Shown here: in pieces, positions 1-64,000 of the stretch
Layout: each line of letters opens with the position of its first letter
How positions within the stretch are numbered: position 1 is the stretch's first letter
Origin: Paracoccus sp. SMMA_5_TC
GTDB taxonomy: Bacteria; Pseudomonadota; Alphaproteobacteria; Rhodobacterales; Rhodobacteraceae
Assembly (NCBI RefSeq): GCF_009696685.2
Contig: NZ_CP102355.1
Span: 1,331,001 to 1,395,000 of the forward strand
Length of the DNA stretch: 64,000 nt
Reading direction: 5' to 3'
Notes under the pieces: generated by a model
What the model saw: only the letters and a program-made list of their open reading frames with translations
Database searches by the model: none
Told to the model about the DNA's origin: nothing
Made by a program: the position numbers and the translations under genes

Positions 1-1
1 A

Positions 2-226
2 CTGGCCGAGCGCGAACAAGAGGAAATCCGGATCATTCAGAACTATCTGCCCCGGCAGCTAGACGGCGATGAGATCGTCGCCGCCGTTGACCGGGCGATT
101 GCCGCGCTGGGGGCAGATTCGATCCGCGACATGGGCCGGGTCATGGCCGAATTGCGCAGCCGTTACGCCGGCCAGATGGATTTCGGCGCCGTCGGCCCGC
201 TGGTCAGGGAACGGCTGATGAAATAG
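2..226 (+). CDS. GatB/YqeY domain protein, 3' end (partial)
   Basis: The window opens inside this gene; 74 C-terminal residues are visible, ending at TAG. Visible blocks such as EIRIIQNYLPRQL and DMGRVMAELRSRYAGQMDFG are typical of the YqeY/Aim41 family, whose C-terminal helical domain resembles the tRNA-binding tail of GatB. Members are cytoplasmic, about 150 residues long, and of uncertain function, with a suggested link to tRNA-dependent amidation. About half the protein lies upstream. The next gene starts about 130 bp downstream, so it is probably the end of a transcription unit. Confidence 0.85.
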   Translation: MAEREQEEIRIIQNYLPRQLDGDEIVAAVDRAIAALGADSIRDMGRVMAELRSRYAGQMDFGAVGPLVRERLMK

Positions 227-354
227 CCGCGGCCCTCGGCCCCCCCCCCGGTGCCGCGCGCGCCGGTTGGGCAGCGATGCCGGGAACCCGTGGCCGTCGA
301 GCTCGGTTTAGCCGGCACGCGCGACGGGCGCCGGTGATCACAGGGGGCGGCATC

Positions 355-924
355 ATGGCCGAGGAATTGCGGCGCATCCTGCTGGGCCAGCACGAATGGC
401 TGTTCGCGCTGGAAATCCTGTTTCGCACCACCATCATCTATTTCTACACCCTGATGCTGATGCGCTGGCTGGGCGGGCGCACGGTGGCGCAGTTGTCGAT
501 CGTGGAATTCCTGCTGGTCATCGCCATCGGCTCGGCCGTGGGCGATTCGCTGTTCTACGATGACGTGCCGATGCTGCCGGCGATGCTGGCGATCTTTCTG
601 GTGGCCGCCTACAACAAGCTGCTGGATCGGGCCATCCTGTCGTCGCGCCTGCTCGCGCGCCTGTTCGAGGGCTGTGCGCGCATCATCATCACCGACGGCG
701 TGATCGACCGCGACCGGCTGGCGCGTCAGGGCATCGGCCAGGACGAACTGTTCCTGAAGCTGCGCGAGCGCGGAATCACCGATCTGGCGCAGGTCAAGTT
801 TGCCATACTCGAGGCGAATGGCGCCATTTCGGTGCTGAAGCACGAGGATCGCCATGGCGAGGGGCTGTATCATCCGCCCGCCATCCCTGCGGCCGAGGCC
901 ATCCGGGCGGGGGGCCGTGCATGA
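355..924 (+). CDS. DUF421 (YetF-like) membrane protein
   Basis: A 189-residue protein. The N-terminal 80 residues hold hydrophobic segments (FRTTIIYFYTLMLMRWLGGR; VEFLLVIAIGSAVGD), followed by a soluble alpha/beta domain (IIITDGVIDRDRLARQGI; LFLKLRERGI), which is the DUF421/YetF layout. Family members are inner-membrane proteins of unknown biochemical role, some linked to spore or stress physiology. The ATG at 355 was chosen over an upstream in-frame start because AGGGGG lies just before it and the upstream codons encode an Arg-rich, non-family stretch. The stop overlaps the start of the next gene (ATGA), so the two are co-transcribed. Confidence 0.85.
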   Translation: MAEELRRILLGQHEWLFALEILFRTTIIYFYTLMLMRWLGGRTVAQLSIVEFLLVIAIGSAVGDSLFYDDVPMLPAMLAIFLVAAYNKLLDRAILSSRLLARLFEGCARIIITDGVIDRDRLARQGIGQDELFLKLRERGITDLAQVKFAILEANGAISVLKHEDRHGEGLYHPPAIPAAEAIRAGGRA

Positions 925-2147
925 CCGCCGCGCGTCGCACCATTCATCGCGACCTGCGCAGCGGTCAGCCGTTCTGGGCGCAGACGCCGAATATCTCGGT
1001 GCCGCATGCGCCCACGCCCTCGACCCGTCGCTGGGACATGGTGATCGTCGGCAGCGGCATTTCCGCCGCCCTGCTGGCCGAGCGGCTGACCCGGCGCAAG
1101 CGGCGGGTGCTGATCCTGGATCGTCGGGTGCCGGTGCGCGGCTCCAGCCTGGCCTCGACGGCGATGATCCAGCATGAAATCGACGTGCCGCTGACGCAGC
1201 TTGCGCGCCAGATCGGGGCGGACAAGGCGGCGCGGGCCTGGCGGCGTTCGGTCAAGGCGGTGGAAACCCTGCTGCGGCTGGGCGACCGGCTGGGTCTGGA
1301 TTGTCAGTTGCGGCGCCAGCGCGCGATCTATCTGGCCGGCGACCAGATGGGGGCCGAAGCCTTGCTGGCCGAGGTCGAGGCGCGCGATCATGCCGGCATC
1401 GCCGCGCAGTTCCTGTCACGCCAGCAGCTTGTCGACCGGTTCGGCATGGACCGGGCGGCGGCGATCCTGTCGCCGGCGTCGGCCTCGGCCAATCCGGGGC
1501 AACTGACCGCGGCGCTGTTGAGGGTGGCGCTGGAACGCGGCGCGGAAATGGTCTCGCCCTTCGAGGTGACGGATTTTGCCGAACTGGCCGACGGGGTTGC
1601 GCTGGCCTCGGGCGGGGGGCAGGTGGTGGTCGCCGGGCAGGTGGTGTTCTGCACCGGCTATGAATTTCTGCCGCAGCTGCGCTCGCCCCGGCATCGCATC
1701 ATCTCGACCTGGGCGATCGCCTCGCAGGATGGGCTGCGGCTGCCCCCTTGGCTCGACCACCATCTGGTCTGGGAGGCAGCCGACCCCTATCTGTATTTCC
1801 GCGCCACCCCCAGCGGCCGCATCATTGCCGGCGGCGAGGACGAGGCCAGCGCCACCGCCCATCAGGATCCGCAGCGCCTGCGCCGCAACAGCGACGACAT
1901 CCGCCGCAAGTTGCAGGAACTGACCGGCATCCGCATGGGCCGGCCTGCCTATCGCTGGGCCGCGGCTTTTGGCGACAGCGACGACGGACTGCCGATCATC
2001 GATGCGGTGCCCGGATGCCGGCGCACGCATGTGGTCATGGGCTTTGGCGGCAATGGCATCACCTGGTCGGTGATTGCTGCCGAAATCACCGCCCGCCGCA
2101 TCGACGGCCGTGCCGACCCGGATGCCGACCTGTATTGCCACCGCTGA
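921..2147 (+). CDS. FAD-dependent amino acid/amine oxidoreductase (DadA-like)
   Basis: 408 residues. A Rossmann dinucleotide-binding motif VGSGISAALLAERL sits near residues 43-56, with acidic D in VLILDRR ending the second strand. The C-terminal GFGGNGITWSVIAAEI matches the FAD-contacting end of the DAO/glycine-oxidase fold. This predicts oxidation of a D-amino acid, sarcosine-like compound or amine; the substrate cannot be read from sequence. The start overlaps the DUF421 stop by 4 nt, and the gene converges with the universal stress gene downstream. Class assignment is firm, substrate unknown. Confidence 0.85.
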   Translation: MTAARRTIHRDLRSGQPFWAQTPNISVPHAPTPSTRRWDMVIVGSGISAALLAERLTRRKRRVLILDRRVPVRGSSLASTAMIQHEIDVPLTQLARQIGADKAARAWRRSVKAVETLLRLGDRLGLDCQLRRQRAIYLAGDQMGAEALLAEVEARDHAGIAAQFLSRQQLVDRFGMDRAAAILSPASASANPGQLTAALLRVALERGAEMVSPFEVTDFAELADGVALASGGGQVVVAGQVVFCTGYEFLPQLRSPRHRIISTWAIASQDGLRLPPWLDHHLVWEAADPYLYFRATPSGRIIAGGEDEASATAHQDPQRLRRNSDDIRRKLQELTGIRMGRPAYRWAAAFGDSDDGLPIIDAVPGCRRTHVVMGFGGNGITWSVIAAEITARRIDGRADPDADLYCHR

Positions 2148-2160
2148 GGCTGGCGGCGTT

Positions 2161-3036
2161 TCACAGCCGGGGCAGGATCAGCCGCGGCACCGGCGCATGG
2201 CGCAGGATCTTGCCTGCGTTGGACCCCACGAACACCCGCATCAACCCGCCCATCCGGCTGGAACCAAGGACAAGCAGTTCGTCCTGCAACCACTCCAGCG
2301 CGGCCACCGCATCCTTCCACCGCCGGCCGTCGCCCAGGACTGATTGCGGGCGAGACGGGTCGGGCCAGTCGGCAAGGATACGCTGATGCACGGCCTGTGC
2401 CTGGGCGCGGAAATGGTTGGCGACCAGGTTCTCGACATCGTAACCCGCGCCGGTCGGATACATCTGCCGGTCACGCATGACAAAGCTGGCCAGTCGCAAT
2501 GGCACTTGCAGATCCGTGGCGATGCGCCCGGCGCGGCGGGCCAGATCGGCCGCGCCCTCATCGGGTGCAATTGCGCAGGTGACGCGCCGCAGCCCTGCGG
2601 GCGCGGGGACATAGCCCTTGGGGGCCAGCGCCACCGGCAGGCTGGCGCTGCGCAAAAGCTCGTCGGCAACGGTGCCCTGCTGAAAGCGCAGGGGTGCGGC
2701 CTTGCGCGACGATCCCAGCACGATGGCATCGGCGCCGGTTTCCTGTGCCAGAGCCTGCAGGCCGGTTGCCGCCGATTCGGCATGACGCGACAGGAACTCG
2801 GCGGGAACGCCCGCGGGCAGGGCCGCCCGGGCATTGGCCAGGCTGCGCCGAGCATGCTGTTGCAGGAAGGCGGCATATTCGCCATCCACCATCGCGGGCG
2901 AGGGGTGGTCCCAGGTTTGCGGCAGAATCGCGGCCACCACCAGCCGCCCGCGTGCCGCCTGCGCCAGCGTCGCCCCCAGCGCCAGCGCCTCGCGCCCGCC
3001 CTTGTCGGCGGAGTATCCCACCAGCCAGGTTTTCAT
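2161..3036 (-). CDS. Universal stress protein, two tandem Usp domains
   Basis: 291 residues made of two UspA-like halves. The first (MKTWLVGYSADKGGREAL) ends in a nucleotide-loop-like DAIVLGSSRKAAPLRFQQG (residues about 115-135). The second ends in ELLVLGSSRMGGLMRVFVGS (about 255-275), matching the Gly-x2-Gly-x9-Gly-Ser/Thr ATP-loop pattern. Usp proteins act in the cytosol in stress tolerance. A much longer in-frame reading exists upstream but lies antisense over the permease; the ATG at 3036 overlaps the permease stop (ATGA) and gives the normal tandem-Usp length. It is the last gene of the arginase-led operon. Confidence 0.88.
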   Translation of the reverse strand: MKTWLVGYSADKGGREALALGATLAQAARGRLVVAAILPQTWDHPSPAMVDGEYAAFLQQHARRSLANARAALPAGVPAEFLSRHAESAATGLQALAQETGADAIVLGSSRKAAPLRFQQGTVADELLRSASLPVALAPKGYVPAPAGLRRVTCAIAPDEGAADLARRAGRIATDLQVPLRLASFVMRDRQMYPTGAGYDVENLVANHFRAQAQAVHQRILADWPDPSRPQSVLGDGRRWKDAVAALEWLQDELLVLGSSRMGGLMRVFVGSNAGKILRHAPVPRLILPRL

Positions 3037-4499
3037 TCCGCTGCCTCGGGCGTGACGTTTTCCAGCGCAGAATTCCGCGACGAATAGGCCAGATACATGA
3101 TCGCCGCCAGGATGGCCCAGATCGCGGTCAGCTTGAACACGATCAGCGACAGGCTGGATATCAGGTAAAGGCAGGACAGGATGCTGAGGATCGGCAGCAG
3201 CGGAAAGAAGGGCACGCGAAAGCCGCGATGGGCGTCGGGCCGGCGGTAACGCAGGATGATGACCCCGGCCGAGACAACGGTAAAGGCGACCAGAGTGCCC
3301 ATCGAGGTCAGATCCCACAGCACATCCGACGGCAGGAAGGCGGCGATGGCCGCGACGCAGCAGCATACGATGATGGTGTTGGCGGTCGGCGTCAGCGTAT
3401 GCGGGTTCACCCGGCTGAAGATGCGCGGCAGCATCCCGTCGCGCGACATCGCGAACAGAACCCGTGTCTGGCCGTAAAGCACCACCAGCGTCACCGAAAA
3501 GACCGAGATCACCGCACCCGCCGACAGGATCACCGAGGGAATCGTCGATCCGGTGATGTTTTGCAGGATCACCGACAGGCCAGCCTCTTGCCCGGCGAAT
3601 TGCGATTGCGGCTGTGCGCCCAGTGCGGCCAGCGCGACAAGCAGGTAAAAGCTGATGACGATGACCAGCGCCAGGATGATCGCCAGGGGCAGGTTGCGCC
3701 GGGGGTTCTCGACCTCGTCCCCGGCGGTCGAAACCGCATCCAGCCCCACGAAGGTGAAGAAGATCGATCCGGCCGCGGCGCTGATGCCGGCAAAGCCATG
3801 CGGGGCGAAAGGCGTCAGGTTTTCCGCGCGATAGGCGGTCAGCGCCACGGCGATGAACAGCGCCAGCACCCCCAGCTTGATCACCACCATCACCGCATTT
3901 GCGCGTGCCGATTCCCGCGACCCCCGGATCAGCAGCAGGCAGCACATGCCGACCAGGATCGCGGCGGGCAGGTTGACATAGCCATCGCCCCCCGGATGCA
4001 GCGAATAGCCTTCGGCCACCAACGGGGCGTGCAGGAAGGCGCGCGGCAGTTCGTAACCGGTGGTGATCAACAGCAGGTTGTGCAGGTATTCGCTCCAGCC
4101 GACGGCGACGGCGCCGGCCGAAACGCCGTATTCCATGATCAGGCAGGCGGCGACCATGAAGGCCACGCCCTCGCCCAGGGTGGCATAGGCGTAGGAATAG
4201 CTCGACCCCGAGACCGGGATCATCGAACTCATCTCGGCATAGCAGAGCGCCGTCAGGCCGGCGGCAAGCCCGGCGATCAGGAAGGATACAAGCACCGCCG
4301 GGCCGGCGGTCGGCACCTGTTCGGCCAGCACAAAGAAGATCCCGGTGCCGATGGTCGCCCCGACGCCGAACATGGTCAGCTGGAACAGGCTGATGCTGCG
4401 GCGCAATCCGCCCTGGTCATGGGCCTGGGACTGGGCGATGAACTGTTCGATCGGCTTGCGGCGCAGCAGCCGCTGGGCAAGCCCGGTGCGCTGGGTCAT
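3033..4499 (-). CDS. APC-superfamily amino acid permease
   Basis: 488 residues with about 12 hydrophobic segments. The N-terminal consensus FGVGATIGTGIFFVLAEQV is the substrate-binding TM1 loop of APC/CAT-type cationic or general amino acid transporters. Location is the inner membrane, proton-coupled by family analogy. It overlaps the GNAT gene upstream and the Usp gene downstream by 4 nt each, so it belongs to the same translationally coupled operon as arginase and ornithine cyclodeaminase. Uptake of a basic amino acid such as arginine or ornithine is therefore an attractive but unproven inference. Confidence 0.92.
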   Translation of the reverse strand: MTQRTGLAQRLLRRKPIEQFIAQSQAHDQGGLRRSISLFQLTMFGVGATIGTGIFFVLAEQVPTAGPAVLVSFLIAGLAAGLTALCYAEMSSMIPVSGSSYSYAYATLGEGVAFMVAACLIMEYGVSAGAVAVGWSEYLHNLLLITTGYELPRAFLHAPLVAEGYSLHPGGDGYVNLPAAILVGMCCLLLIRGSRESARANAVMVVIKLGVLALFIAVALTAYRAENLTPFAPHGFAGISAAAGSIFFTFVGLDAVSTAGDEVENPRRNLPLAIILALVIVISFYLLVALAALGAQPQSQFAGQEAGLSVILQNITGSTIPSVILSAGAVISVFSVTLVVLYGQTRVLFAMSRDGMLPRIFSRVNPHTLTPTANTIIVCCCVAAIAAFLPSDVLWDLTSMGTLVAFTVVSAGVIILRYRRPDAHRGFRVPFFPLLPILSILSCLYLISSLSLIVFKLTAIWAILAAIMYLAYSSRNSALENVTPEAAE

Positions 4500-5272
4500 G
4501 ATGTCGTTCCCTGTGGCATGTCGGTGTTGTTGTTGTCGGGTTTCGGGTCTGGACGCGGCGCCAGCAGATATGCGTTGGCGTCGCGGTCGAAGTCCGCGAT
4601 CTGCAATCCCTCGGCAAAGGCCGCCGTCAGGCTGGCGCGCAGCCGCAGCCGTTCCTGCAGGGCGGCGGCCGGATCGCGGCGCATCAGCGCGTCGAGGTCG
4701 GCGGGAATGCTCACGGTTCGCGCCACCTCTGGCGGTCGCGGCGGGGCGCGATCAGGATCGGCGGCCCTTGCCTCTACCCCCGGGGCCTGAAGATGCCAGT
4801 CCAGCATGATGCGGTCCGAGGGCAGGCCGGCGTTGATCCCGGGCATGGCGCCGTAATAATCGATCAGGTAGCGGTTCGATACGCCGCCCAGTGCTGCCAC
4901 ATTCAGCCCGGCATTGACCGCGCGCAGCGGGTCATAGGTCCAGCGCACATGGGTGATGCCACGATCAAGACACCAGCGACGCTGAAACCATTTCAACCCC
5001 AGCCCCAGCCGCAACCCGCGCGCAGCCGGCAGCACCGCCAGGCGATGCGAATGCTGCACCCCTGGCGCGGCGCTGGGAAAGGCAAACAGGAAACCCAGCA
5101 TGGCGCCATCGTGGAACGCCCCGGCGATCAGCCCGCCTTCGTGCTGGATCGCCAGCATCAGATCGGCATTGTCGGGCGGGTCGTCGCGCCCCCAGACCTG
5201 GCGTTGCAGCTCCTCGGCCCGTTTCAATTCGCCCAGACCCTCGAGCTCGCGGATCAGCGGCGTGACACTCAC
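4496..5272 (-). CDS. GNAT-family acyltransferase, COG3375 type
   Basis: 258 residues. It carries the GNAT acyl-CoA pattern (GFLFAFPSAAPGVQHSHRLAV then AARGLRLGLGLKWFQRRW) followed by the long COG3375 C-terminal extension with ITHVRWTYDPLRAVNA. COG3375 acyltransferases are often found beside N-succinylamino acid racemase/MenC-like enzymes, which is the case here: its start overlaps the racemase-like stop by 4 nt. A role acylating (possibly succinylating) an amino acid is inferred from that association. The direct substrate is unknown. Confidence 0.82.
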   Translation of the reverse strand: MSVTPLIRELEGLGELKRAEELQRQVWGRDDPPDNADLMLAIQHEGGLIAGAFHDGAMLGFLFAFPSAAPGVQHSHRLAVLPAARGLRLGLGLKWFQRRWCLDRGITHVRWTYDPLRAVNAGLNVAALGGVSNRYLIDYYGAMPGINAGLPSDRIMLDWHLQAPGVEARAADPDRAPPRPPEVARTVSIPADLDALMRRDPAAALQERLRLRASLTAAFAEGLQIADFDRDANAYLLAPRPDPKPDNNNTDMPQGTTS

Positions 5273-6399
5273 GGGCGGAACTCCTCGATCTGGCTGCTGA
5301 CGCTGGCCAGATAGCCGCGGTCCAGGGTGACGCCCAGCCCCGGCCCGTGGCGCGGCACCGACATGAGCCCGCCCTGTGCCTCAAGCGGCTGTTCGACGAT
5401 ATCGCGGCGGAAATAACGGCTGGCCGACGAGGTGTCGCCAGGCTTGCTGAAATTGGGCAGCGTCGCCAGGTGGATGTTCTGCGCCCGGCCGATGCCGGAT
5501 TCCAGCATCCCCCCGCACCAGACCGGCACGTCAAAGGCGGCGCAGATATCATGGATCGCGCGAGCCGCCGCAAAGCCGCCGACGCGGCCGACCTTGATGT
5601 TGATGACACGCGCGGCATGGGCCACCAGCGCCTTGCGCGCGTCGCTGGCGCTGCGGATGCTTTCGTCAAGGCAGATCGGCGTCAGCAGATGCGCCTGCAC
5701 GCTGGCGTGATCGTGGATGTCGTCATGGGCCAGCGGTTGCTCGATATAGTCGAGGCCATAGGCGTCCATGGCCTTCAGCAGCCCCAGATCGCTGAGCCGG
5801 TAATCGGTATTGGCATCGACGGTCAGATGCAGGTCCGGAAATTCGGCCCGCACCGCGTCGAGCAGCTTGAGGTCGTGACCGCGCCGGATCTTCAGCTTGA
5901 TGCGGCGATAGCCGTCCTGCGCGGCGGCCTGCACGCGCGCCAGCGTGGCCGGAATCTCGGCGATGCCCAGGCTGACGCCGACCTCGACGCTGTTGCGCAC
6001 CCCGCCCAGGGCGGCCGAAAGCGGCAGGTTCAGGGCCTTGGCCCACAGATCCCAGAACGCCATTTCGACCATGGCCTTGGCCATGCGGTGGCCGCGCCAG
6101 GGATCCAGCAGCGCGCCCAGTTCGGCCGGGCTGGACATGCGGCGACCGGTGACTGCCGGCAGGATCGCCTGACGCAGGAAGGCCAGCGAGCCGGCCTGCG
6201 TTTCCTCGAGATAATCGGGCAGAACGTCCATGACCCCTTCGCCGTAACCTTCCAGCCCCTCGCCGCGCAGTGTCAGCAGCGGAAACAGCTTTTCGGTCAT
6301 GGTGCCGGTCGAGATGACAAAGGGCGTCAGCAGCGGCAGGCGCACCAGCCGCAGCTCCGCCGAATCGATGCGGATGCCGGGAAAGATCGGGGTCATCAA
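5269..6399 (-). CDS. Enolase-superfamily MenC/N-succinylamino acid racemase-like enzyme
   Basis: 376 residues. The N-terminal capping domain (LPLLTPFVISTGTMTEKLF, EGYGEGVMDVLPDY) resembles class-2 MenC/NSAR. The barrel shows KLKIRRGHD (first Lys base), HLTVDANTDY (metal Asp), YIEQPL (metal Glu), CLDES (metal Asp) and NIKVGRVGG (second Lys). All catalytic positions of the OSBS/NSAR/dipeptide-epimerase group are present. No menaquinone genes are nearby, and the partners are GNAT, OCD and arginase, so racemisation of N-acyl amino acids is more likely than o-succinylbenzoate synthesis. A dipeptide epimerase is the alternative. Confidence 0.82.
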   Translation of the reverse strand: MMTPIFPGIRIDSAELRLVRLPLLTPFVISTGTMTEKLFPLLTLRGEGLEGYGEGVMDVLPDYLEETQAGSLAFLRQAILPAVTGRRMSSPAELGALLDPWRGHRMAKAMVEMAFWDLWAKALNLPLSAALGGVRNSVEVGVSLGIAEIPATLARVQAAAQDGYRRIKLKIRRGHDLKLLDAVRAEFPDLHLTVDANTDYRLSDLGLLKAMDAYGLDYIEQPLAHDDIHDHASVQAHLLTPICLDESIRSASDARKALVAHAARVINIKVGRVGGFAAARAIHDICAAFDVPVWCGGMLESGIGRAQNIHLATLPNFSKPGDTSSASRYFRRDIVEQPLEAQGGLMSVPRHGPGLGVTLDRGYLASVSSQIEEFRP

Positions 6400-6443
6400 A
6401 GCTCCTTGTGGCGGGGGCGGCGCCGGGGCCGCCCCGCTGCGCC

Positions 6444-7493
6444 TCAGGCCGCCTGCGCGCGCAGGATCATGCCGAACAGGTCGCGCGGATCGTCCGGATC
6501 GGCGATCATGTCAAGATCCTGGAACAGGCCCGAGGCCTTGAGCCGCGAATGGACGTAGCGCAGGGCGCTGAAATCCTCGATGGCAAAGCCCACGCTGTCG
6601 AACAGGGTGATCTGGCGGGCATCGGTGCGGCCGGGCACCTGGCCGGCGATGACCTGCCAAAGCTCGGTCACCGGATGGTCGGGCGCCAGCTGCTGGATTT
6701 CGCCCTCGATCCGGGTCTGGGGAGGGTATTCGACAAAGATCGAGGACCGCAGCAGGATGTCGCGGTGCAGTTCGGTCTTGCCCGGGCAGTCGCCGCCGAC
6801 GGCGTTGATATGCACCCCGGCGCCGACCATGTTGTCTGTCAGGATGGTGGCATATTGCTTGTCGGCGGTGCAGGTGGTGATGATCTGCGCCCCCAGGATC
6901 GCCTGTTCGGCGCTGGTGCAGGGCACAACCTTCAGCCCGCGCCCGGCCAGATTGCGGGCGCATTTTTCGGTGGCCGCAGGATCGATGTCGTAAAGCCGCA
7001 CCTCGGTCACGCCGCAGATCGCCTTGAAGGCCAGGGCCTGGAACTCGGCCTGGGCGCCATTGCCGATCATGGCCATGGTCGTCGCCCCCGCGGGCGCCAG
7101 CCATTTCGCGGCCATGGCGCTGGTCGCGGCGGTGCGCAGCGCGGTCAGGATGGTCATTTCCGACAGCATCAGCGGATAGCCGGTCGACACATTCGCCAAC
7201 AGGCCAAAGGCTGTCACGGTCTGCAGACCCTGCCGGGTGTTCGACGGATGCCCGTTTACATACTTGAAACCATAGGTTTCCCCGTCCGAGGTCGGCATCA
7301 GTTCGATCACCCCGATGTCGGAATGGCTGGCGACGCGCGGCGTCTTGTCGAACAGCGGCCAGCGGATGAAGTCAGCCTCGATCTGGGCGGCCAGTTCGGT
7401 CAGCATGGTCTCGACGCCGATGTGCAGCACCAGCCGCATCATGTTCTCGACGCTGACAAAGGGGACATAGGCGGTTTGCGAAGGTTTCAGCAT
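6444..7493 (-). CDS. ocd: Ornithine cyclodeaminase
   Basis: 349 residues matching the ornithine cyclodeaminase/mu-crystallin family: GFKYVNGHPSNTRQGLQT near the substrate site, LRTAATSAMAAKWLAP, then a Rossmann motif MAMIGNGAQAEFQALAF at about residue 140, and INAVGGDCPGKTEL with the catalytic-Asp region. It converts L-ornithine to L-proline with release of ammonia using bound NAD+. The length fits true OCD better than the shorter alanine dehydrogenase-like paralogues. It lies 9 bp after arginase, giving a two-step arginine to ornithine to proline route. Confidence 0.93.
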   Translation of the reverse strand: MLKPSQTAYVPFVSVENMMRLVLHIGVETMLTELAAQIEADFIRWPLFDKTPRVASHSDIGVIELMPTSDGETYGFKYVNGHPSNTRQGLQTVTAFGLLANVSTGYPLMLSEMTILTALRTAATSAMAAKWLAPAGATTMAMIGNGAQAEFQALAFKAICGVTEVRLYDIDPAATEKCARNLAGRGLKVVPCTSAEQAILGAQIITTCTADKQYATILTDNMVGAGVHINAVGGDCPGKTELHRDILLRSSIFVEYPPQTRIEGEIQQLAPDHPVTELWQVIAGQVPGRTDARQITLFDSVGFAIEDFSALRYVHSRLKASGLFQDLDMIADPDDPRDLFGMILRAQAA

Positions 7494-7502
7494 CGGGCTT
7501 AC

Positions 7503-8429
7503 CTAGTGAAAGCTGCGGGTGGGGCGGTCAAAGACCTTCTTGCCAAAGAGCGACCCGGTCAGATCGACCATCAGCCGGGCGGTGCGGCCGCGATCGTCGA
7601 GGAACGGGTTGAGCTCGACCAGGTCCAGCGAGGTCATCAGGCCGCTTTCGTGCAGCAGTTCGCAGACCAGATGCGCCTCGCGGAAGGTGGCGCCGCCGGG
7701 CACGGTCGTGCCGACGGCCGGGGCGATGGCGGGGTCGAGGAAGTCGACGTCCAGCGACACATGCAGCAGGCCGTTTTCGGCCCGCACGCGGTCCAGGAAT
7801 TCGCGCAGCGGCGCGACGATGCCACGTTCGTCCAGCACCCGCATGTCATTGACGGCGATATCGGTGTCGCGCAGCGCCGCCAGTTCCGCCGCATCGACCG
7901 ACCGGATGCCGAACATGCAGATGTTGCGTTCGGGCACCGGCGCCGGAAAGGCCGGAAAGGCGTCAAAGCCGGGGCGTCCTGCCGCATAGGCCATAGGCGT
8001 GCCATGCAGGTTGCCCGAAACCGTGGTCAGCGGCGTGTGAAAATCGCTGTGCGCATCCAGCCACAGCACGAACAGCGACCGCCCCGCGGCGCGGGCATGT
8101 TCGGCCGCGCCCGCCAGAGTGCCAAGGGCCAGCGAATGATCGCCGCCCAGCACCACGGGCATCGTGCCTTCGGCCAGCACCGCGGCGACCTTGGCGCGCA
8201 AGGCCGCGGTCCAGGCCAGCGTCTCGGGCAGTTGATCGACTGCGGGGTTGGCGCAATCGGCCGGGGTCTGCGCCGCGGGCGCCAGATCGCCAAGATCCTC
8301 GACCTGATGCCCCAGATCGCGCAGCAGGGGCAGGATACCCGCAACCCGATAGGCGGCTGGCCCCATCAGGCAGCCAAGGCGGCGTTGGCCGGTATCGACC
8401 GGTGCACCGATCAGCGAAATCTTGTTCAT
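7503..8429 (-). CDS. Arginase
   Basis: 308 residues. Mn-binding arginase/ureohydrolase signatures are intact: VVLGGDHSLALG, LWLDAHSDFHTP and VSLDVDFLDPAIAP, with the substrate loop GNLHGTPMAYAAG. It hydrolyses L-arginine to ornithine and urea. The start at 8429 has a strong GGAG Shine-Dalgarno, whereas the longer in-frame reading adds 18 non-family residues. It is the first gene of a six-gene minus-strand operon and is divergent from an Lrp/AsnC regulator 86 bp away, the classic arrangement for amino acid-responsive arginase control. Confidence 0.95.
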   Translation of the reverse strand: MNKISLIGAPVDTGQRRLGCLMGPAAYRVAGILPLLRDLGHQVEDLGDLAPAAQTPADCANPAVDQLPETLAWTAALRAKVAAVLAEGTMPVVLGGDHSLALGTLAGAAEHARAAGRSLFVLWLDAHSDFHTPLTTVSGNLHGTPMAYAAGRPGFDAFPAFPAPVPERNICMFGIRSVDAAELAALRDTDIAVNDMRVLDERGIVAPLREFLDRVRAENGLLHVSLDVDFLDPAIAPAVGTTVPGGATFREAHLVCELLHESGLMTSLDLVELNPFLDDRGRTARLMVDLTGSLFGKKVFDRPTRSFH

Positions 8430-8515
8430 GCCATGCTCCTTTTGACGCAGGTTCGTGCCGGATTGTGGTGACTGCAAGCGCAAGTTTGGCTAATTTGCGC
8501 AGCATATAATCCATT
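8430..8515. promoter_or_regulatory. Divergent promoter region between arginase and the Lrp/AsnC gene
   Basis: An 86-bp AT-richer gap between two divergent starts. It should hold the promoters of the arginase operon and of the regulator, and the regulator's binding site. No unambiguous -35/-10 pair was identified by eye. Autoregulation and local control by the Lrp-type protein is an inference from the arrangement, which is common for arginase and ocd operons. Confidence 0.5.
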
Positions 8516-8980
8516 ATGGCAATACCGCGTGACAAAATGGACGAACTGGACCATGACCTGATTGCGGAGCTGCGCCGCGATGGCCGCGCCGCGATTTCCG
8601 ACCTGGCCGCGCGGCTGCGCGTCAGCCGCGCCACGGTGCGCAACCGGATGGAGCGGCTGATCGCGGCGGGCGACATTGCCGGCTTCATCGTGCTGACCCG
8701 CGCCGATCTTTCCGAGGCTCCGGTGCGTGCATTGATGATGATCGGGATCGAGGGTCGGGGCGGTGACCGCATCATGGCGCGGCTGACGGGGATGCCGGCG
8801 GTGATGGCGGTGCATTCGACGAATGGCAAATGGGATCTGATCGTCGAACTGTCCACCGAATCCCTGATCGAACTGGACGAAATCATCCGGCGCATCCGCA
8901 ACATGGAGGGCGTGATGACCTCGGAAACCAACCTTCTGCTGTCCACAAGGCGCGCGGCCGCGCGGCGTGCCTGGTCCTGA
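8516..8980 (+). CDS. Lrp/AsnC-family transcriptional regulator
   Basis: 154 residues. The N-terminal HTH (LDHDLIAELRRDGRAAISDL then RVSRATVRNRMERLIAAGDI, residues about 9-55) is followed by a RAM/AsnC ligand domain (VRALMMIGIEGRGGDRIM, NGKWDLIVEL). Such proteins are octameric amino acid sensors. Being divergent from arginase it most probably activates the arginase-ocd operon in response to arginine or ornithine; ligand and sites are inferred, not seen. Confidence 0.92.
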   Translation: MAIPRDKMDELDHDLIAELRRDGRAAISDLAARLRVSRATVRNRMERLIAAGDIAGFIVLTRADLSEAPVRALMMIGIEGRGGDRIMARLTGMPAVMAVHSTNGKWDLIVELSTESLIELDEIIRRIRNMEGVMTSETNLLLSTRRAAARRAWS

Positions 8981-9074
8981 GGCAATGGGCTTGCGCGCGG
9001 CTGCCGATCATTGACGCCCGGCCGTGCTTCGGTCCAGCCTGCAGACACAGACCTGCAAGCAGGATGACAGGCCG

Positions 9075-9479
9075 ATGACAAACGCAGATGACGACTATCC
9101 ACAAGAAGAGCCGGCGATTCGCACCATTGCCATGCCGGCCGATACCAATTCGGCCGGCGACATCTTTGGCGGCTGGCTGATGGCGCAGATGGATCTGGCG
9201 GCGGGCAATGTCGCCGCGCGCCGCGCCCGCGGGCGCTGCGCCACCGTTGCCGTCGATTCCTTTACCTTTCATCACCCGGTCAAGATCGGCGACGAGGTTT
9301 CCGCCTATGCGCGCATCATCCGCGAGGGACGCAGTTCGATGCACGTGGCCGTCGAGGCCTGGCGCCGATCCCGCGGTGGCGAAGAGCGCCAGAAGGTGAC
9401 CATGGCCACATTTGTCTTTGTCGCGCTGGACGATGATGGCCGGCCGCGGCCGCTGCCGGCGCATTCCCAATGCAGCTGA
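9075..9479 (+). CDS. Acyl-CoA thioesterase, hot-dog fold (YciA-like)
   Basis: 134 residues. The signature DTNSAGDIFGGWLMAQMDLAAG, with its catalytic Asp, and FHHPVKIGDEVSAYARI are typical of YciA/BACH-type acyl-CoA hydrolases, which cleave acyl-CoA to free acid and CoA in the cytosol. An upstream in-frame reading (17 residues) was discarded because it is Cys/Gln-rich and unlike the family. It is a single gene, followed by about 150 bp before the ABC operon. Confidence 0.9.
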   Translation: MTNADDDYPQEEPAIRTIAMPADTNSAGDIFGGWLMAQMDLAAGNVAARRARGRCATVAVDSFTFHHPVKIGDEVSAYARIIREGRSSMHVAVEAWRRSRGGEERQKVTMATFVFVALDDDGRPRPLPAHSQCS

Positions 9480-9626
9480 AAAAGGAAAGTTCCGTGACGT
9501 CTTGCCACAGCCCATCTGTCGCCCCGATCCCGCAACCCGCACGACAAGCAGGTTGCAAAGCGTGACACCCGCCGATTAGTCTGACCTTGCGGAACTAAGA
9601 ACCATGACAAACAGGGAGCCCGCATC

Positions 9627-10730
9627 GTGACATCACAGCCCGGGGCAGAAGCCTTCGTTGTTTTTGATCACGTCCAGAAAAGCTATGATGGTCAGACGCT
9701 TGTGGTCAAGGATCTGAACCTTTCCATCGGAAAGGGCGAATTTCTGACCATGCTGGGCCCTTCGGGCTCGGGCAAGACCACCTGCCTGATGATGCTGGCG
9801 GGGTTCGAGACCGCCACCCATGGCGAGATCCGTCTGGACGGCCGCAACATCAATGACGTGCCGCCGCACAAGCGCGGGATCGGCATGGTATTCCAGAACT
9901 ACGCCTTGTTTCCGCATATGACGGTGGGCGAGAACCTGTCCTTTCCGCTGGAGGTGCGCGGCATGGGCCGGGCCGAGCGCGAACAGCGCATCGAACGGGC
10001 GCTGGACATGGTGCAGATGGGCAAGTTTCGCAACCGTCGCCCGGCGCAACTGTCGGGCGGTCAGCAGCAGCGCATCGCGCTGGCCCGCGCGCTGGTTTTC
10101 GACCCGAAACTGGTATTGATGGACGAACCGCTGGGGGCGCTGGACAAGCAGTTGCGCGAACACATGCAGTTCGAGATCAAGGCATTGCATGATCGGCTGG
10201 GTATCACCGTGGTCTATGTCACCCACGATCAGGGCGAGGCGCTGACCATGTCGGATCGTATCGCGGTGTTCAACGATGGCCGCATCCAGCAGCTTGCGCC
10301 GCCGCCGGTGCTGTATGAACAGCCCGAAAACAGTTTCGTGGCCGGGTTCATCGGCGAAAACAACGCGCTGCGCGGAACGATCGAGCAGCTTCAGGGGGAC
10401 AAGGCCCTGGTTCGCCTGGGCAATGGCGAACTGATCGATGCCACCGCCGTGAACATTCGCGAAAGCGGTCAGGCCACGACCGTTTCGATCCGCCCCGAAC
10501 GGGTGGAATTCAAGCCCGAGCTGATGCCCGCGAATGCCCATACCATCGAGGCCAGGGTCTGCGACGTGGTCTATATGGGCGATATCCTGCGGGCGCGCCT
10601 GTCGGTGGCCGGACAGGACGATTTCGTAATGAAATATCGCAACACCCTGGGCCAGGTGAAGCTGACGCCCGGCCAGACCATCCGCATCGGCTGGCATCCC
10701 GAGGACGCCCGCGCCCTCGACCCGGTCTGA
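9627..10730 (+). CDS. Polyamine-type ABC transporter ATP-binding protein (PotA-like)
   Basis: 367 residues from a GTG start preceded by AGGGAG. Walker A is LGPSGSGKTTCLMML (about residues 43-57), then the Q-loop region GMVFQNYALFPH, the ABC signature LSGGQQQRIALARAL, Walker B LVLMDEPLGALD and the His switch VYVTHDQGEAL. A C-terminal TOBE-type domain contains SIRPERVEF. This is the CUT1/PotA-like ATPase that powers spermidine/putrescine or opine-type importers. It leads an operon with two binding proteins and two permeases. Confidence 0.93.
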   Translation: MTSQPGAEAFVVFDHVQKSYDGQTLVVKDLNLSIGKGEFLTMLGPSGSGKTTCLMMLAGFETATHGEIRLDGRNINDVPPHKRGIGMVFQNYALFPHMTVGENLSFPLEVRGMGRAEREQRIERALDMVQMGKFRNRRPAQLSGGQQQRIALARALVFDPKLVLMDEPLGALDKQLREHMQFEIKALHDRLGITVVYVTHDQGEALTMSDRIAVFNDGRIQQLAPPPVLYEQPENSFVAGFIGENNALRGTIEQLQGDKALVRLGNGELIDATAVNIRESGQATTVSIRPERVEFKPELMPANAHTIEARVCDVVYMGDILRARLSVAGQDDFVMKYRNTLGQVKLTPGQTIRIGWHPEDARALDPV

Positions 10731-10753
10731 ACCGCCATCGACACGAAGGAGCC

Positions 10754-11839
10754 ATGATGAAACGCACTTTGATCCTGACCTCTGCCCTGGTGGCGGTGGC
10801 AAGCATGGGCCATGCCCAGGACAAGCAGGTCAACCTGCTGTCCTGGGGCGGCGCCTATGGCAACAGCCACGTCCAGGCCTATGCCAAGCCTTTCGAGGAA
10901 AAGACCGGCATCAAGGTCGTGGTCTCGGATGCCGACAACCCCGCCACCCCCGTGAAAGCCCAGGTCGAGGCGGGCAATGTCTCGATCGACGTGGCCTCGG
11001 TCGAATATGCCGATGCTGTGCGGCTGTGCGACGAAGGGCTGCTGGAGCCCATCGACCCGGCGATCCTGACCCCGGCGCCGGACGGCACCGCGGCTGCTGA
11101 TGACTTCATCGAAGGCGCGATCACTGACTGTTTTGTCGGCACCGATGTCTATTCGATGATCCTGGCCTATGATGACGGCAAGTTCCCGGATGCCAAGCCG
11201 GCCGGTCCGGCGGATTTCTTCGATACTGCCAAGTTCCCCGGCAAGCGCACCATGCGCAAGGGCGCCAAGTTCAATCTTGAATTCGCGCTGATGGCCGATG
11301 GCGTCGCGCCCGATCAGGTCTATGAGGTGCTGGGCACCCCCGAAGGCGTCGACCGCGCCTTTGCCAAGCTGGACAGCATCAAGAAGGACGTGATCTGGTG
11401 GGAGGCGGGCGCCCAGCCGCCGCAGCTGCTGGCCGATGGCGAAGTCAGCATGGCCTTCGCCTTCAACGGCCGGATCTTCAACGCCGCGCAGGCCGAGGGC
11501 AAGCCCTTCAAGATCGTCTGGGACGGGCAGATCTACGAAATGGAAGGCTGGGTCATGCCCAAGGGTGCCCCCAACGCCGAGGCTGCGCGCGAGTTCATCG
11601 CCTTTTCCACCTCGACCGAACCGCAGGCGCGGGCGGCGGAATTCATCAGCTATGGCCCGCCGCGCAAATCCGCCGCGGCGCTGGTCGGCAATATCGACGG
11701 CACCGACGTGCCGATGGGGCCGAACCTGCCCACCTATGCCGACAACATGCAGCAGGCGCTGGCCTCGAACCTGGATTTCTGGGTCGATCATGATGCCGAG
11801 CTGCAAGAGCGGTTCAACGCCTGGCTGGCGGCGAACTGA
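10754..11839 (+). CDS. ABC transporter substrate-binding protein (PotD-like), copy 1
   Basis: 361 residues, with an N-terminal Sec signal peptide ending near GHAQ and a mature start of VNLLSWGGAYGNSHVQAY. It is a periplasmic type-II binding fold of the spermidine/putrescine group (residues such as ADNPATPVKAQVEAGN and DVIWWEAGAQPPQLLADGE). It is followed by a hairpin and then by a close paralogue. Ligand is unknown; polyamine-like is inferred from family and ATPase type. Confidence 0.9.
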   Translation: MMKRTLILTSALVAVASMGHAQDKQVNLLSWGGAYGNSHVQAYAKPFEEKTGIKVVVSDADNPATPVKAQVEAGNVSIDVASVEYADAVRLCDEGLLEPIDPAILTPAPDGTAAADDFIEGAITDCFVGTDVYSMILAYDDGKFPDAKPAGPADFFDTAKFPGKRTMRKGAKFNLEFALMADGVAPDQVYEVLGTPEGVDRAFAKLDSIKKDVIWWEAGAQPPQLLADGEVSMAFAFNGRIFNAAQAEGKPFKIVWDGQIYEMEGWVMPKGAPNAEAAREFIAFSTSTEPQARAAEFISYGPPRKSAAALVGNIDGTDVPMGPNLPTYADNMQQALASNLDFWVDHDAELQERFNAWLAAN

Positions 11840-11847
11840 TGCAACCT

Positions 11848-11874
11848 GCCGCGGCGGGGCAGCCCTGCCGCGGC
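11848..11874 (+). terminator. Intergenic stem-loop between the two binding-protein genes
   Basis: GCCGCGGC occurs at 11848-11855 and again at 11867-11874. The octamer is self-complementary, so the copies pair to form a strong hairpin. There is no U-run after it, and transcription must continue to the permeases. A 3'-stabilising or attenuating element that raises binding-protein mRNA over permease mRNA is more likely than a full terminator. Confidence 0.5.
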
Positions 11875-11936
11875 GCCACAAGCCCGATCAACGGGCACTT
11901 CCGGGCAAAGACCCGACAACCCAACAGGAGTGAAAC

Positions 11937-13019
11937 ATGCGTCGTATACTGATCCTGACCTCGGCCCTGTGCAGCCTGGGCCTGGCCGCACAGGCCCAGA
12001 ACAAGGAGGTCAATGTCGTCTCTTGGGGCGGCGCCTATGAAAAGTCCCAGGTCGAGGCCTATAACAAGCCCTTTACCGAAAAGACCGGGATCAAGGTCAA
12101 CATGATTGCCGCCGACAACCCGGCAACCCCGCTGAAAGCCCAGGTCGAGGCCAAGAACATCACCGGCGACGTGTTCGACATCGAGGTGTCGGACGCCATC
12201 CGCCTGTGCGACGAGGGCGCACTGGTCGAAATCGACCCCGCCAGCCTGCCGCCTGCGCCCGATGGGACGCCCGCGGCCGAGGATTTCATCGACGGGGCCC
12301 TTCAGGACTGCGCGGTCGCCAATATCTTCTGGGGCACCGTGATCGCCTTTGACACCACCAAGTTCAGCGGCGAAAAACCTTCGTCGGCCAAGGATTTCTT
12401 CGACACCGAGAAATTCCCCGGCAAACGCGGCCTGCCCAAGAATCCCAAGCGCACGCTGTATCTGGCGCTGATCGCCGATGGCGTCGCCCCCGACCAGATC
12501 TATGAACAGCTGTCGACCCCGGAAGGCGTCGACCGCGCCTTTGCCAAGCTGGACAGCATCAAGAAGGACGTGGTCTGGTGGGAGGCCGGCGCCCAGCCGG
12601 TGCAGCTGCTGGCCGATGGCGAGGTGGTCATGGCCACCGGCTACAACGGCCGCTTCTTCGATGCCATGGTCGGCGAGGGCAAGCCCTTCGAGATCATCTG
12701 GGACGGGCAATACATGGACATGGACATGTTCGCCATTCCCAAGGGCTCGCCCAACCCCGAAGCGGCCATGGAATACCTGAAATTCGCCACCGACACCCAG
12801 CGGCTGGCCGATCAGACCAAATGGATCGCCTATGGCCCGGCGCGGAAGTCCTCGGCGGCGCTTGTGGGGCTGTATCAGGACGGCAAGACCGAGATGGGGC
12901 CCTATATGCCCACTAATCCCGAATACATGAAAACCGCGGTGATGGATGATCCCGAGTTCTGGGCAGATCACTCCGCCGAACTGTCCGAGCGGTTTAACAG
13001 CTGGCTGGCCGCGAACTGA
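11937..13019 (+). CDS. ABC transporter substrate-binding protein (PotD-like), copy 2
   Basis: 360 residues with a signal peptide ending near LAAQAQ and mature NVVSWGGAYEKSQVEAYNKP. It is obviously paralogous to the gene immediately upstream: shared blocks include KAQVEAKN versus KAQVEAGN, and GVDRAFAKLDSIKKDV in both. AGGAG precedes the ATG. Differences in pocket loops (VANIFWGTVIAFDTTKF versus VGTDVYSMILAYDDGKF) suggest altered ligand range. Both proteins presumably dock on the same permease pair. Confidence 0.9.
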   Translation: MRRILILTSALCSLGLAAQAQNKEVNVVSWGGAYEKSQVEAYNKPFTEKTGIKVNMIAADNPATPLKAQVEAKNITGDVFDIEVSDAIRLCDEGALVEIDPASLPPAPDGTPAAEDFIDGALQDCAVANIFWGTVIAFDTTKFSGEKPSSAKDFFDTEKFPGKRGLPKNPKRTLYLALIADGVAPDQIYEQLSTPEGVDRAFAKLDSIKKDVVWWEAGAQPVQLLADGEVVMATGYNGRFFDAMVGEGKPFEIIWDGQYMDMDMFAIPKGSPNPEAAMEYLKFATDTQRLADQTKWIAYGPARKSSAALVGLYQDGKTEMGPYMPTNPEYMKTAVMDDPEFWADHSAELSERFNSWLAAN

Positions 13020-13030
13020 GCGGCCCAAGT

Positions 13031-13055
13031 CACGGCCCGGCGTGCCCGGGCCGTG
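13031..13055 (+). terminator. Strong stem-loop after the second binding-protein gene
   Basis: CACGGCCCGG (13031-13040) and CCGGGCCGTG (13046-13055) form a perfect 10-bp stem with a 5-nt loop. It sits between binding protein 2 and the first permease and lacks a U-run, so partial termination or protection of the upstream mRNA 3' end is likelier than complete termination. Confidence 0.55.
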
Positions 13056-13089
13056 GCCGATGTGACTTTTCTTCGGGGAAGGGATCGGA

Positions 13090-14391
13090 ATGGCCAATGC
13101 GCTGGACCCCCATGCTGCCATCGCCACCCAGGCGGGCGGCGTCGATACCGACGGAGGCTTGAGGACAGCCGACGGCCAGCCTTTGGCACGGGCGCTGGCG
13201 CGCAGTTCGCGCCGGGCGCGTCGCCGTGCCTTTCTGCTGGTGCTGCCCTTGCTGCTGTTCGTGTTGATCACCTTCGTGCTGCCGATCGGGCAGATGTTGC
13301 AACGATCGGTCAAGAACGATGGCTTTTCGGCCAACATGCCGCAGCTCAGCGCCTGGTTCGCCGAAAACCCCCGCGGCACGGAACCGGATGAGGCTGCCTG
13401 GGCCGCATTGGCCGCGGACCTGACTGCGGCCGCGCAGAATCGCACCATTGGTGTTGTCGGCACCCGGATCAATTACGACATGCCGGGCACGCGATCGCTG
13501 TTCACCTCGGCCGGGCGCAAGCTGCGCGACGGGCTGGAGCCGCCTTATCGCGACGCCGTGCTGGCGCTGGATCGCAAATGGGGGGATGCACGGCTTTGGT
13601 CGGTGATGCGCGAGGCCGCCTCGCCCTATACCGGCAACTTCTATCTTGCCGCCATGGATCGCACCCGTGACGAGCAGGGCCAGATCGTGCAGGCGCCCGA
13701 ACAGCAACGCATCTATCTGAAGCTGTTCCTGCGCACCTTCTGGCTGTCGCTGGTCATCACCGGAACAACCTTCCTTCTGGGCTTTCCGATCGCGCATCTT
13801 CTGGCGACCTTGCCCATGCGACAATCGAACCTGCTGATGATCCTGGTCCTGCTGCCGTTCTGGACCTCGCTTCTGGTGCGGACGACAGCCTGGATGGTGC
13901 TGTTGCAGCAGCAGGGCGTGGTCAACGACATCCTGGTCTGGCTGGGCATCATCGGGGACGGGTCGCGTCTGCAGATGATCTTCAACCAGACCGGCACCAT
14001 TATCGCCATGACGCATATCCTGCTGCCGTTCATGATCCTGCCGCTGTATTCGGTGATGCGCACCATCAACCCGTCCTATGTCCGTGCGGCACGGTCGCTG
14101 GGCGCGACCAGCTGGACCGCGTTCCGGCGCATCTATTTCCCGCAGACCCTGCCTGGCTTGGGGGCCGGGGCATTGCTGGTGTTCATTCTGGCGGTCGGCT
14201 ACTACATCACGCCGGCGCTGGTCGGCGGTTCGACCGGGCAGCTGATCTCCAACATGATCGCGATGCACATGACCCAGACGCTGAACTGGTCCATGGCGGC
14301 GGCCCTGGCGGCATTGCTGCTGGCCGGGGTGCTGATCCTTTACTGGCTCTATGACCGCCTTGTCGGCATCGACAACCTGAAGCTGGGGTAA
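13090..14391 (+). CDS. ABC transporter permease (PotB-like)
   Basis: 433 residues. TM1 is LLVLPLLLFVLITFVLPIGQ. A periplasmic insertion of roughly 130 residues (about 75-210) precedes the core permease domain, which begins LFLRTFWLSLVITGTTFLLG. The EAA coupling helix appears as ARSLGATSWTAFRRIYFPQTLPG. PotB is normally about 285-310 residues, and the extra periplasmic loop explains the difference. It is an inner-membrane half of the importer that pairs with the next gene. Confidence 0.92.
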   Translation: MANALDPHAAIATQAGGVDTDGGLRTADGQPLARALARSSRRARRRAFLLVLPLLLFVLITFVLPIGQMLQRSVKNDGFSANMPQLSAWFAENPRGTEPDEAAWAALAADLTAAAQNRTIGVVGTRINYDMPGTRSLFTSAGRKLRDGLEPPYRDAVLALDRKWGDARLWSVMREAASPYTGNFYLAAMDRTRDEQGQIVQAPEQQRIYLKLFLRTFWLSLVITGTTFLLGFPIAHLLATLPMRQSNLLMILVLLPFWTSLLVRTTAWMVLLQQQGVVNDILVWLGIIGDGSRLQMIFNQTGTIIAMTHILLPFMILPLYSVMRTINPSYVRAARSLGATSWTAFRRIYFPQTLPGLGAGALLVFILAVGYYITPALVGGSTGQLISNMIAMHMTQTLNWSMAAALAALLLAGVLILYWLYDRLVGIDNLKLG

Positions 14392-14396
14392 ACACG

Positions 14397-15350
14397 ATGG
14401 CGCTTCCGACCTATGCCACGCCGCTGGAAAAAGCCTGGCACTATGCCTATCTGGCGATCTGCGCCGCGATCTTCTTCTTTCTGATCGCGCCGATTGTCGT
14501 GGTGATCCCGCTCAGCTTCAATGCCGAGCCCTACTTCACCTTCACCGACAAGATGCTGTCACTGGATCCTGATGGCTATTCGCTGCGATGGTATGATAGC
14601 CTGCTGACCTTTGGCATGGTGCGGGCAGATGCGCCGCGCGATGCTGCCTGGTGGTGGGACGTGTGGCAGAACGCCAAATGGGTGCAGGCGGCAAAGAGTT
14701 CGCTGATCATCGGCTTCTTCTCGACCATCCTGGCGACGGTTCTGGGCACGCTGGCGGCGCTGGGTCTGTCGCGGCCGGAAATGCCCTATCGCCGCATCAT
14801 CATGGCGGTGCTGATTTCACCTATGATCGTGCCGATCATCATTACCGCCACCGGCATGTTCTTTTTCTATTCCAACCCCTGCGAGCCGCTGACATGGATC
14901 GGGCTGAACCCCAGCTGTGGGCGGCTGGCCGGCACCTATCTGGGGGTGATCCTGGCGCATGCGACGCTGGGCATTCCCTTTGTCATCATCACCGTGACCG
15001 CCACGCTGATCGGGTTCGACCAGTCGCTGGCGCGGGCGGCGGCCAGCCTGGGGGCCAACCCGCGCACCACCTTCTTTCGGGTGACGATGCCGCTGATCCT
15101 GCCAGGGGTGATCTCGGGGGCGCTGTTTGCCTTTGTCACCTCGTTCGACGAGGTGGTGGCGGTTCTGTTCATCGCCGGTCCCGATCAGCAGACCATCCCG
15201 CGCCAGATGTGGAACGGCATCCGCGAACAGATCTCGCCGGCGATCCTGGCGGTGGCGACGCTTCTGGTGATCTTTTCCATCGCGCTGCTGACCACGGTCG
15301 AGCTGCTGCGCCGCCGTTCCGAACGGCTGCGCGGGCTGAGCCCGCAATAG
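14397..15350 (+). CDS. ABC transporter permease (PotC-like)
   Basis: 317 residues, with TM1 ICAAIFFFLIAPIVVVIPLS and the permease domain with EAA motif AAASLGANPRTTFFRVTMPLI. A hydrophobic C-terminal segment is AILAVATLLVIFSIALLTTV. It is the second membrane subunit of the importer and starts 5 bp after its partner. It converges with the AEC gene with only 2 bp between stops, so termination must occur inside coding sequence. Confidence 0.92.
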   Translation: MALPTYATPLEKAWHYAYLAICAAIFFFLIAPIVVVIPLSFNAEPYFTFTDKMLSLDPDGYSLRWYDSLLTFGMVRADAPRDAAWWWDVWQNAKWVQAAKSSLIIGFFSTILATVLGTLAALGLSRPEMPYRRIIMAVLISPMIVPIIITATGMFFFYSNPCEPLTWIGLNPSCGRLAGTYLGVILAHATLGIPFVIITVTATLIGFDQSLARAAASLGANPRTTFFRVTMPLILPGVISGALFAFVTSFDEVVAVLFIAGPDQQTIPRQMWNGIREQISPAILAVATLLVIFSIALLTTVELLRRRSERLRGLSPQ

Positions 15351-15352
15351 CC

Positions 15353-16297
15353 TTACGGCAGGACCGAGATCCAGAACCAGATGGTGACGATCGACAGCGC
15401 CGTCGACACCAGCACCGCCGAGGCCGAGACCCGCTTGGCCGCGTCATAGATCGAGGCGAATAGATAGGCGTTGACCCCCGGTGCCATGCTGGCGGTGATG
15501 ACCGCCGAGCGCAGCGGCGCCGGGGGCAGCTGGAACAGATGCCCGAGCGCAAAGGTGACGGTGGGGTGGATGATCAGAGAACACAGGCAGCACAGCGCAA
15601 TCGCCATGCCGTCTCCCTCGGGGCGATAGCGACACAGCACCCCACCTAATCCGAACAGCGCCGCCGGCAGCGCCGCCCGCGCCATCATGTCGGCGGCTGC
15701 CCAGAAGCCCTGCGGCATTACCAGCCCCGCGCGCATCAGCACGTTCATCAACAGCCCGCCCAGAATGCCGATGATCAGCGGGGTGTGCAGCACCCCCGAC
15801 AGCGCCCGCATGGCGATGCGGCCGGCCGACAGGCTTTGGCCGCGTGCGCGCGTCACCTCCATCATGGTGATGCCAAAGGTGTAAAGCAGCGGCGAGTGAA
15901 TCGCGATGATGGCGATGTTACCGGCCAGGGCCTGGCTGCCATAGGCGCGCTCCATGATCGGCACGCCCAGCAGCAGCGAATTTGAAAACAGGCAGCAGAA
16001 GCCGATCGCCACCGCGTCGGTCGGGCTGCGCCCCAGTCCGCGCAGCGCCACCCCCCAGCCGATGAAATAGGACAGGAAGGCGCCGGTATAGAAGGCCACC
16101 CACATGCCGACATTCACATCAGCCGCCAGATCCAGCCGTGCGACATTGACAAACAGCAGCACCGGCACCGCGAAATTCTGGGCAAAGCGCATCAGCCCAT
16201 CGACCGCGACCTCGGAAAACAGCTTGCGCCAGGCGACCAGATAGCCAAATCCGATGACGATGAAGACCGGCAGGATGACATCGAAAAGGACTGTCAT
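15353..16297 (-). CDS. AEC-family transporter
   Basis: 314 residues, about 10 hydrophobic segments. The N-terminus (VILPVFIVIGFGYLVAWRKL) and C-terminus (ITASMAPGVNAYLFASIYD) are typical of auxin efflux carrier/malonate-carrier-type permeases. It is an inner-membrane carrier of organic anions with unknown substrate. The start overlaps the stop of the MBL hydrolase by 4 nt, so it is the last gene of the holB-tatD-MBL run. Confidence 0.88.
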   Translation of the reverse strand: MTVLFDVILPVFIVIGFGYLVAWRKLFSEVAVDGLMRFAQNFAVPVLLFVNVARLDLAADVNVGMWVAFYTGAFLSYFIGWGVALRGLGRSPTDAVAIGFCCLFSNSLLLGVPIMERAYGSQALAGNIAIIAIHSPLLYTFGITMMEVTRARGQSLSAGRIAMRALSGVLHTPLIIGILGGLLMNVLMRAGLVMPQGFWAAADMMARAALPAALFGLGGVLCRYRPEGDGMAIALCCLCSLIIHPTVTFALGHLFQLPPAPLRSAVITASMAPGVNAYLFASIYDAAKRVSASAVLVSTALSIVTIWFWISVLP

Positions 16298-17094
16298 ATC
16301 AGTTCGATCTGCAACCCGTCATGCGCTGGAATGACGTTGTCGGGGGTTTCGCGCATCACCGCGTCGTAATCCAGATCGATATGCATGTTGGTGATGATGC
16401 CTTGCCTGCAGCCAGAGCGCGCGATCCATTCGACTGCCAGCGCCAGGTGGGCGTGGCTGGGATGCGGGGTGCGACGCAGCGCATCGCAGATGAAAACATC
16501 GCAGCCCATGATCGTCGGCCAGGCCTCTTCGGGGATCGACAGCACGTCGGGCAGGTAGACCAGGCTTTCCTCCAACCCGCCGATGCGAAAACCCAGCGCA
16601 TCGATGTCGCCATGATCGACCTCGAAGGGCGCCAGTTCGATGGTCCCGCCAGGTCCATCTATGCCGAACGGCCCGCAGATCGGCTGCAATCGGCAGACCG
16701 GGGGATAGGACGATCCGGGAGGGGTCTGGAAGATATAGCCGAAGCGGGTCTGTAATGCCTCGGCGGTCGCGGCATCGGCCCAGACTGGCATCATCCGGTG
16801 CATGTTGAAGGCGATCTGGCGCAGGTCGTCGATGCCGTGGATGTGGTCTGCATGCGCGTGGGTATAGACCACGGCGTCCAGTTCGCCGACCCCGGCATCC
16901 AGAAGCTGCGGCACCAGGTCGGGGCCGGTATCGATCAGCAACCGGGTCACGCCGTCATGGCCATGGCGCTCGACCAGCAGCGCACAGCGGCGGCGGCGGT
17001 TGCGCGGATTGTCCGGGTTGCATTCGCCCCAGCGGTTGCCCAGCCGCGGCACACCGCCAGACGAGCCGCAGCCCAGGATCGTCGCCCGGATCAT
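16294..17094 (-). CDS. MBL-fold metallo-hydrolase (PhnP/RNase Z-like)
   Basis: 266 residues. It contains GCGSSGGVPRLGNRWG and the metallo-beta-lactamase motif THAHADHIHGIDDLR, with downstream His ligands in FEVDHGDIDALGF and NMHIDLDY. It resembles the PhnP phosphodiesterase group often coupled to tatD. The ATG at 17094 overlaps the TatD stop (ATGA). A longer in-frame reading runs into tatD antisense frames and was rejected. Substrate is probably a cyclic nucleotide or phosphodiester, by family only. Confidence 0.9.
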   Translation of the reverse strand: MIRATILGCGSSGGVPRLGNRWGECNPDNPRNRRRRCALLVERHGHDGVTRLLIDTGPDLVPQLLDAGVGELDAVVYTHAHADHIHGIDDLRQIAFNMHRMMPVWADAATAEALQTRFGYIFQTPPGSSYPPVCRLQPICGPFGIDGPGGTIELAPFEVDHGDIDALGFRIGGLEESLVYLPDVLSIPEEAWPTIMGCDVFICDALRRTPHPSHAHLALAVEWIARSGCRQGIITNMHIDLDYDAVMRETPDNVIPAHDGLQIELI

Positions 17095-17888
17095 GCCGCA
17101 GCCCGCGTGAACAGGCGGTCGAAATTGGCGGTGGTCAGCCGGGCGAATTCGGCCAGGCTCATGCCCATGATCTCGGCCCCGACGCGGGCGGTATGGACGA
17201 CATGGGCCGGTTCGTTGCGCTTGCCGCGAAAGGGCGGGGGGGCCAGATAGGGCGCATCGGTTTCGACCAGGATGCGGTCGGCGGGTGCTGCGGCAAAGAT
17301 CTGGCGGATCTCGGTCGAGCGCGGAAAGGCGGCGATTCCGGACATTGACAGGTAAAAGCCCAAGTCCAGCGCGGTCTGTGCCAGCTCCGGGCCGCTGGTG
17401 TAGCAATGCATCACGGCGGTGAACGGCCCGACGCGATATTCCTGTTCCAGCAGCCGGGCCATGTCGCGGTCGGCGTCGCGCGAATGCACGATCAGCGGCA
17501 GGCCGCTGCGGCGCGCGGCCTCGATATGCACGCGCAGGCTTTCGGCCTGCACCGCGGCGCTGTCGGCGGTATAGTGATAATCCAGCCCGGTTTCGCCGAT
17601 GCCGACAAAGCGGGGATGTGCCGTCAGCGCCAGCAGTTGATCGACCGTCGCCATCGGTTCTTCGGCGGCATACATCGGGTGGGTGCCGGCAGCGTAGAAC
17701 ACCCCCTCATGCGCATTGGCCAAGGCGCGAATTGCGGGTTCGTTGCGCAGCCGGGTGCAGATCGTGACCATGCGCTCGACACCGGCGGCGCGGGCGCGGG
17801 CGACCAGATCGGCGGTCTCGCCGTCGAAATCGGGGAAATCTAGGTGGCAATGGCTGTCCACCAGGCAGATGGGGGCAGTATCGGACAT
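17091..17888 (-). CDS. TatD-family metal-dependent hydrolase
   Basis: 265 residues, with metal-binding VDSHCHLDF at the N-terminus, VGIGETGLDYHY, the LPLIVHSRDAD block, MHCYTSG and ILVETDAPYLAPPPFRGKRNEP. All TatD signature positions are intact. It is a TIM-barrel deoxyribonuclease-type enzyme of the cytosol. The typical order holB-tatD-MBL is conserved here, separated from holB by 12 bp. Confidence 0.95.
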   Translation of the reverse strand: MSDTAPICLVDSHCHLDFPDFDGETADLVARARAAGVERMVTICTRLRNEPAIRALANAHEGVFYAAGTHPMYAAEEPMATVDQLLALTAHPRFVGIGETGLDYHYTADSAAVQAESLRVHIEAARRSGLPLIVHSRDADRDMARLLEQEYRVGPFTAVMHCYTSGPELAQTALDLGFYLSMSGIAAFPRSTEIRQIFAAAPADRILVETDAPYLAPPPFRGKRNEPAHVVHTARVGAEIMGMSLAEFARLTTANFDRLFTRAAA

Positions 17889-17900
17889 GGGCGGGTTCCG

Positions 17901-18983
17901 TCAGGCGCCGGTCTGCTTTGCCAGCCCGATCAGCATATCCAACACCAGCGCAGAAGGGTCAAGGTTGACTGCCCTGCCCGCCCGTGCCCGCGCCGTCAGT
18001 TCGGCCTGGGCGACTGCCCAGCGGCGTGCCGCGCGTTCGTCGGGCGCCATGCGGGTCAGAACGGCAGGCTCTGCTGCTGCTGCGACCGGGTCCGGCGGCC
18101 TATGCAAACCGGTTCGTGCCGCGCGGCTGAGCAGCCGGTCCAGCAGCGTCAGCATCAGGTCGAAGGGATCGCCGTCCGCCCCCGGGCTGGCCCCGGCAGC
18201 TTCGGCCAACGCCAGCGCCGCGCTTCGGTCCAGCCGGGGAAAATCGGCCATCAGCGCCAGCAGTCGATCGTAAAGCTCCAGCCCGCCCTGTCGCGCCAGG
18301 CGCATTGCCTCACCTGCCGAACCACCAGACAGCGCCGATAACCGCATCGCGTCCTCGCTGACGCCCAGATCCGTCAGGATGCGGGCCATTGCATCAGGGT
18401 GCAGGGCCTGCAGACGCAGTTCCCGGCATCGCGAACGTATCGTGGGCAGCAGGCGCCCGGGCTGATGTGTCACCATCAGGATCAGCGCCTGGCGCGGGGG
18501 CTCTTCCAGCAGCTTCAGAAGCGCGTTGGCCGCGGCGATATTCATGTCCTCGGCCGCATCGATGATCGCGATGCGTCGGCCGCCTTCCGCCGCGCTCAGG
18601 TGAAAGAAGCCATGCAGCTGTCGCACGTCGTCGACCGTAATTTCTTGTCGCACGCGGCCGGAACGCTCGTCGACCGAGCGGCGCAGCAGATGCAGGCGCG
18701 GCTCGCTCAGCGCCATGACCCGGTGCAAGATGGGCAGGTCGCTTGGGATCGTCAGGTCATCGGATTCCGCGCCCGACAGCAGCCATTTCGCCATCGCCCA
18801 GGCCAGCGTGGCCTTGCCGATGCCGCGCGGGCCGGAAATCAGCCAGCCATGATGCAAGCGTGATGCGCGGTTCGCCGCGACGATCTCGGCCACCGCCGCG
18901 TCATGGCCGATCACCCGACCAGCCATGCGCGGATGCGGGCAGCCCGGGGCGCGGTCGGTTTCGATCAGGGCATCGTCGCTCAT
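17901..18983 (-). CDS. holB: DNA polymerase III subunit delta'
   Basis: 360 residues. The N-terminal AAA+ module shows LHHGWLISGPRGIGKATLAWAMA (Walker A) and the sensor-like LLKLLEEPPRQALILMVTHQPG. The C-terminal helices fit the clamp-loader collar. It is part of the DnaX complex that loads the beta clamp. It starts inside the tmk stop (4-nt overlap). The alphaproteobacterial order dacC-tmk-holB-tatD supports the call. Confidence 0.93.
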   Translation of the reverse strand: MSDDALIETDRAPGCPHPRMAGRVIGHDAAVAEIVAANRASRLHHGWLISGPRGIGKATLAWAMAKWLLSGAESDDLTIPSDLPILHRVMALSEPRLHLLRRSVDERSGRVRQEITVDDVRQLHGFFHLSAAEGGRRIAIIDAAEDMNIAAANALLKLLEEPPRQALILMVTHQPGRLLPTIRSRCRELRLQALHPDAMARILTDLGVSEDAMRLSALSGGSAGEAMRLARQGGLELYDRLLALMADFPRLDRSAALALAEAAGASPGADGDPFDLMLTLLDRLLSRAARTGLHRPPDPVAAAAEPAVLTRMAPDERAARRWAVAQAELTARARAGRAVNLDPSALVLDMLIGLAKQTGA

Positions 18984-19579
18984 GGCAGGGCAGCCAGAAC
19001 CCGCGCTGCGACCTCATCGGCGCTGCCGGTGCCGTCGATCAGCCTCATCCGTTCGGGATGCGACCGGACAAGGCGGTGGAATCCTGCGCGCAGCTTTTCC
19101 TGAAACTCCAGGCCAAGCGCCTCGAAGCGATCCTCTTGCCCGCCGCGCGCCATGCCACGGGCAAAAGCCACGCCCGGGTCGATGTCGATGACCAGCGTCA
19201 GATCGGGCTCGATCCCTATGGTCAGACGATGCAGCTCCTCGACCAGGCTGGCCAGATCGGCGCGGACCTGACCTTGGTAGACCCGGGTCGAATCGGCAAA
19301 CCGGTCCGAGATCACCCATGAGCCTCGGGCCAGCGCAGGCTGGATCAGCCGCTCGACATGATCGCGCCGGGCGGCGGTGAAGAGCAGCAATTCCGTTTCC
19401 GGCGACCATCTCTCGCCCCCGCCTTCGACCAGAAGGCGACGGATTTCTTCGGCGCCGGGGCTGCCACCGGGTTCACGCGTCAGGACCACGTCCTGACCGC
19501 GGCGTGCCAGTTCCTGGGCCAAACGGCGGGCCTGAGTCGACTTGCCCGACCCATCGATGCCCTCGAAACTGATGAACAT
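18980..19579 (-). CDS. tmk: Thymidylate kinase
   Basis: 199 residues from MFISFEG. The P-loop is FEGIDGSGKSTQARR, the DR motif is WVISDRFADSTRVYQGQ, and the lid region is RGMARGGQEDRFE. It phosphorylates dTMP to dTDP. An alternative TTG start at 19597 would add six residues and overlap the dacC stop; the family-like start was kept. It is followed immediately by holB. Confidence 0.93.
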   Translation of the reverse strand: MFISFEGIDGSGKSTQARRLAQELARRGQDVVLTREPGGSPGAEEIRRLLVEGGGERWSPETELLLFTAARRDHVERLIQPALARGSWVISDRFADSTRVYQGQVRADLASLVEELHRLTIGIEPDLTLVIDIDPGVAFARGMARGGQEDRFEALGLEFQEKLRAGFHRLVRSHPERMRLIDGTGSADEVAARVLAALP

Positions 19580-19593
19580 GGGCGCGGCCAGGA

Positions 19594-20742
19594 TCAATTG
19601 CGCACGGAATGCAACGCCTTGTCACCCAGTCGCAGGGCTGCGCCTTGTATCCGGCCCAGCACCCCGCTGCGCGCCACATCGCTGGCGGCGAAAAGCGGCA
19701 TCCTTGACTGGCCGGCGCCGGGGATGGTGATCACAAGTTCGCCCAGTCGGTCCCCCTTGCTGATCGGAGCCTCGATCGGGCCGTTGAACACGGCTTCGGC
19801 CGTGACATCGCCTTGGCTGCCCGCTGGCAACAGCACCTTCACCCCATCGGCCGTGGTCAGTCCGACCTTGCCGCGCTTGCCAAGCCAGACTGGCGCTTCG
19901 GCCACGATGTCACCCTTGGGCACGATCGTGCGCAGGGTGAATTGCCGGAAGGCCCAGTTCACGATACGCTCGGATTCCTCGGCCCTTGCCTTGTCGCTGG
20001 GCAGCCCCGAGATGACGAAGATGATGCGGCGATCACCCTGCACTGCGGATCCGACAAGGCCATAACCGGCCTCGGTGGTGTGCCCGGTCTTGAGTCCATC
20101 GGCACCGATACCCAGCCGCAGCAGCGGATTGCGGTTGTAGCGGTTGGCGGGCGCGCGATTGTCATAGCGGAATTCCTCAAGCGCGAAATTCCTGTAAAGA
20201 TCGGGAAAATCCTCGATCAGGCGCTGCGCCAGAACGCCCAGATCGCGCGACGACATCCGGTGACGCGGGTCAGGCCAGCCCGAAGCATTGGCAAAGGTGG
20301 AATGGGTGAGACCCAGCGCCTTGCCGCGTTCCGTCATCTGGCGGGCAAAGGCCTCTTCCGTGCCGGAAAGGCCTTCGGCGACGACCACGCAGGCATCATT
20401 GCCCGACAGCACGATGATACCCTTGATCAGTTCCTCGACCGTGGGGCGGTCCTGTTCGTTGAGGAACATGGTCGAACCCTGCATCTGCCGTGCCTTGGTC
20501 GATACCGGGAACCGCGTCTCAAGCGTGACCCGACCCTCCTTGAGCGCCTCGAAAAGCATGTAGATGGTCATCAGCTTCGACATCGAGGCCGGCGGCAGCG
20601 GCTCGTTGGCGTTCTTTTCCATCAGCACCGTGCCGGTCGCCACGTCATAAACCCAGGCCGTGCCCGCGTTGGTATCGAAGGCCCGCGCCGGCAGTGCCAG
20701 CATCATCAGCATGACAAAGAAGCGGAACAGCAGAGCGCGCAT
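19594..20742 (-). CDS. D-alanyl-D-alanine carboxypeptidase (PBP5/6 family)
   Basis: 382 residues. A signal peptide ends near LPARAF. The penicillin-binding motifs are all present: SMSK (SxxK, about residue 60), SGN in IVLSGNDACVV, and KTG in DGLKTGHTTEAGY. The C-terminal PBP5-like domain follows. It is a periplasmic DD-carboxypeptidase that trims peptidoglycan stem pentapeptides. The start was chosen to give a proper signal peptide rather than an Arg-rich upstream extension. Confidence 0.93.
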   Translation of the reverse strand: MRALLFRFFVMLMMLALPARAFDTNAGTAWVYDVATGTVLMEKNANEPLPPASMSKLMTIYMLFEALKEGRVTLETRFPVSTKARQMQGSTMFLNEQDRPTVEELIKGIIVLSGNDACVVVAEGLSGTEEAFARQMTERGKALGLTHSTFANASGWPDPRHRMSSRDLGVLAQRLIEDFPDLYRNFALEEFRYDNRAPANRYNRNPLLRLGIGADGLKTGHTTEAGYGLVGSAVQGDRRIIFVISGLPSDKARAEESERIVNWAFRQFTLRTIVPKGDIVAEAPVWLGKRGKVGLTTADGVKVLLPAGSQGDVTAEAVFNGPIEAPISKGDRLGELVITIPGAGQSRMPLFAASDVARSGVLGRIQGAALRLGDKALHSVRN

Positions 20743-20854
20743 GGATTTTCCTTGACCGATCGCGTTTCCTGCTTGGTTAGCGCAGCATGCCCGCGGCCGC
20801 AACGCTGCGGGGATGATCTGCCGCGCAAGTGAACGGCCCCAGGTTGCACGCAAC

Positions 20855-21553
20855 TCAATAGCTGCGGATCAGACCGACCAGTCGTCCCTGGATGCGCACC
20901 TTTTCCTCGGGCAGCATGCGGGTTTCATAGGCGGGGTTTGCCGCCTCGAGCGCGATCATTCCGCCCTTGCGGCGATAGCGCTTCAGCGTCGCCTCGGTCC
21001 CCTCGACCAGGGCCACCACGATATCGCCATTGTCCGCCGTCGATTGCTCGCGGATCACCACCACATCGCCGTCGTTGATCCCCGCCTCGATCATCGAATC
21101 GCCGCGCACTTCCAGCGCATAATGGCGTTCCTGGCCCGAAAGCATCGAGCCGGGCACCGCAATATGGTGCGACACCTCCGAAATCGCCTCGATCGGAACG
21201 CCGGCAGCGATGCGGCCCATCACCGGCAGGTCCACGGCCGAAACCGACACTTCGAGCGCGCCGCGGGGCAGGCGGGCGGCTCGGTCGGCCGCGCTGCCTT
21301 CGATGACACGCGGCTGAAAGCCGCTGCCCTTGCTGAGACTGTCGGGCAGACGAACGATTTCAAGCGCCCTGGCGCGATGCGGCAGACGGCGGATGAAGCC
21401 GCGTTCCTCAAGTGCGGTCACCAGCCGATGGATTCCCGATTTCGAGCGCAGGTCCAGCGCCAGTTTCATTTCGTCGAAAGAGGGTGGCACCCCGTCACGG
21501 GCCATGCGTGCCTGAATGAACTCAAGCAACTGGATCTGCTTTCTGGTCAGCAT
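20855..21553 (-). CDS. lexA: LexA repressor
   Basis: 232 residues starting [14 protein letters not shown]. An N-terminal winged HTH ([22 protein letters not shown], about 25-50) is followed by an Ala-Gly self-cleavage site in [11 protein letters not shown]. The catalytic Ser lies in [11 protein letters not shown] and the Lys in [12 protein letters not shown]. It represses SOS genes and self-cleaves with RecA. An SOS box lies just upstream. An in-frame extension to 21613 overlaps that box and is unlike the family, so the ATG at 21553 was chosen. Confidence 0.96.
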
Positions 21554-21586
21554 TGTCTGTCCCTGCCGTGCTGCGGGTTCCATCGT

Positions 21587-21601
21587 GTTCCTTGAATGTT
21601 C
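21587..21601 (-). promoter_or_regulatory. SOS box upstream of lexA
   Basis: GTTCcttgaatGTTC is an exact direct repeat of the alphaproteobacterial LexA site (GTTC-N7-GTTC), about 34 bp before the lexA start. A further GTTC half-site lies at 21577-21580. This is good sequence evidence for lexA autoregulation. Confidence 0.85.
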
Positions 21602-21659
21602 TAGCGACTCCAATCTCTTGCGTCAATCTTTAAGCCGATTCGCGTAAATGACTGGTTAA

Positions 21660-22832
21660 TTACAGCGCGATATAGCTGACCACCTCGCCCCGGCGACGGG
21701 CGGGATCGTGGGCGGGACGCAGCAGCAGCGCGTCGGCCCGCGCCAGAAGCCACAGCCGGGCCGAATCCTGATCGGAAAAGGCGGCTATTTCCGGCCTTTC
21801 ATCGCCGGCGATCAGCTCGGCGCGCAGATAATGCTGGCGGTCGCCTTCCGGCGGCAGATCATGGGCCAGAGCCGCCTGTTGCAGCTGCGGACCCGGTGGC
21901 AGGCCCTGCATGGCCCGGATCAGCGGTTGCATGAACAGCACGGCGCAAACCATGGCCGAAACCGGGTTCCCGGGCAGGCCCAGCATGGCTGTATCGCCGA
22001 TCCGGCCCGCCATCAGCGGTTTGCCCGGCCGCATCGCCAGCTTGTAGAAGGATCGCTGCATCCCCAGTTCGGCCGCCACCCGGCCGATCAGGTCGTGATC
22101 GCCAACCGAGGCGCCGCCGATGGTGACGATCAGATCGTGATCGCGCGCCTGGGCAAACCGGGCATGCAGGCTTTCCAGCGTGTCGCGGGCAAGCGGCAAG
22201 ACCTGCACCTCGGCCCCGGCCTCGCGTGCCAGGGCGGCCACGGCGATGTCGTTCGAGCTGACGATCTGTCCGGGGCCGGGCATGGCGCCGGGGGGCACCA
22301 GTTCGTCGCCACCGGCCAGGATCGCGACCCGCGGCCTGCGCGCCACTGTGAGCTCGGCCACGTTCATCGCCGCGATCAGCCCAAGGTCGCGGGGGCGCAG
22401 CGGGCGGGCGGGGTCAAAGCCGGTTCCTTCGGCAAAATCATTGCCCTTTGGGCGGATATTCTTGCCGCCGCTGCTGTCGGTGACGGTGATCCGGTCGCCC
22501 TCGCGCTGGACATGTTCCTGCATCACCACGCGGTCATAGCCGGCCGGAACCGGGGCGCCGGTAAAGATGCGCACCGCGCTGCCGACCGGCGTCGGTCCGT
22601 CATAGGGGGCGCCGGCCGCCGCGGTGCCGATGACCTGCAGCGGTCCGGGCAGATCGGCGTCGCGCAGCGCATAGCCATCCATCGCCGAGGCATCGAAGGG
22701 CGGCTGCGTCAGCCGTGCCACCGCCGGCGCCAGCAAGGCCCGGCCAAGGGCCATTTCCACGGCGATGTTCTCGGGTTGCGGGTCGCGGGCAAGGGCCAGC
22801 ACCAGATCACGGGCTTCGTCGACGCTGATCAT
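21660..22832 (-). CDS. moeA: Molybdopterin molybdotransferase MoeA
   Basis: 390 residues from MISVDEARDLVLAL. Visible motifs are PPFDASAMDGYALRDAD, RIFTGAPVPAGYD, TIGGASVGDHDLIG (MPT-binding loop) and LGLPGNPVSAMV. It inserts molybdate into molybdopterin-AMP. A GTG start at 22874 that overlaps the moaC stop is possible, but the ATG at 22832 has AAAGG upstream and matches the family N-terminus. It is the terminal gene of the trp-ung-moa run. Confidence 0.93.
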   Translation of the reverse strand: MISVDEARDLVLALARDPQPENIAVEMALGRALLAPAVARLTQPPFDASAMDGYALRDADLPGPLQVIGTAAAGAPYDGPTPVGSAVRIFTGAPVPAGYDRVVMQEHVQREGDRITVTDSSGGKNIRPKGNDFAEGTGFDPARPLRPRDLGLIAAMNVAELTVARRPRVAILAGGDELVPPGAMPGPGQIVSSNDIAVAALAREAGAEVQVLPLARDTLESLHARFAQARDHDLIVTIGGASVGDHDLIGRVAAELGMQRSFYKLAMRPGKPLMAGRIGDTAMLGLPGNPVSAMVCAVLFMQPLIRAMQGLPPGPQLQQAALAHDLPPEGDRQHYLRAELIAGDERPEIAAFSDQDSARLWLLARADALLLRPAHDPARRRGEVVSYIAL

Positions 22833-22870
22833 CGGATTGCCTTTCACGGGATCGCCTTTCGTCGGGCGCG

Positions 22871-23341
22871 TCACGGGGCGCGATAGTCGCCGGATTTGCC
22901 GCCGGTCTTGGAAAGCAGGCGGATGCCTTCGATGCGCATGTCCTTTTGCGCGGCCTTGAGCATGTCATAGATGGTCAGGCAGGCGGTGCTGACCGCTGTC
23001 AGCGCCTCCATCTCGACGCCGGTCTTGCCGGTGGTGCGCACGGTCGCGGTGACGCGGACACCAGGCAGGGCGGAATCCGGTGTCAGATCCAGCGTGACCT
23101 TGGCGATAGGCAGCGGATGACACAGCGGGATCAGGTCCGACGTGCGCTTGGCCCCCATGATCCCGGCCAGTCGGGCCACGCCCAGCACATCGCCCTTGGC
23201 CGCGCCGCCCTGGGCCAGTGCCAGGGTCTGGGGCGACATCAGCACCAGGCCTTCGGCGACCGCCTCGCGCGCGGTGTCGGCCTTGGCCGAGACATCGACC
23301 ATATGCGCCTGGCCCTGGGCGTCGAAATGCGTCAGGCTCAT
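22871..23341 (-). CDS. moaC: Cyclic pyranopterin monophosphate synthase MoaC
   Basis: 156 residues, the normal length. Signatures are [18 protein letters not shown] at the start, the active-site block [16 protein letters not shown], and [20 protein letters not shown]. With MoaA it makes cyclic pyranopterin monophosphate for molybdenum cofactor. It overlaps the trpC stop by 4 nt and is followed by moeA. Confidence 0.96.
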
Positions 23342-24129
23342 GCCGCCAGCCCCAGGATATGCCGCGTGGCGGCGGTGACGTCGTGCTGGCGCATCAGGCT
23401 TTCTCCGATCAGGAAGCGGCGGACGCCGGCCCCGGCCATGCGGTCAAGGTCGGCCGGGGTGAACAGCCCGCTTTCGCAGACCAGGTCACGGTCGGCGGGG
23501 ACCATCGGCGCCAGCCGCAGCGTGGTGTCCAGGCTGACCTCGAAGGTCTTGAGATTGCGGTTGTTCACGCCGATCAGCGGCGATTTCAGCCGCAGGGCAC
23601 GCTCCATCTCGGCCTCGTCATGAACCTCGATCAGCGCATCCATGCCCCAGTGCCGGGCGGCGTCCTCAAGCTCGGCGGCCAGCGCGTCGTCGACCGAGGC
23701 CATGATGATCAGGATGCAATCGGCGCCCCAGGCCCGCGCTTCGGCCACCTGATAGGGGTCATAGAGAAAATCCTTGCGCAGCGCCGGCAGATCGCAGGCG
23801 GCACGGGCAGCGGTCAGAAAGCCGGGCGCGCCCTGAAAGCTGGGGCCGTCGGTCAGCACCGACAGGCAGGCGGCGCCGCCCGCCTGATAGGCGCGCGCCA
23901 GCGCCGGCGGGTCGAAATCGGCGCGGATCAGCCCTTTCGAGGGGCTGGCCTTCTTGATTTCGGCGATCAGCGCGTGGCCGGTCGCGGCCTTCTGGGCCAG
24001 GGCGCGGGCAAAGCCGCGCGGCGGCGTGGCGACGCGGGCCTCGGCCTCGATCTCGGCCAGGGGCCGGGCGGCGCGGGCCGCGGCGATTTCCTCAAGCTTG
24101 TAGGCTTTGATGCGATCCAGAATGTCCAT
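23338..24129 (-). CDS. trpC: Indole-3-glycerol phosphate synthase
   Basis: 263 residues. TIM-barrel signatures are [67 protein letters not shown] and CESGLF. It forms indole-3-glycerol phosphate in tryptophan synthesis. It follows ung by 9 bp and is coupled to moaC. Monofunctional, not fused to trpF. Confidence 0.96.
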
Positions 24130-24138
24130 GATGCTGTC

Positions 24139-24792
24139 TTACTGTGCGGGGGCGGCTTCGGAAAGGGTCCAGTCGATCGGCGATTCGCCCTGCTCGCGCA
24201 GCCAGGCGTTCACCCGGCTGAACGGACGCGAGCCGAAAAAGCCGCGTCGCGCCGACAGCGGCGAGGGGTGGGCGCTGGCGATCAGCAGGTCTTGCGGCCG
24301 GATCAGGTCCGCCAGCGCCTTTTGCGCATGGGCGCCCCACAAGACAAAGGCCAAGGGTCGCACGCTCTGCGCCCGGGCCACCGCCTGACGTGCCAGCCGG
24401 TCCCAGCCCAGCCCCGCGTGGGCGCCGGCCTGACCAGGCAGAACCGACAGCGAGGTATTCAGCAGCAATACCCCCTGCCGCGCCCATTGGCTCAGGTCGC
24501 CATTCGCAGGGGCCGCGCCCAGATCCTCGCGCAATTCGGCATAGATGTTGCGCAGCGAGCGCGGCAGCGCGGTTCCGGGCGTAACCGAAAATGCCAGCCC
24601 GTTGGCATGGCCGGGGGTAGGGTAGGGGTCTTGGCCCAGCATCACCACCCGCACGTGCTGCGGTGCGGTCAGATGCAGTGCCGCGAACACGCGCTGCGGC
24701 CCCGGCAGCCAGTCCTGGTCGCGCAACCGCGCCGCGATCGCGGGCCAATCCTCGGTAAAGAACGGCAGGTCCGCCCAGGCCGGGGGGATCAT
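24139..24792 (-). CDS. ung: Uracil-DNA glycosylase, family 1
   Basis: 217 residues. The family-1 water-activating motif reads VVMLGQDPYPTPGHANGLAF with the catalytic Asp present; the residue after GQDPY is Pro instead of the His of E. coli. LLLNTSLSVLPGQAG and the His loop HPSPLSARRGFFGSRPFS are intact. It excises uracil from DNA. It sits between trpD and trpC, overlapping trpD by 1 nt, so it is transcribed with tryptophan genes. Confidence 0.94.
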   Translation of the reverse strand: MIPPAWADLPFFTEDWPAIAARLRDQDWLPGPQRVFAALHLTAPQHVRVVMLGQDPYPTPGHANGLAFSVTPGTALPRSLRNIYAELREDLGAAPANGDLSQWARQGVLLLNTSLSVLPGQAGAHAGLGWDRLARQAVARAQSVRPLAFVLWGAHAQKALADLIRPQDLLIASAHPSPLSARRGFFGSRPFSRVNAWLREQGESPIDWTLSEAAPAQ

Positions 24793-25829
24793 CAGGGATG
24801 CGGCTCGGGGGCGCCGACCAGCGCCGTCAGCGCTGCCAGCTTGGCTCGAGCCTTGCCGCTATCGATCGATTCGCGGGCAATTTCCACGCCCTGGCGCAGG
24901 TCGGTCGCGGTGCCTGCGATCAGCAGCGCGGCGGCCGCGTTCAGCAGCACCGCGTCACGATAGGGGCCGCTGGCGCCGTCCAGCAGCGCGCGCAATGCCG
25001 CCGCATTCCGGGCCGGGTTTCCACCCAGGATCGTCTCGAACGGGTGGCGGGGCAGGCCGGCATCCTCGGGGGCGATCTCGAATTCCCGGATCTGGCCGTC
25101 CTTCAGTTCGGCCACCCAGCTGGGCGCGGCGATCGAAAGTTCGTCGGTGCCGTCGCCGCCATGGATCAGCCAGGCCGCCTCGGAGCCCAGTTCGCGCAGG
25201 GTTTCGGCCATGGGGCGGTTCCACGCGCGATCGAAAGTGCCGGTCAGCTGCCGGCGCACTCCGCCCGGGTTGGTCATCGGCCCCAGCAGGTTGAAGATGG
25301 TGCGGGTGCCCAGTTCCGCCCGCGCCGGCCCGACATGGCGCATTGCCGGGTGATGCACCGGCGCCATCATGAAGCAGATGCCGGTCTGGGCCAGGGCGCG
25401 TTCGGCCAGGTCGGGCGTGCCCATCACGTTGAGGCCCAGATGAGTCAGCGCATCGGCCGAACCCGATTTCGACGACAGGTTGCGGTTGCCGTGCTTGGCC
25501 ACCGGCACGCCGGCGCCGGCGACCACGAAGGCCGTCGCGGTGGAAATGTTCAGCGTGCCCTTGCCGTCGCCGCCGGTGCCGACGATGTCGATGGCGCCCG
25601 CGGGTGCGCTGATGCGATGCATGCGCGCGCGCATGGCCCGGGTGGCGGCGGCCATCTCCTCGACCGTTTCGCCGCGCACCCGCAGCGTCATCAGAAGCCC
25701 GCCGATCTGGGCGGGGGTTGCCGCGCCCTCGAACAGGGCGCCAAAGGCGGCCTCGGCCTCGTCGCCGGTCAGCGGGCGCGTCGCGGCAAGGCCGATCAGC
25801 GGGCGGATGTCGGTGGCGCCGGTGGTCAT
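24792..25829 (-). CDS. trpD: Anthranilate phosphoribosyltransferase
   Basis: 345 residues. PRPP-binding and Mg motifs are clear: [64 protein letters not shown]. It transfers phosphoribose to anthranilate. It overlaps trpG upstream by 4 nt and ung downstream by 1 nt. Confidence 0.97.
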
Positions 25830-26416
25830 GCGGCGCGGTCCAGGTTGGTGCAGCGGCGCAGGAAGTTGCGGATCATGTCGTGGCCGTATTCCGAGGCGAT
25901 GGATTCGGGATGGAATTGCACGCCCTCGATCGGCAGGCTGCGGTGCATCAGCCCCATGATGGTGCCGTCGGCGGTGGTCGCCGTCACCCGCAGGCTTTCG
26001 GGCAGGGTCTCGGGTTCGACCGTCAGCGAATGATAGCGCGTCGCCGTCAGCGGCGAGGGCAGGCCGGCGAACACGCCGGTGCCGTCATGGCTGACCTGAT
26101 CGGTCTTGCCATGCACGATGCGATTGGCGCGCACGACCTTGCCGCCAAAAGCCTCGCCGATCGCCTGATGGCCCAGGCATACGCCAAGAAGCGGCAGTCC
26201 GGTTTCGGCCACCGCGCGGATCAGCGGCACGATGATGCCGGCCTGGGCCGGGCTGCACGGCCCGGGCGAGACCACGATGCCCTGCGCGCCCATGGCCAGG
26301 GCTTCGTCCACGTCGAGCGCGTCGTTGCGGCGCACCACGACCTCGGCCCCGGCCTCGCCCAGGTAATGGACCAGATTCCAGGTAAAGCTGTCATAGTTGT
26401 CGATGAGCAGGATCAT
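25826..26416 (-). CDS. trpG: Anthranilate synthase component II (glutamine amidotransferase)
   Basis: 196 residues. It is a class-I amidotransferase with [27 protein letters not shown], the nucleophile motif [18 protein letters not shown] and the His-Glu pair in [11 protein letters not shown]. It supplies ammonia to TrpE, which is encoded about 4 kb away on the opposite strand. It heads the trpGD-ung-trpC-moaC-moeA run. Confidence 0.97.
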
Positions 26417-26573
26417 GGTCCGAGCCTTGGCGCCGGGGCGGCTTGCATTGGGGGGTGAACCCGGGAAAATCTGCGGCTATAGATGGGCCAAAGCCCCGCG
26501 CAGGGTCAAGCCCGCGGGGCAAGAAAAACCGGCCCGCCGCGCGGGCGCGGGGCAGAATGCGGGGCGGTCGGGC
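26417..26573. promoter_or_regulatory. Divergent promoter region, trpG and the 26574 gene
   Basis: A 157-bp gap between divergent starts that must contain the promoter for the trpGD operon. No leader peptide with Trp codons or convincing attenuator hairpin was recognised on the minus strand. Confidence 0.4.
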
Positions 26574-27302
26574 ATGGCAAGGGGATTTGCGTCGGGGCTG
26601 GTTCACGGGGCACTGCTGGGCGCGCTGACGCTGGCGGGGCTCGCTGTCCTGTTGCCGCCGCCACGGCTGCCCGTGCCGCAGCCCGCCCTGTCGCCAGGGG
26701 CGCAGGATGCTCTGCCCTTGCCCGATCCCGCGCCGGCCCAGGCGCCTGACCTCGCAGTCGGCGCCCAGACAGGGGTGCAGACAGGGGCGCAGACCCCTGC
26801 GCAAAGCCTGGATCTGCCCGCAGGCTCGGGCTTTGCGCGCCCGACCGATCTGCCCCCCCGAATGCCCGATTCGCCTGCTGCCCCGCCAACCCGCTCGGTG
26901 CCGGGCACGCTGGCACCGCGCGGCGCGGATGAAAGCGGCCCGCCGCGCGATGATGCTGCGGGTCTGCGCCCCGATGCGGCAGCGCAATCCCCGGCAGTTC
27001 GCGATGGGCAGCTGCGGATCAAGGCGGCTGGCGAGCCGCACGATTCGCTGACAGCCCGACCGTTGCCCGATGCCGCACCGACCCGTCAGCCTTTGCCGCT
27101 GCGTCCCGCCGATATCTCTGCGGACGCAATGCCCGTCCGGCAGACGCCCACGGTGCGACAGATCGAGCCTGCACGGGTTGCATCCGACGCGCAGCCCGAT
27201 CGGGCTCCGGCCCGGACCGACGCTATTCCCGAGAGGGAGGAAGCCGCGGCGCCGGATCTGTCGACCCCGCCCGATTTCGGTGCCCTGCGTCTGCAACCGT
27301 AA
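26574..27302 (+). CDS. Proline-rich exported hypothetical protein
   Basis: 242 residues. A hydrophobic N-terminus (SGLVHGALLGALTLAGLAVLL, about 7-27) looks like a signal anchor. The rest is low-complexity Pro/Ala/Arg/Asp/Gln with short repeats such as TGVQTGAQTPAQ and no recognisable catalytic domain. The N-terminus recalls divergent polysaccharide deacetylase (YibQ-like) proteins of Rhodobacterales, whose catalytic part would follow a similar linker, but here it stops before any such domain. It could be a truncated member or a standalone periplasmic spacer protein. It ends 13 bp before the aminotransferase. Confidence 0.55.
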   Translation: MARGFASGLVHGALLGALTLAGLAVLLPPPRLPVPQPALSPGAQDALPLPDPAPAQAPDLAVGAQTGVQTGAQTPAQSLDLPAGSGFARPTDLPPRMPDSPAAPPTRSVPGTLAPRGADESGPPRDDAAGLRPDAAAQSPAVRDGQLRIKAAGEPHDSLTARPLPDAAPTRQPLPLRPADISADAMPVRQTPTVRQIEPARVASDAQPDRAPARTDAIPEREEAAAPDLSTPPDFGALRLQP

Positions 27303-27315
27303 TGGACCTGTCGCA

Positions 27316-28491
27316 ATGATGCCGGTGAACCCTGCACTGCACTCCACCTTTGCCCCGCCGGTCATGCAGGCGCGCCGCTGGCTCGAGGGCGTCGAGTTCC
27401 CGTCCGACCGGCCCTTGATCAATGTCAGCCAGGCTGCACCTGTGGCGCCGCCGCCATTGGCGCTGCGCGAAGCCATTGCCCGCGCGGCGCTGGAACAGCC
27501 CGAGGCGCATCTATACGGTCCGGTGCTGGGCCGGCGCGATCTGCGCGAAGCGGTAGCGCGGCGCTGGTCGGCGGCCTATGGGGGCGGCATCGCCGCCGAT
27601 CAGGTGGCGATCACCCAGGGCTGCAACCAGGCATTCTGCGCCGCCATCCAGTCCCTTGCGGCGTCGGGGGACGAGGTGATCCTGCCGGTGCCATGGTATT
27701 TCAATCACAAGATGTGGCTGGACATGCAAGGGATCGGGGCCATTGGCCTGCATTGCGGCCCCGACATGGTGCCCGACCCGCAGCGCGCCGCCGCGCTGAT
27801 CGGGCCGCGCACCCGCGCCATCGCGCTGGTCAGTCCCAACAATCCCACCGGGGCCGAATATCCGGCATGGGTCCTGCGCGGCTTTCACGATCTGTGCCGC
27901 GCCCACGGCCTTGCACTGGTCCTGGACGAGACCTACCGCGATTTCGACAGCCGGCCGGAACCAGTGCATGATCTGTTCACGCGGCCCGACTGGACCGATA
28001 CGCTGATCCATCTCTACAGTTTCTCGAAAGCCTATCGGCTGACCGGACATCGGGTCGGGGCGATCATCGCCGGGCGCGAGCGCCTGGCCCAGATCGAGAA
28101 GTTCCTGGACACGGTGGCCATCTGTGCCAACCAGCTGGGCCAGATCGCCGCCGGCTGGGGCATGGCGCATCTGGACGACTGGCTGGCGGCCGAGCGGGCC
28201 GAAATCCTGGCGCGCGCCGGGACGATGCGCCAGGGCATGGCGAGCCTGCCGGGGTGGCGGGTCAGGGGTTGCGGCGCCTATTTCCTGTGGGCCGAACATC
28301 CCTGGGATGTGGATTCGGCAGATCTGGCGCCGCGGCTGGTGCGCGAGGCCGGGGTGCTGCTGCTGCCCGGCGACATGTTCATGCCGGCGGGCGATCCGCA
28401 GGCGGCGCGGTCGCTGCGCATCGCCTTTGCCAATATCGATCGTGCGGGCATCGCCGAACTGCTGCGACGGCTGGCCGATTTCCGGCCCTGA
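27316..28491 (+). CDS. Class I/II pyridoxal-phosphate aminotransferase
   Basis: 391 residues. Fold-type I signatures are LYGPVLGRRDLREAVA, VSPNNPTGAEYP, LDETYRDF and the PLP-lysine segment LYSFSKAYRLTGHRVGA. It resembles aspartate/aromatic aminotransferase-like enzymes. Substrate is unknown; the proximity of trp genes makes an aromatic or aspartate-type substrate plausible only as a guess. Start options are ATGATG at 27316/27319. The longer in-frame reading to 27070 is antisense-like. Confidence 0.88.
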   Translation: MMPVNPALHSTFAPPVMQARRWLEGVEFPSDRPLINVSQAAPVAPPPLALREAIARAALEQPEAHLYGPVLGRRDLREAVARRWSAAYGGGIAADQVAITQGCNQAFCAAIQSLAASGDEVILPVPWYFNHKMWLDMQGIGAIGLHCGPDMVPDPQRAAALIGPRTRAIALVSPNNPTGAEYPAWVLRGFHDLCRAHGLALVLDETYRDFDSRPEPVHDLFTRPDWTDTLIHLYSFSKAYRLTGHRVGAIIAGRERLAQIEKFLDTVAICANQLGQIAAGWGMAHLDDWLAAERAEILARAGTMRQGMASLPGWRVRGCGAYFLWAEHPWDVDSADLAPRLVREAGVLLLPGDMFMPAGDPQAARSLRIAFANIDRAGIAELLRRLADFRP

Positions 28492-28622
28492 GCCCCACCG
28501 GGGGCCGCAGCGCCCGATTGTGAAGCCGCTCGGGCCGTCCCGAATGCTGCGGCACTTGCCCGCAGGGCCGTGGCACCCTAAAGACTTGCGGCGACAAGAA
28601 CAGCATACGGGGCAATGGCATC

Positions 28623-30575
28623 ATGCGCGGCAAGGGCAAATCCACGATCGTATGGCTGCTGATGGGCATGCTGGTGCTGGGGCTGGGCGGCTTTGGCGTC
28701 ACCAATTTTTCGGGCGGCACCAGCGATGTCGGCCAGGTCGGCGCGGTCGATGTGTCCTCGCAGGATTATGCCCGCATGCTGCGCAACGAGATGCAGGAAT
28801 TTTCGGCCCGCACCGGCCGTCAGGTCACCGCGGCCGAGGCTCGCAGCCTGGGGCTGGATCAGGCGGCGCTGTCGCGGCTGTTCATCGCCGCCGCGCTCGA
28901 GGATGAAGCGCTGCGGCTGGGGGTTTCGGCCGGTGACCGGACCGTGGGCGAGCAGATCGCCGCATCCCCCGCGTTTCGCGGCATGAACGGTCAGTTCGAC
29001 CGCAATATCTATGCCGACACCCTGCGGCGCGAGGGCCTGCGCGAGGCCGAGTTCGAGCATGACCTGCGCATGGACGTGGCGCGCGGCATCCTGCAAGCTG
29101 CGGTGCTGTCGGGCGTGAGCGCCCCCGATGCCGTGGCCCGGCGCAGTGCCGAATGGCTGCTGGAAACGCGCGACATCCGCTGGCTGGAACTGACCGCCGC
29201 CGACCTGCCCGCCCCGGTCGCCACCCCCGACGATGCCACCCTGGAGGCATGGCACAAGGCCAATGCCGCCCGCTTCACCGCGCCCGAGCGGCGCAAGATC
29301 ACCTATGTCTGGCTGACGCCCGAAATGCTCGAGGGCAAGGTCGAGGTCGACGAGGCGGCGCTGCGGGCGCTGTATGACAGTCGCCTTGACGAGTTCCAGC
29401 AGCCGGAACGCCGCATGGTCGAGCGCCTGGTATTCCCCACTGTCGCCGCCGCCGAAGAGGCCAAGGCGCGGCTGGACAAGGGCGAGGTCAGTTTCGAGCA
29501 GCTGGCAGCCGAGCGCGGGCTGACGCTTGCCGACATCGACCTGGGCGAGGTGACGCAGGCGCAGCTTGGCGCCGCAGGCGAGGCGGTATTCGCGCTGGAT
29601 CAGCCCGGCGTCGTCGGGCCGGCCAGTTCTGATCTGGGACCGGCGCTGTTCTCGATGAATGCGATCCTGGAACCGGTGGATATTTCCTTCGACGAGGCCC
29701 GCGACGATCTGCGCATCGAGGCGGCGATCGACCGCGCCCGACGCCAGATCGACGACCAATCGGCCGATTTCGCCGACCTACTGGCGGGCGGCGCCACGCT
29801 GGAGGATCTGGCCCGCGACACCCCGCTGGAACTGGGCCAGATCGAATGGACCGCCCAATCCGAGCCCGAGCCGAACAGCATCGCGGCCTATCCCGAATTC
29901 CGCCAGCGCGCCGCCCAGCTGACTGAGCGTGATTTTCCCGAGCTGATCGAGCTTGAGGATGGCGGCGTGCTGGCGCTGCGGCTGGACGAGATCAAGCCGC
30001 CGGAGCTGCTGCCCCTGGATCAGGTGCGCGCGCGCGTGGTCGAGGACTGGACCCAGAACGAGACCCATCGCCATCTGCTGGCGCTTGCCGAGGAACGCCG
30101 CGTTCAGGCTGAGGCTGCCGCCATGCCCGGCGTCGAGCCGGGCCCGACGGCGGCGCCCGTGCCGGGCGCCACCCCCAAGGGACAGGCGGGCGCGCAGGCC
30201 CCGGCTGCCGCGGCTGCGGCAGAGGCTGCGCCCCCGATCATGGCCGATGCCCAGTCTGCCACCGGCCTGGCGCGCGGCGGCCATATCAATGGTGTGCCGC
30301 AGGATCTGGTGACGCAGGCCTTCGCCATCCGCGAGCCGGGCGAAACCGAGGTAATCGATGCGGAAAACCGGGTTTTCCTGGTCACTCTGGACAAGATTAA
30401 TCCCGCTGCGGGGCAGGGCGCCGAACTGTCCCAGATCAGCGATGGCATCAAGGGCCGGCTGACCGATTCGCTTTACCAGGATGTGTTCGACTATTTCGCC
30501 CGGGCGTTGCAGTCCCGCAGTGGCGCCACCGTCAACCAGGCCGCTGTCGATGCGGTCAATGCCCAGATGCCCTGA
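28623..30575 (+). CDS. SurA N-domain peptidyl-prolyl isomerase (PpiD-like)
   Basis: 650 residues. A single N-terminal TM segment (STIVWLLMGMLVLGLGGFG, about 6-24) anchors a periplasmic chaperone. A SurA_N-like helical region (about 40-190: VDVSSQDYARMLRNEMQEF) is followed by a parvulin-like region (about 215-360) and a Pro/Ala-rich linker near 505-540. It assists folding of exported proteins. The stop overlaps the trpE start by 1 nt, so tryptophan synthesis and envelope folding share an mRNA. Confidence 0.88.
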   Translation: MRGKGKSTIVWLLMGMLVLGLGGFGVTNFSGGTSDVGQVGAVDVSSQDYARMLRNEMQEFSARTGRQVTAAEARSLGLDQAALSRLFIAAALEDEALRLGVSAGDRTVGEQIAASPAFRGMNGQFDRNIYADTLRREGLREAEFEHDLRMDVARGILQAAVLSGVSAPDAVARRSAEWLLETRDIRWLELTAADLPAPVATPDDATLEAWHKANAARFTAPERRKITYVWLTPEMLEGKVEVDEAALRALYDSRLDEFQQPERRMVERLVFPTVAAAEEAKARLDKGEVSFEQLAAERGLTLADIDLGEVTQAQLGAAGEAVFALDQPGVVGPASSDLGPALFSMNAILEPVDISFDEARDDLRIEAAIDRARRQIDDQSADFADLLAGGATLEDLARDTPLELGQIEWTAQSEPEPNSIAAYPEFRQRAAQLTERDFPELIELEDGGVLALRLDEIKPPELLPLDQVRARVVEDWTQNETHRHLLALAEERRVQAEAAAMPGVEPGPTAAPVPGATPKGQAGAQAPAAAAAAEAAPPIMADAQSATGLARGGHINGVPQDLVTQAFAIREPGETEVIDAENRVFLVTLDKINPAAGQGAELSQISDGIKGRLTDSLYQDVFDYFARALQSRSGATVNQAAVDAVNAQMP

Positions 30576-32077
30576 TGGATATTTCCCCCGAGTTTTCCCT
30601 GTTCGAGCAAGGCTGGGCCGAAGGCCGCAACCAGTTGCTGACCATCCGCCTGGCCGCAGACCTCGACACCCCGGTCAGCCTGATGCTGAAGCTGGCCGAG
30701 GCTGCCCCGAACAGCTTCATCCTGGAAAGCGTCACCGGTGGCGAGATCCGTGGCCGCTATTCCTTTGTCGGCATGAAACCCGACCTGATCTGGGAATGTC
30801 GGGGCCAGAGGGCCCGCATCAATCGCAACGCCCGTTACAGCGATGAATTCGAGGACGATCCCCGCCCGGCGCTGGAGAGCCTGCGGGCGCTGATCGCGCA
30901 ATCGCGCATGGACATGCCCGAGGGCGTGCCGGCGGGTGCGGCGGGGCTGTTCGGATATCTGGGCTATGACATGATCCGGCTGGTCGAGCATCTGCCCGAT
31001 ATCAACCCCGATCCCCTGGGTCTGCCCGATGCCATGCTGATGCGGCCATCGGTGGTGGCTGTGCTGGATGGCGTCAAGGGCGAGGTGCTGCTGTGCGCGC
31101 CCGCCTGGCAACAGCCCGGGCTGAACGCCCGCGCCGCCTATGCCCAGGCCGCCGAGCGGGTGATGGAGGCGCTGAGGGCGCTGGACCGCCAGCCGCAGGA
31201 ACCGCGCGCCTTCGGCCAGGAACTGAAGATCGGCGAGTTGCGCAGCAATTTCAGCAAGGACGCCTATCTGCGGGCGGTCGAGAAGGCCAAGGAATACATC
31301 CGCGCCGGCGACATCTTTCAGGTCGTGCCCAGCCAGCGCTGGACGATGGACTTTCCGCTGCCGCCCTTTGCGCTTTACCGCAGCCTCCGGCGCACCAACC
31401 CGTCGCCCTTCATGTTCTTCCTGAACTTCGGCGGCTTCCAGATCTGCGGTGCCAGCCCGGAAATCCTGGTGCGTCTGCGGGGCGGCCAGGTCACGGTGCG
31501 CCCGATCGCAGGCACCCGTGCCCGCGGCGCCACCCCCGAAGAGGATCGCGCGCTCGAGGCCGAGCTGCTGGCCGATCAGAAGGAGCTGGCCGAGCATCTG
31601 ATGCTGCTGGACCTTGGGCGCAACGATGTCGGCCGCGTGGCGCGCATGGGCACCGTTGCCCCAACCGAACAGTTCGTCGTCGAACGCTACAGCCATGTGA
31701 TGCACATCGTCTCGAACGTGGTCGGCGAGCTGCGCGAGGGCGAGGATGCGCTGTCGGCGCTGCTGGCCGGGATGCCCGCGGGCACCGTCTCGGGGGCGCC
31801 CAAGGTCCGGGCCATGCAGATCATCGACGAGCTCGAGCCGGAAAAGCGCGGCGTCTATGCCGGCGGCGTCGGCTATTTCGCCGCCAACGGCGAAATGGAC
31901 ATGTGCATCGCCCTGCGCACCGGCGTGATAAAGGACGGCACCCTGTATATCCAGGCCGGCGGCGGCGTCGTCTATGACAGCGACCCCGAGGCCGAATTCA
32001 TGGAAACCGTGAACAAGAGCCGCGCCCTGCGCCGTGCGGCCGAGGAAGCCGCCCGCTTCGTCCGCGGCAACAGCTAG
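30575..32077 (+). CDS. trpE: Anthranilate synthase component I
   Basis: 500 residues. The N-terminal domain carries the feedback-site-like block NSFILESVTGGEIRGRYSF. The chorismate-binding domain has IRAGDIFQVVPSQRW, ASPEILVRL, PIAGTRARGATPEEDRALE, AEHLMLLDLGRNDVGRVA and AGMPAGTVSGAPKVRAMQII. It converts chorismate to anthranilate with TrpG. The 1-nt overlap with the ppiD-like gene makes an operon distinct from trpGDC. Confidence 0.97.
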   Translation: MDISPEFSLFEQGWAEGRNQLLTIRLAADLDTPVSLMLKLAEAAPNSFILESVTGGEIRGRYSFVGMKPDLIWECRGQRARINRNARYSDEFEDDPRPALESLRALIAQSRMDMPEGVPAGAAGLFGYLGYDMIRLVEHLPDINPDPLGLPDAMLMRPSVVAVLDGVKGEVLLCAPAWQQPGLNARAAYAQAAERVMEALRALDRQPQEPRAFGQELKIGELRSNFSKDAYLRAVEKAKEYIRAGDIFQVVPSQRWTMDFPLPPFALYRSLRRTNPSPFMFFLNFGGFQICGASPEILVRLRGGQVTVRPIAGTRARGATPEEDRALEAELLADQKELAEHLMLLDLGRNDVGRVARMGTVAPTEQFVVERYSHVMHIVSNVVGELREGEDALSALLAGMPAGTVSGAPKVRAMQIIDELEPEKRGVYAGGVGYFAANGEMDMCIALRTGVIKDGTLYIQAGGGVVYDSDPEAEFMETVNKSRALRRAAEEAARFVRGNS

Positions 32078-32119
32078 GGATGCAGGCGCGCCGGCCACCC
32101 TGGGCCGGCGCCGGCGGCA

Positions 32120-32467
32120 TCACGGCTTCAGCACATGCCAGACGCCGCCCATGCCGTCGCCGGTGGCATCGCCCGGTTTCTTGTCGCCGATGTAGTAATA
32201 GGCCGGCTTGCCGCCATGGGCCCATTGCATGGTGCCGTCATTGCGCGGCACCAGTGTCCAGCCCGCGGGCATGGTGTCGCCCTGCTTGCCCAGATAGGGC
32301 GGCCAGTTGACCGCGCATTTGTCATAACAGGCCGAGACGCCGTCCTTGTCCTTGTCAAAGGAATAGAGCGTCATCCCGCCCTGACCGGTCAGGACCGTTT
32401 GCGCCTGTGCCGTGCCCAGCGACACGATCAACACGCCGGCCGCGATGAAAGCCGAAAAAATCTTCAT
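32120..32467 (-). CDS. Secreted COG4315-type repeat protein
   Basis: 115 residues. A signal peptide of about 22 residues ends near GTAQAQ. The mature part has the COG4315 pattern: GGMTLYSFDKDKDGVSACYDKCAVNWPPY and KPAYYYIGDKKPGDATGDG, ending GGVWHVLKP. No lipobox Cys is visible, so it is periplasmic rather than a lipoprotein. Function is unknown. It is monocistronic, with about 155 bp before xanthine phosphoribosyltransferase. Confidence 0.82.
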   Translation of the reverse strand: MKIFSAFIAAGVLIVSLGTAQAQTVLTGQGGMTLYSFDKDKDGVSACYDKCAVNWPPYLGKQGDTMPAGWTLVPRNDGTMQWAHGGKPAYYYIGDKKPGDATGDGMGGVWHVLKP

Positions 32468-32622
32468 GATCTTTCACCCCGCATCAGAATGCATCGGCGC
32501 CCTTGGGCCCGCGCCGCGCGACAAGGCGGGGTGCAGGACCTGGATGCCGTGGGGTGATGATAGCACGGCTTCCCCGCGCTGCCGGTAAAATTGCCGGCAT
32601 GGCAGCAGGGGCTGCGACCGGC

Positions 32623-33120
32623 TCAGTCCTCGCCGCGATAGGGCTGGACGTATTGCAAGGCCATATCCCAGGGAAAGAAGATCCAGGTGTCCTGGCTGAC
32701 CTCGGTCACATAGGTTTCGACCATGGGGCGCCCCTTGGGCTTGGCGTAGACAGTGGCGAAATGCGCCTTGGGATACATGGTGCGCACGTGTTCCAGCGTC
32801 CGACCCGAATCCACCAGATCGTCGATGACCAGGATGCCGTCACCGTCCTGCATCACCGCGGGATCGGGAGCCTTCAGCACCGTGACCTCGCCGCGCTCCT
32901 GCCCGCCCTTGCCGTGATAGGACTTGACCGAGATGGTATCGATCACCCGGATGTCCAGTTCGCGGGCAACGATCATCGCCGGAACCAGCCCGCCGCGGGT
33001 AATCGCCAGAATGGCCCGCCATTGCCGATCCTCGAGCCGCCAGGCCAGGGCGCGGGCATCGCGGTGGATCTGGTCCCAGCTTATGTGGAATCCGCGTTCA
33101 TGGGGCAGGCGATCGGTCAT
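32623..33120 (-). CDS. gpt: Xanthine phosphoribosyltransferase
   Basis: 165 residues. The PRPP motif is [19 protein letters not shown], preceded by [22 protein letters not shown], with a C-terminal [16 protein letters not shown] as in Gpt-type xanthine/guanine phosphoribosyltransferases. It salvages xanthine and guanine. The ATG at 33120 gives the family start ([15 protein letters not shown]); upstream in-frame sequence is an overlap with the LysE gene frame. Confidence 0.92.
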
Positions 33121-33134
33121 GCTTGGCTGGCTCC

Positions 33135-33734
33135 TTAATGGTTGAGGATCAACAACAGCCCCAGCCCGGCCATGGCCAGGCTGGCGGCGCGGTCGATCCA
33201 GAATTTTGCCGCAAAATAGCGCGCGCGCATGGCCGCTGTCGACATCAGAACCGCCACGGCCGCATACCAGAACAATTCCGTGCCGAGGCATGTCAGATAG
33301 ATCAGCCCCTGTTGCAACGGCCCGACCGCCTGCGGAAAGATCGACAGGATCAGCGCGGCATAGAACAGCGCCGGCTTGGGGTTCGACAGGTTCAGCGCGA
33401 TGCCGCCGAAAAACCCCCTGCGCCCGCTGGCGGCGGCCGGCAGCGGCTGGGTGGCGGCCTGCCACAGCCGCAGCGCGAACCACAGCAGGTAAAGCCCGCC
33501 CAGCACCTTGAAAGCGGCAAACCAGCCCGGGTGCAGCTGAAAGATCACGGCAAGGCCCAAAAGTGCGAAGATGCACCACAGCGAGGCGCCCGTGGCCAGC
33601 CCCAGCGCATAGGGCAGGGCCTGGGCCCGGCCATGGGCGAAGGCCGTCTGCACCGCGGCGATGATCGCCGGGCCGGGGGTCAGGATCGCAAGGGACAGCG
33701 CCGAAACAAGCGCGACAAGCTGCTCGACGCTCAT
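33135..33734 (-). CDS. LysE-family amino acid exporter
   Basis: 199 residues with about six hydrophobic segments. The signature [26 protein letters not shown] and a C-terminal [19 protein letters not shown] are typical of LysE/RhtB translocators. It exports an amino acid or derivative across the inner membrane. It is 14 bp upstream of gpt and 8 bp downstream of fabI on the same strand. Confidence 0.9.
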
Positions 33735-33742
33735 GCCGCGGA

Positions 33743-34570
33743 TCAGTCCTTGCGGGTGGTGGCGATGTCGGGTGCGTCCACGGCCTTCATGCCGACGATG
33801 TGATAGCCGGCGTCCACGTGATGGGTCTCGCCCGTCACGCCCGAGCCGAGGTCAGACAGCAGATAAAGGGCGGACTTGCCCACGTCCTCCTGGCTGACAT
33901 TGCGGCGCAGGGGCGAATTCAGCTCGTTCCATTTCAGGATATAGCGGAAATCGCCGATGCCCGACGCGGCCAATGTCTTGATCGGGCCGGCCGAGATGGC
34001 GTTCACGCGGATGCCGTCCTTGCCGAAATCTTCGGCCAGATAGCGCACGCTGGCCTCGAGCGCGGCCTTGGCCACACCCATGACGTTGTAATGCGGCATC
34101 ACCCGTTCGGCGCCGTAATAGGTCAGCGTCAGCATTGCGCCGCCGCGCGGCATCATCGCCGCGGCACGCCGGGCCACGGCGGTGAAGGAATAGACGGAAA
34201 TATCCATCGTCATCAGGAAGTTGTCGCGGGTGGTATCGGCATAACGCCCGCGCAGCTGTTCCTTGTCGGAAAATCCGATGGCATGGACGATGAAATCCAG
34301 GCTGTCCCAGCGCTGCCCGATGGTGGCGAAGAGCCCGTCGATCGAGGCTTCGTCGGCGACATCGCATTCCGCCAAGAGGTCCGAGCCGACCTGCGCCGCC
34401 AGCGGTTCGACCCGGCGCTTCAGCGCCTCGCCCTGATATGAAAACGCCAGCTCGGCACCCTGGTCGGCCAGCGCTCTGGCGATGCCCCAGGCGATCGACT
34501 TGTCATTGGCCAGCCCCATGATAAGGCCGCGACGCCCTTTCATCAGCCCGTTTCCGGCTTCACTTGACAT
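33743..34570 (-). CDS. fabI: Enoyl-[acyl-carrier-protein] reductase (NADH)
   Basis: 275 residues. It shows [20 protein letters not shown] (dinucleotide motif), the catalytic Tyr-x6-Lys in [16 protein letters not shown], and [11 protein letters not shown]. It is the last reduction step of fatty acid elongation. The start may be ten residues later ([10 protein letters not shown]). It is divergent from pdxH, with about 80 bp between. Confidence 0.95.
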
Positions 34571-34652
34571 GATGCTGCCCCTCGCGCTTCTTCGGTTGCA
34601 GCAGGATTAGGACAACTGCAAGGAGGCATCAAGTGTTGGCGGACATCACGGC

Positions 34653-35324
34653 ATGAGCGACCGGAGCGGTATTTTCGCGGGGGACGACCCCTTTGCCATC
34701 GCCCGCGCCTGGCTGAAGGAAGCTGCCGCCAGCGAGCCGAACGACCCCAATGCCATCGCCCTGGCGACCGTCGATGCGCAGGGGATGCCCGATGTGCGCA
34801 TGGTGCTGCTGAAGGATATCGAAGGCTCGGGGGCCGACGGCGCCTTTGTCTTCTACACCAACTATGAAAGCGCCAAGGCGGTCGAGATCGAGGCGACGGG
34901 CATGGCGGCCTTTGTGATGCACTGGAAATCGCTGCGTCGCCAGATCCGCGTGCGGGGACATGTCAGCCGGGTCGAACCGGAACTGGCCGATGCCTATTTC
35001 GCCTCGCGCCCGTTGCAGTCGCGCATCGGCGCCTGGGTATCGCGACAAAGCCGGCCACTGCAAAGCCGTGCCGCGCTGATGGCGGATGTGGCGCGGCAGG
35101 GGATTGCTTTGGGGTTGAATCCGCCGCGGCCGCCCCACTGGGGCGGGTATCGAATCCGTCCGGTGCAGATCGAGTTCTGGGCCGATGGCGCCTTTCGGCT
35201 GCACGATCGCTTTCGCTGGACCAAAAGCAATGCTAACGATCAGGCCCCGGATCGGGGGGCGGAAACCTCGGCCGTCGGCGAATTAACGCAAAGTTCGTGG
35301 CATATCGTCCGTCTTAGCCCTTGA
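34653..35324 (+). CDS. pdxH: Pyridoxamine 5'-phosphate oxidase
   Basis: 223 residues. FMN- and PLP-site motifs are [65 protein letters not shown] and [17 protein letters not shown]. It oxidises PNP/PMP to PLP. The canonical C-terminus (W...RL.P) is present as WHIVRLSP but is separated from FRWTKSN by about 20 extra low-complexity residues (positions about 194-215), longer than the usual loop. Confidence 0.94.
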
Positions 35325-35448
35325 TGCCTCGGATCGAAAACTCCATGGTATGGAAAACCTAACCAACTTGCCGCTGCACCTGTTCAGTTAGGCAGCGCCA
35401 GGTTGGCAGTTTTGGATTCGACTGTTCGTATGCAGGTAGTTTGGCAAG
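35325..35448. promoter_or_regulatory. Upstream region of the double cold-shock gene
   Basis: A 124-bp gap of lower GC content than its surroundings, between pdxH and the cold-shock gene. It probably holds the promoter and a structured 5' UTR, as is usual for csp genes, but no specific motif could be assigned. Confidence 0.35.
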
Positions 35449-36042
35449 ATGGTCATGGACGACGATGAGCAGCGCAGGATCGCCGGCGTCGTAAAGTGGT
35501 TCGACGGGACCAAGGGATTCGGCTTCATCAGCGATCCTCAGGGTGGCGGCGATATTCTGCTGCATGCCAACGTGCTGCGCAATTTCGGGCAAGGTTCGGT
35601 CGCCGAGGGTTCTGCGATCATTGCCATGGTGCAGAGGACGGCGCGGGGAATGCAGGCTGTCGAGATCCTCGAGATCACGCCGCCAGCCGCCGATCCGATG
35701 CCGCCGATTGCCGATCTTTGCGCATCCACCCCCGAGGAAATCGCGCAACTGCCGCTGTTGCCGGCGCGGGTGAAATGGTTCGACAAGGCCAAGGGATTCG
35801 GCTTTGCCAATATCTTCGGCGAACGTGCGGACGTGTTCCTGCATGTCGAGGTTCTGCGGCATTCCGGCTTTTCGGATCTGGCGGTGGGCGAGGCGGTGGC
35901 GTTGCGCGTGGTCGATGGTCGGCGCGGGCTGATGGCGGCGCAAATCGTTTCCTGGGAAAGGGCCTCGCAAGAGGTGCGCGTTCAGCCCCTGGGGGGAGGA
36001 ACCGCGCTCGCTAAACCGCGGCTGGTGGCGAGCGCAGTATGA
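35449..36042 (+). CDS. Protein with two cold-shock domains
   Basis: 197 residues with two CSDs. Domain 1 (about 10-70) reads GVVKWFDGTKGFGFISD with ILLHANVL. Domain 2 (about 103-165) reads ARVKWFDKAKGFGFANI with VFLHVEVL. Both retain the RNP1 (KGFGF) and RNP2-type aromatic residues. It binds single-stranded RNA or DNA, probably as an RNA chaperone. Tandem CSD proteins are common in Rhodobacterales. The stop overlaps the DUF192 start by 4 nt. Confidence 0.92.
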   Translation: MVMDDDEQRRIAGVVKWFDGTKGFGFISDPQGGGDILLHANVLRNFGQGSVAEGSAIIAMVQRTARGMQAVEILEITPPAADPMPPIADLCASTPEEIAQLPLLPARVKWFDKAKGFGFANIFGERADVFLHVEVLRHSGFSDLAVGEAVALRVVDGRRGLMAAQIVSWERASQEVRVQPLGGGTALAKPRLVASAV

Positions 36043-36533
36043 TCCTGCGGGCCGCAGGGATTGTTCTGGCATCCCTGGTCAGTCTGGCCGACCCGGCGCT
36101 GGCTGAAAGCTGTGCGTCCGACCATGCCGTGCTGTCCGGGAATGGCCGGCGCATCCCGGTATCGGTGGAACTGGCGTCCACGCCCGATGAAAGGGCGCGC
36201 GGGCTGATGTTCCGCAAGGATCTGCCGCCCGGCCACGGGATGCTTTTCGTTTACGAACAGCCGCAACCTGTCAGTTTCTGGATGCGCAACACGCTGATCC
36301 CGCTGGACATCGTGTTTTTCGATTCGCGCGGGGTGGTGCGCCACATCCACCCGATGGCGCGGCCGCTCGATGAAACGCCGATCCCCGGCGCGGCCCCGGG
36401 GGATTCCCGGCCAGACCGGCTGCTGGTGCTGGAACTGCCAGGTGGCGATGCGGCCCGGTTGGGGATTGCACCGGGCATGGCGCTGACGCATCCGGCTGTG
36501 CCGCAGGACGCGGCTGCTGCGCCCTGTCGCTAG
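36039..36533 (+). CDS. DUF192 exported protein
   Basis: 164 residues. A signal peptide (about 1-25, ending DPALAES) precedes the DUF192 core: STPDERARGLMFRKDLPPGHGMLFVY, FWMRNTLIPLDIVFFDSRGVV and VLELPGGDAARLGI. It is a small periplasmic beta-barrel-like domain of unknown function. It is coupled to the cold-shock gene, an order seen in related bacteria. It is the last chromosomal protein gene before tRNA-Pro and the prophage. Confidence 0.9.
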   Translation: MILRAAGIVLASLVSLADPALAESCASDHAVLSGNGRRIPVSVELASTPDERARGLMFRKDLPPGHGMLFVYEQPQPVSFWMRNTLIPLDIVFFDSRGVVRHIHPMARPLDETPIPGAAPGDSRPDRLLVLELPGGDAARLGIAPGMALTHPAVPQDAAAAPCR

Positions 36534-36596
36534 TATCCGGCCGCGAACAGTTTTCGCTTTCACCTGATCGCCGCAGCCGTTAGACAGCCCCTGAAT

Positions 36597-36673
36597 CGGG
36601 GCGTAGCGCAGCCTGGTAGCGCGACGGTTTTGGGTACCGTAGGCCGGAGGTTCGAATCCTCTCGCCCCGACCA
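36597..36673 (+). tRNA. tRNA-Pro (anticodon TGG)
   Basis: A 77-nt cloverleaf: acceptor CGGGGCG pairs with CGCCCCG, the anticodon stem ACGGT/ACCGT encloses loop TTTGGGT (anticodon TGG), the T loop is TTCGAAT, and CCA is encoded at 36671-36673. It reads CCN proline codons. It is followed 8 bp later by the end of a tyrosine integrase gene, so its 3' part is the likely phage attachment site. Confidence 0.95.
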
Positions 36674-36681
36674 TCACTTAG
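36629..36681. other. Probable attL region in tRNA-Pro
   Basis: The integrase gene ends 8 bp from the CCA end of the tRNA and points towards it, the usual layout when a phage integrates into a tRNA 3' half. The exact core cannot be set because the right junction, which should repeat part of this sequence, lies outside the window. Confidence 0.5.
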
Positions 36682-37788
36682 CTATCGCTTGGGATCGCCG
36701 GTTTGCACGCCGGTTTGCAACCTTGTTCGGGATTCGGCCCTGTTCAGCTTCTCTGCCAGGCCGTCCGTCATCCCCGGAGAAAGTGCAACATAGCGTTCGA
36801 TCACCTCTGATGCGTGCTTGATCGACCAGCCCATGTGCGTGGCTATTTCCTTTAGTTCTGCGCCAGCGCTGAGCAGACGCGTGGCCGCCGTGCCGCGGGC
36901 ATCATAGAGGCGCAGTTCGCTGCGGATGTTCAGCTTGTCCCGCCATTCCGAAACCGCGTCCCCGAGATAGTTTTCATGCTGGTAGGGGTGGCCTGCCTTG
37001 TTGACGATCAGGCGCTGCTGGTGGGCCGGGGTCTGGGCTATCAGCTCGGCCATGGTTGCGGTGACCGGTATCGAAGCGAGCCGGCGGCGCTTTTGGGTCC
37101 AGATCACGATCCGATGTCCGTGCGGCGTCCTGTGGATGTGTTCGCGCGACAGATTGGCCAGGTCGCCCGGCCGCAGTCCGGTTTCCAAGGCGATGGCGAG
37201 GATGCGCCAGACGTGATTCGGCGCGTGCTTGCGGAACCTTTCGATTTCCTCGGGCATCCAGAAGATCTCTGCCCGCTGACTCTTGTATGTCGACTTGATC
37301 CCCATGAGGTGGTGTTGGCGAATCATCGCCCTGTCGAGGGCGAACGCCACCAGACGCTGCAGGTGCCTGATCCGGTCGTCGCCCACCTTGCCACCGATCC
37401 TGTCCCTCCAATCCAGTGCCTGGCGGCGGATACGGGGGTCGTCGAAGGCCGCCAGAGGTGCATCGCCGAACTTCTGGTCGATGCCGTTCGTCGGATGGAA
37501 GAACGATTTGCGCATATCGGACTGTGTTCGCTGCGCAAGGCCGCTGAAATCCTGGCTTTCCAGAAATCGCAGGATGACCGACCGGAACTTGCCTTTTGCG
37601 GGAGTGCTGATTCGCGACGCTCTGGCAAAGGCTTCGACATATTCGGGCGATCCGACGCGGACAGGGGATGCGCTGTCCCAGAACTTCACCGCGCCCTTGC
37701 CGCGACCGGCATAGTGGTGTTCGCGGACGCTGCCGTCGGCAAGCCGCTTTCGAACGCGGTTGATGCCTTGAAGCTTAACCCTGGTCAT
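36682..37788 (-). CDS. int: Phage tyrosine integrase
   Basis: 368 residues from MTRVKLQGI (a GAGG lies before this ATG; a start at 37809 is also open). The catalytic domain shows Arg in ALETGLRPGDL (about 206), the second Arg in RLYDARGTAATRL (about 298), His in ATHMGWS (about 318) and the Tyr nucleophile in VIERYVAL (about 333). The His usually preceding the second Arg (HDLRRT) is replaced by Tyr in LYDARGT. It performs site-specific recombination at tRNA-Pro. Confidence 0.93.
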   Translation of the reverse strand: MTRVKLQGINRVRKRLADGSVREHHYAGRGKGAVKFWDSASPVRVGSPEYVEAFARASRISTPAKGKFRSVILRFLESQDFSGLAQRTQSDMRKSFFHPTNGIDQKFGDAPLAAFDDPRIRRQALDWRDRIGGKVGDDRIRHLQRLVAFALDRAMIRQHHLMGIKSTYKSQRAEIFWMPEEIERFRKHAPNHVWRILAIALETGLRPGDLANLSREHIHRTPHGHRIVIWTQKRRRLASIPVTATMAELIAQTPAHQQRLIVNKAGHPYQHENYLGDAVSEWRDKLNIRSELRLYDARGTAATRLLSAGAELKEIATHMGWSIKHASEVIERYVALSPGMTDGLAEKLNRAESRTRLQTGVQTGDPKR

Positions 37789-37963
37789 TCGCCTCGAACC
37801 ATCTGTCAACTTCGGAAATACTGGTGCGGACAGCCTCGGGCAGGATACGGATTGTGCCGTCGGCCGTCACCTCGACGATCGCGCGCGCATCTGCCTGGCG
37901 CGCGACCTTCATGGCGCGGCGCAATTGCGCCTCGGTAAATGTAACACGGCGTCCCATCAGCAT
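37775..37963 (-). CDS. Small excisionase-like phage protein
   Basis: 62 residues from MLMGRRVTFTEAQLRRAM. A helix (TEAQLRRAMKVARQADARA) is followed by a strand-rich part (IVEVTADGTIRIL). It overlaps the integrase start by 14 nt. Small basic genes in this spot in Rhodobacterales prophages may act as excisionase or recombination directionality factor. The role is inferred from position and size only. Confidence 0.6.
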   Translation of the reverse strand: MLMGRRVTFTEAQLRRAMKVARQADARAIVEVTADGTIRILPEAVRTSISEVDRWFEANDQG

Positions 37964-38000
37964 AGTTCCCGGTTCTGCCTGAGCCTTGCCGAAGCCATGC

Positions 38001-38345
38001 CTACAAGCCGGAATGATCGGCCTGTGCGGCAACCCCTTCGAGCGAAGGCCGCGCATCGCTCATCCCCAGCGCGGCGAGATACAGCGCCATGATGGCGTCC
38101 TCCTCAGCCACATCGTCCCTGTTGCGCTTGCGCAGCGCGACCACCTTGCGCATGACCTTGGTGTCGTAGCCGCGCGCCTTGGCTTCGGCCATCAGTTCCT
38201 TCTGCTGTCCGGTCACATCCTTCTTTTCGGCTTCGAGCTGCTCGTATTGCTCGATGAACTGCCGCAGTTCGGCGATGGCATAGATGCAATTGCGTTCGGC
38301 GATGTCTGCGTCGGTTTCCTTCATCGGCAGGCGTTGCATGTTCAT
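38001..38345 (-). CDS. DUF2312 / GapR-family DNA-binding protein
   Basis: 114 residues. The family core is AIAELRQFIEQYEQLEAEKKDVTGQQKELMAEAKARGYDTKVMRKVVALRK, split here by charged helices; the visible EAKARGYDTKVMRKVVALRKR is characteristic. GapR is an alphaproteobacterial protein that binds overtwisted AT-rich DNA ahead of replication. A phage copy could aid phage replication or compete with host GapR. The start overlaps the ParB-like stop by 4 nt. Confidence 0.85.
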   Translation of the reverse strand: MNMQRLPMKETDADIAERNCIYAIAELRQFIEQYEQLEAEKKDVTGQQKELMAEAKARGYDTKVMRKVVALRKRNRDDVAEEDAIMALYLAALGMSDARPSLEGVAAQADHSGL

Positions 38346-39181
38346 CGGGTGCTTTCCTTTCGAGCTTTTGCCATCGTGTCCTTGATCGCGGCGACGAACG
38401 CGCGCTTGCGCATATGGGCGGCCGGCTGCCCGGTCTCCTTCGCCGCGCGGTCCGCAGTCTCGATGACAAGCCAAGGCCGCTTGGCGCGCAGCGTCGTCAG
38501 CAGGTCATCCGTTGTCGCCGATGTTTCCGCCGCCGCCATAAGCCACGGCCGCAGCAGCAGATCGGAAAAATTGGCCGTCGCCGTGGGGTCGTAATCCATC
38601 AGCGCCCGCAGCCCGGCCGTCACAGCATCGCCCTTGCCTGCCGCGACCAGCTGACGGACAAGACTGATGCTGAAAACCATCCCGGGGCGCTTGTCCTTGT
38701 GCGACCACTTGGCGGTCATCAGCTGGCAGCCGGCAGAAGCGACGGCATCGCGGCAGGCTATCGCCCAGGGTTCCCCGGCCGTCAGTGCCGCGCGGTAAAT
38801 CTGATGCTGCGACACTGCAATCTGTCGGGTGTTGATGTCGATAAATGCCAAGGCCTGTTCCTCGGGCGCGACCAGCGCCACCATCGCCGGGATGGACGCT
38901 ATGCCGCACATCGCAGCCGCATGGGCGCGATGCTGGCCGTCTATCAGCGCATAGCGTCCGCCCTCGACCGGGGCCACGACGATTGGCGAGAAGCGCGACC
39001 ACCTGAAATCCTGCGCGATCCTGCGGATTGCCGCGTAGTTGGCAGGCCCCAGAGGGCGCTGATACCTGTCATCCATGACCAGGCTGGCGATATCGACCCA
39101 CAGCAGCTGCGGGGCCGCCTGCTGCGCCAGCTCGTATTGCGGCTGATCGCCGACTTCGACGGGGCGGAAGTGGGCGGTCAC
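38342..39181 (-). CDS. ParB-like nuclease-domain protein
   Basis: 279 residues. The N-terminal ParB/Srx fold contains DIASLVMDDRYQRPL, FSPIVVAPVEGGRYALIDGQHRAHAAAM (the GxHR-type motif as DGQHRAHAA) and VALVAPEEQALAFIDINTRQ. The remaining half is helical with no known domain. Such phage proteins bind or nick DNA or regulate; a true partition role is unlikely for an integrated phage with no parA seen. It is coupled to both neighbours by 4-nt overlaps. Confidence 0.8.
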   Translation of the reverse strand: MTAHFRPVEVGDQPQYELAQQAAPQLLWVDIASLVMDDRYQRPLGPANYAAIRRIAQDFRWSRFSPIVVAPVEGGRYALIDGQHRAHAAAMCGIASIPAMVALVAPEEQALAFIDINTRQIAVSQHQIYRAALTAGEPWAIACRDAVASAGCQLMTAKWSHKDKRPGMVFSISLVRQLVAAGKGDAVTAGLRALMDYDPTATANFSDLLLRPWLMAAAETSATTDDLLTTLRAKRPWLVIETADRAAKETGQPAAHMRKRAFVAAIKDTMAKARKESTR

Positions 39182-39486
39182 TGTTCTACCTCCGACAGCT
39201 TGCGTTCGGCGGCGGCGACCCAGTTCCGGAACGCAGCGTGCATACCGCCGGTGCTGGAGGCGCTGATGCCGTGCATGGTGATGCGGGTGATTTCTGGGCG
39301 CTGGGCGATCCTGGCGCCATAAGTATCGGTCAGGTATCTGCCCAGGCGTTCAGCCGCGGCGCGGTGTTGGCGGTGCTGATCCATCATGTCGCCCAGCTCG
39401 TGAGAGATGCGGGGCAGGACATTGATGCATCTGCGCAGGTCGGCGACAGTTTCCATGACTTGGGGGCGGTTCAGCGGCTTTTTCAC
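39178..39486 (-). CDS. Hypothetical phage protein, helical
   Basis: 102 residues, basic and helical (VMETVADLRRCINVLPRISHEL; HAAFRNWVAAAERKLSEVEQ). No domain was recognised. Overlaps with genes on both sides (4 nt each) place it in the leftward early operon. Function unknown. Confidence 0.6.
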   Translation of the reverse strand: MKKPLNRPQVMETVADLRRCINVLPRISHELGDMMDQHRQHRAAAERLGRYLTDTYGARIAQRPEITRITMHGISASSTGGMHAAFRNWVAAAERKLSEVEQ

Positions 39487-39797
39487 GGCATCACCTCACT
39501 GTCCTGCGGCATCTCGCCCTCATGCGTCGGCAGGTAGCCGGTGCCGCGCAGCCATTCCCATTCGGCGTCAGATCCCAAGTGCTCGACCCATTGACCTTCG
39601 CCGCGCGTCTGACCGGGGCCGGGCATCCTGACCCAGCGCAGTGCCGGCACGATCCCGCGCTGACGGCGCAGGCAGGGGCAGGGGGTTTCCCCATCGGCAC
39701 GCAGGCCATCGCCCAGGCAGATGTCGCAAGCCGGGTCGGCGTCATGTGCCGCGGGCCATTCGGCGCTGGGCGCGGGCGTGGTTGCGATGGATGACAT
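39483..39797 (-). CDS. Hypothetical phage protein with Cys-rich zinc-ribbon-like motif
   Basis: 104 residues from MSSIATTPAPSAEW with AAGGA upstream. The motif CDICLGDGLRADGETPCPC has the CxxCxGxG spacing of zinc-binding DnaJ-like ribbons. The C-terminus GTGYLPTHEGEMPQDSEVMP is encoded within a 57-nt sequence also present at the end of the next gene upstream. A longer in-frame reading from 39917 includes a methylase-like leader and was not chosen. Confidence 0.6.
   Translation of the reverse strand: MSSIATTPAPSAEWPAAHDADPACDICLGDGLRADGETPCPCLRRQRGIVPALRWVRMPGPGQTRGEGQWVEHLGSDAEWEWLRGTGYLPTHEGEMPQDSEVMP
39484..39540 (-). repeat. 57-nt direct repeat, copy A
   Basis: This 57-nt segment is identical to 39915-39971. 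It encodes the shared C-terminal tail (YLPTHEGEMPQDSEVMP) of two adjacent early genes. It implies a local duplication. Confidence 0.9.
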
Positions 39798-39839
39798 GGC
39801 GTTTCCTTGCAAGTGTGGAAAAATTGCCCCGGACCCAAG

Positions 39840-39917
39840 CGACAAGACCGGATGACCGCGCGCGGCGAACGCGCGCCGCATCACCCCGGAAGTCTCGCAG
39901 CCGATCAGGATTCGCAC
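39840..39917 (-). pseudogene. 5' remnant of a phage DNA methylase-like gene
   Basis: From a GTG at 39917 the frame encodes RILIGCETSGVMRRAFAARGH, which closely resembles the N-terminal SAM-binding start of phage DNA-cytosine methylase-like proteins (ACE.SG..R.AF..RGH). The similarity ends after about 22 residues and the frame runs into the next gene. It appears to be a leftover of a deleted gene. Confidence 0.5.
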
Positions 39918-40315
39918 GGCATCACCTCACTGTCCTGCGGCATCTCGCCCTCATGCGTCGGCAGGTAGCCGTCGCCGTAGCCGTCGCCGTAGCCGTAGCC
40001 GTAGCCGTAGCCGTCGCCGTAGCCGTAGCCGTAGCCGTAGCCGTCGCCGTAGCCGTAGCCGTAGCCGTAGCCGTCGCCGTAGCCGTAGCCGTCGCCGTAG
40101 CCGTAGCCGTAGCCGTCGCCGTCGCCGTCGCCGTCGCCGTAGCCGTCGCCGTAGCCGTCGCCGTCGCCGTCGCCGTAGCCGTCGCCGTAGCCGTCGCCGT
40201 AGCTGCTATGTATCGCACTGCCCTGCTGGATCACCGGAACGCCCGGTGCGTCGTATGTCGCAGATGCTCCCTGATCGGCGATCAGGGAGGGGGCCTCGGT
40301 GCTGTCCGTACCCAT
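39905..40315 (-). CDS. Gly-Asp/Gly-Tyr dipeptide-repeat protein
   Basis: 136 residues. A 44-residue N-terminal part ending IHSSY precedes 39 consecutive dipeptides, each GD or GY (encoded at 39965-40198), then the tail LPTHEGEMPQDSEVMPCES. The repeat is acidic and aromatic, of very low complexity, and likely disordered or fibre-like; tyrosine-rich Gly repeats can phase separate or stick. The start lies 1 nt after the upstream stop. The reading frame is intact through 234 nt of repeats, which suggests selection or recent expansion. No function is known. Confidence 0.6.
   Translation of the reverse strand: MGTDSTEAPSLIADQGASATYDAPGVPVIQQGSAIHSSYGDGYGDGYGDGDGDGYGDGYGDGDGDGDGYGYGYGDGYGYGDGYGYGYGYGDGYGYGYGYGDGYGYGYGYGDGYGDGYLPTHEGEMPQDSEVMPCES
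39915..39971 (-). repeat. 57-nt direct repeat, copy B
   Basis: Identical to 39484-39540. It encodes the tail of the GD/GY repeat protein and abuts the dipeptide array, so the array probably grew from the GY codons at the edge of this duplicated segment. Confidence 0.9.
39965..40198 (-). repeat. Hexanucleotide tandem array (GGC GAC / GGC TAC)
   Basis: A run of 39 six-base units, each coding Gly-Asp or Gly-Tyr on the minus strand. Part of it shows a 30-nt higher-order period (one GD plus four GY). The array is perfectly in frame. Length variation by slippage is expected. Confidence 0.95.
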
Positions 40316-40316
40316 G

Positions 40317-40631
40317 TCACGCGCCCGCCAGGTGCTTGTCCCAGACGGCCGGGACAGCGTCGATCAGGTGCACGACCGAGCCCACGGGCGCGTGCAGCGT
40401 TCCGGCCGGGTCCAGCTTGGTGTTGGCCTTGGGCCCTTCCAGGGCCAGCTCGCCCAGACCGCGCGAGGTGCCCCAGCGGCGGATGCACTGCGCGCCGGTG
40501 ACGGTCAGCGTGCCACCCTCCACGCTGCAGTAGCCGACATAGACAAAGCCGCGATCCAACACCGCGATCTGCGGTTGACGGTCGGTGGCCTCGGGCGCCG
40601 CGACAGGTGCGGCAGCGGTTGCGGTGTTCAT
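40317..40631 (-). CDS. Small phage protein of unknown function (DUF6948-like)
   Basis: 104 residues from MNTATAAAPV with GAGGA upstream. The core IAVLDRGFVYVGYCSVEGGTLTV and CIRRWGTSRGLGELALEGP followed by LDPAGTLHAPVGSVVHLIDAVP matches a widespread family of small phage proteins of unknown role. It lies immediately upstream of the GD/GY repeat gene. Confidence 0.72.
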   Translation of the reverse strand: MNTATAAAPVAAPEATDRQPQIAVLDRGFVYVGYCSVEGGTLTVTGAQCIRRWGTSRGLGELALEGPKANTKLDPAGTLHAPVGSVVHLIDAVPAVWDKHLAGA

Positions 40632-40764
40632 CAACAAGTCCTCTTTCTGCAAAGCCCGGAACCGCCGGGCGCGGTGTGAAAGGAAAGGTGCTGGCCGCTC
40701 CGGACACGGAAGGGAGGGAGGAACTCAAGCCAGAGCGGCCAGCCAGTGAGGGTGCGACAAGCGA

Positions 40765-40944
40765 TCAACGGCACCCATCTCGGGCGAGGGGCGGAACCCC
40801 CCGTTCATTCAGCGGCCGCCGCGCGTCGGCCAGCAGCTCGCGGATCTCGCAGGCCAGGGGCGTGTTGCCGATGGCCGGAACCTCGGCCAGCACGCGCTGG
40901 CACAACTCGATGGCGCGCAGATAGTCCGCCATCATCACCGGCAT
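40765..40944 (-). CDS. Small hypothetical phage protein
   Basis: 59 residues from MPVMMADYLRAIELC (later ATGs at 40935/40932 possible). A helical, acidic segment is AIELCQRVLAEVPAIG. No family was recognised. The evidence is the open frame with a plausible site GGGGGC before the start and its place in the early operon. Confidence 0.4.
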   Translation of the reverse strand: MPVMMADYLRAIELCQRVLAEVPAIGNTPLACEIRELLADARRPLNERGVPPLARDGCR

Positions 40945-40984
40945 GCCCCCGGCGAAAGCGCGCGGCGCCGATCTGCAGGCTTGC

Positions 40985-41371
40985 TCATGGCAAAAGCCTC
41001 GCCGAGCCCTCCGATAAAGCGACCCAGCCCGCCTCGCGCGCCTGCACGGCCGTGGGCGACAGAAGGTCCAGCACCGCTTGACCGTCCAGACGGCCGACCA
41101 GCAGGCCGATCCCCATCCCGGCGAGCACCAGCACCAGAACCCCGATCCAGATGAACACCACGCCCCAGGCGATCGGCCGACGATCGGAACCTCGGCCATC
41201 AGCCTCGGGAACCCCGTAGATCACGAAGGGGTCGCCGCCAGGCGCAAAGTCATGAACGGGAACGCCATCCTGCCGCCGATGCACGGCCCGCATGGCGATC
41301 TCATCCGCCTCGGCCTCGACCCGCCGCCGACGCGCACCCTCGACCGAGAAATGATTGCGAGCGGGGGTCAT
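40985..41371 (-). CDS. Hypothetical phage protein with one membrane segment
   Basis: 128 residues. A charged N-terminal half (RRRRVEAEADEIAMRAVHRR) precedes one TM segment (AWGVVFIWIGVLVLVLAGMGIGLLVG, split by Gly). It overlaps the next upstream gene by 4 nt. Function unknown; membrane location is predicted. Confidence 0.6.
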   Translation of the reverse strand: MTPARNHFSVEGARRRRVEAEADEIAMRAVHRRQDGVPVHDFAPGGDPFVIYGVPEADGRGSDRRPIAWGVVFIWIGVLVLVLAGMGIGLLVGRLDGQAVLDLLSPTAVQAREAGWVALSEGSARLLP

Positions 41372-41634
41372 GCTGCACCCTGAGGCTTGAACCGGACGGC
41401 GGACACATCAACCAGGTTGATCGCCACGGACCGCTCGGGCTGGCGAATGGCCGCAAAGCAGTTCGAAATCCCGTCCATGGGCATGTTGGCCAAGTGGCCG
41501 GACAGGGTGTCGGCGTCTTTCGCGCTGACGTTGCGGATCATGAGTTCCTGCCCATCGCGAAAACGCACAATCAGATCACCAGCAGCCGAAGCCTCGGCCG
41601 CCTGCGTCTCGGTCTTGAGGGGTGCTGTCGTCAC
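41368..41634 (-). CDS. First gene of the leftward early operon, hypothetical
   Basis: 88 residues; beta-rich core DLIVRFRDGQELMIRNVSAKD and RSVAINLVDVSAVRF. It is the first gene downstream of the predicted leftward promoter PL (-35/-10 around an operator at 41678-41693). It occupies the position of lambda N, but no Arg-rich antiterminator motif is visible. Function unknown. Confidence 0.6.
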   Translation of the reverse strand: MTTAPLKTETQAAEASAAGDLIVRFRDGQELMIRNVSAKDADTLSGHLANMPMDGISNCFAAIRQPERSVAINLVDVSAVRFKPQGAA

Positions 41635-41670
41635 CGGAGTTCTCCCAGTCGGCGGGGTGCCGATGGGTTA

Positions 41671-41699
41671 TCGTTACGCGGTCAGATTACCGCAGTCAA
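41671..41699 (-). promoter_or_regulatory. Predicted leftward early promoter (PL)
   Basis: On the minus strand TTGACT (41694-41699) is followed after exactly 17 bp by TAACGA (41671-41676). The 17-bp spacer is filled by operator copy OL1, so repressor binding would block RNA polymerase directly. It drives the early operon beginning at 41634. Confidence 0.7.
41678..41693. promoter_or_regulatory. Repressor operator OL1
   Basis: GCGGTCAGATTACCGC, a near-palindromic 16-mer sharing consensus with four other sites around the CI-type gene. It lies between -35 and -10 of the leftward promoter. Confidence 0.8.
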
Positions 41700-41707
41700 C
41701 AGAAAAG

Positions 41708-41723
41708 GCGGTAGTATGACCGC
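41708..41723. promoter_or_regulatory. Repressor operator OL2
   Basis: GCGGTAGTATGACCGC, the same 16-bp consensus, centred 30 bp from OL1, just upstream of the leftward -35. The spacing is close to three helical turns, allowing cooperative binding. Confidence 0.78.
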
Positions 41724-41813
41724 ATATCCGCTTCACCCATCTGATTCGCCCTGCTATCCTGCCCGCAGGGTGGGCGACGGTGCGCACCCGCCGGCGCCGG
41801 GCCACGGCGCATG

Positions 41814-41840
41814 AAAAAGCCCGCCGGGTGACGGGCTGGG
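41814..41840 (-). terminator. Rho-independent terminator after the repressor operon
   Basis: On the minus strand AGCCCG and CGGGCT pair around an 8-nt loop, followed by TTTTTC. It would stop transcription that comes from the repressor and the two downstream genes before it enters the leftward promoter region. Confidence 0.8.
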
Positions 41841-41979
41841 AGTGATGATGATCTGGTTCGGAAGGGATGTCCGAATCGTGAAGGGCTTCGGTTGCCGCTA
41901 CCGCGTTACTCGTTGGGGGTTCGGGTGCTGGGATGGTCTGCCTGGGTTGTCGAGAGACGCAAAAGGCTTCCAAGCCGGA

Positions 41980-42213
41980 TCACTTGAACCAGCCGATGAT
42001 CTCTTCGCGCATGATGACCGCGACGATGCCCAGCACATAGACCGTCATCCACTTGTAGTCGATCTTGCTATCCAGCTTGGCATCGATCCTTGCCATGGCG
42101 GCTTTCAGGTCGCTCGCGCTGTCCTTCAGGCTTTCGCATGCGGCCTTCAGGCTCCGAAGATCATCTCGGGCCGCATCCATCTGTGCTTCCAGCTTGGCGA
42201 TGCGAGGTTCCAT
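41980..42213 (-). CDS. Coiled-coil, C-terminally membrane-anchored phage protein
   Basis: 77 residues from MEPRIAKLEAQMDAARDDLR (an upstream in-frame start at 42306 is open). A long heptad-type coiled coil spans about residues 3-50, then KWMTVYVLGIVAVIMREEI forms one TM helix near the C-terminus. It resembles XhlA-like or DUF1640-like anchors. It is the last gene of the repressor transcript, in the place of lambda rexB. A membrane effector or exclusion role is a hypothesis from position. Confidence 0.65.
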   Translation of the reverse strand: MEPRIAKLEAQMDAARDDLRSLKAACESLKDSASDLKAAMARIDAKLDSKIDYKWMTVYVLGIVAVIMREEIIGWFK

Positions 42214-42298
42214 GTTTCCCCCAGGCGGTTCCCCGCCTTCTTTGCGCCTCTGAGGATGGGGTGTGCTGCCTGTATTGTCAACCTCAAGGCGCACATGC

Positions 42299-42571
42299 TC
42301 AGCCATCTGTCGGCTCCGTCTTCAATCCCATCGATTCCGCTGAAAAATAGACAATATTCCCGCAATTTCTGCAAGTAAGGCGCACTTTGGGGGCTAGGTA
42401 AGCAGACGTCAGATACTGACCCTCAGCATCATAGAACGCCTCCCCAAGGGCTGTGGGGAATATTAGCCAGTCCTGCTCGCCACAGTTCCAGCACGCTGAT
42501 TTCAGCCTTGTCGCGAGGCTTTGCTTGATCCTCGCCAGATCACTTTCGGCAAGTTTGCCTTGTTTGTCCAT
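42299..42571 (-). CDS. Zinc-ribbon phage protein next to the repressor
   Basis: 90 residues. Two CxxC pairs (SACWNCGEQDWLIF and LTCRNCGNIVYF) about 45 residues apart make a zinc ribbon around an extended middle (TALGEAFYDAEGQYL). It lies 12 bp after the CI-type gene on the same strand and just before the coiled-coil membrane gene, in the position of lambda rexA. Function unknown; a sensor or nucleic acid-binding part of a lysogen-expressed pair is conjecture. Confidence 0.68.
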   Translation of the reverse strand: MDKQGKLAESDLARIKQSLATRLKSACWNCGEQDWLIFPTALGEAFYDAEGQYLTSAYLAPKVRLTCRNCGNIVYFSAESMGLKTEPTDG

Positions 42572-42583
42572 TTTCTTGTCCCG

Positions 42584-43249
42584 TCACAGCCGCTCAACCA
42601 TCTCGGCCGGCAGCGCCAGCCTGACCCGCGCCGCCCACTTGATGCGCTGGTTGTGCCTGGTCTCCGAGGTCGGGTTCAGGCTGATCAAGTGGAACAGACC
42701 GGGCTCGTCGCCGCGCTTCACCTGCTTGACCCAGGCATTGCCCTCGGCATCCTCGACGATGCAGGGACGGCCGATGTCCTCCTCCGGGATGCCCTCATGG
42801 GTGGCGCGCGTGTAGAAAAGCACGTCGCCCGGCTGATACATCGGCACCATGGAATCGCCTTCGACCTCGACCGCAACGATCCCGCGCGGCGGACCGTGTC
42901 GCAGCAGCTGCGCCGGGGCGGCAACTCGGAAAAGGCCATCGCCTTTGGCGTAAGCATCAACCAGCGGGACCGCAGCGCCTGCACCAACTTGACCTGCAAC
43001 CGCAATCGATGGCCGATCCGGTCCCTCACCAATGCCGTGGATCAACCAGGTTTCTGAAACGCCGAGTGCGCTTGCTACCCCGGCAAGGGCTGTGACAGTC
43101 GCCCCCGCCTCCTCACCGCCTTCAGTTCGCCGCCGCCAGTTCCGGATTCCGTCTCGCGACAGTCCGGCCCTCAGCGAAAGCGCGTTATCCGTCAATCCCA
43201 GCTGGGCGCTGCGATCTGAAATACGCTTCAGGATATCTTTCATGGTCAT
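42584..43249 (-). CDS. Phage CI-like repressor with S24 (LexA-type) peptidase domain
   Basis: 221 residues from MTMKDILKRISDR. The N-terminal HTH is LGLTDNALSLRAGLSRDGIRNWRRR (about 18-42). The C-terminal S24 domain has Ser in EVEGDSMVPMYQPGD and Lys in GNAWVKQVKRGDE. It maintains lysogeny and would self-cleave under RecA, giving SOS induction. Five operators of one consensus flank its transcription unit. The long upstream in-frame reading is antisense to the Cro-like gene and was rejected. Confidence 0.92.
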   Translation of the reverse strand: MTMKDILKRISDRSAQLGLTDNALSLRAGLSRDGIRNWRRRTEGGEEAGATVTALAGVASALGVSETWLIHGIGEGPDRPSIAVAGQVGAGAAVPLVDAYAKGDGLFRVAAPAQLLRHGPPRGIVAVEVEGDSMVPMYQPGDVLFYTRATHEGIPEEDIGRPCIVEDAEGNAWVKQVKRGDEPGLFHLISLNPTSETRHNQRIKWAARVRLALPAEMVERL

Positions 43250-43265
43250 GCGGTCATTCTGCCGC
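43250..43265. promoter_or_regulatory. Repressor operator OR3
   Basis: GCGGTCATTCTGCCGC, the weakest palindrome of the set, directly abutting the repressor start codon, where it would affect repressor translation or its own promoter. Confidence 0.72.
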
Positions 43266-43283
43266 CTCATGCCGAACGCGGTA

Positions 43284-43299
43284 GCGGTAAGATGACCAT
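43284..43299. promoter_or_regulatory. Repressor operator OR2
   Basis: GCGGTAAGATGACCAT, with a conserved left half and a degenerate right half, centred 34 bp from OR3 and 23 bp from OR1. It ends at the -35 of the rightward promoter. Confidence 0.7.
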
Positions 43300-43327
43300 T
43301 GACGGCGCGGTCATATGACCGCATATC
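43299..43327 (+). promoter_or_regulatory. Predicted rightward early promoter (PR)
   Basis: TTGACG (43299-43304), a 17-bp spacer and a weak -10 CATATC (43322-43327). The spacer contains the perfect operator OR1, the same architecture as the leftward promoter. It drives the Cro-like gene and the rightward early genes. Confidence 0.65.
43307..43322. promoter_or_regulatory. Repressor operator OR1 (perfect palindrome)
   Basis: GCGGTCATATGACCGC is a perfect 16-bp inverted repeat and defines the consensus. It lies between the -35 and -10 elements of PR. Confidence 0.85.
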
Positions 43328-43333
43328 TATCTC

Positions 43334-43549
43334 ATGATTGAGATCGATGCCCTCATCTCCCGCGCTGACGCCTACAAGGCGGCATCTGGGATCGTGGATG
43401 ATACCACGGTGTCTTATCGCGTTTTCGGCGATACGAAGAAGCTCAGCGCCCTTCGCGCCGGAGCGGACATCACTGTGCGTCGCTTCAATCAAGCGATGCG
43501 CTGGTTTGATGATCACTGGCCCCGCGAAACCTCCGAGGACGCGGCATGA
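43334..43549 (+). CDS. Cro-like small DNA-binding protein
   Basis: 71 residues. The pattern ALISRADAYKAASGIVDDTTVSYRVFGDTKKL fits a degenerate HTH of a small phage family found beside CI genes in Rhodobacterales, ending in AMRWFDDHWP. It is the first gene of the rightward early promoter, so a Cro-like role is inferred. It partly overlaps an antisense extension of the repressor frame, which is not considered coding. Confidence 0.7.
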   Translation: MIEIDALISRADAYKAASGIVDDTTVSYRVFGDTKKLSALRAGADITVRRFNQAMRWFDDHWPRETSEDAA

Positions 43550-43629
43550 CCGTTCATCATCCCGCGCCCTCTTTCCGTTCTGGTGATCGTCCGTCTGCAC
43601 GCGGACACAACAGCACAGGATCATCTGAA

Positions 43630-43899
43630 ATGTCTTTCCGAAAATGCGGCGGCGAGGAGGCCGAGCGCGCCTGGTTCGCCGGGCTGCTGTGGCGGGCGTT
43701 CCCGGATGCCCGGAGCGAGAACGAACTGGCCGAGCTGGCGGCGGATGTGCTGACCTCGGACAGCCGCCCGGTGACGCCGCGCACGGTGCGCAACTGGCTG
43801 CGCCGCGAGAACGCCCCGCATTTCCGCTATGTGCTGAAGGTGATCGCGCTGGTCGGTGCCGAGTCTGTGTTTCAGGTCATCGATCCGGAGGTGCAGTGA
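43630..43899 (+). CDS. Small phage HTH protein (CII-like position)
   Basis: 89 residues from MSFRKCGGEEAERAW with AGGA upstream. SRPVTPRTVRNWLRRENAPHFRYVLKVIALVG looks like an HTH with its recognition helix at TVRNWLRR. An upstream ATG at 43546 overlapping the previous stop would add 28 residues of atypical codon use. It is the second rightward early gene; a regulatory role is inferred. Confidence 0.65.
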   Translation: MSFRKCGGEEAERAWFAGLLWRAFPDARSENELAELAADVLTSDSRPVTPRTVRNWLRRENAPHFRYVLKVIALVGAESVFQVIDPEVQ

Positions 43900-44051
43900 T
43901 GCGGATCTGGTGGCGCATCGCCCAGCGGTATTATGCGGCCCGTCACCGGCGGGCCGTGCGGCTGGCGGGGGCATCCTCCGCCGCGGCTGCCCGGTTCAAG
44001 TCGCAGTCGGAAAAGTTTTTCCACAAGATCAAGGGGGCGCGGAAGCAATGA
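43899..44051 (+). CDS. Short basic phage protein
   Basis: 50 residues, very basic (YAARHRRAVRLAGASSAAA). It overlaps both flanking genes (1 nt and 4 nt). No domain was recognised. Called on coupling and operon position. Confidence 0.5.
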   Translation: MRIWWRIAQRYYAARHRRAVRLAGASSAAAARFKSQSEKFFHKIKGARKQ

Positions 44052-44484
44052 CCTCCTCGCCCTCTGACAGCATCCCACATGGCACGTCTCGCGGCTATCA
44101 GTATTACAGGTGCCGCTGCGACGCCTGCCGCGCCGCCGAGATTGAGCGCCAGGCCGACTGGCGCCGCCGTCTGCGCGAGGGCAAGGTTCAGCATCGCCCG
44201 CATCACCCGTCCTGCGTTCCGGTCCGGGTGCGCGGCAAGGTCTATCCGTCGATCTCGATGGCTGCGGCCGCTCTGGGCATCGCTCCGACTTCGATCGGCC
44301 ACCAGCTGCGCCAGCGCGGTGACGCAGACCGCGCGGGGCTGGGCGCGAAGGCGCCTCGGCGCTGGACCCGGCACAATTCCAAACCGGTGCGGATCCACGG
44401 CCGCGATTTCCGTCGATCCGCGCGGCGGCGCTGGCCATGGGTGTTTCGGAAGCGCATCTGCGCCGGCATTTGTCCCAGGCATGA
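44048..44484 (+). pseudogene. Zinc/NUMOD1-like DNA-binding phage protein with -1 frameshift
   Basis: The 5' part encodes HGTSRGYQYYRCRCDACR (a CxC..C zinc-like motif) and a NUMOD1-like unit YPSISMAAAALGIAPTSIGHQL. A second such unit, PSIRAAALAMGVSEAHLRRH, follows but in another frame; the shift falls at 44408-44413 (TTCCGTCG, where one more C would restore FPSIR). With one base added, the length is 146 codons and the stop overlaps the next start (ATGA). It is therefore a single-base deletion or a sequencing error in an otherwise intact gene of two tandem DNA-binding modules. Confidence 0.7.
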
Positions 44485-44561
44485 CACCGCGCTATTCGCA
44501 GTATCTGCTGGTCAAGATCATGCAGGCGGACGCGCGGGCCGGTGTCGGAGGTGCGGAATGA
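44481..44561 (+). CDS. Very short phage ORF
   Basis: 26 residues (MTPRYSQYLLVKIMQADARA...). Its start overlaps the stop of the frame-corrected upstream gene (ATGA). The size makes it uncertain; it may be the remnant of a longer gene cut when the hicAB cassette arrived. Confidence 0.35.
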   Translation: MTPRYSQYLLVKIMQADARAGVGGAE

Positions 44562-44571
44562 TCGCTGCCGG

Positions 44572-44832
44572 TTACCCCAGCGCCTTGCGCAGCACCTCGT
44601 TCACGAAGGCACTCTTGTTGTCGAGCTTGTCGAGCTGGGCGGCAATCTCGGGCTCGATCATCAGGTTCATGCGCACTTTCCGCTCGGCGGCAGGCATGGC
44701 CGGGCGGCCGCGCTTCGCTGTGGCGAAAAACGTGTCGTCCAGTTCCCGGACCTCGCCGTCCTTGCCGATGAGAGCATCTCTGGCGGGCGAATTGTCCTGG
44801 CCGGAAGCGGCGCCGTTGTCAGTGCGCCGCAT
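44572..44832 (-). CDS. Ribbon-helix-helix antitoxin-like protein, third gene of the hicAB cassette
   Basis: 86 residues. An N-terminal linker (RGRPAMPAAERKVRMN) leads to an RHH-type segment (LMIEPEIAAQLDKLDNKSAFVNEVLRKAL). It overlaps the hicB stop by 14 nt and so is translated with hicAB. RHH proteins bind DNA as dimers. It may be an extra regulator or an orphan antitoxin; no third toxin is seen. Confidence 0.6.
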   Translation of the reverse strand: MRRTDNGAASGQDNSPARDALIGKDGEVRELDDTFFATAKRGRPAMPAAERKVRMNLMIEPEIAAQLDKLDNKSAFVNEVLRKALG

Positions 44833-45226
44833 GGATCTCCGCCCGTGCCGCCGAGGACAGGAACGCGCTGCGCGTCATGCCGCGCCGCGCCGCCTCGGCG
44901 TCGATGGCGTCCAGAAGGCCCGGGTCCAGGGAAATGTTCACCCGCTTGGGCGATCCGCGGTCCAGGATCAGGGCGACATGGGCGATCTGCGCCCCTTCGC
45001 GCCATTCGGCAAGGGCGGGATCGGCCAGGATATCGTCAACGCTGCGGGGGGCAGGGACGTCGAGGCCGTCCTCGCGCATGCCCTGGACGTGGAAAGCCAG
45101 CGCCTGCTCGCCGCGCTGGATGGCCTGCTCGACCGTATCGCCGTCCGAGATGGCGCCGGGAAAATCGGGGAAGCTGATGCCGAAGCCGCCGGCTTCGTCA
45201 GTATGCAGGAAAGCGACGTAACGCAT
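44819..45226 (-). CDS. hicB: HicB antitoxin
   Basis: 135 residues. The N-terminal HicB fold is MRYVAFLHTDEAGGFGISFPDFPGA with TVEQAIQRGEQALAFHV. The C-terminal RHH DNA-binding domain is RVNISLDPGLLDAIDAEAARRGMTRSAFL (split by Asp turns). It neutralises HicA and represses the operon through palindromes upstream. It lies 12 bp after hicA. Confidence 0.92.
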   Translation of the reverse strand: MRYVAFLHTDEAGGFGISFPDFPGAISDGDTVEQAIQRGEQALAFHVQGMREDGLDVPAPRSVDDILADPALAEWREGAQIAHVALILDRGSPKRVNISLDPGLLDAIDAEAARRGMTRSAFLSSAARAEIHAAH

Positions 45227-45238
45227 GCTGGTCTCCTT

Positions 45239-45427
45239 TCAGCGCCAACCGGCCTGTCGATAGATCGACATGACGGTGCCGGGTTTGATGTCCTTGTTCG
45301 GGTGCGGAACGGTCACGCGGCCGGGTTTCTCCGGGTGCTTGAACTGCCAGTGATCGCCCTTGACCGCGACCCGGACCCAGCCGTCCGCTTCCAGCATCTT
45401 GATCAGCTTCCGGCTGTTGCGTTCCAT
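45239..45427 (-). CDS. hicA: HicA toxin (mRNA interferase)
   Basis: 62 residues from MERNSRKLIKMLEADGW. The dsRBD-like toxin fold has the catalytic His in VAVKGDHWQFKHPEKPG and VTVPHPNKDIKPGTVMSIYRQAGW. It cleaves mRNA in a translation-independent way. The start at 45427 has GAGGGGCGGAA upstream; the longer frame includes the operators and was rejected. Confidence 0.93.
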   Translation of the reverse strand: MERNSRKLIKMLEADGWVRVAVKGDHWQFKHPEKPGRVTVPHPNKDIKPGTVMSIYRQAGWR

Positions 45428-45442
45428 TTCCGCCCCTCTTTC

Positions 45443-45462
45443 TTGTGTATACTGATACACAA
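45443..45462. promoter_or_regulatory. hicAB operator 1
   Basis: TTGTGTAT and ATACACAA form a perfect 8-bp inverted repeat around ACTG, about 16 bp before the hicA start. It overlaps a probable -10 (TATCAG on the minus strand). Confidence 0.75.
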
Positions 45463-45485
45463 GGAAGGTGGCGACCGCAAGCGTT

Positions 45486-45505
45486 TTGTGTTTTATACTA
45501 CACAA
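45486..45505. promoter_or_regulatory. hicAB operator 2
   Basis: TTGTGT...ACACAA again, with 6-bp perfect arms and a degenerate centre. Its centre is 43 bp, about four helical turns, from operator 1, which suits two HicB RHH dimers bound on one face. Confidence 0.7.
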
Positions 45506-45607
45506 TGTAAGGGGCGAATCTGCCTCTGCGTGTTGGATCGGGCGAACTGCCCCCAAGCTTGCCGCCCGATCCTTTTTTATGGCAGCGGAGCGAACCGCCG
45601 CCGGCGC

Positions 45608-45838
45608 TCAAAACAGCGAACCTTGGCCTTGGCGACCGCCGCTCCTACCATTGCCATGGCCAAGCGCTTCGTTTACCCGGCCTTGGTTGGTTCCGAGCAT
45701 TGCTGCAATGTGTTGCTGCTTGAGGCCTTGCTGGTAGAGCAGGCGAGCGGTTGCTGCCTCCTTGTCGTCAAGGCTAGACCGCTGAACCGTGATATGGTTC
45801 AGCAAGACACCCGTTTCCGGGTGATAGTAAGTAGCCAT
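45608..45838 (-). CDS. Small HTH DNA-binding phage protein
   Basis: 76 residues from MATYYHPETGVLLNHI with GGAAG upstream. The helix pair ARLLYQQGLKQQHIAAMLGTNQGRVNEAL (split by Gly) reads as an HTH of the resolvase/sigma type. The Gly/Arg/Gln-rich tail is probably flexible. It lies upstream of hicAB on the same strand, perhaps part of the same inserted cassette. Target unknown. Confidence 0.65.
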   Translation of the reverse strand: MATYYHPETGVLLNHITVQRSSLDDKEAATARLLYQQGLKQQHIAAMLGTNQGRVNEALGHGNGRSGGRQGQGSLF

Positions 45839-46050
45839 GGTTCTTCCTTCCACGTGGCTGCTGTGGTGCCGCTGTCTGTGCGAGTGCAGCGGCTTCACCC
45901 GCAGGGCGACTCGTTGGCGCGAGTCGTCCTGCACCTCCCATTTTCTGGCACGAACAGGGAACAGTTCAATCCATATTTAGTGGATGGATCACGCGCAGCC
46001 ACAAGCTTCTGGGGTGCTCGTCGCCTGAACGGGTGCGGACGAGGTGTAGA

Positions 46051-46555
46051 ATGACCGCGCTATCCGCCAAGCCGCTTTTCCGGGCCATCAGTGGCCAGGG
46101 CGCGACGGTTAAAGAGCCGCTGCCGCTGATGCCTGAGGCCCCGGTCCATGTCCGGCCGCGTGTCGAGGTTCGCCGGGCCGAGGATTTCTACCCGACGGGC
46201 CAGCCCGAGGCGGTGCGCGGCCTGCTGGCCCGTGACGGCGAGCGGATTCGCGAATGCGGTGGCGTCTGGGAACCGGCCTGCGGCGATGGGGCGCTGGTGC
46301 GCGAGATACGGGCCTTCGGTCTCGACTGTCATGCCTCCGACCTGATCGACCGCGGTTGCGATGACGCGGTCGTGGCTGATTTCTATTCGTTCGACCGCAG
46401 CCCGGCGCGGGCGATCATCACCAATCCGCCGTTCTGCGAGATCAATGCCCGGGACGGGCATGGCCGCTGGCTGCGCCATACGCTGGACATGCCGGGCTGG
46501 GATTTCCTGGCGCTGCTGCTGTCCTGGGACTGGCCGGCGGCTCGGACCAACGGGC
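46051..46555 (+). pseudogene. Truncated phage DNA N6-adenine methyltransferase
   Basis: Starts MTALSAKPLF. The SAM motif GVWEPACGDGALVREI (about 73-88) and catalytic NPPF in ARAIITNPPFCEINARDGHGRW (about 124-145, split by Cys) are intact. Homology-like sequence ends after DFLALLLSWDWPAARTNGL; the usual C-terminal third (target-recognition part) is missing. The frame stays open to 46929 but encodes non-family, Arg-rich sequence there. An internal deletion appears to have joined it to another gene's end. Confidence 0.7.
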
Positions 46556-46715
46556 TCGGCGAGGCGAGGCGTTGGCGGCTATCGCGGCATCGCTGGGGGT
46601 CAGCGCGGACAGCCTGCGCATGGCCACACGGCGCGTGTTCGCGGCCGACCAGGCCGAAAGCGGCGAAATCACCCCGGCCGAAATTGCCGCCCACTATCCG
46701 TGGAGGCGCAGATGA
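46556..46715 (+). pseudogene. C-terminal fragment of a small HTH protein
   Basis: In a different frame from the methylase, the sequence reads GEALAAIAASLGVSADSLRM then RRVFAADQAESGEITPAEIAAHY and stops at TGA, overlapping the next ATG. It is clearly coding-like (HTH-like helix pair) but has no start, so it looks like the 3' end of a gene whose 5' part was lost at the junction with the methylase. Confidence 0.5.
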
Positions 46716-46939
46716 TGCCCGCGGCAGCAGCAACATCCGGCTGCCCGGCGCTGGGCGCAGCAACAGGGGCACGACATGGGCCACAGATCGCACATGCATC
46801 CAGGGACACAGGTTTCGCGGCGCGCGACAGCATGGACATGCCGCGCGCTCTCCGTGTCAATGCCGTCGCACCGCAGTCCGCCGGGTCGAGGTGGGGCATG
46901 AGCAGGATATTCCCTATGCCATGGGGTGAAACGCCATGA
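46712..46939 (+). CDS. Doubtful small phage ORF
   Basis: 75 residues (MMPAAAATSGCPALGAATGA...). Supported only by ATGA overlaps at both ends (with the fragment upstream and the replication gene downstream). Composition is Ala/Arg/Ser-rich and no family is recognised. Confidence 0.35.
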   Translation: MMPAAAATSGCPALGAATGARHGPQIAHASRDTGFAARDSMDMPRALRVNAVAPQSAGSRWGMSRIFPMPWGETP

Positions 46940-47946
46940 GCCATCGCGCGATGAACTGGGCGCTGGAACAGCGCCACCTGAAGCCTGGTGCGTGGATCGT
47001 GCTGATCCAGCTGGCCGACCGCCATAACAAGGACAGCAAGCTGTGCCGCCCCGAGCAGGCGCTGCTGGCGCATGACTGCAACATGAGCCGCGCCACCCTG
47101 AACCGGTATCTGACCGATCTTGAGGCAACGGGGCTGATCCGACGCGTTGCGCGGGTGCATCCGGCCACCCGGAAGCAGCTTGCGACCCAATACATCCTGG
47201 CCATCGATTTCGACGATCCGCCCCATGTCGATTTCCCGGCCTGCCCGGAACTGGCCCCCGTTCCGGTCGCGGCGGGGGCGGAACAAGCAGTGAACGAAAC
47301 CGATAGCCGTGTCTCAAATCTAGACACGGAAACCGTGTCTCAAAATCCGGCAAATCCGTGTCTCAAAAATGGCCAAATCCGTGTCTCAAATCGAGACACC
47401 AGTAACCCTGTAAGGGAACCTAAAAGGGAACCTGACGCGCGCGCGGCGCGCGAGGCGGGGGTGGGTTCAGAACCTGGATCCGATGACGATGACCCGAACC
47501 CTGCCGACGCCGAAGCCGAGAGCCAGAACGACATCGACCTGGACGAAGCCTTTGCACAGTTCTGGGCCATCTATCCGCTGCCCGAGCAGCAGAACGCCGC
47601 ACGGCGGGCATGGCGGCGAGTGGTCACCACCAGGACGGTCAACGCGGTTCTCGCCGCCGCACGCGCCTATCACGACGACGAGCGGGTCAGGCGGGGGTTT
47701 GCCAAGCTGCCAGCGAACTGGTTGCTGGATCGCTGCTGGCAGGATAGGCCGGTCGGTCCTGTGGCCCGGCTCCCTGCGCCACCACGCGAAGTGGACCTGG
47801 ACGCGCTGGCGGGGCTGTGGGCGCCGAAGCTGGCGGCAGGGGCCTTTGTGCCGCCATCGGCAATCAGCGCTGCCCTGGCGCGCCACATGCTGGACCGGGG
47901 GCTTGTCACCCGCCAGGATCTGCGCCGCAGTGGGGTGAGCGCATGA
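46936..47946 (+). CDS. Phage replication initiator-like protein (winged-helix N-terminus)
   Basis: 336 residues. The N-terminus (AMNWALEQRHLKPGAWIVLI, LCRPEQALLAHDCNMSRATL, DLEATGLIRRVARV) is a winged HTH like lambda O-type and other replication initiators. The middle (about 115-200) is a low-complexity linker encoded partly by iterons. The C-terminal FAQFWAIYPLPEQQNAARRAW region resembles the conserved end of such phage replication proteins. It likely binds the iterons in its own gene and recruits host helicase. Confidence 0.78.
   Translation: MSHRAMNWALEQRHLKPGAWIVLIQLADRHNKDSKLCRPEQALLAHDCNMSRATLNRYLTDLEATGLIRRVARVHPATRKQLATQYILAIDFDDPPHVDFPACPELAPVPVAAGAEQAVNETDSRVSNLDTETVSQNPANPCLKNGQIRVSNRDTSNPVREPKREPDARAAREAGVGSEPGSDDDDPNPADAEAESQNDIDLDEAFAQFWAIYPLPEQQNAARRAWRRVVTTRTVNAVLAAARAYHDDERVRRGFAKLPANWLLDRCWQDRPVGPVARLPAPPREVDLDALAGLWAPKLAAGAFVPPSAISAALARHMLDRGLVTRQDLRRSGVSA
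47307..47400 (+). repeat. Four iterons inside the replication gene (putative phage origin)
   Basis: CCGTGTCTCAAA occurs at 47307, 47333, 47356 and 47379, a spacing of 26, 23 and 23 bp. The first and last are inverted repeats (CCGTGTCT...AGACACGG and GTGTCTC...GAGACAC). As in lambda O, repeats within the initiator gene are the expected origin. The encoded linker is repetitive as a result (VSNLDTETVSQNP, RVSNRDT). Confidence 0.75.
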
Positions 47947-48299
47947 GGATTGCCCCCTGTCCGGTCGTTGACAAGAACGGCACATGGTATCCGTCCCAAC
48001 GGGCGTTCCTGGAGGCCGCGGGCATTGCAATGCCCACCCTGCAATACCACCTGAACCGGCACGGCAATCTGAACCGCGTCGGCATGGGTAACAGCCGGCC
48101 TGGCAATCGTTCAGCTGCCCGGAAAACGCGCGTCGGGTGCCGCAGCTTCGTTTCGCGCAAGGCTGCGGCGGAATGGCTGGGGATCAGCATCTACCAGTTC
48201 AACCGTTGGACACGCGCCAGTGCCAGCCCCAGATGCCGCGACATGCTGATGGCAGCCTATCTGACGGCGATCGCGACCAAGCCAGAGCCAAAGCCATGA
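47943..48299 (+). CDS. Phage protein with two HTH/NUMOD-like modules
   Basis: 118 residues from MRIAPCPVVDKNGTWYP. Two HTH-like units: SQRAFLEAAGIAMPTLQYHL and SRKAAAEWLGISIYQFNRW. It resembles in design the frameshifted gene at 44048. It overlaps both neighbours by 4 nt. A DNA-binding role is likely; target unknown. Confidence 0.6.
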   Translation: MRIAPCPVVDKNGTWYPSQRAFLEAAGIAMPTLQYHLNRHGNLNRVGMGNSRPGNRSAARKTRVGCRSFVSRKAAAEWLGISIYQFNRWTRASASPRCRDMLMAAYLTAIATKPEPKP

Positions 48300-48667
48300 C
48301 AATGCGCGCAGATCGTTCGACCCGCTGCCCCGCAGACGCCCAGCGCCGCGCGAAAGGTGGCATTGATTGCAGCGTCGCGAACGTGCTGGGTCGCGGGGAC
48401 GCATCACGAACAGCCGGGGCGGAATGTAGCGTCGGCATGATCACCGTCCGTCTGTGTGGCGCTGAGATGATCGAGATTACCCGCCGGGGCAGCGCCGGCG
48501 GATTGCCCCGGAGAAGGCAAATCCTGTGGGGGGCCGAGGAAATAGGCGTCGCCTATGCCGTGACGCTGAAACGCCGGGATCGCGACGGTCTGGATCAACA
48601 GCGCGCCCTGCGCTGGGCGATGGATCGCATGGAAATTGATCTGGATAAGGGGAAAGCACGGCGATGA
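48296..48667 (+). CDS. Hypothetical phage protein
   Basis: 123 residues. The second half (MITVRLCGAEMIEITRRGSAGG; GVAYAVTLKRRDRDGLDQQRAL) is better behaved, so a start at 48437 is possible. It overlaps the VRR-NUC gene start by 4 nt. No family recognised. Confidence 0.5.
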   Translation: MTMRADRSTRCPADAQRRAKGGIDCSVANVLGRGDASRTAGAECSVGMITVRLCGAEMIEITRRGSAGGLPRRRQILWGAEEIGVAYAVTLKRRDRDGLDQQRALRWAMDRMEIDLDKGKARR

Positions 48668-49080
48668 CGTCCCGGATGACAGCAGCAGCCTTGCGTGCCC
48701 AGCGCCCGCGCAAGGGCAAAAGGCGCCGCGATGTCGAGGGACCGATCCAGCGGCAGATAGTGGCCCATCTGCGCGCGCGCTTTCCCGAAGCCATCATCCA
48801 CCACAGCCCCAACAGTATCGACATGTCAGGTTTGGCTATCATGCGGCAGATTTCCAGGAACGAGGCCATGGGCACGGTCAAGGGCTTTCCCGACCTGCAG
48901 TGCCTGTTGCCGGGCCCCCGCATCTGCCTGTTCGAGGTGAAGGCGCCGGGCAATTACCCGGATGCCGACCAGCGTGCGCTGCACCAGCGACTGCGGGCGC
49001 TGGGCTGCCTGGTTGCCGTGGTGCGATCGGTCGAGGACGTCGAGGCCGCATTGCAAGGCTGGACAGGAGTATCGTCATGA
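48664..49080 (+). CDS. VRR-NUC domain endonuclease
   Basis: 138 residues. Core: EGPIQRQIVAHLRARFPEAIIHHSPN, TVKGFPDLQCLLPGPRICLFEVKAPGNYP (PD-(D/E)xK: PD, then E-x-K) and QRALHQRLRALGCLVAVVRS. VRR-NUC nucleases act on branched DNA such as Holliday junctions. It probably serves phage replication or recombination and precedes the DnaA-like gene. Confidence 0.88.
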   Translation: MTSRMTAAALRAQRPRKGKRRRDVEGPIQRQIVAHLRARFPEAIIHHSPNSIDMSGLAIMRQISRNEAMGTVKGFPDLQCLLPGPRICLFEVKAPGNYPDADQRALHQRLRALGCLVAVVRSVEDVEAALQGWTGVSS

Positions 49081-49769
49081 CCAGACCGACTGCCGAGAAG
49101 CTGCACGGCCTGCTGGAACAGGTGGCATCAGATACGGGCGTTTCGGTTGAAACGATCTGCAGTAAGGATGCCAGCCCGCAGGCGAAGCTGGCGCGGCGCC
49201 GTTTCATGACATTGTGCCGCCGCGCCAGGGCAAGCCATCAGGCGATTTCCCGGGCGCTGGGCGGGGCATTGTCGAATTCGCGCATCCATCAGATGCTCTC
49301 AGGGCTGGACTGTTCTGACGATCCGCTGCCGGGCGAGGACGTCGTTACCCTTATCCTGGAAGAGATCGCGGCCGACAGTGGCATCCCGGCACAGGAAATT
49401 CAGGCCGACGGCAGCCGGCCGGCTGTGCGCGCCGCGCGGCGGCATGTCGTGCAGCGCGCCGCCGGTGCGGGTGTTTCGACGGCAGCGATTGCCCGCGTCA
49501 TGGGTGGAACGGCCGACAGAATTGCGCGCCAGGTCGAAAGGGTGAATGTCTGGGAATTGCCGCCGCACGCGCTTGAGCCGTTCCGCCGCAAGGGCGAGTT
49601 CGTCCCGCTTACGCGTGAGGATTACGCCTTGCGCGCTGCGGTCAGCATGGCGGAAGCGATCAGGACGCTTGAACGGTTGGCGGTGGTCGGGGCGGTCACC
49701 GTCACCGCGGTGCCCAAGTTTGCGGGGTTGAAGGTTTATGAAGTTGCGGCCGACAGGCGGGGGCCGTGA
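49077..49769 (+). CDS. Phage protein with two DnaA domain IV-like repeats
   Basis: 230 residues with two similar units. Unit 1 (about 18-75): TGVSVETICSKDASPQAKLARRRFM... then ASHQAISRALGG. Unit 2 (about 98-150): SGIPAQEIQADGSRPAVRAARRHVV then VSTAAIARVMGG. Both follow the DnaA DNA-binding domain pattern (VS..I......R..VRARR...). There is no AAA+ domain, so this would bind DnaA-box-like DNA without ATPase activity. It could block or recruit at the host or phage origin; that role is conjecture. Confidence 0.62.
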   Translation: MTRPTAEKLHGLLEQVASDTGVSVETICSKDASPQAKLARRRFMTLCRRARASHQAISRALGGALSNSRIHQMLSGLDCSDDPLPGEDVVTLILEEIAADSGIPAQEIQADGSRPAVRAARRHVVQRAAGAGVSTAAIARVMGGTADRIARQVERVNVWELPPHALEPFRRKGEFVPLTREDYALRAAVSMAEAIRTLERLAVVGAVTVTAVPKFAGLKVYEVAADRRGP

Positions 49770-49773
49770 CGAT

Positions 49774-50379
49774 ATGAGTGACCAGGCCCGGTTTCGGCAC
49801 TATCGCTTGAAGGGTCGGAAGATCGGTGCAGGGGAACTGGCCGATCTGTTCGGGGTCGAGCACGCGCAGGTGCGGCGTTGGGTGCAGATGGGTGCGCCCA
49901 CTGTTCCTGCCGCCCCGGGGATTGCTGGCCCGCGTTTCGATTGCACCGAAGTGACACGCTGGCTGATCGAGTCCGGGCAAGCTCCACCCCAGAGTGCGAA
50001 TGATAGCGAGCCCCTGCCGCCCAGCGCCCAGGAAATCGCCGATGTGATCGGGCGCCAGCGGACGCTGCAACTTATCGGTCAGTTGCCGCCATCGCCGGGT
50101 CGCAACTGGCGCGTCTGTCTTTATGTGCCCAAGCGACTGGGGCCGGATCATCCGCTGGTGCAGATGGTGGGTTGGCACGCGGCAAACCTGCTGGTGCGCG
50201 AGTTCGGAGGCATGATCCTGCAGCCCAGCAATTGCCGGATCTTGCAGCGTCGATGGCGGCATCGCGAAGTGCTGCGGATGCACCAGGATGGCGCCTCGCC
50301 CAGAGAGATCGCCGATGTCGTGGAGCTGTCGCCCCGGCAGGTCGCCAACATCATCGCCGCGCAGCAGCGGCAGGCGTGA
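49774..50379 (+). CDS. Mor-like phage transcription regulator
   Basis: 201 residues. An N-terminal HTH-type unit (IGAGELADLFGVEHAQVRRWV) is followed by a Mor/C-like domain (IADVIGRQRTLQLIGQLP, VCLYVPKRLGPDHPLVQMVG, LLVREFGGMILQPSN) and a C-terminal HTH (GASPREIADVVELSPRQVANII). Mor/C proteins activate middle and late phage promoters. Its place just before the lysis genes fits a late activator. Confidence 0.72.
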   Translation: MSDQARFRHYRLKGRKIGAGELADLFGVEHAQVRRWVQMGAPTVPAAPGIAGPRFDCTEVTRWLIESGQAPPQSANDSEPLPPSAQEIADVIGRQRTLQLIGQLPPSPGRNWRVCLYVPKRLGPDHPLVQMVGWHAANLLVREFGGMILQPSNCRILQRRWRHREVLRMHQDGASPREIADVVELSPRQVANIIAAQQRQA

Positions 50380-50480
50380 TGATCGCTGGTCGTCGCAACC
50401 GAGAATCGCAAGCGTGCCCGTTTTTTCGACCTACTGGCAGGTAAGAAAAACGGGCACGGGCAGCGTGCTGCGAAAATCGA

Positions 50481-50516
50481 GCACAAGGAGCGCCCTATTT
50501 GCGCCTGAGCAGAAGC
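50481..50516. repeat. 36-nt direct repeat, copy 1
   Basis: Identical to 50547-50582. Copy 2 encodes the end of a 30-residue membrane protein (..LLLRRK stop, minus strand); copy 1 is a partial duplicate without the rest of that gene. Confidence 0.9.
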
Positions 50517-50546
50517 CCGCCGGCCCGATCCGAGTTGACCGCGATT

Positions 50547-50582
50547 GCACAAGGAGCGCCCTATTTGCGCCTGAGCAGAAGC
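50547..50582. repeat. 36-nt direct repeat, copy 2
   Basis: Second copy of the 36-nt repeat, 66 bp from the first. It covers the last codons and the stop of the small membrane protein gene at 50561-50653. Confidence 0.9.
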
Positions 50583-50653
50583 GCCAGCACGACGATCCAT
50601 GCAGTCATGGTGATCGCCTGCATGGTCAGCGACAGGATTTCAAGGCTGGTCAT
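50561..50653 (-). CDS. 30-residue single-TM protein, copy A
   Basis: 30 residues beginning MTSLEILSLTMQAI, one hydrophobic helix, ending in LLLRRK. It overlaps the HTH gene upstream by 14 nt. It is similar in length and layout to the protein at 50899-50991 (both LSL..Q near the start and ending RRK). It is probably a membrane peptide of a phage cassette; a toxin-like or lysis-timing role is unproven. Confidence 0.55.
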   Translation of the reverse strand: MTSLEILSLTMQAITMTAWIVVLALLLRRK

Positions 50654-50834
50654 GTCCTTTCCTCCAGGCGCCAAGATTGTGATAGATCGCCGTGCAGGCC
50701 AGGGCGATGTGCCGTGGTGCACCCTCGCGGCGGTATTTGACGACCGAATTCTTGGCGATGCCCAGCGCCTCGGCCGCCTGAAGGCCGGAAAGGCCCGTTC
50801 GATCCAGCCAGTCGTTGAAATCATCTGCGGTCAT
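50640..50834 (-). CDS. Small XRE-like HTH regulator
   Basis: 64 residues. LSGLQAAEALGIAKNSVVKYRREG is an HTH (recognition helix KNSVVKYRR). It is flanked by two 30-residue membrane protein genes on the same strand. Inverted repeats TCGCA-N4-TGCGA upstream of the cassette promoter are candidate binding sites, suggesting autoregulation. Confidence 0.68.
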   Translation of the reverse strand: MTADDFNDWLDRTGLSGLQAAEALGIAKNSVVKYRREGAPRHIALACTAIYHNLGAWRKGHDQP

Positions 50835-50898
50835 TGAAAGAATCTTTCCCTTGCGCTAATCTCTCTGGTGGAGCGGGCCTTTCGACCCGCCCCTTTCT

Positions 50899-50991
50899 TC
50901 ACTTCCTGCGGCTGATCATCACAGCGACGGCAATCAACGCGACGATCAGCTGCAGGGTCTGAAGAACCAAGGAAAGCGTTTCGAAGCTCAT
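50899..50991 (-). CDS. 30-residue single-TM protein, copy B
   Basis: 30 residues (MSFETLSLVLQTLQLIVALI...), a single hydrophobic helix ending MISRRK, with GGGAG six bases before the ATG. It is the first gene after the minus-strand promoter at 51071-51099. It is paralogous in design to the protein at 50561-50653 and too short for routine gene finders. Confidence 0.55.
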   Translation of the reverse strand: MSFETLSLVLQTLQLIVALIAVAVMISRRK

Positions 50992-51060
50992 CCTTGTCTC
51001 CCAGAGTTCCGATCATCCTTGCCCTGACCGGTTGAGCAGGTTGGCCTTGCGCCGCCCATG

Positions 51061-51148
51061 TCGCAGTATTGCGATACTGTGGGGTTCACACCAAGTCAAA
51101 ATCGCAAACATGCGATGTTTTTCCAGAAGAATCATCGCAAATGTGAGA
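51061..51148. promoter_or_regulatory. Three TCGCA-N4-TGCGA operators and minus-strand promoter
   Basis: Inverted repeats lie at 51061-51074 (TCGCAGTATTGCGA), 51102-51115 (TCGCAAACATGCGA) and, one mismatch, 51135-51148. Between the first two, on the minus strand, TTGACT (51094-51099) and TATCGC (51071-51076) are 17 bp apart, and the -10 overlaps the first operator. This is a complete autoregulated promoter for the 50.5-51.0 kb cassette. Confidence 0.7.
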
Positions 51149-51192
51149 CGGGAGGTTGAAGCTCGTGTGCCTTTAGTCGCCGCAGAATGAAA

Positions 51193-51214
51193 ATGGGGCG
51201 GTTTCCCGCCCCAT
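51193..51214. terminator. Strong GC hairpin
   Basis: ATGGGGCGG and CCGCCCCAT pair perfectly around a 4-base loop. AAA precedes it on the plus strand, and the minus-strand transcript would end in a short U-run (TTTCATT). It likely separates the cassette from the sequence upstream. Confidence 0.6.
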
Positions 51215-51231
51215 CTACTCGCTGAGATCCA

Positions 51232-51408
51232 TCATTCAGGGATCAAAATGGGCCATGCCCTGAAGCCGTACATCTTCGCATAGATGCGCTGGCCGGTTTT
51301 CGGGCAGGTGCGCCAGGGTCGGAAAACCAGTCTGAAACCTGGCAGGATAGCAAACAGCTTTACAAACGCAACCGCAAAATATTCACGATAAAATTCTGCA
51401 AGTATCCT
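51232..51408 (-). other. Coding-like stretch without a start codon
   Basis: A 58-codon minus-strand open stretch reads ...FRLVFRPWRTCPKTGQRIYAKMYGFRAWPIL... and looks like protein, but it has no ATG, GTG or TTG near its 5' end (an in-frame TAA lies at 51409-51411). It is probably a gene fragment or uses a rare start. The rest of the roughly 570-bp gap (50992-51569) holds the operators, a hairpin and a copy-like 18-mer at 51499, and nothing else recognisable. Confidence 0.4.
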
Positions 51409-51569
51409 TTATCGGATAATCCACAGGGTGCTTTGTAATCATCCCGTGCTCGCCAGCACCCTCTGCGAGCGTGCGATGCCATTCCCCTTCTTAACGGCGA
51501 AATCCCGCCAGAGGAACCGCAGGCGGCGGGCTGACAACTTGCCCGTGCAATGCAGGAAAAGGGGCGGCC

Positions 51570-51980
51570 ATGCGGGCCTGGTCAGGGCTGGCGGTCGATC
51601 ATCGCGGAAGAATGCACGAGCCAGGCTGGACCGACCAGATTGCTATTTATGGCGCGCTGATATTTGCCTGGATCACCGGCGAGGCCGGGCGCGCGGCGCT
51701 GGCCGGTGCGGCAGGTGGGCTGGTGAGGTGGCTGGTATCCTCACGGCGCCGTTTGCGCGACGGCATCCCCTCGATCTTCGTGGGAATGTTGATGGCCAGT
51801 TATGCCACGCCGCTGATGGTCGTGTTGATCGAGCGTTACATCGGACCTTTGCGCGGCGACGTTCAGGGCACTGCGGGCTTTGCGGCAGGGATCATCGGCA
51901 TGAGCCTGACCAAGCTGGTCATGGGGGTGCTGGACGCGCATACGCGCCGCATTTCAGGCGGGGGGCCGTCGGATGCCTGA
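51570..51980 (+). CDS. Putative phage holin
   Basis: 136 residues. About three hydrophobic segments (QIAIYGALIFAWITGEAG; AALAGAAGGLVRWLV; SIFVGMLMASYATPLMVVLI) and a hydrophilic C-terminus. AGGGGC precedes the ATG at 51570; a start at 51612 is also open. It is immediately upstream of a small TM gene and the muramidase, the lysis-cassette layout. It would form membrane holes releasing endolysin. Confidence 0.7.
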   Translation: MRAWSGLAVDHRGRMHEPGWTDQIAIYGALIFAWITGEAGRAALAGAAGGLVRWLVSSRRRLRDGIPSIFVGMLMASYATPLMVVLIERYIGPLRGDVQGTAGFAAGIIGMSLTKLVMGVLDAHTRRISGGGPSDA

Positions 51981-52065
51981 CTGGCTGCGCCTGTGGCTGC
52001 GGGACGAACTGCGGACATGGCTGGTGTTCATTGCCTGCATGCTCGCCTGGACACTGTTGCGATGA
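51973..52065 (+). CDS. 30-residue membrane protein of the lysis cassette
   Basis: 30 residues starting MPDWLRLWLRDELRTWLVFI, a single TM helix with charged N-terminus. It overlaps the holin stop by 8 nt and the muramidase start by 4 nt. Its position suggests an antiholin- or spanin-like accessory, by inference only. Confidence 0.55.
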   Translation: MPDWLRLWLRDELRTWLVFIACMLAWTLLR

Positions 52066-52934
52066 TCGCAGTGTCCGGCGGGGGAACGCAATCAGACAGG
52101 ACGAAGATCATGTATCCGGCAGGGTTCAAGGGCCGCGCGAAGCGGCTGCAGGCTATCGACATTCCGCGTATCGGCCGATTGATCGGCGTGGGCGAGGACG
52201 AAATTCGCGCCGTTCTCGAGGTCGAGACCGCAGGGGGTGGGTTCGACGCTCAGGGGCGTCCGCGGATGCTGTTCGAACCCCATGTGTTCTGGCGCGAACT
52301 GGGCGATGTGCCAAAGCGCACCGCTGCTGCGTCGACGGGGCTGGCATATCCGAAATGGGGTGCCAGGCCCTATCCCGACGACAGCTATCCCCGCCTGGCG
52401 CTGGCGCTCAAGATCGATGCGAATGCCGCCCTACGATCTGCCAGCTGGGGGATCGGGCAGATCATGGGGTTCAACCATCGCGCGGCCGGCTATGCCTCGC
52501 CCGGCGACATGGTGGCAGCATTTTGCGACAGCGAGGCAGCAGGGCTGGAGGCCATGGTCCGCTTTATCGAAAGCGAGGGCTTGGATGACGAACTGCGCCG
52601 GCACGACTGGTCGGCATTCGCCCGTGGGTATAATGGGGCCGGCTATGTCCATCACGGTTATCATACCCGGCTGGCGCGCGCTTTCGAGCGGTGGCGGCGC
52701 ATCCCCGACGTAGACGTGTCTGCGCGCCCCAAGATCGGCCTGGGCTCTCGCGGGGATGCGGTGCGGATCGCCCAGGGCAAGCTTGTCGAGCAAGGCTTCG
52801 ATCCGGGACCGGTGGACGGTTGGTTCGGGGCGCGGACGGTTCAGGCTGTCCGGGAACTGCAGAAATCCGCCGGTCTCGATCAGGACGGCATCATCGGGCC
52901 CAGAACCTGGGCCGCCCTTCATTCTGAGGTCTGA
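52062..52934 (+). CDS. Endolysin: N-acetylmuramidase with peptidoglycan-binding domain
   Basis: 290 residues. The catalytic domain (about 30-205) contains VLEVETAGGGFDAQGRPRMLFEPHVFW (split by Gly), with Glu as general acid, and SASWGIGQIMGFNH and FARGYNGAGY. The C-terminal PG-binding module (about 220-285) is GSRGDAVRIAQGKLVEQGF with DGWFGARTVQAVRELQ. It cleaves glycan chains. Fused to the holin operon; a start at 52110 is also possible. Confidence 0.9.
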   Translation: MIAVSGGGTQSDRTKIMYPAGFKGRAKRLQAIDIPRIGRLIGVGEDEIRAVLEVETAGGGFDAQGRPRMLFEPHVFWRELGDVPKRTAAASTGLAYPKWGARPYPDDSYPRLALALKIDANAALRSASWGIGQIMGFNHRAAGYASPGDMVAAFCDSEAAGLEAMVRFIESEGLDDELRRHDWSAFARGYNGAGYVHHGYHTRLARAFERWRRIPDVDVSARPKIGLGSRGDAVRIAQGKLVEQGFDPGPVDGWFGARTVQAVRELQKSAGLDQDGIIGPRTWAALHSEV

Positions 52935-52935
52935 C

Positions 52936-53136
52936 ATGAATTCTGTCTTTGTCCGCATGGCAATCTATGTTCTGTCGCCGATGCTGAGCATGCTGGCGGG
53001 TATGCTGACAGGCTGGGGCGTCCACTACGATGCGGCCACGCACATGCTGGCAATTGATCTCGAGGCCGCGATCGGCGCGGCAATTGCTTCGGTGGGGCTT
53101 TCAGGGGCCGTGTTCGCGCGCTGGGGGGTGCGATAG
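52936..53136 (+). CDS. Small membrane protein after the endolysin
   Basis: 66 residues with two hydrophobic segments (VRMAIYVLSPMLSMLAGMLT; AAIGAAIASVGLSGAVF). It starts one base after the endolysin stop. Likely part of the lysis module (holin-like). No family assigned. Confidence 0.65.
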   Translation: MNSVFVRMAIYVLSPMLSMLAGMLTGWGVHYDAATHMLAIDLEAAIGAAIASVGLSGAVFARWGVR

Positions 53137-53346
53137 ACGAAAGCCGGGCGCTTGAGGTTGCCAAACTTCAAGTATCTGATGTAATTGAATTTTCGGTCCA
53201 GCGTCGTGTTGCGGGATCGGCATCGCACCCCCCCGTGCTGCAGGTTCTTTCGCAGGGGCATCGTATGCGGGGGGCAATTCCCCGCCAAAATCTGCATGTG
53301 GGTGGCCTTTGCGATCGCGTCTTATGTTTATCGCTGAGGTTGTGTC

Positions 53347-53473
53347 ATGACCCGCAAGGGCAAGCTCGTCTCGCGCGCAGACCTCGCTGATACAATGGGG
53401 GTCACGCCCCCGACCGTTGACCGTTGGGTTGCCCAGGGGTGTCCCGTCGCCAAAGAGGGCGGTCGCGGTCGGG
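53347..53473 (+). pseudogene. Terminase small subunit (Nu1-like), N-terminal fragment
   Basis: Encodes 42 residues (LVSRADLADTMGVTPPTVDRWVAQGCPV, a Nu1-type winged HTH split here by Gly) up to the insertion point. The frame then hits a TAG inside the IS. With the IS and one target copy removed, the frame continues exactly into the fragment at 54852. Confidence 0.9.
53466..53473. repeat. Target-site duplication, left copy
   Basis: CGGTCGGG, identical to 54852-54859; 8 bp, typical of IS256-family transposition. Confidence 0.9.
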
Positions 53474-53502
53474 GTTAGCGTCCGAGGAGCTGGTGTAATT
53501 TC
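53474..53502 (+). repeat. IS left terminal inverted repeat
   Basis: Begins GTTAGCGTCC and includes AGCTGGTGTAA. It pairs with 54823-54851 in reverse complement. Confidence 0.8.
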
Positions 53503-53595
53503 ATCGCCGTCGGCGGTGTGATCCCAGGTGGCCATCGAGGTGTATGTTCGAGGTGGAGTTTGGCGACTTCAACCACGGCCCCTACGGAGACCCCG

Positions 53596-54801
53596 ATGAC
53601 CAAGACGAACATGGACCTGTCCGAGCTTCTGGCCAAGCACGATCAGGGCGACTTCTTGCGCGGCATTGCCGAAGCCGTGCTGCAACTGATCATGGAGACC
53701 GATGTGGAAGGCATCATCGGCGCCGGCCGGCATGAACGCAGCGGTGAACGCACGACCTGGCGCAACGGGTATCGAGAGCGCGCTCTCGATACCCGTTTGG
53801 GCACGCTGAACCTGCGGGTGCCGAAGCTGCGGCAGGGCAGCTATTTCCCGGGCTTCCTCGAGGCCCGCAAGACCTCCGAGCAGGCGCTGGTGGCGGTGAT
53901 CCAGGAGGCTTGGATCGGCGGCGTCTCCACCCGCCGCGTCGACGAGCTGGTGCAGGCCATGGGGCTCAGCGGGATATCGAAGAGCACGGTCTCGAAGCTC
54001 TGCAAGGATATCGATGACAGGGTCGGGGAGTTCCTGAACCGGCCGCTCACCGGCGACTGGCCCTATGTCTGGCTCGACGCCACCTATCTCAAGGTCCGCC
54101 AAGGCGGGCGCATCGTGCCGGTCGCGGCCATAATTGCGGTGGCGGCCAACACCGAGGGCCGAAGGGAAATCATCGGCTTGGGCATTGGGCCCTCAGAGGC
54201 CGAGACCTTCTGGACCGAGTTTCTGCGTTCCCTCCGCGCCCGGGGGCTGAGTGGGGTCAAGCTGGTGATCAGCGATGCCCACACCGGCCTCAAGGCAGCC
54301 ATTGCCCGGGTGTTCGAAGCGACCTGGCAGCGATGCCGCGTTCACTGGATCAGGAATGCTCTCGCCCACGTCTCGCGCGGCCAACACACCGTTGTCGCCG
54401 CCGCGATCCGCCAGGCTTTCGACCAGCCCGACCGCGCCCATGCGGGCGAAACCTGGCGCAAGGTTGCCGAACAACTGCGCCCGCGCTGGCCCAAGCTGGC
54501 CGATCTCATGGACGCCAGCGAGCATGACGTGCTGGCCTACATGTCCTTCCCGCGCCAGCACAGGACCAAGCTGCACAGCACCAACCCGATCGAGCGCCTG
54601 AACAAGGAGGTAAAGCGGCGCTCCGATGTCGTCGGGATCTTCCCCAACGAGGCCTCAATCATGCGCCTGATCGGCGCCGTGCTCTTCGAAGCCAACGACG
54701 AATGGCAGACCTCGAGCCGCTACATGATGGTCGAGGCCTTCGCCGAGATCGACAAGGAGGAGATCGACCCCATTCTCAGCATAACCACGAAAGCCGCCTG
54801 A
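53596..54801 (+). CDS. IS256-family transposase (mutator type)
   Basis: 401 residues. N-terminal domain: QGDFLRGIAEAVLQLIMETD and ERTTWRNGYRERALDTRLG. The catalytic DDE residues are D in YVWLDATYLKV, D in LVISDAHTGLK and E in TNPIERLNKEVKRRSDVVG; the insertion-domain signature CRVHWIRNALAHV is present. Length is normal, so the enzyme looks intact. The longer in-frame start includes the IS end and was not used. Confidence 0.95.
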   Translation: MTKTNMDLSELLAKHDQGDFLRGIAEAVLQLIMETDVEGIIGAGRHERSGERTTWRNGYRERALDTRLGTLNLRVPKLRQGSYFPGFLEARKTSEQALVAVIQEAWIGGVSTRRVDELVQAMGLSGISKSTVSKLCKDIDDRVGEFLNRPLTGDWPYVWLDATYLKVRQGGRIVPVAAIIAVAANTEGRREIIGLGIGPSEAETFWTEFLRSLRARGLSGVKLVISDAHTGLKAAIARVFEATWQRCRVHWIRNALAHVSRGQHTVVAAAIRQAFDQPDRAHAGETWRKVAEQLRPRWPKLADLMDASEHDVLAYMSFPRQHRTKLHSTNPIERLNKEVKRRSDVVGIFPNEASIMRLIGAVLFEANDEWQTSSRYMMVEAFAEIDKEEIDPILSITTKAA

Positions 54802-54822
54802 TCATGCCCTCAGGCCATCCAG

Positions 54823-54851
54823 GAATTTACACCAGCTTGACGGACGTGACC
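54823..54851 (-). repeat. IS right terminal inverted repeat
   Basis: Reverse complement begins GGTCACGTCC and shares AGCTGGTGTAA with the left end. Confidence 0.8.
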
Positions 54852-55248
54852 CGGTCGGGCCTATCAGTTCAATACTGCCGACGTGATCGCCTGGCGCGAG
54901 GACGGGCTGCGCAGTTCGCTATCTTCGACGGCGAAGGCGACGGAAGAGGAACTGATGCGGCGCGAGCTGGCCGCGAAGACAGAGTTGGCCGAACTGAAGC
55001 TGGCGCGGGAAAAGCGCGAGGTGGCGCCGATCAGCGAACTGACCCGCGCGATGTCGCTGGCCTTCGCTGCGGTGCGCTCGAACATGCGCACAATCCCGGA
55101 TCGTGTTCCACGGATGATCGTGGGCGAAATGGATGAGCGCAAAATCAAGACCTTACTCCGGGAGGAAATCGACCAGGCACTGCTTGCTCTGGCGCGTGAA
55201 ACACTGGTCGAATACGACGATCTTGCCGAAGACGAGGGGGAAGAATGA
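54852..55248 (+). pseudogene. Terminase small subunit (Nu1-like), C-terminal fragment with right target copy
   Basis: Starts with the right copy of CGGTCGGG (54852-54859), then AYQFNTADVIAWREDG in the rejoined frame, a helical part ELAAKTELAELKLAREKREV and MSLAFAAVRSNMRTIPDRVP, ending EDEGEE. The rejoined gene is 172 codons (171 residues). A GTG at 54883 could start a shortened protein lacking the HTH. The stop overlaps the large subunit start by 4 nt. Confidence 0.9.
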
Positions 55249-57218
55249 CCTCGCATTTCAGCAATCGTAGGGCAGTCGCCGCTGCGGTCCGATCAGCACA
55301 GGAATTTCTCGAGCCGCCCCCGGATCTGAGGCCGAGTGATTGGGCGCAGCGCAATGTGGTGATCCCTATTGGGAATGCCGTTCCCGGCCCCATCCGCTTC
55401 GAGAATGCACCCTATCAGCGCGAACCCCTGGACATGACGGCCGATCCGGACTGCTACCGGGTATCACTGATGTGGGGTGCACAGGTGGGCAAGACATTGC
55501 TTGCGCTTTGCGCGCAGGGCTACCGGATCGAACAGAACCCGACATCGCAGATCATGATGCAACCGAGCCAGGGCGATCTGACCACATGGCTCGAAACCAA
55601 GTTCAATCCGCTTGTGGATGCAAATCCTCGCCTGAAGGCATTGATCGCCAAGCCCCGCGGCCGTGACGGCGTCAACAATCAGCGCATGAAATCCTATCCG
55701 GGCGGTTTCATGATGTTCAGTTGGGCAGGGTCGCCCAAGACGATGCGCGGCAGATCCGCGCCATTCATCGTTTGCGATGAAACCGACGGCTATGATCGCG
55801 CGGACGAAGGCGACCCGGTCGAACTGCTGGCACAACGATCGGCAACATTCGGCGATCAGCGTCTGCTGTTGGATATCTCAACCCCGACTTTTAAAGGTGC
55901 AAGCCGTATAGAGGCTGCCTTCCTGGCCGGCGATCAGCGGCGATTTCACGTTGCATGCCCATATTGCGGCCACCACCAGACCCTGCGGTGGGAGCGGGTG
56001 AGATGGGACAAAGCGGATGACGGCACGGATCTGCCCGAGACTGCGCGCTATCATTGCGACAACCATGATCCCGAGACCGGCGAGGTGTTCTGCCACGCCC
56101 GCTGGACGGATGGCGAGCGCGTTTCTGCCATCCGGCAGGCCGAGGCGTTGGGCGCCGGCTGGAAGGCCGCCAAACCATTTCGCGGCCACGCATCCTATCA
56201 CCTGAACGAGCTTTATTCCTGTTTTCGGAAGCTGCGTGAAATCGTGCAGTCGTTCCTGGACAAGAGGGCGGCGAATGATCTTCAGTCATTCATCAATATC
56301 AGCTTGGCCGAGACCTGGGAAGAACAAGGCGAGCAGGTCGAGGCCGAGGGATTGGCCGCCCGTGCCGAGGTGTTTGCCGCGCCCGTTCCTGCCGGCGCCG
56401 TTGTGTTGACGGCGGGGATCGACATGCAGATGGATCGTCTGGAACTGGAGGTGGTGGGCTGGGGGCCCGGCGAGGAAAGCTGGTCGGTAGATTATCGCGT
56501 GCTTTGGGGCGATCCATTGCAGGGCGACGTCTGGGACGATCTGGATGCAGTGCTTTCTGAAACCTGGCTGCATGAGAGCGGGGCGCAGATGGCAATCAGC
56601 GCGGCGTGCCTGGACACCGGCGGCACCGCCGGAATGACCCAGGCGGCATATGAATATGCGCGCGGGAAAACCGGTAGGCGGCTCTTCGCGATCAAGGGTG
56701 TTCCGGGATGGGGGAGACCGATCGTTTCGTCGCCGTCGCGCAAGGCCAGCGGCAAGCGGGCGCGTAAGGTCGATCTTTTCGGCGTCGGCGTGGACGAGGC
56801 GAAAGTCGTCGTCACCCGCAGGTTGGGTATCCAGCAGCCTGGCCCTGGCTATTGTCACTTTCCCAACGATCGCGATGCAGAATATTTTGCCCAGATCACC
56901 GCCGAAAAGTTGGTCACAAGATCGGTCCGAGGTTTCGGTATTCGCGAATGGCACAAGACCCGCGAGCGCAATGAAGCGTTCGACTGCAGGGTATACGCAA
57001 CAGCGGCGTTGAAACTGCTTAATCCAAATATCGGTCGCCTTGCCAAGAAGTTCGGGGTGCCGCCCGTCGACGGCAGCCGGCAGGATGTGACCGAAACGTT
57101 GACAGCTGCACTGCCTGAAATCGCGCCAGAGGAAACCCACGCACCACCGATGCAAGCTTCATCAAGGCCGGCAAAAGGCTCGCGCATGCGGCGGGGTGGC
57201 TGGATGAATGGATGGTGA
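55245..57218 (+). CDS. Terminase large subunit, gpA type
   Basis: 657 residues. The ATPase P-loop variant is SLMWGAQVGKTLLALCAQGY (about 75-94) and Walker B is PFIVCDETDGYDRADEG. A central CxxC...H/C cluster (HVACPYCGHHQTLRW) is as in gpA. The nuclease part has AGIDMQMDRLELEVVGWGPGEE and DCRVYATAALKLL. It packages DNA with the small subunit, which is interrupted here. It overlaps the next gene by 7 nt. Confidence 0.93.
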   Translation: MTSHFSNRRAVAAAVRSAQEFLEPPPDLRPSDWAQRNVVIPIGNAVPGPIRFENAPYQREPLDMTADPDCYRVSLMWGAQVGKTLLALCAQGYRIEQNPTSQIMMQPSQGDLTTWLETKFNPLVDANPRLKALIAKPRGRDGVNNQRMKSYPGGFMMFSWAGSPKTMRGRSAPFIVCDETDGYDRADEGDPVELLAQRSATFGDQRLLLDISTPTFKGASRIEAAFLAGDQRRFHVACPYCGHHQTLRWERVRWDKADDGTDLPETARYHCDNHDPETGEVFCHARWTDGERVSAIRQAEALGAGWKAAKPFRGHASYHLNELYSCFRKLREIVQSFLDKRAANDLQSFINISLAETWEEQGEQVEAEGLAARAEVFAAPVPAGAVVLTAGIDMQMDRLELEVVGWGPGEESWSVDYRVLWGDPLQGDVWDDLDAVLSETWLHESGAQMAISAACLDTGGTAGMTQAAYEYARGKTGRRLFAIKGVPGWGRPIVSSPSRKASGKRARKVDLFGVGVDEAKVVVTRRLGIQQPGPGYCHFPNDRDAEYFAQITAEKLVTRSVRGFGIREWHKTRERNEAFDCRVYATAALKLLNPNIGRLAKKFGVPPVDGSRQDVTETLTAALPEIAPEETHAPPMQASSRPAKGSRMRRGGWMNGW

Positions 57219-57763
57219 GGCGTGGCGTGGCCCTATTGATCCCTGACGAATTCGTTGCTGGAACCACATTGGATATCCGGCTGAGCCTGACGGCATTTCC
57301 GGCGCCGGCTTGGCAGCTTGCGTGGATATTGCGCGGCCCGGCGGCGATTTCGGTCCTGGCCGAAGCATATGGTTTGCAGCATCGTCTGGGAGCTTCGGCC
57401 GAGGTAACGCGGGATTGGACGCCCGGGAACTATGTCTGGTCGCTGCGAGCCATGCGCGCAGGTGACGTGGTGCAGATCGAGACGGGCAATATGCGCCTGC
57501 GCCCTGATATCAGCCTCATTCCCGCAGGTCATGACGGACGTAGCCATGCGGCCCGGGTCTTGGACGCTATCGAGGCGGTGCTGGAAAACCGAGCGACCAT
57601 GGATCAGCAGAAATATGCGATCAACAATCGCGAGCTTTGGCGGACCCCCATCCCTGAACTTTTGCTGCTACGTGATCGCTATCGGGCCGAGCTGCGCCGC
57701 GAGCAGCAGGCGGCACGGCGCGGCCAAAGCCTGTTGGGCCGTCAGGTCAAGGTGCGTTTCTGA
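57212..57763 (+). CDS. Phage head gene between terminase and portal, hypothetical
   Basis: 183 residues. The N-terminal half is beta-rich (LDIRLSLTAFPAPAWQLAWI). The C-terminal part (YAINNRELWRTPIPELLLLRDRYRAELRREQ, split by Leu runs) resembles gpW-type head-completion neighbours. The position between gpA and the portal matches lambda gpW, but the protein is much longer. The start overlaps the terminase stop and its stop overlaps the portal start. Confidence 0.65.
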   Translation: MVRRGVALLIPDEFVAGTTLDIRLSLTAFPAPAWQLAWILRGPAAISVLAEAYGLQHRLGASAEVTRDWTPGNYVWSLRAMRAGDVVQIETGNMRLRPDISLIPAGHDGRSHAARVLDAIEAVLENRATMDQQKYAINNRELWRTPIPELLLLRDRYRAELRREQQAARRGQSLLGRQVKVRF

Positions 57764-59334
57764 TGATCTGGTCCTTGTCGCGACGCAAAACCGCGCTTGA
57801 GAACGAACAGCAGCAGACACCCGACGCGGCAATAGAGGAAAGCCGTGTCCCGCGTGTGTCTGCCCGCAAGGCACCCACAGTTGCCATCAGGATGCACGAA
57901 GCGGCGGCGACAGATCGCCTGAACGCCAGCTGGTCCAGCAGCCCCATGCCGGCCGATTGCGTGATCCGGCGCAATCAGCGGATCCTGGTGGCCCGGTCGC
58001 GCGAGCAGGCGGCAAACAACGACTACATGCGCGGTTTCCTGCGGATGGTGCGGCAAAACATCGTGGGGCCGCAAGGTATCCGTTTGCAGGCGCAGAGCCG
58101 TGCGCGGGGGGGACGGCTGGACACAGCCGCCAATGATGCGATCGAGGATGCGTGGAGTGAGTGGTGGCGGGCTGAAAACTGCGACGTATCCGGCCGCAGA
58201 TCGTTTCGAACCATTCAGGGCCTCTGCGCGACTTCCGCCGCCCGCGACGGAGAGTTCATGCTGCGCGAGATATGGGGGCCGGATGCCGGCCCGTGGGGAT
58301 ATGCCCTGCAGCTTCTGGATCCGCAGCGCTGCCCGGTCGATTACGATGAGGACAGGCGCGGGGACGGTTCGTTCATCCGACACGGCATCGAGTTCAATCG
58401 CTATGGCCGTCCGCTGAGCTATTTGTTCACGGCCACGGATGATCGTGATGCAGACTATGTTTATCGCGGACGCGCCTTCATCCGTATTCCGGCGCGAGAA
58501 ATCATCCACGGTTTTGTCGAGGACTTCACTGGCCAGAAGCGAGGACTGCCTTGGGCGGCCACTGCGCTTTGGCGCATGCGCATGCTCCACGGCTTCGAGC
58601 AGTCGTCGATGGTGAATGCCCGCGTCAGCGCCAGCAAGATGGGGTTTTTCCAATGGCGCGACGGCTTCGGGCCAGATGATGCCGAAGACAGCGTTGATCT
58701 GGAAATCGAGGCGGAGCCGGGTGTGTTTCGCGAACTTCCCGAGGGGGTCGAGTTCAAGGAGTTCAATCCGCAGTATCCCGCGGGTGAGTTTGCGCCATTC
58801 GTGAAATCAGCGCTGCGAGGGATCGCAACAGGTCTTGGCGTGGCCTACAACAATCTGGCCAATGACCTCGAAGGAGTCAATTTCAGTTCGATCCGGCAGG
58901 GCGCCCTGGATGAGCGGGAGCACTGGAAAGATCTGCAGGAGTGGCTGATCGAGGCGCTGATCGAACGGGTCTACCGCAACTGGTTGAAGGTTGCGTTGCT
59001 GTCGGGCCGCATCATGGCCAACGGCAAACCCCTGCGGGCGGACAGGCTGCAAGCATATCAGGCGGTGTCATGGCAGCCACGGCGATGGGCATGGATCGAT
59101 CCCCGCGCCGATGTCGCATCGGCGGTCGAGATGAAAAACAACCTCATGGGCAGCTTTGGCCAATTCATCCGCGACCAGGGGCGCGATCCGCAGACCGTCT
59201 GGCGAGAGATCGCGGAGGACATCGCGCAGATGCGCGATGCCGGGATCCCAGAAGACTACATTCTGCAGGCTATGGGACAGAAGCTTATTCCCCGATACCA
59301 GGACGAGAAAGGGAGCAGTGATGCCGAGACATGA
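57763..59334 (+). CDS. Portal protein, lambda gpB family
   Basis: 523 residues. Family features: LNASWSSSPMPADCVIRRNQ, ANNDYMRGFLRMVRQNIVGPQGI, FIRIPAREIIHGFVEDF, VNFSSIRQGALDEREHW and ATGLGVAYNNLANDLEG. It forms the dodecameric vertex for DNA passage. It overlaps the upstream stop by 1 nt and the next gene by 14 nt. Confidence 0.93.
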   Translation: MIWSLSRRKTALENEQQQTPDAAIEESRVPRVSARKAPTVAIRMHEAAATDRLNASWSSSPMPADCVIRRNQRILVARSREQAANNDYMRGFLRMVRQNIVGPQGIRLQAQSRARGGRLDTAANDAIEDAWSEWWRAENCDVSGRRSFRTIQGLCATSAARDGEFMLREIWGPDAGPWGYALQLLDPQRCPVDYDEDRRGDGSFIRHGIEFNRYGRPLSYLFTATDDRDADYVYRGRAFIRIPAREIIHGFVEDFTGQKRGLPWAATALWRMRMLHGFEQSSMVNARVSASKMGFFQWRDGFGPDDAEDSVDLEIEAEPGVFRELPEGVEFKEFNPQYPAGEFAPFVKSALRGIATGLGVAYNNLANDLEGVNFSSIRQGALDEREHWKDLQEWLIEALIERVYRNWLKVALLSGRIMANGKPLRADRLQAYQAVSWQPRRWAWIDPRADVASAVEMKNNLMGSFGQFIRDQGRDPQTVWREIAEDIAQMRDAGIPEDYILQAMGQKLIPRYQDEKGSSDAET

Positions 59335-59614
59335 AGCGGTCGTGCTTGAATACGGACAGTGGGTGCAACTGACTGTCGCCGATGTCACAGCGATTTCGTT
59401 CCAGGTAATCGCCGGTGCCGAGGTCCATATAACGGGCACCGACGGCCCCGTCCCGCCCGGTCCTGGCGCGGCAGGCTGGCAATACGCGCCGGGGCAAGGC
59501 GAAAGAAATGTGGCCCTGGCAGATCTGTTTCCTGGAATTGCGGCGAGCCGCGTGTGGGCCCAGGCAAGCGGGGGCGGCGGCGTGCCGGGGCGCGTGATGG
59601 TCAGTCATGCGTGA
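59321..59614 (+). CDS. Small phage head/decoration-type hypothetical protein
   Basis: 97 residues; compact beta-rich (AVVLEYGQWVQLTVADVTAI; VHITGTDGPVPPGPGAAGW). Overlaps the portal stop and the next gene start. No family recognised; its place among head genes suggests a structural or accessory virion protein. Confidence 0.55.
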   Translation: MPRHEAVVLEYGQWVQLTVADVTAISFQVIAGAEVHITGTDGPVPPGPGAAGWQYAPGQGERNVALADLFPGIAASRVWAQASGGGGVPGRVMVSHA

Positions 59615-60458
59615 TCTGGCATCACCCCTTGCGGGGATAAGGGGGCCCTTCGGCGTCAGGCGCGTGACGGGACCGTCACAGCCGACGCCACGCGTTATCC
59701 TTTCGGAAGCTGAATCGCTGGGGTTTTCCTGCCATTCCTTTCTCTATCAGGCTGTCGCCGGGGGCGATTTCGGAAACCTGGGCAGGGATTGGGGGGGCGA
59801 TCTGCACATTGCCTATGCGGGATTTTCATCGCTGCGCCAAAGGTGGGAGGCGAATGGCGTGGACAGGACAGGAGCCTACGCCGGCGCACTGATCGTCACC
59901 GAAATCGGCGATCTGGCCAGCGGCCTGGCAGATCCGGCAAGCGCGCAGGGTATCGAGACCTTGCAGCATCTTTACTGGTTCGCACTGACCGCGCAGGCAA
60001 AGGGTTGCAAGGTTTTTGCCATTTACCCCCCGCATTCGCCCGAAGGACTGGATATGGATGCTGACGCCATGGCCAAGGCCCAGTATTGGGCGGAATGGCT
60101 GCGGGCGCGGTCCGAAGTTACCATTCCAGTGTATATCATTCCGGTGCCTGTTATGGTCAGGGCAATGATCCAGAGGTTTGCGCCCACAAGTGTGTATGCC
60201 GATGGTCTGCACCTGAAGACCCTGGCATATGCACCGCCCAATCACATGAATGCAGCTTTGGCCCAGATGATCCGCATGTTCCTGACAGGCGAGCGGGCCC
60301 AGAACGCGCACTGGTCGGCGGAGCTCTCGGAGCTGGTCGATATTGCGTGGTCGATCCTGCGGGATCACGCCTGCACGGGCTTCGGCGGCCCCATCATTAC
60401 CGCGGCCTATCCGGTCTCGGGCGATCCTTTGCCCGATCCTGCGCCGCTGCCGGCCTGA
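59607..60458 (+). CDS. Possible SGNH-like hydrolase carried among head genes
   Basis: 283 residues. Blocks SEAESLGFSCHSFLYQAVAG (possible Ser), VTEIGDLASGLADP, and YADGLHLKTLAYAP (Asp-x-x-His spacing of SGNH block V) suggest an SGNH/GDSL-type fold, though no clear GDS motif is seen. It overlaps the small protein upstream by 8 nt. It lies between portal and capsid where lambdoids do not normally carry it. Function uncertain. Confidence 0.45.
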   Translation: MRDLASPLAGIRGPFGVRRVTGPSQPTPRVILSEAESLGFSCHSFLYQAVAGGDFGNLGRDWGGDLHIAYAGFSSLRQRWEANGVDRTGAYAGALIVTEIGDLASGLADPASAQGIETLQHLYWFALTAQAKGCKVFAIYPPHSPEGLDMDADAMAKAQYWAEWLRARSEVTIPVYIIPVPVMVRAMIQRFAPTSVYADGLHLKTLAYAPPNHMNAALAQMIRMFLTGERAQNAHWSAELSELVDIAWSILRDHACTGFGGPIITAAYPVSGDPLPDPAPLPA

Positions 60459-60523
60459 AATCGCGCCAGAGGAACCGTGCACGGCGACGGAATTGAATGG
60501 TCTTGGAAAGCAACGAGGCCACG

Positions 60524-62551
60524 ATGTCCGATCCGAACCCTGTCAATCCTGTTTCTGCTGCTTTGGGCGGCGGCCTTGTTCGTTCCGTCACCGCCGAACA
60601 GATCAATGCCAGAATGCGCAGCGCGGACGACTTTCGCCACCGGGGCGAGGTTCGTGGGGTAGATCTTGAAAGCCGTATTGTCGAGCTGGCCTTTTCGAGC
60701 GAGACGCCCGTTCAACGTTGGTTCGGCGATGAGGTTCTGGATCATTCCCCGGGATCAATCCGCATGCAGCGCCTGCAAGGCGGCGCTGCGCTGCTGGTCA
60801 ACCACGATTGGGACGATCAGATCGGCGTCGTCGAAAGCGTTGAAATCGGCGCGGACCGGCGCGCCAGGGCCAAGGTTCGGTTCGGGCGCAGTGCGCGCGC
60901 GGATGAAATCCTGAAAGACGTGGCCGACGGCATCAGGCGGCACGTTTCATTTGGATATGTTGTTCACGCAATCCAGGTAGAAACCCGCCCCGGCCAGCCA
61001 GACCTGGTCCGGGTCACGGACTGGGAGCCCTATGAAATTTCCCTGGTCAGCGTGCCGGCGGACCCAACTGTCGGTGTCGGGCGTGCCGCGGAAATCGCGC
61101 CAGAGGAACGGGAGAGCCAGTCTGATCATCATGGGCGCAATCGGGCTGTGCCCGCTCATATTTCTGGAAACGAGGGATCTTCGATGAAGAAGAAACTCCA
61201 ACGCAATGCCACGGGTCAGCTGGTCTGGGTCGAGATCGACGAGAACGGTGCTGTCCTGCGCGAGCTGGAGGTTGTAGAGGAAGCGGGTGCCGAACGCGGG
61301 GCGGGCGAGGCGGCCGAGCGCAGCCGTGTCAACACCATTCTGGAACTGGGTCGACAATATGACGCCGCAGACCTGGCACAGGCAGCGATCCGCGACGGTC
61401 GCAGCATCGACCAGTTCCGCGCCGCCGTGCTCGAGCAGCTGTCGGCGAACCGGCGCCATAGCCTGACCGACGGCGACGGAGGTATTGGGCTGACCGATCA
61501 GGAGGTTCGGCGTTTTTCCTTCATGCGCCTGTTCCGCGCCCTCGCCGATCCGACCGATCGGGCATTGCAGGAAGCCGCTGCCTTCGAATTCGAATGCGCC
61601 CGCGCCGCCGAAGAGCGTTCCCACCGATCGCCCAAAGGCACCTTGATCCCCATCGATGTCCTGACACGGGCACTGAATACCGGCACCGGCGGCGCAAATC
61701 TTGGCGATACCGGCGGGGTTCTGGTCGCCACCGAGCTCATGTCGCAATCCTTTGTGGACATGCTGCGCAACCGCGCCACGCTGATGCGGCTTGGCACCCC
61801 GATGGGCGGGCTCATCGGCAACATCGATATTCCCACGCAGACCGGTGGGGCCTCCGGCTACTGGATCGGCGAAGACGAAGAAGCGGTGCTCTCTGCAATG
61901 GCCTTCGGACAGTTCGGCTTGCGGCCGAAAACGGTGGCCGGCATGACCGAAATTACCCGCCGCCTGCTGATGCAATCGAGCCTCGATGTCGAGGCCCTGG
62001 CCCGTCGCGACCTGGCCACTGCGCTGGCGCTGACGGTCGACAAGGCCGGGTATTACGGTTCCGGCTCGGACCATCAGCCGCGCGGCATCATGCGCACCGA
62101 CGGGGTGAATGCCGTCGACTTCGGAACGGATGGCGGGGGCGCAGGCATCGGACAGATGCCGAGCTATGCCGACATCGTCGAGATGGAAAGCCAGATTGCT
62201 GCCGAAAATGCCGACGTCGACAGCATGGCTTACGTTTTCAACGCCCGGATGCGCGGCCATTTCAAGACCACGCCCAAGTTCATGGCGGGCACCGATCAGG
62301 GTGTCATCTGGGAACCCGGACAGACCGTCAATGGATATCGCTGCGAGGTGACCAACCAGATCGCGAACGGCGACGTGATCTTCGGAAACTTCGCGGATCT
62401 GCTGATCGGGATGTGGGGCGGGCTGGATGTAACGGTCGACCCCTTTACGCATTCGGCCCGCGGCCGTGTCCGTATCGTGATGATGCAGGATGTCGATATC
62501 GCCGTGCGACGCCCGCAATCCTTCTGCCTCGGCCGCGATATCACGGCCTGA
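60524..62551 (+). CDS. Prohead protease-major capsid protein fusion (HK97 type)
   Basis: 675 residues from MSDPNPVNPVSAALGG with GAGG upstream (an ATG at 60497 adds nine). The N-terminal protease (about 20-200) has RRHVSFGYVVHAIQVE and EPYEISLVSVPADPTVGVGRA, typical of U35/HK97 prohead protease. A helical scaffold-like region (about 250-340) is followed by the HK97-fold capsid (about 390-675: IDIPTQTGGASGYWIGEDEE, AGMTEITRRLLMQSS, FNARMRGHFKTTPKF, IVMMQDVDIAVRRPQSFCLG). Protease, scaffold and coat are in one polypeptide. Confidence 0.92.
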   Translation: MSDPNPVNPVSAALGGGLVRSVTAEQINARMRSADDFRHRGEVRGVDLESRIVELAFSSETPVQRWFGDEVLDHSPGSIRMQRLQGGAALLVNHDWDDQIGVVESVEIGADRRARAKVRFGRSARADEILKDVADGIRRHVSFGYVVHAIQVETRPGQPDLVRVTDWEPYEISLVSVPADPTVGVGRAAEIAPEERESQSDHHGRNRAVPAHISGNEGSSMKKKLQRNATGQLVWVEIDENGAVLRELEVVEEAGAERGAGEAAERSRVNTILELGRQYDAADLAQAAIRDGRSIDQFRAAVLEQLSANRRHSLTDGDGGIGLTDQEVRRFSFMRLFRALADPTDRALQEAAAFEFECARAAEERSHRSPKGTLIPIDVLTRALNTGTGGANLGDTGGVLVATELMSQSFVDMLRNRATLMRLGTPMGGLIGNIDIPTQTGGASGYWIGEDEEAVLSAMAFGQFGLRPKTVAGMTEITRRLLMQSSLDVEALARRDLATALALTVDKAGYYGSGSDHQPRGIMRTDGVNAVDFGTDGGGAGIGQMPSYADIVEMESQIAAENADVDSMAYVFNARMRGHFKTTPKFMAGTDQGVIWEPGQTVNGYRCEVTNQIANGDVIFGNFADLLIGMWGGLDVTVDPFTHSARGRVRIVMMQDVDIAVRRPQSFCLGRDITA

Positions 62552-62605
62552 GTTCTTACATGCTTGGGCTGCGAATGTGGCCCGGGCATCGCACCCGAGG
62601 GTATC

Positions 62606-62854
62606 ATGTCGAAAAAATATCAACTCAAACTGGCCTCGGCGGTGGTGGTCAACGGCCAGCCAGCGCCCGCCGGTAGCATCGTGCCCGTGGATGAGGCGCA
62701 GGCGCGGCGGCTGCTCGATGCCGGAAAGGCCGACCTGGCACGCATGGAGGACATCGCCTCGACCACTGCCGGAGAAACTCCAATCCTGGCCGAGGCGTCA
62801 GATGCGAAGCCCACGCCAGCGCGTTCCGCCAAAGCGAAGGGAGAGACCAAATGA
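62606..62854 (+). CDS. Small phage protein after the capsid
   Basis: 82 residues. KKYQLKLASAVVVNGQPAPAG and VPVDEAQARRLLDAGKADLA form a small beta-hairpin plus helix like the short proteins that follow capsid genes; the tail is Lys/Ala-rich. Overlaps the next gene by 4 nt. Function unknown. Confidence 0.6.
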   Translation: MSKKYQLKLASAVVVNGQPAPAGSIVPVDEAQARRLLDAGKADLARMEDIASTTAGETPILAEASDAKPTPARSAKAKGETK

Positions 62855-63204
62855 TCGCGCAAAAGCAACTGGCAGCGGTCGCCGCCGTCAACTCAACAGG
62901 TGGGCTGGCCGGGGTTTCGATGGCGGAGTTCCACGGCCGGGCCAAGGTCATCATCCTGCATGCTGCATCTGGTGGGCCCACCGCCACGATTGCCGCCAAG
63001 TTGCAGCATAGAAACGGATCGGAACCTTGGGAGGATATTCCCGGAGCGGCTGCGCCGGTGATCGACAATCAGGCAGGCGTCAAGGAGATCGAGGTGGATG
63101 CCGACGGCTTCAAGGATGAGGTGCGGCTACATTGCACGGTGAACAACGGTGCCGCAGCGGCATTGGGCGCCGTCGTGGTCGGCGCCCGGAAATACGCCAA
63201 CTAG
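62851..63204 (+). CDS. Hypothetical phage structural protein
   Basis: 117 residues, beta-rich (FHGRAKVIILHAASGGPTAT; IEVDADGFKDEVRLHCTVNN). Looks like a minor head or decoration protein of the kind found after HK97-like capsids. No family assigned with certainty. Confidence 0.6.
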   Translation: MIAQKQLAAVAAVNSTGGLAGVSMAEFHGRAKVIILHAASGGPTATIAAKLQHRNGSEPWEDIPGAAAPVIDNQAGVKEIEVDADGFKDEVRLHCTVNNGAAAALGAVVVGARKYAN

Positions 63205-63207
63205 AGG

Positions 63208-63531
63208 ATGCCTTTCGCTGAGGACATCGATGTGTTCCTGCGCGTCGACGAGTTCGCGCACGCCTGCGAACTGCGACTGGTGGGCGGAACCATCCGCGAG
63301 ATCCACGGCATATTCGACGAAACGTTTCTCGATGCCGAATTGGGCGAATATGCATTGGATACGTCACAACCCCGGTTGCTCGGAAAGGCAGCCGATCTTG
63401 CCGGTGTAATCCGCGGCGACACCGTCGTTATCGCAGGCCGTGAGTTCGATGTCATGTCCGCGCCGCAGATCGACGGCACCGGTATGGCGACGCTGCGGCT
63501 TGGCCCCAAGGCAGGGCAGGGTGGGCGATGA
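63208..63531 (+). CDS. Head-tail attachment protein (gpFII-like)
   Basis: 107 residues. Pattern IREIHGIFDETFLDAELGEYALDTSQPRLL (split by Asp) and GVIRGDTVVIAGREFDVMSAPQIDGTGMATLRL matches lambda gpFII-type joiners that connect head and tail. Overlaps the next gene by 4 nt. Confidence 0.78.
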   Translation: MPFAEDIDVFLRVDEFAHACELRLVGGTIREIHGIFDETFLDAELGEYALDTSQPRLLGKAADLAGVIRGDTVVIAGREFDVMSAPQIDGTGMATLRLGPKAGQGGR

Positions 63532-64000
63532 GGCGATGGTCCCACCGCATTCGCGGCGCCGATTTCGAATTAGACATCGACCTGTCCGAAGTCGAAAGGC
63601 TGGAAAAGGAACTCGACAACACCAGCAAGGAAATCGGCGCAGCCGTTTCAAAGTCTTTGCGCCGGACAGCTTCCGCGCTGCGGGTCATGTCGTCGAAACG
63701 ACTTGTGCCTGAACTGCAATTGCGCAAGGCGATGCACTTGCGCAGGCGTATGAAGGAGATGCGGGCGCGATTGAAGAGAACCGACAGTCATCAGGTGATC
63801 GGCCTCTGGTATGGGCTCAATGATCTGCCTGTGTCCTTCTTCAAGGGCACCCCACGACAAATGGCCAAAGGGGCAAAACTGGGTGGCCATGAATTTCCCG
63901 GGGCCTTCGTCGCAAAAGTCGGCAAGAAAAAGCCAAGATCGATTTACAGACGCAGCGGGCGTGGACGATTTCCGCTCATCGAACAGACGATACCGATCAA
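63528..64000 (+). CDS. Minor tail protein Z-like (partial, runs off the window)
   Basis: 157 residues visible. A coiled/helical N-terminus (IDLSEVERLEKELDNTSKEI) is followed by LRRTASALRVMSSKRLVPEL, LRRRMKEMRARLKR and the LWYGLNDLPVSFFKG...GAFVAKVGKKKPRSIYRR pattern of prophage GPZ proteins involved in tail completion. The C-terminal end lies outside the window. Confidence 0.82.
   Translation, partial: MRRWSHRIRGADFELDIDLSEVERLEKELDNTSKEIGAAVSKSLRRTASALRVMSSKRLVPELQLRKAMHLRRRMKEMRARLKRTDSHQVIGLWYGLNDLPVSFFKGTPRQMAKGAKLGGHEFPGAFVAKVGKKKPRSIYRRSGRGRFPLIEQTIPI

Follow-up and report, generated by a model that had tools for sequence, protein, structure and literature searches.

The 64,000-nucleotide stretch of Paracoccus sp. 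SMMA_5_TC DNA analyzed here (contig NZ_CP102355.1, positions 1,331,001 to 1,395,000; hereafter, the window) includes part of a prophage of about 41.9 kb, which is integrated in tRNA-Pro and runs from a repeat at 36633 to its copy at 78546 (G000:C1:1409546), beyond the window end. The attL core (36633 to 36674) is a 42-bp repeat at the 3' end of tRNA-Pro(TGG) and is followed by a tyrosine integrase gene (36682 to 37809, minus strand; Pfam PF00589). The cI gene (42584 to 43249, minus strand) encodes a repressor with a helix-turn-helix (HTH) and an S24 domain (Pfam PF00717, Peptidase S24, 39.5 bits against a cut-off of 23.3). It has the recognition motif SRDGIRN37WRR and carries the Ala-Gly, Ser, and Lys residues of self-cleavage (A85-G86, S133, K175), of which G86, S133, and K175 are invariant in 18 S24 relatives. 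Downstream of cI on the same strand lie a 90-aa gene (42299 to 42571; weak PHROG 4293 match) and, in a rex-like position, a 108-aa gene (41980 to 42306; PHROG 3556), the only one with PADLOC matches, both weak (DpdH, E 2e-4; LmuB, E 0.007). Next comes an 88-aa gene (41368 to 41634, minus strand), predicted to be the first of the leftward early transcript; its counterpart in Paracoccus phage vB_PbeS_Pben1 is p18. A 71-aa gene in the cro position (43334 to 43549, plus strand; PHROG 7669), predicted to be leaderless, diverges from cI across a multisite right operator and overlaps the second gene of the rightward early operon (43546 to 43899, plus strand; 117 aa), which belongs to a stretch common to the window, Pben1, and Psul1.

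The 71-aa protein has no Pfam match, and its family comprises at least 345 proteins; among the 120 listed, those with names are called hypothetical or uncharacterized. Searching the PDB by sequence gave no match for the repressor alone and, for the 71-aa family, one match of no use (E 0.6). Alignment A3 comprised the window protein and 66 of the 120 listed homologues, with 345 found. The HTH alignment (A1) returned four weak matches. Two were to the P22 c2 repressor (E 0.04 and 0.08), one to the 434 repressor (E 0.018, last helix only), and one to a gamma-glutamyltranspeptidase, an unrelated protein (E 0.039). In the weak P22 c2 alignment, R36-N37-W38 stands opposite S-Q-W of the c2 HTH.

Five 16-bp sites of the CGGTN6ACCG type flank the repressor, two to its left and three to its right, and can be read directly at the positions given by the first-pass annotation. 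The right operator consists of OR3 (43250 to 43265, GCGGTCATTCTGCCGC), which adjoins the cI start codon, OR2 (43284 to 43299, GCGGTAAGATGACCAT), and OR1 (43307 to 43322), the perfect palindrome GCGGTCATATGACCGC. Beyond the repressor, a second cluster lies at the predicted leftward early promoter, with one OL site at 41678 to 41693 (GCGGTCAGATTACCGC) and the other 30 bp away at 41708 to 41723 (GCGGTAGTATGACCGC), upstream of PL. When the window was searched with the perfect copy at up to three mismatches, three of the five sites were recovered together with one place outside the prophage (32299); 0.55 matches were expected, and none of 100 shuffles reached four. The sites at 43250 and 43284 have four mismatches each to the perfect copy (counted by hand); as judged by sequence, they are poor copies for which the window alone is insufficient, and they are rescued only by comparison with other loci. 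A matrix trained on 111 right-operator sites of other loci, from which the window and all OL sites were excluded, ranks the two OL sites 1 (41678) and 3 (41708) and OR3, OR2, and OR1 9, 5, and 2, respectively, within the 64 kb. In the 3.12-Mb genome, up to three mismatches gave 29 places versus 24 for the reversed control, so there is no general genome-wide excess; up to two mismatches gave 4 places, 3 of them window operators and the fourth at C1:1153443. The pattern CGGTHDNNHDACCG occurs at 11 genome places, 3 of them at window operators, and its reversed control at 77, a base-order difference. In the literature covered, which excluded most subscription papers and supplements, CGGTAAAATAACCG, CGGTAAGATAACCG, and three consensus spellings were found in no paper.

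The operators overlap predicted promoter elements. On the minus strand, the predicted PL (41671 to 41699) combines TTGACT (41699 to 41694) with TAACGA (41676 to 41671); on the plus strand, the predicted PR (43299 to 43327) combines TTGACG (43299 to 43304) with CATATC (43322 to 43327). In both, an operator fills the 17-bp spacer, as had been proposed, and OR2 shares one base with the PR -35 element. Each has a weak -10 box. As neither PL nor PR was listed in a scan for the sigma-70 consensus, the promoter calls rest on the conserved TTGAC and its spacing. OR3 would contain the -10 element of PRM (CAGAAT, minus strand, 43261 to 43256), and the center of OR2 falls at -42.5 of the predicted leaderless cI transcript. 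The predicted terminator, which the first-pass annotation placed at the end of the repressor transcript, before PL, is an 8-bp stem followed by TTTTT (41837 to 41818, minus strand). Sites of this kind number four in 2.9 kb, for which shuffles give 1.8, and the 56-nt stretch around the predicted terminator folds better than shuffles (z -2.36). A hairpin in the PL leader has a mean z of -0.99 against plain base shuffles (18 of 31 under -1) and is only a lead, because another cut of the window leader gives a z of -0.41 against dinucleotide shuffles.

The same arrangement recurs in related loci. We collected 62 loci with the 71-aa gene and removed 15 near-identical ones, leaving 47 nonredundant loci, the window included. 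Two or three CGGTN6ACCG sites stand at similar positions in 40 of them; the operator, called new in the first-pass annotation, is therefore not peculiar to the window phage but a member of a large class. Counting sites with at least 7 of 8 matches within 130 nt upstream, 32 of the 47 loci have exactly three, 8 have two, 2 have one, and 5 have none; in 100 shuffles, a mean of 0.03 loci had two sites and none had three. The OR2-OR3 spacing is 34 or 35 in all 32 three-site loci, the OR1-OR2 spacing is 23 or 24 in 28 of the 32, and in relatives that share the HTH the three-site array shifts by no more than one or two bases. In 35 of 40 loci a TTGAC separates OR2 from OR1, and 61 of 78 loci have a TTGAC-to-ATG distance of 34 to 40 (the value is 35 in 31 loci), as for a leaderless mRNA. 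At a matrix score of at least 11 bits, the repressor side holds 72 sites in 128,785 nt and the cro side 2 in 139,767 nt (stretches of 0.9 to 10.7 kb per locus; 6 kb used for the window), and 31 of the 47 loci have at least two further sites on the repressor side. Neighboring left sites 20 to 40 bp apart form 33 pairs, from 31 loci; 32 of the pairs are spaced by 27 to 31, and in 22 of the 33 a TTGAC separates the two OL sites. A chance origin of the site cluster is ruled out by the shuffles, the recurrence across loci, and the matrix ranks.

By comparison of loci, the sites go with the repressor HTH, not with its S24 domain. In 23 loci (several near-identical) whose likeness is confined to the S24 domain, the 400 nt preceding the matched start contain no site of at least 9 bits, whereas all seven HTH-sharing loci, six of which were in the matrix training, have two or three sites; operators that follow the S24 domain are ruled out on these grounds. 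For a survey of residue 37, 218 loci with the 71-aa gene were reduced to 207 (11 without a matching cI dropped), then to 147 (60 near-identical or with less than 90 nt upstream), and finally to 83 (64 without a spaced triple); the locus survey draws on the best 80 of 206 and the best 80 of 199 candidate loci. Across these 83 loci, the half-site varies with repressor residue 37, which has the highest shuffle-corrected mutual information with it (0.78, versus 0.39 for the next cI column and at most 0.35 for any Cro column). For base 4 alone, the values are 0.61 for residue 37, 0.40 for the next cI column, and 0.30 for the best Cro column. Among pairs at least 50% identical, those that share residue 37 have unlike half-sites in 2 of 174 cases, and those that do not share it in 36 of 40. 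Cro as the partner that sets specificity is disfavored by the mutual-information values.

Pben1 (MK291441) resembles the window over 40648 to 41836 (75.8%, spanning the left operators), 43529 to 44051 (91.6%), and 44807 to 45462 (93.1%) and has the same layout of three right and two left sites (the left pair found by eye), but its CI, its Cro, and all five operators (TGCGAT/ATCGCA type) are different; on sequence, its immunity region resembles an allele of another immunity type (heteroimmune). Rhizobium phage RHph_N3_2, Pelagibaca phage vB_PeaS-P1, and Thiobacimonas phage vB_ThpS-P1 have a 71-aa homologue (39 to 48% identical), a repressor with [IL]RN, and three GGT...ACC-type sites upstream of the 71-aa homologue; in RHph_N3_2, two left sites with a spacing of 29 bp are present as well. 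The stretches of these three genomes that were examined carry no operator annotation. Acetobacter phage phiAX1 and Rhizobium phage RR1-A share the gene pair and three upstream sites, but the former has IRD with CGGG-type sites and an OR1-OR2 spacing of 34 bp and the latter has LRK with CGTA-type sites. Operator sets are known for few phages outside the enterobacteria. Among alphaproteobacterial phages, Sinorhizobium phage 16-3 has PL and PR and a C repressor that has been studied (PNAS 2002). A different operator, reportedly ACAA...TTGT and related to that of 434, is attributed to this repressor. In the accessible parts of a Paracoccus virome paper (PMC6536676), which names CI/Cro, and of PMC5488378, the word "operator" occurs 0 times.

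Like lambda, the window locus runs from a leftward gene through PL/OL, rex-position genes, cI, and OR to cro and has an S24-type repressor, three OR sites with OR1 and OR2 23 bp apart, and an OR2 center near -42 of PRM. It differs in operator sequence, in Cro family, in having two OL sites where lambda has three, in its 34-bp OR2-OR3 spacing, and in that both cI and cro are predicted to be leaderless, whereas in lambda only cI from PRM is. Among the nine window genes scanned against Pfam and PHROG, no N, CII, or Q function was assigned; the term "complete" immunity circuit in the first-pass annotation is therefore too strong. Its reading of an OL/OR-type switch is supported by the recurrence of the 2 + 3 layout, spacings, and promoter overlaps in dozens of loci, by the link of the sites to the HTH and residue 37, and by the wholly different set in Pben1 between similar flanks. 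We consider it very probable that the region is the lambda-like immunity region of a temperate prophage, with the repressor acting on the CGGTN6ACCG sites. A repressor dimer would bind these palindromes through its N-terminal HTH, at two sites by the leftward early promoter and at three by the divergent rightward one, possibly with cooperativity and DNA looping. Since the sites sit in the promoter spacers and at -35, repressor on OL and OR1/OR2 would keep RNA polymerase off PL and PR. Bound at OR2, it would probably also activate cI, since OR2 is placed relative to PRM as in lambda if the transcript is leaderless, and OR3 would give autorepression. The 71-aa gene, expressed from a leaderless mRNA, would be the Cro counterpart, and DNA damage would trigger S24 self-cleavage at A85-G86 by S133/K175 and release the early operons.

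The three best sites may be the only working ones, with those at 43250 and 43284 being chance or degenerate copies and the switch acting by simple repression without OR3 or OR2 function. The four mismatches and lower matrix scores of these two sites are in line with this, but sites at the OR2 and OR3 positions recur in relatives with a spacing that is invariably 34 or 35 in three-site loci, which makes the proposal unlikely. It is still less probable, and indeed very improbable, that the 71-aa protein or another factor is the main binder and the repressor acts elsewhere. The sites are as tightly linked to the 71-aa gene as to cI, this gene being the basis on which most loci were collected, and Cro and CI are expected to share sites; however, the half-site follows cI residue 37 above any Cro column, and the sites accompany the cI HTH. 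We give almost no credence to the idea that the sites are leftovers or host-regulator sites of a defective prophage. Scattered matches elsewhere in the host genome would agree with it, but the sites cluster at the window locus only, the att repeat, integrase, and intact repressor frame are all present, and the same repressor and upstream DNA occur in a viral contig (L019, maybe from the same strain).

Beyond the immunity region itself, we favor, with little more than even confidence, the view that alphaproteobacterial temperate phages share one fixed scaffold, with operators at set spacings (two on the left, three on the right), cI and cro both leaderless, and a nameless Cro family, in which the immunity type is set largely by repressor residue 37 (N for CGGT, D for GGG, S for GGA or GGG, and K for CGTA or CGGA). 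This shared scaffold and its probable recognition code are the interesting part of the switch. If the view is true, it describes a natural recognition code, and superinfection immunity groups could be read from sequence. The natural repressor-operator pairs may show how HTH specificity shifts while promoter geometry stays, and the 71-aa homologues, a family of at least 345 proteins, gain a likely function. One window would thus lead to a rule for dozens of uncharacterized phages, giving the places of the operators, their sequence as read, and the pairing of repressor residue with operator base, and such a rule would make alphaproteobacterial phage immunity groups predictable and testable.

The five 16-bp sites of the switch region were read directly in the window, and their sequences and places agree with the first-pass annotation. 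They are of the CGGTN6ACCG type and flank the 221-aa repressor (CI; 42584-43249, minus strand; S24 domain, PF00717) and the divergent 71-aa gene (start at 43334, plus strand; PHROG 7669), with two left operators at PL (41678 and 41708) and three right operators, OR3, OR2, and OR1, at PR (43250, 43284, and 43307). According to repeat comparison, the prophage is bounded by a 42-bp repeat at 36633, the 3' end of tRNA-Pro, with a copy at 78546, past the window end. Two small genes at 41980-42571, in the rexAB position between the repressor and its terminator, are candidate lysogeny-expressed genes; one has a hydrophobic stretch at its end (by eye). The hexamer GTAGCC, repeated in tandem some 40 times (39965-40203), lies within a minus-strand open reading frame (39905-40315); if translated, the array would give a Gly-Tyr-Gly-Asp type repeat protein, and its length could change by whole units.

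At up to 3 mismatches the window holds four matches versus 0.55 expected, three being operators and one (32299) lying outside the prophage; operator clustering in the window is beyond chance for three sites. The same 16-mer had been expected genome-wide only in the prophage, but it occurs at 29 places versus 24 in a reversed control, a signal not separable from noise at that tolerance; at 2 mismatches, three of the four places are window operator sites, as are 3 of 11 with a looser palindrome. Each four mismatches away from the perfect copy, the sites at 43250 and 43284 call for outside evidence. Loci gathered via the 71-aa gene numbered 62, of which 47 were nonredundant, window included. CGGTN6ACCG sites (at least 7 of 8 bases, within 130 nt) were counted exactly three times in 32 of these 47, twice in 8, once in 2, and never in 5, versus a mean of 0.03 loci with two sites and none with three in shuffled regions. 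In a matrix built from 111 right-operator sites with the window left out, the window's five sites rank 1, 2, 3, 5, and 9 in 64 kb. Trained on right operators only, this matrix found 72 sites in 128,785 nt on the repressor side versus 2 in 139,767 nt on the opposite side, with at least two repressor-side sites in 31 of 47 loci. Operator spacings across loci are nearly fixed: OR1-OR2 is 23 or 24 in 28 of 32, OR2-OR3 is 34 or 35 in 32 of 32, and 32 of the 33 left pairs 20 to 40 bp apart fall at 27 to 31. Another good matrix match (14.1 bits), CCGGTAAAATTGCCGG at 32582-32597 outside the prophage, could be chance or a host site.

The operators belong to the helix-turn-helix (HTH) of the repressor, since related repressors of only 116 to 124 aa (L044 to L047), too short for an S24 domain, keep three sites. 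The HTH-sharing repressors of L016, L026, and L044 to L047 have the three sites at the same positions, adjoining the cI start codon. A site of at least 9 bits near the repressor was found in 0 of 23 loci sharing only S24 (several of them near identical) and in 7 of 7 HTH-sharing loci, six of which were in matrix training. Short repressors (<165 aa) make up 19 of the 81 measured; these, L044 to L047 among them, lack the S24 serine motif and keep the operators, and among long repressors a simple pattern found the motif in 43 of 62. The 71-aa protein, modeled as four helices (pLDDT 89), may be a Cro, judging from where its gene lies and from a weakly matching fold; the closest solved structures are mostly lambda-repressor-like HTH domains, with low scores. 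Its 142-aa homologue P0075, the only one with a Pfam domain among 120 listed (precomputed HTH domains PF01381/PF13560), is perhaps a fusion bearing on this assignment.

Two further scans, keeping the best 80 of 206 and the best 80 of 199 candidates, brought the gene-pair loci to 207 (147 nonredundant). The half-site of each locus was the best of 256 possible, chosen blind to the known operator, and a triple at the expected spacing was found in 83 loci, window included (CGGT in 66, CGGA in 5, CGGG in 5, and five other kinds in 7). Mutual information with the half-site, computed over 67 columns of the repressor and 73 of Cro, peaks at repressor residue 37 (N in the IRNW of the window): it stands 0.78 above shuffles there, versus 0.39 for the next column and 0.35 for the best one of Cro. 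For base 4 alone the same residue leads with 0.61, ahead of 0.40 for the next column and 0.30 for Cro. T stands at base 4 in 66 loci with N at residue 37 (1 without T) and in 1 without N (15 without T); the Fisher significance of this table is not literal, because relatedness is only roughly handled (the tree carries about 8 changes of the residue). Among repressor pairs sharing at least 50% identity, those with equal residue 37 differ in half-site in 2 of 174 cases and those with unequal residue 37 in 36 of 40; for the next best of the 67 columns, position 59, the figures are 30 of 204 and 4 of 6. Relaxing the filter to admit 127 of the 147 loci, with R36 kept, gives counts of 86/1 and 8/24. 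Among the eight non-N loci with T, five have half-sites of unrelated kinds (AGAT in four, CGCT in one), the best words of two were judged spurious (TTTT in L150; ATGT in L099, where CGGG is second), and L230, which combines S with CGGT, is a clear exception. Five phages whose records lie outside the locus set fit the pattern: Pelagibaca PeaS-P1, Thiobacimonas ThpS-P1, and Rhizobium RHph_N3_2 have N with GGT, Acetobacter phiAX1 has D with CGGG in most half-sites, and Rhizobium RR1-A has K with CGTA in most. ThpS-P1 is identical to L123, which belongs to the 147 and the 127 loci but is absent from the 83; none of the other four has a near-identical locus. In the P22 c2 repressor, an HTH glutamine aligns with residue 37 (weak profile match).

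Paracoccus phage vB_PbeS_Pben1 (MK291441) resembles the window in the flanks (75.8% over 40648-41836, which includes the left operators; 91.6% over 43529-44051; 93.1% over 44807-45462), whereas its CI and Cro differ. Its operators are of the TGCGAT/ATCGCA type, unlike those of the window, but the layout is alike, with three right copies and two left (left by eye). By sequence comparison, repressor, Cro, and all five operators differ together, as what looks like one immunity type set in a similar frame.

Operators in the promoter spacers would stop polymerase at PL and PR. In 61 of 78 loci the distance from TTGAC to the start of cro is 34 to 40 nt (35 nt in 31 loci); given a 17-bp spacer, transcription would then begin on the ATG, which predicts a leaderless cro mRNA; a Shine-Dalgarno-like motif occurs in 14 of 83 loci. 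OR3 directly adjoins the start of cI, and the A+T core of OR3 would therefore serve as the PRM -10. This would make the cI mRNA leaderless as well and place the center of OR2 at -42.5. Lambda OR2 is likewise centered at about -42.5 of PRM. From this position the prophage OR2 is predicted to activate PRM, with OR3 predicted to serve autorepression. The repressor has A85-G86, S133, and K175 (all but A85 invariant in 18 relatives), which would serve RecA-aided self-cleavage. Where the leftward early transcript is predicted to begin, a hairpin of the CATCG..CGATG kind can often be folded just ahead of the Shine-Dalgarno, as in the window (41634-41666) and in L016, L046, L047, L060, L063, and L095; the stem recurs while the sequence varies, and the mean z is only -0.99.

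Site layout and comparison with relatives thus bear out in substance the reading as an OL/OR-type switch, but the term "complete circuit" is not justified, as counterparts of N, CII, and Q were not identified among the nine genes scanned. The operator strings tried occur in no paper of the open-licence literature searched; the part consulted of a Paracoccus phage paper (PMC6536676) names CI and Cro and does not use the word "operator". The window operator appears to represent an allele of a switch scaffold that is both conserved and widespread among alphaproteobacterial phages, and a one-residue recognition code is likely. Ten distant gene-pair homologues (L052, L053, L054, L057, L133, L135, L136, L140, L143, and L167) carry other operators, several at similar positions, of the types TGCAT (by eye) and AGAT and AGCC (half-site search); they would add alleles to a broader code of recognition.
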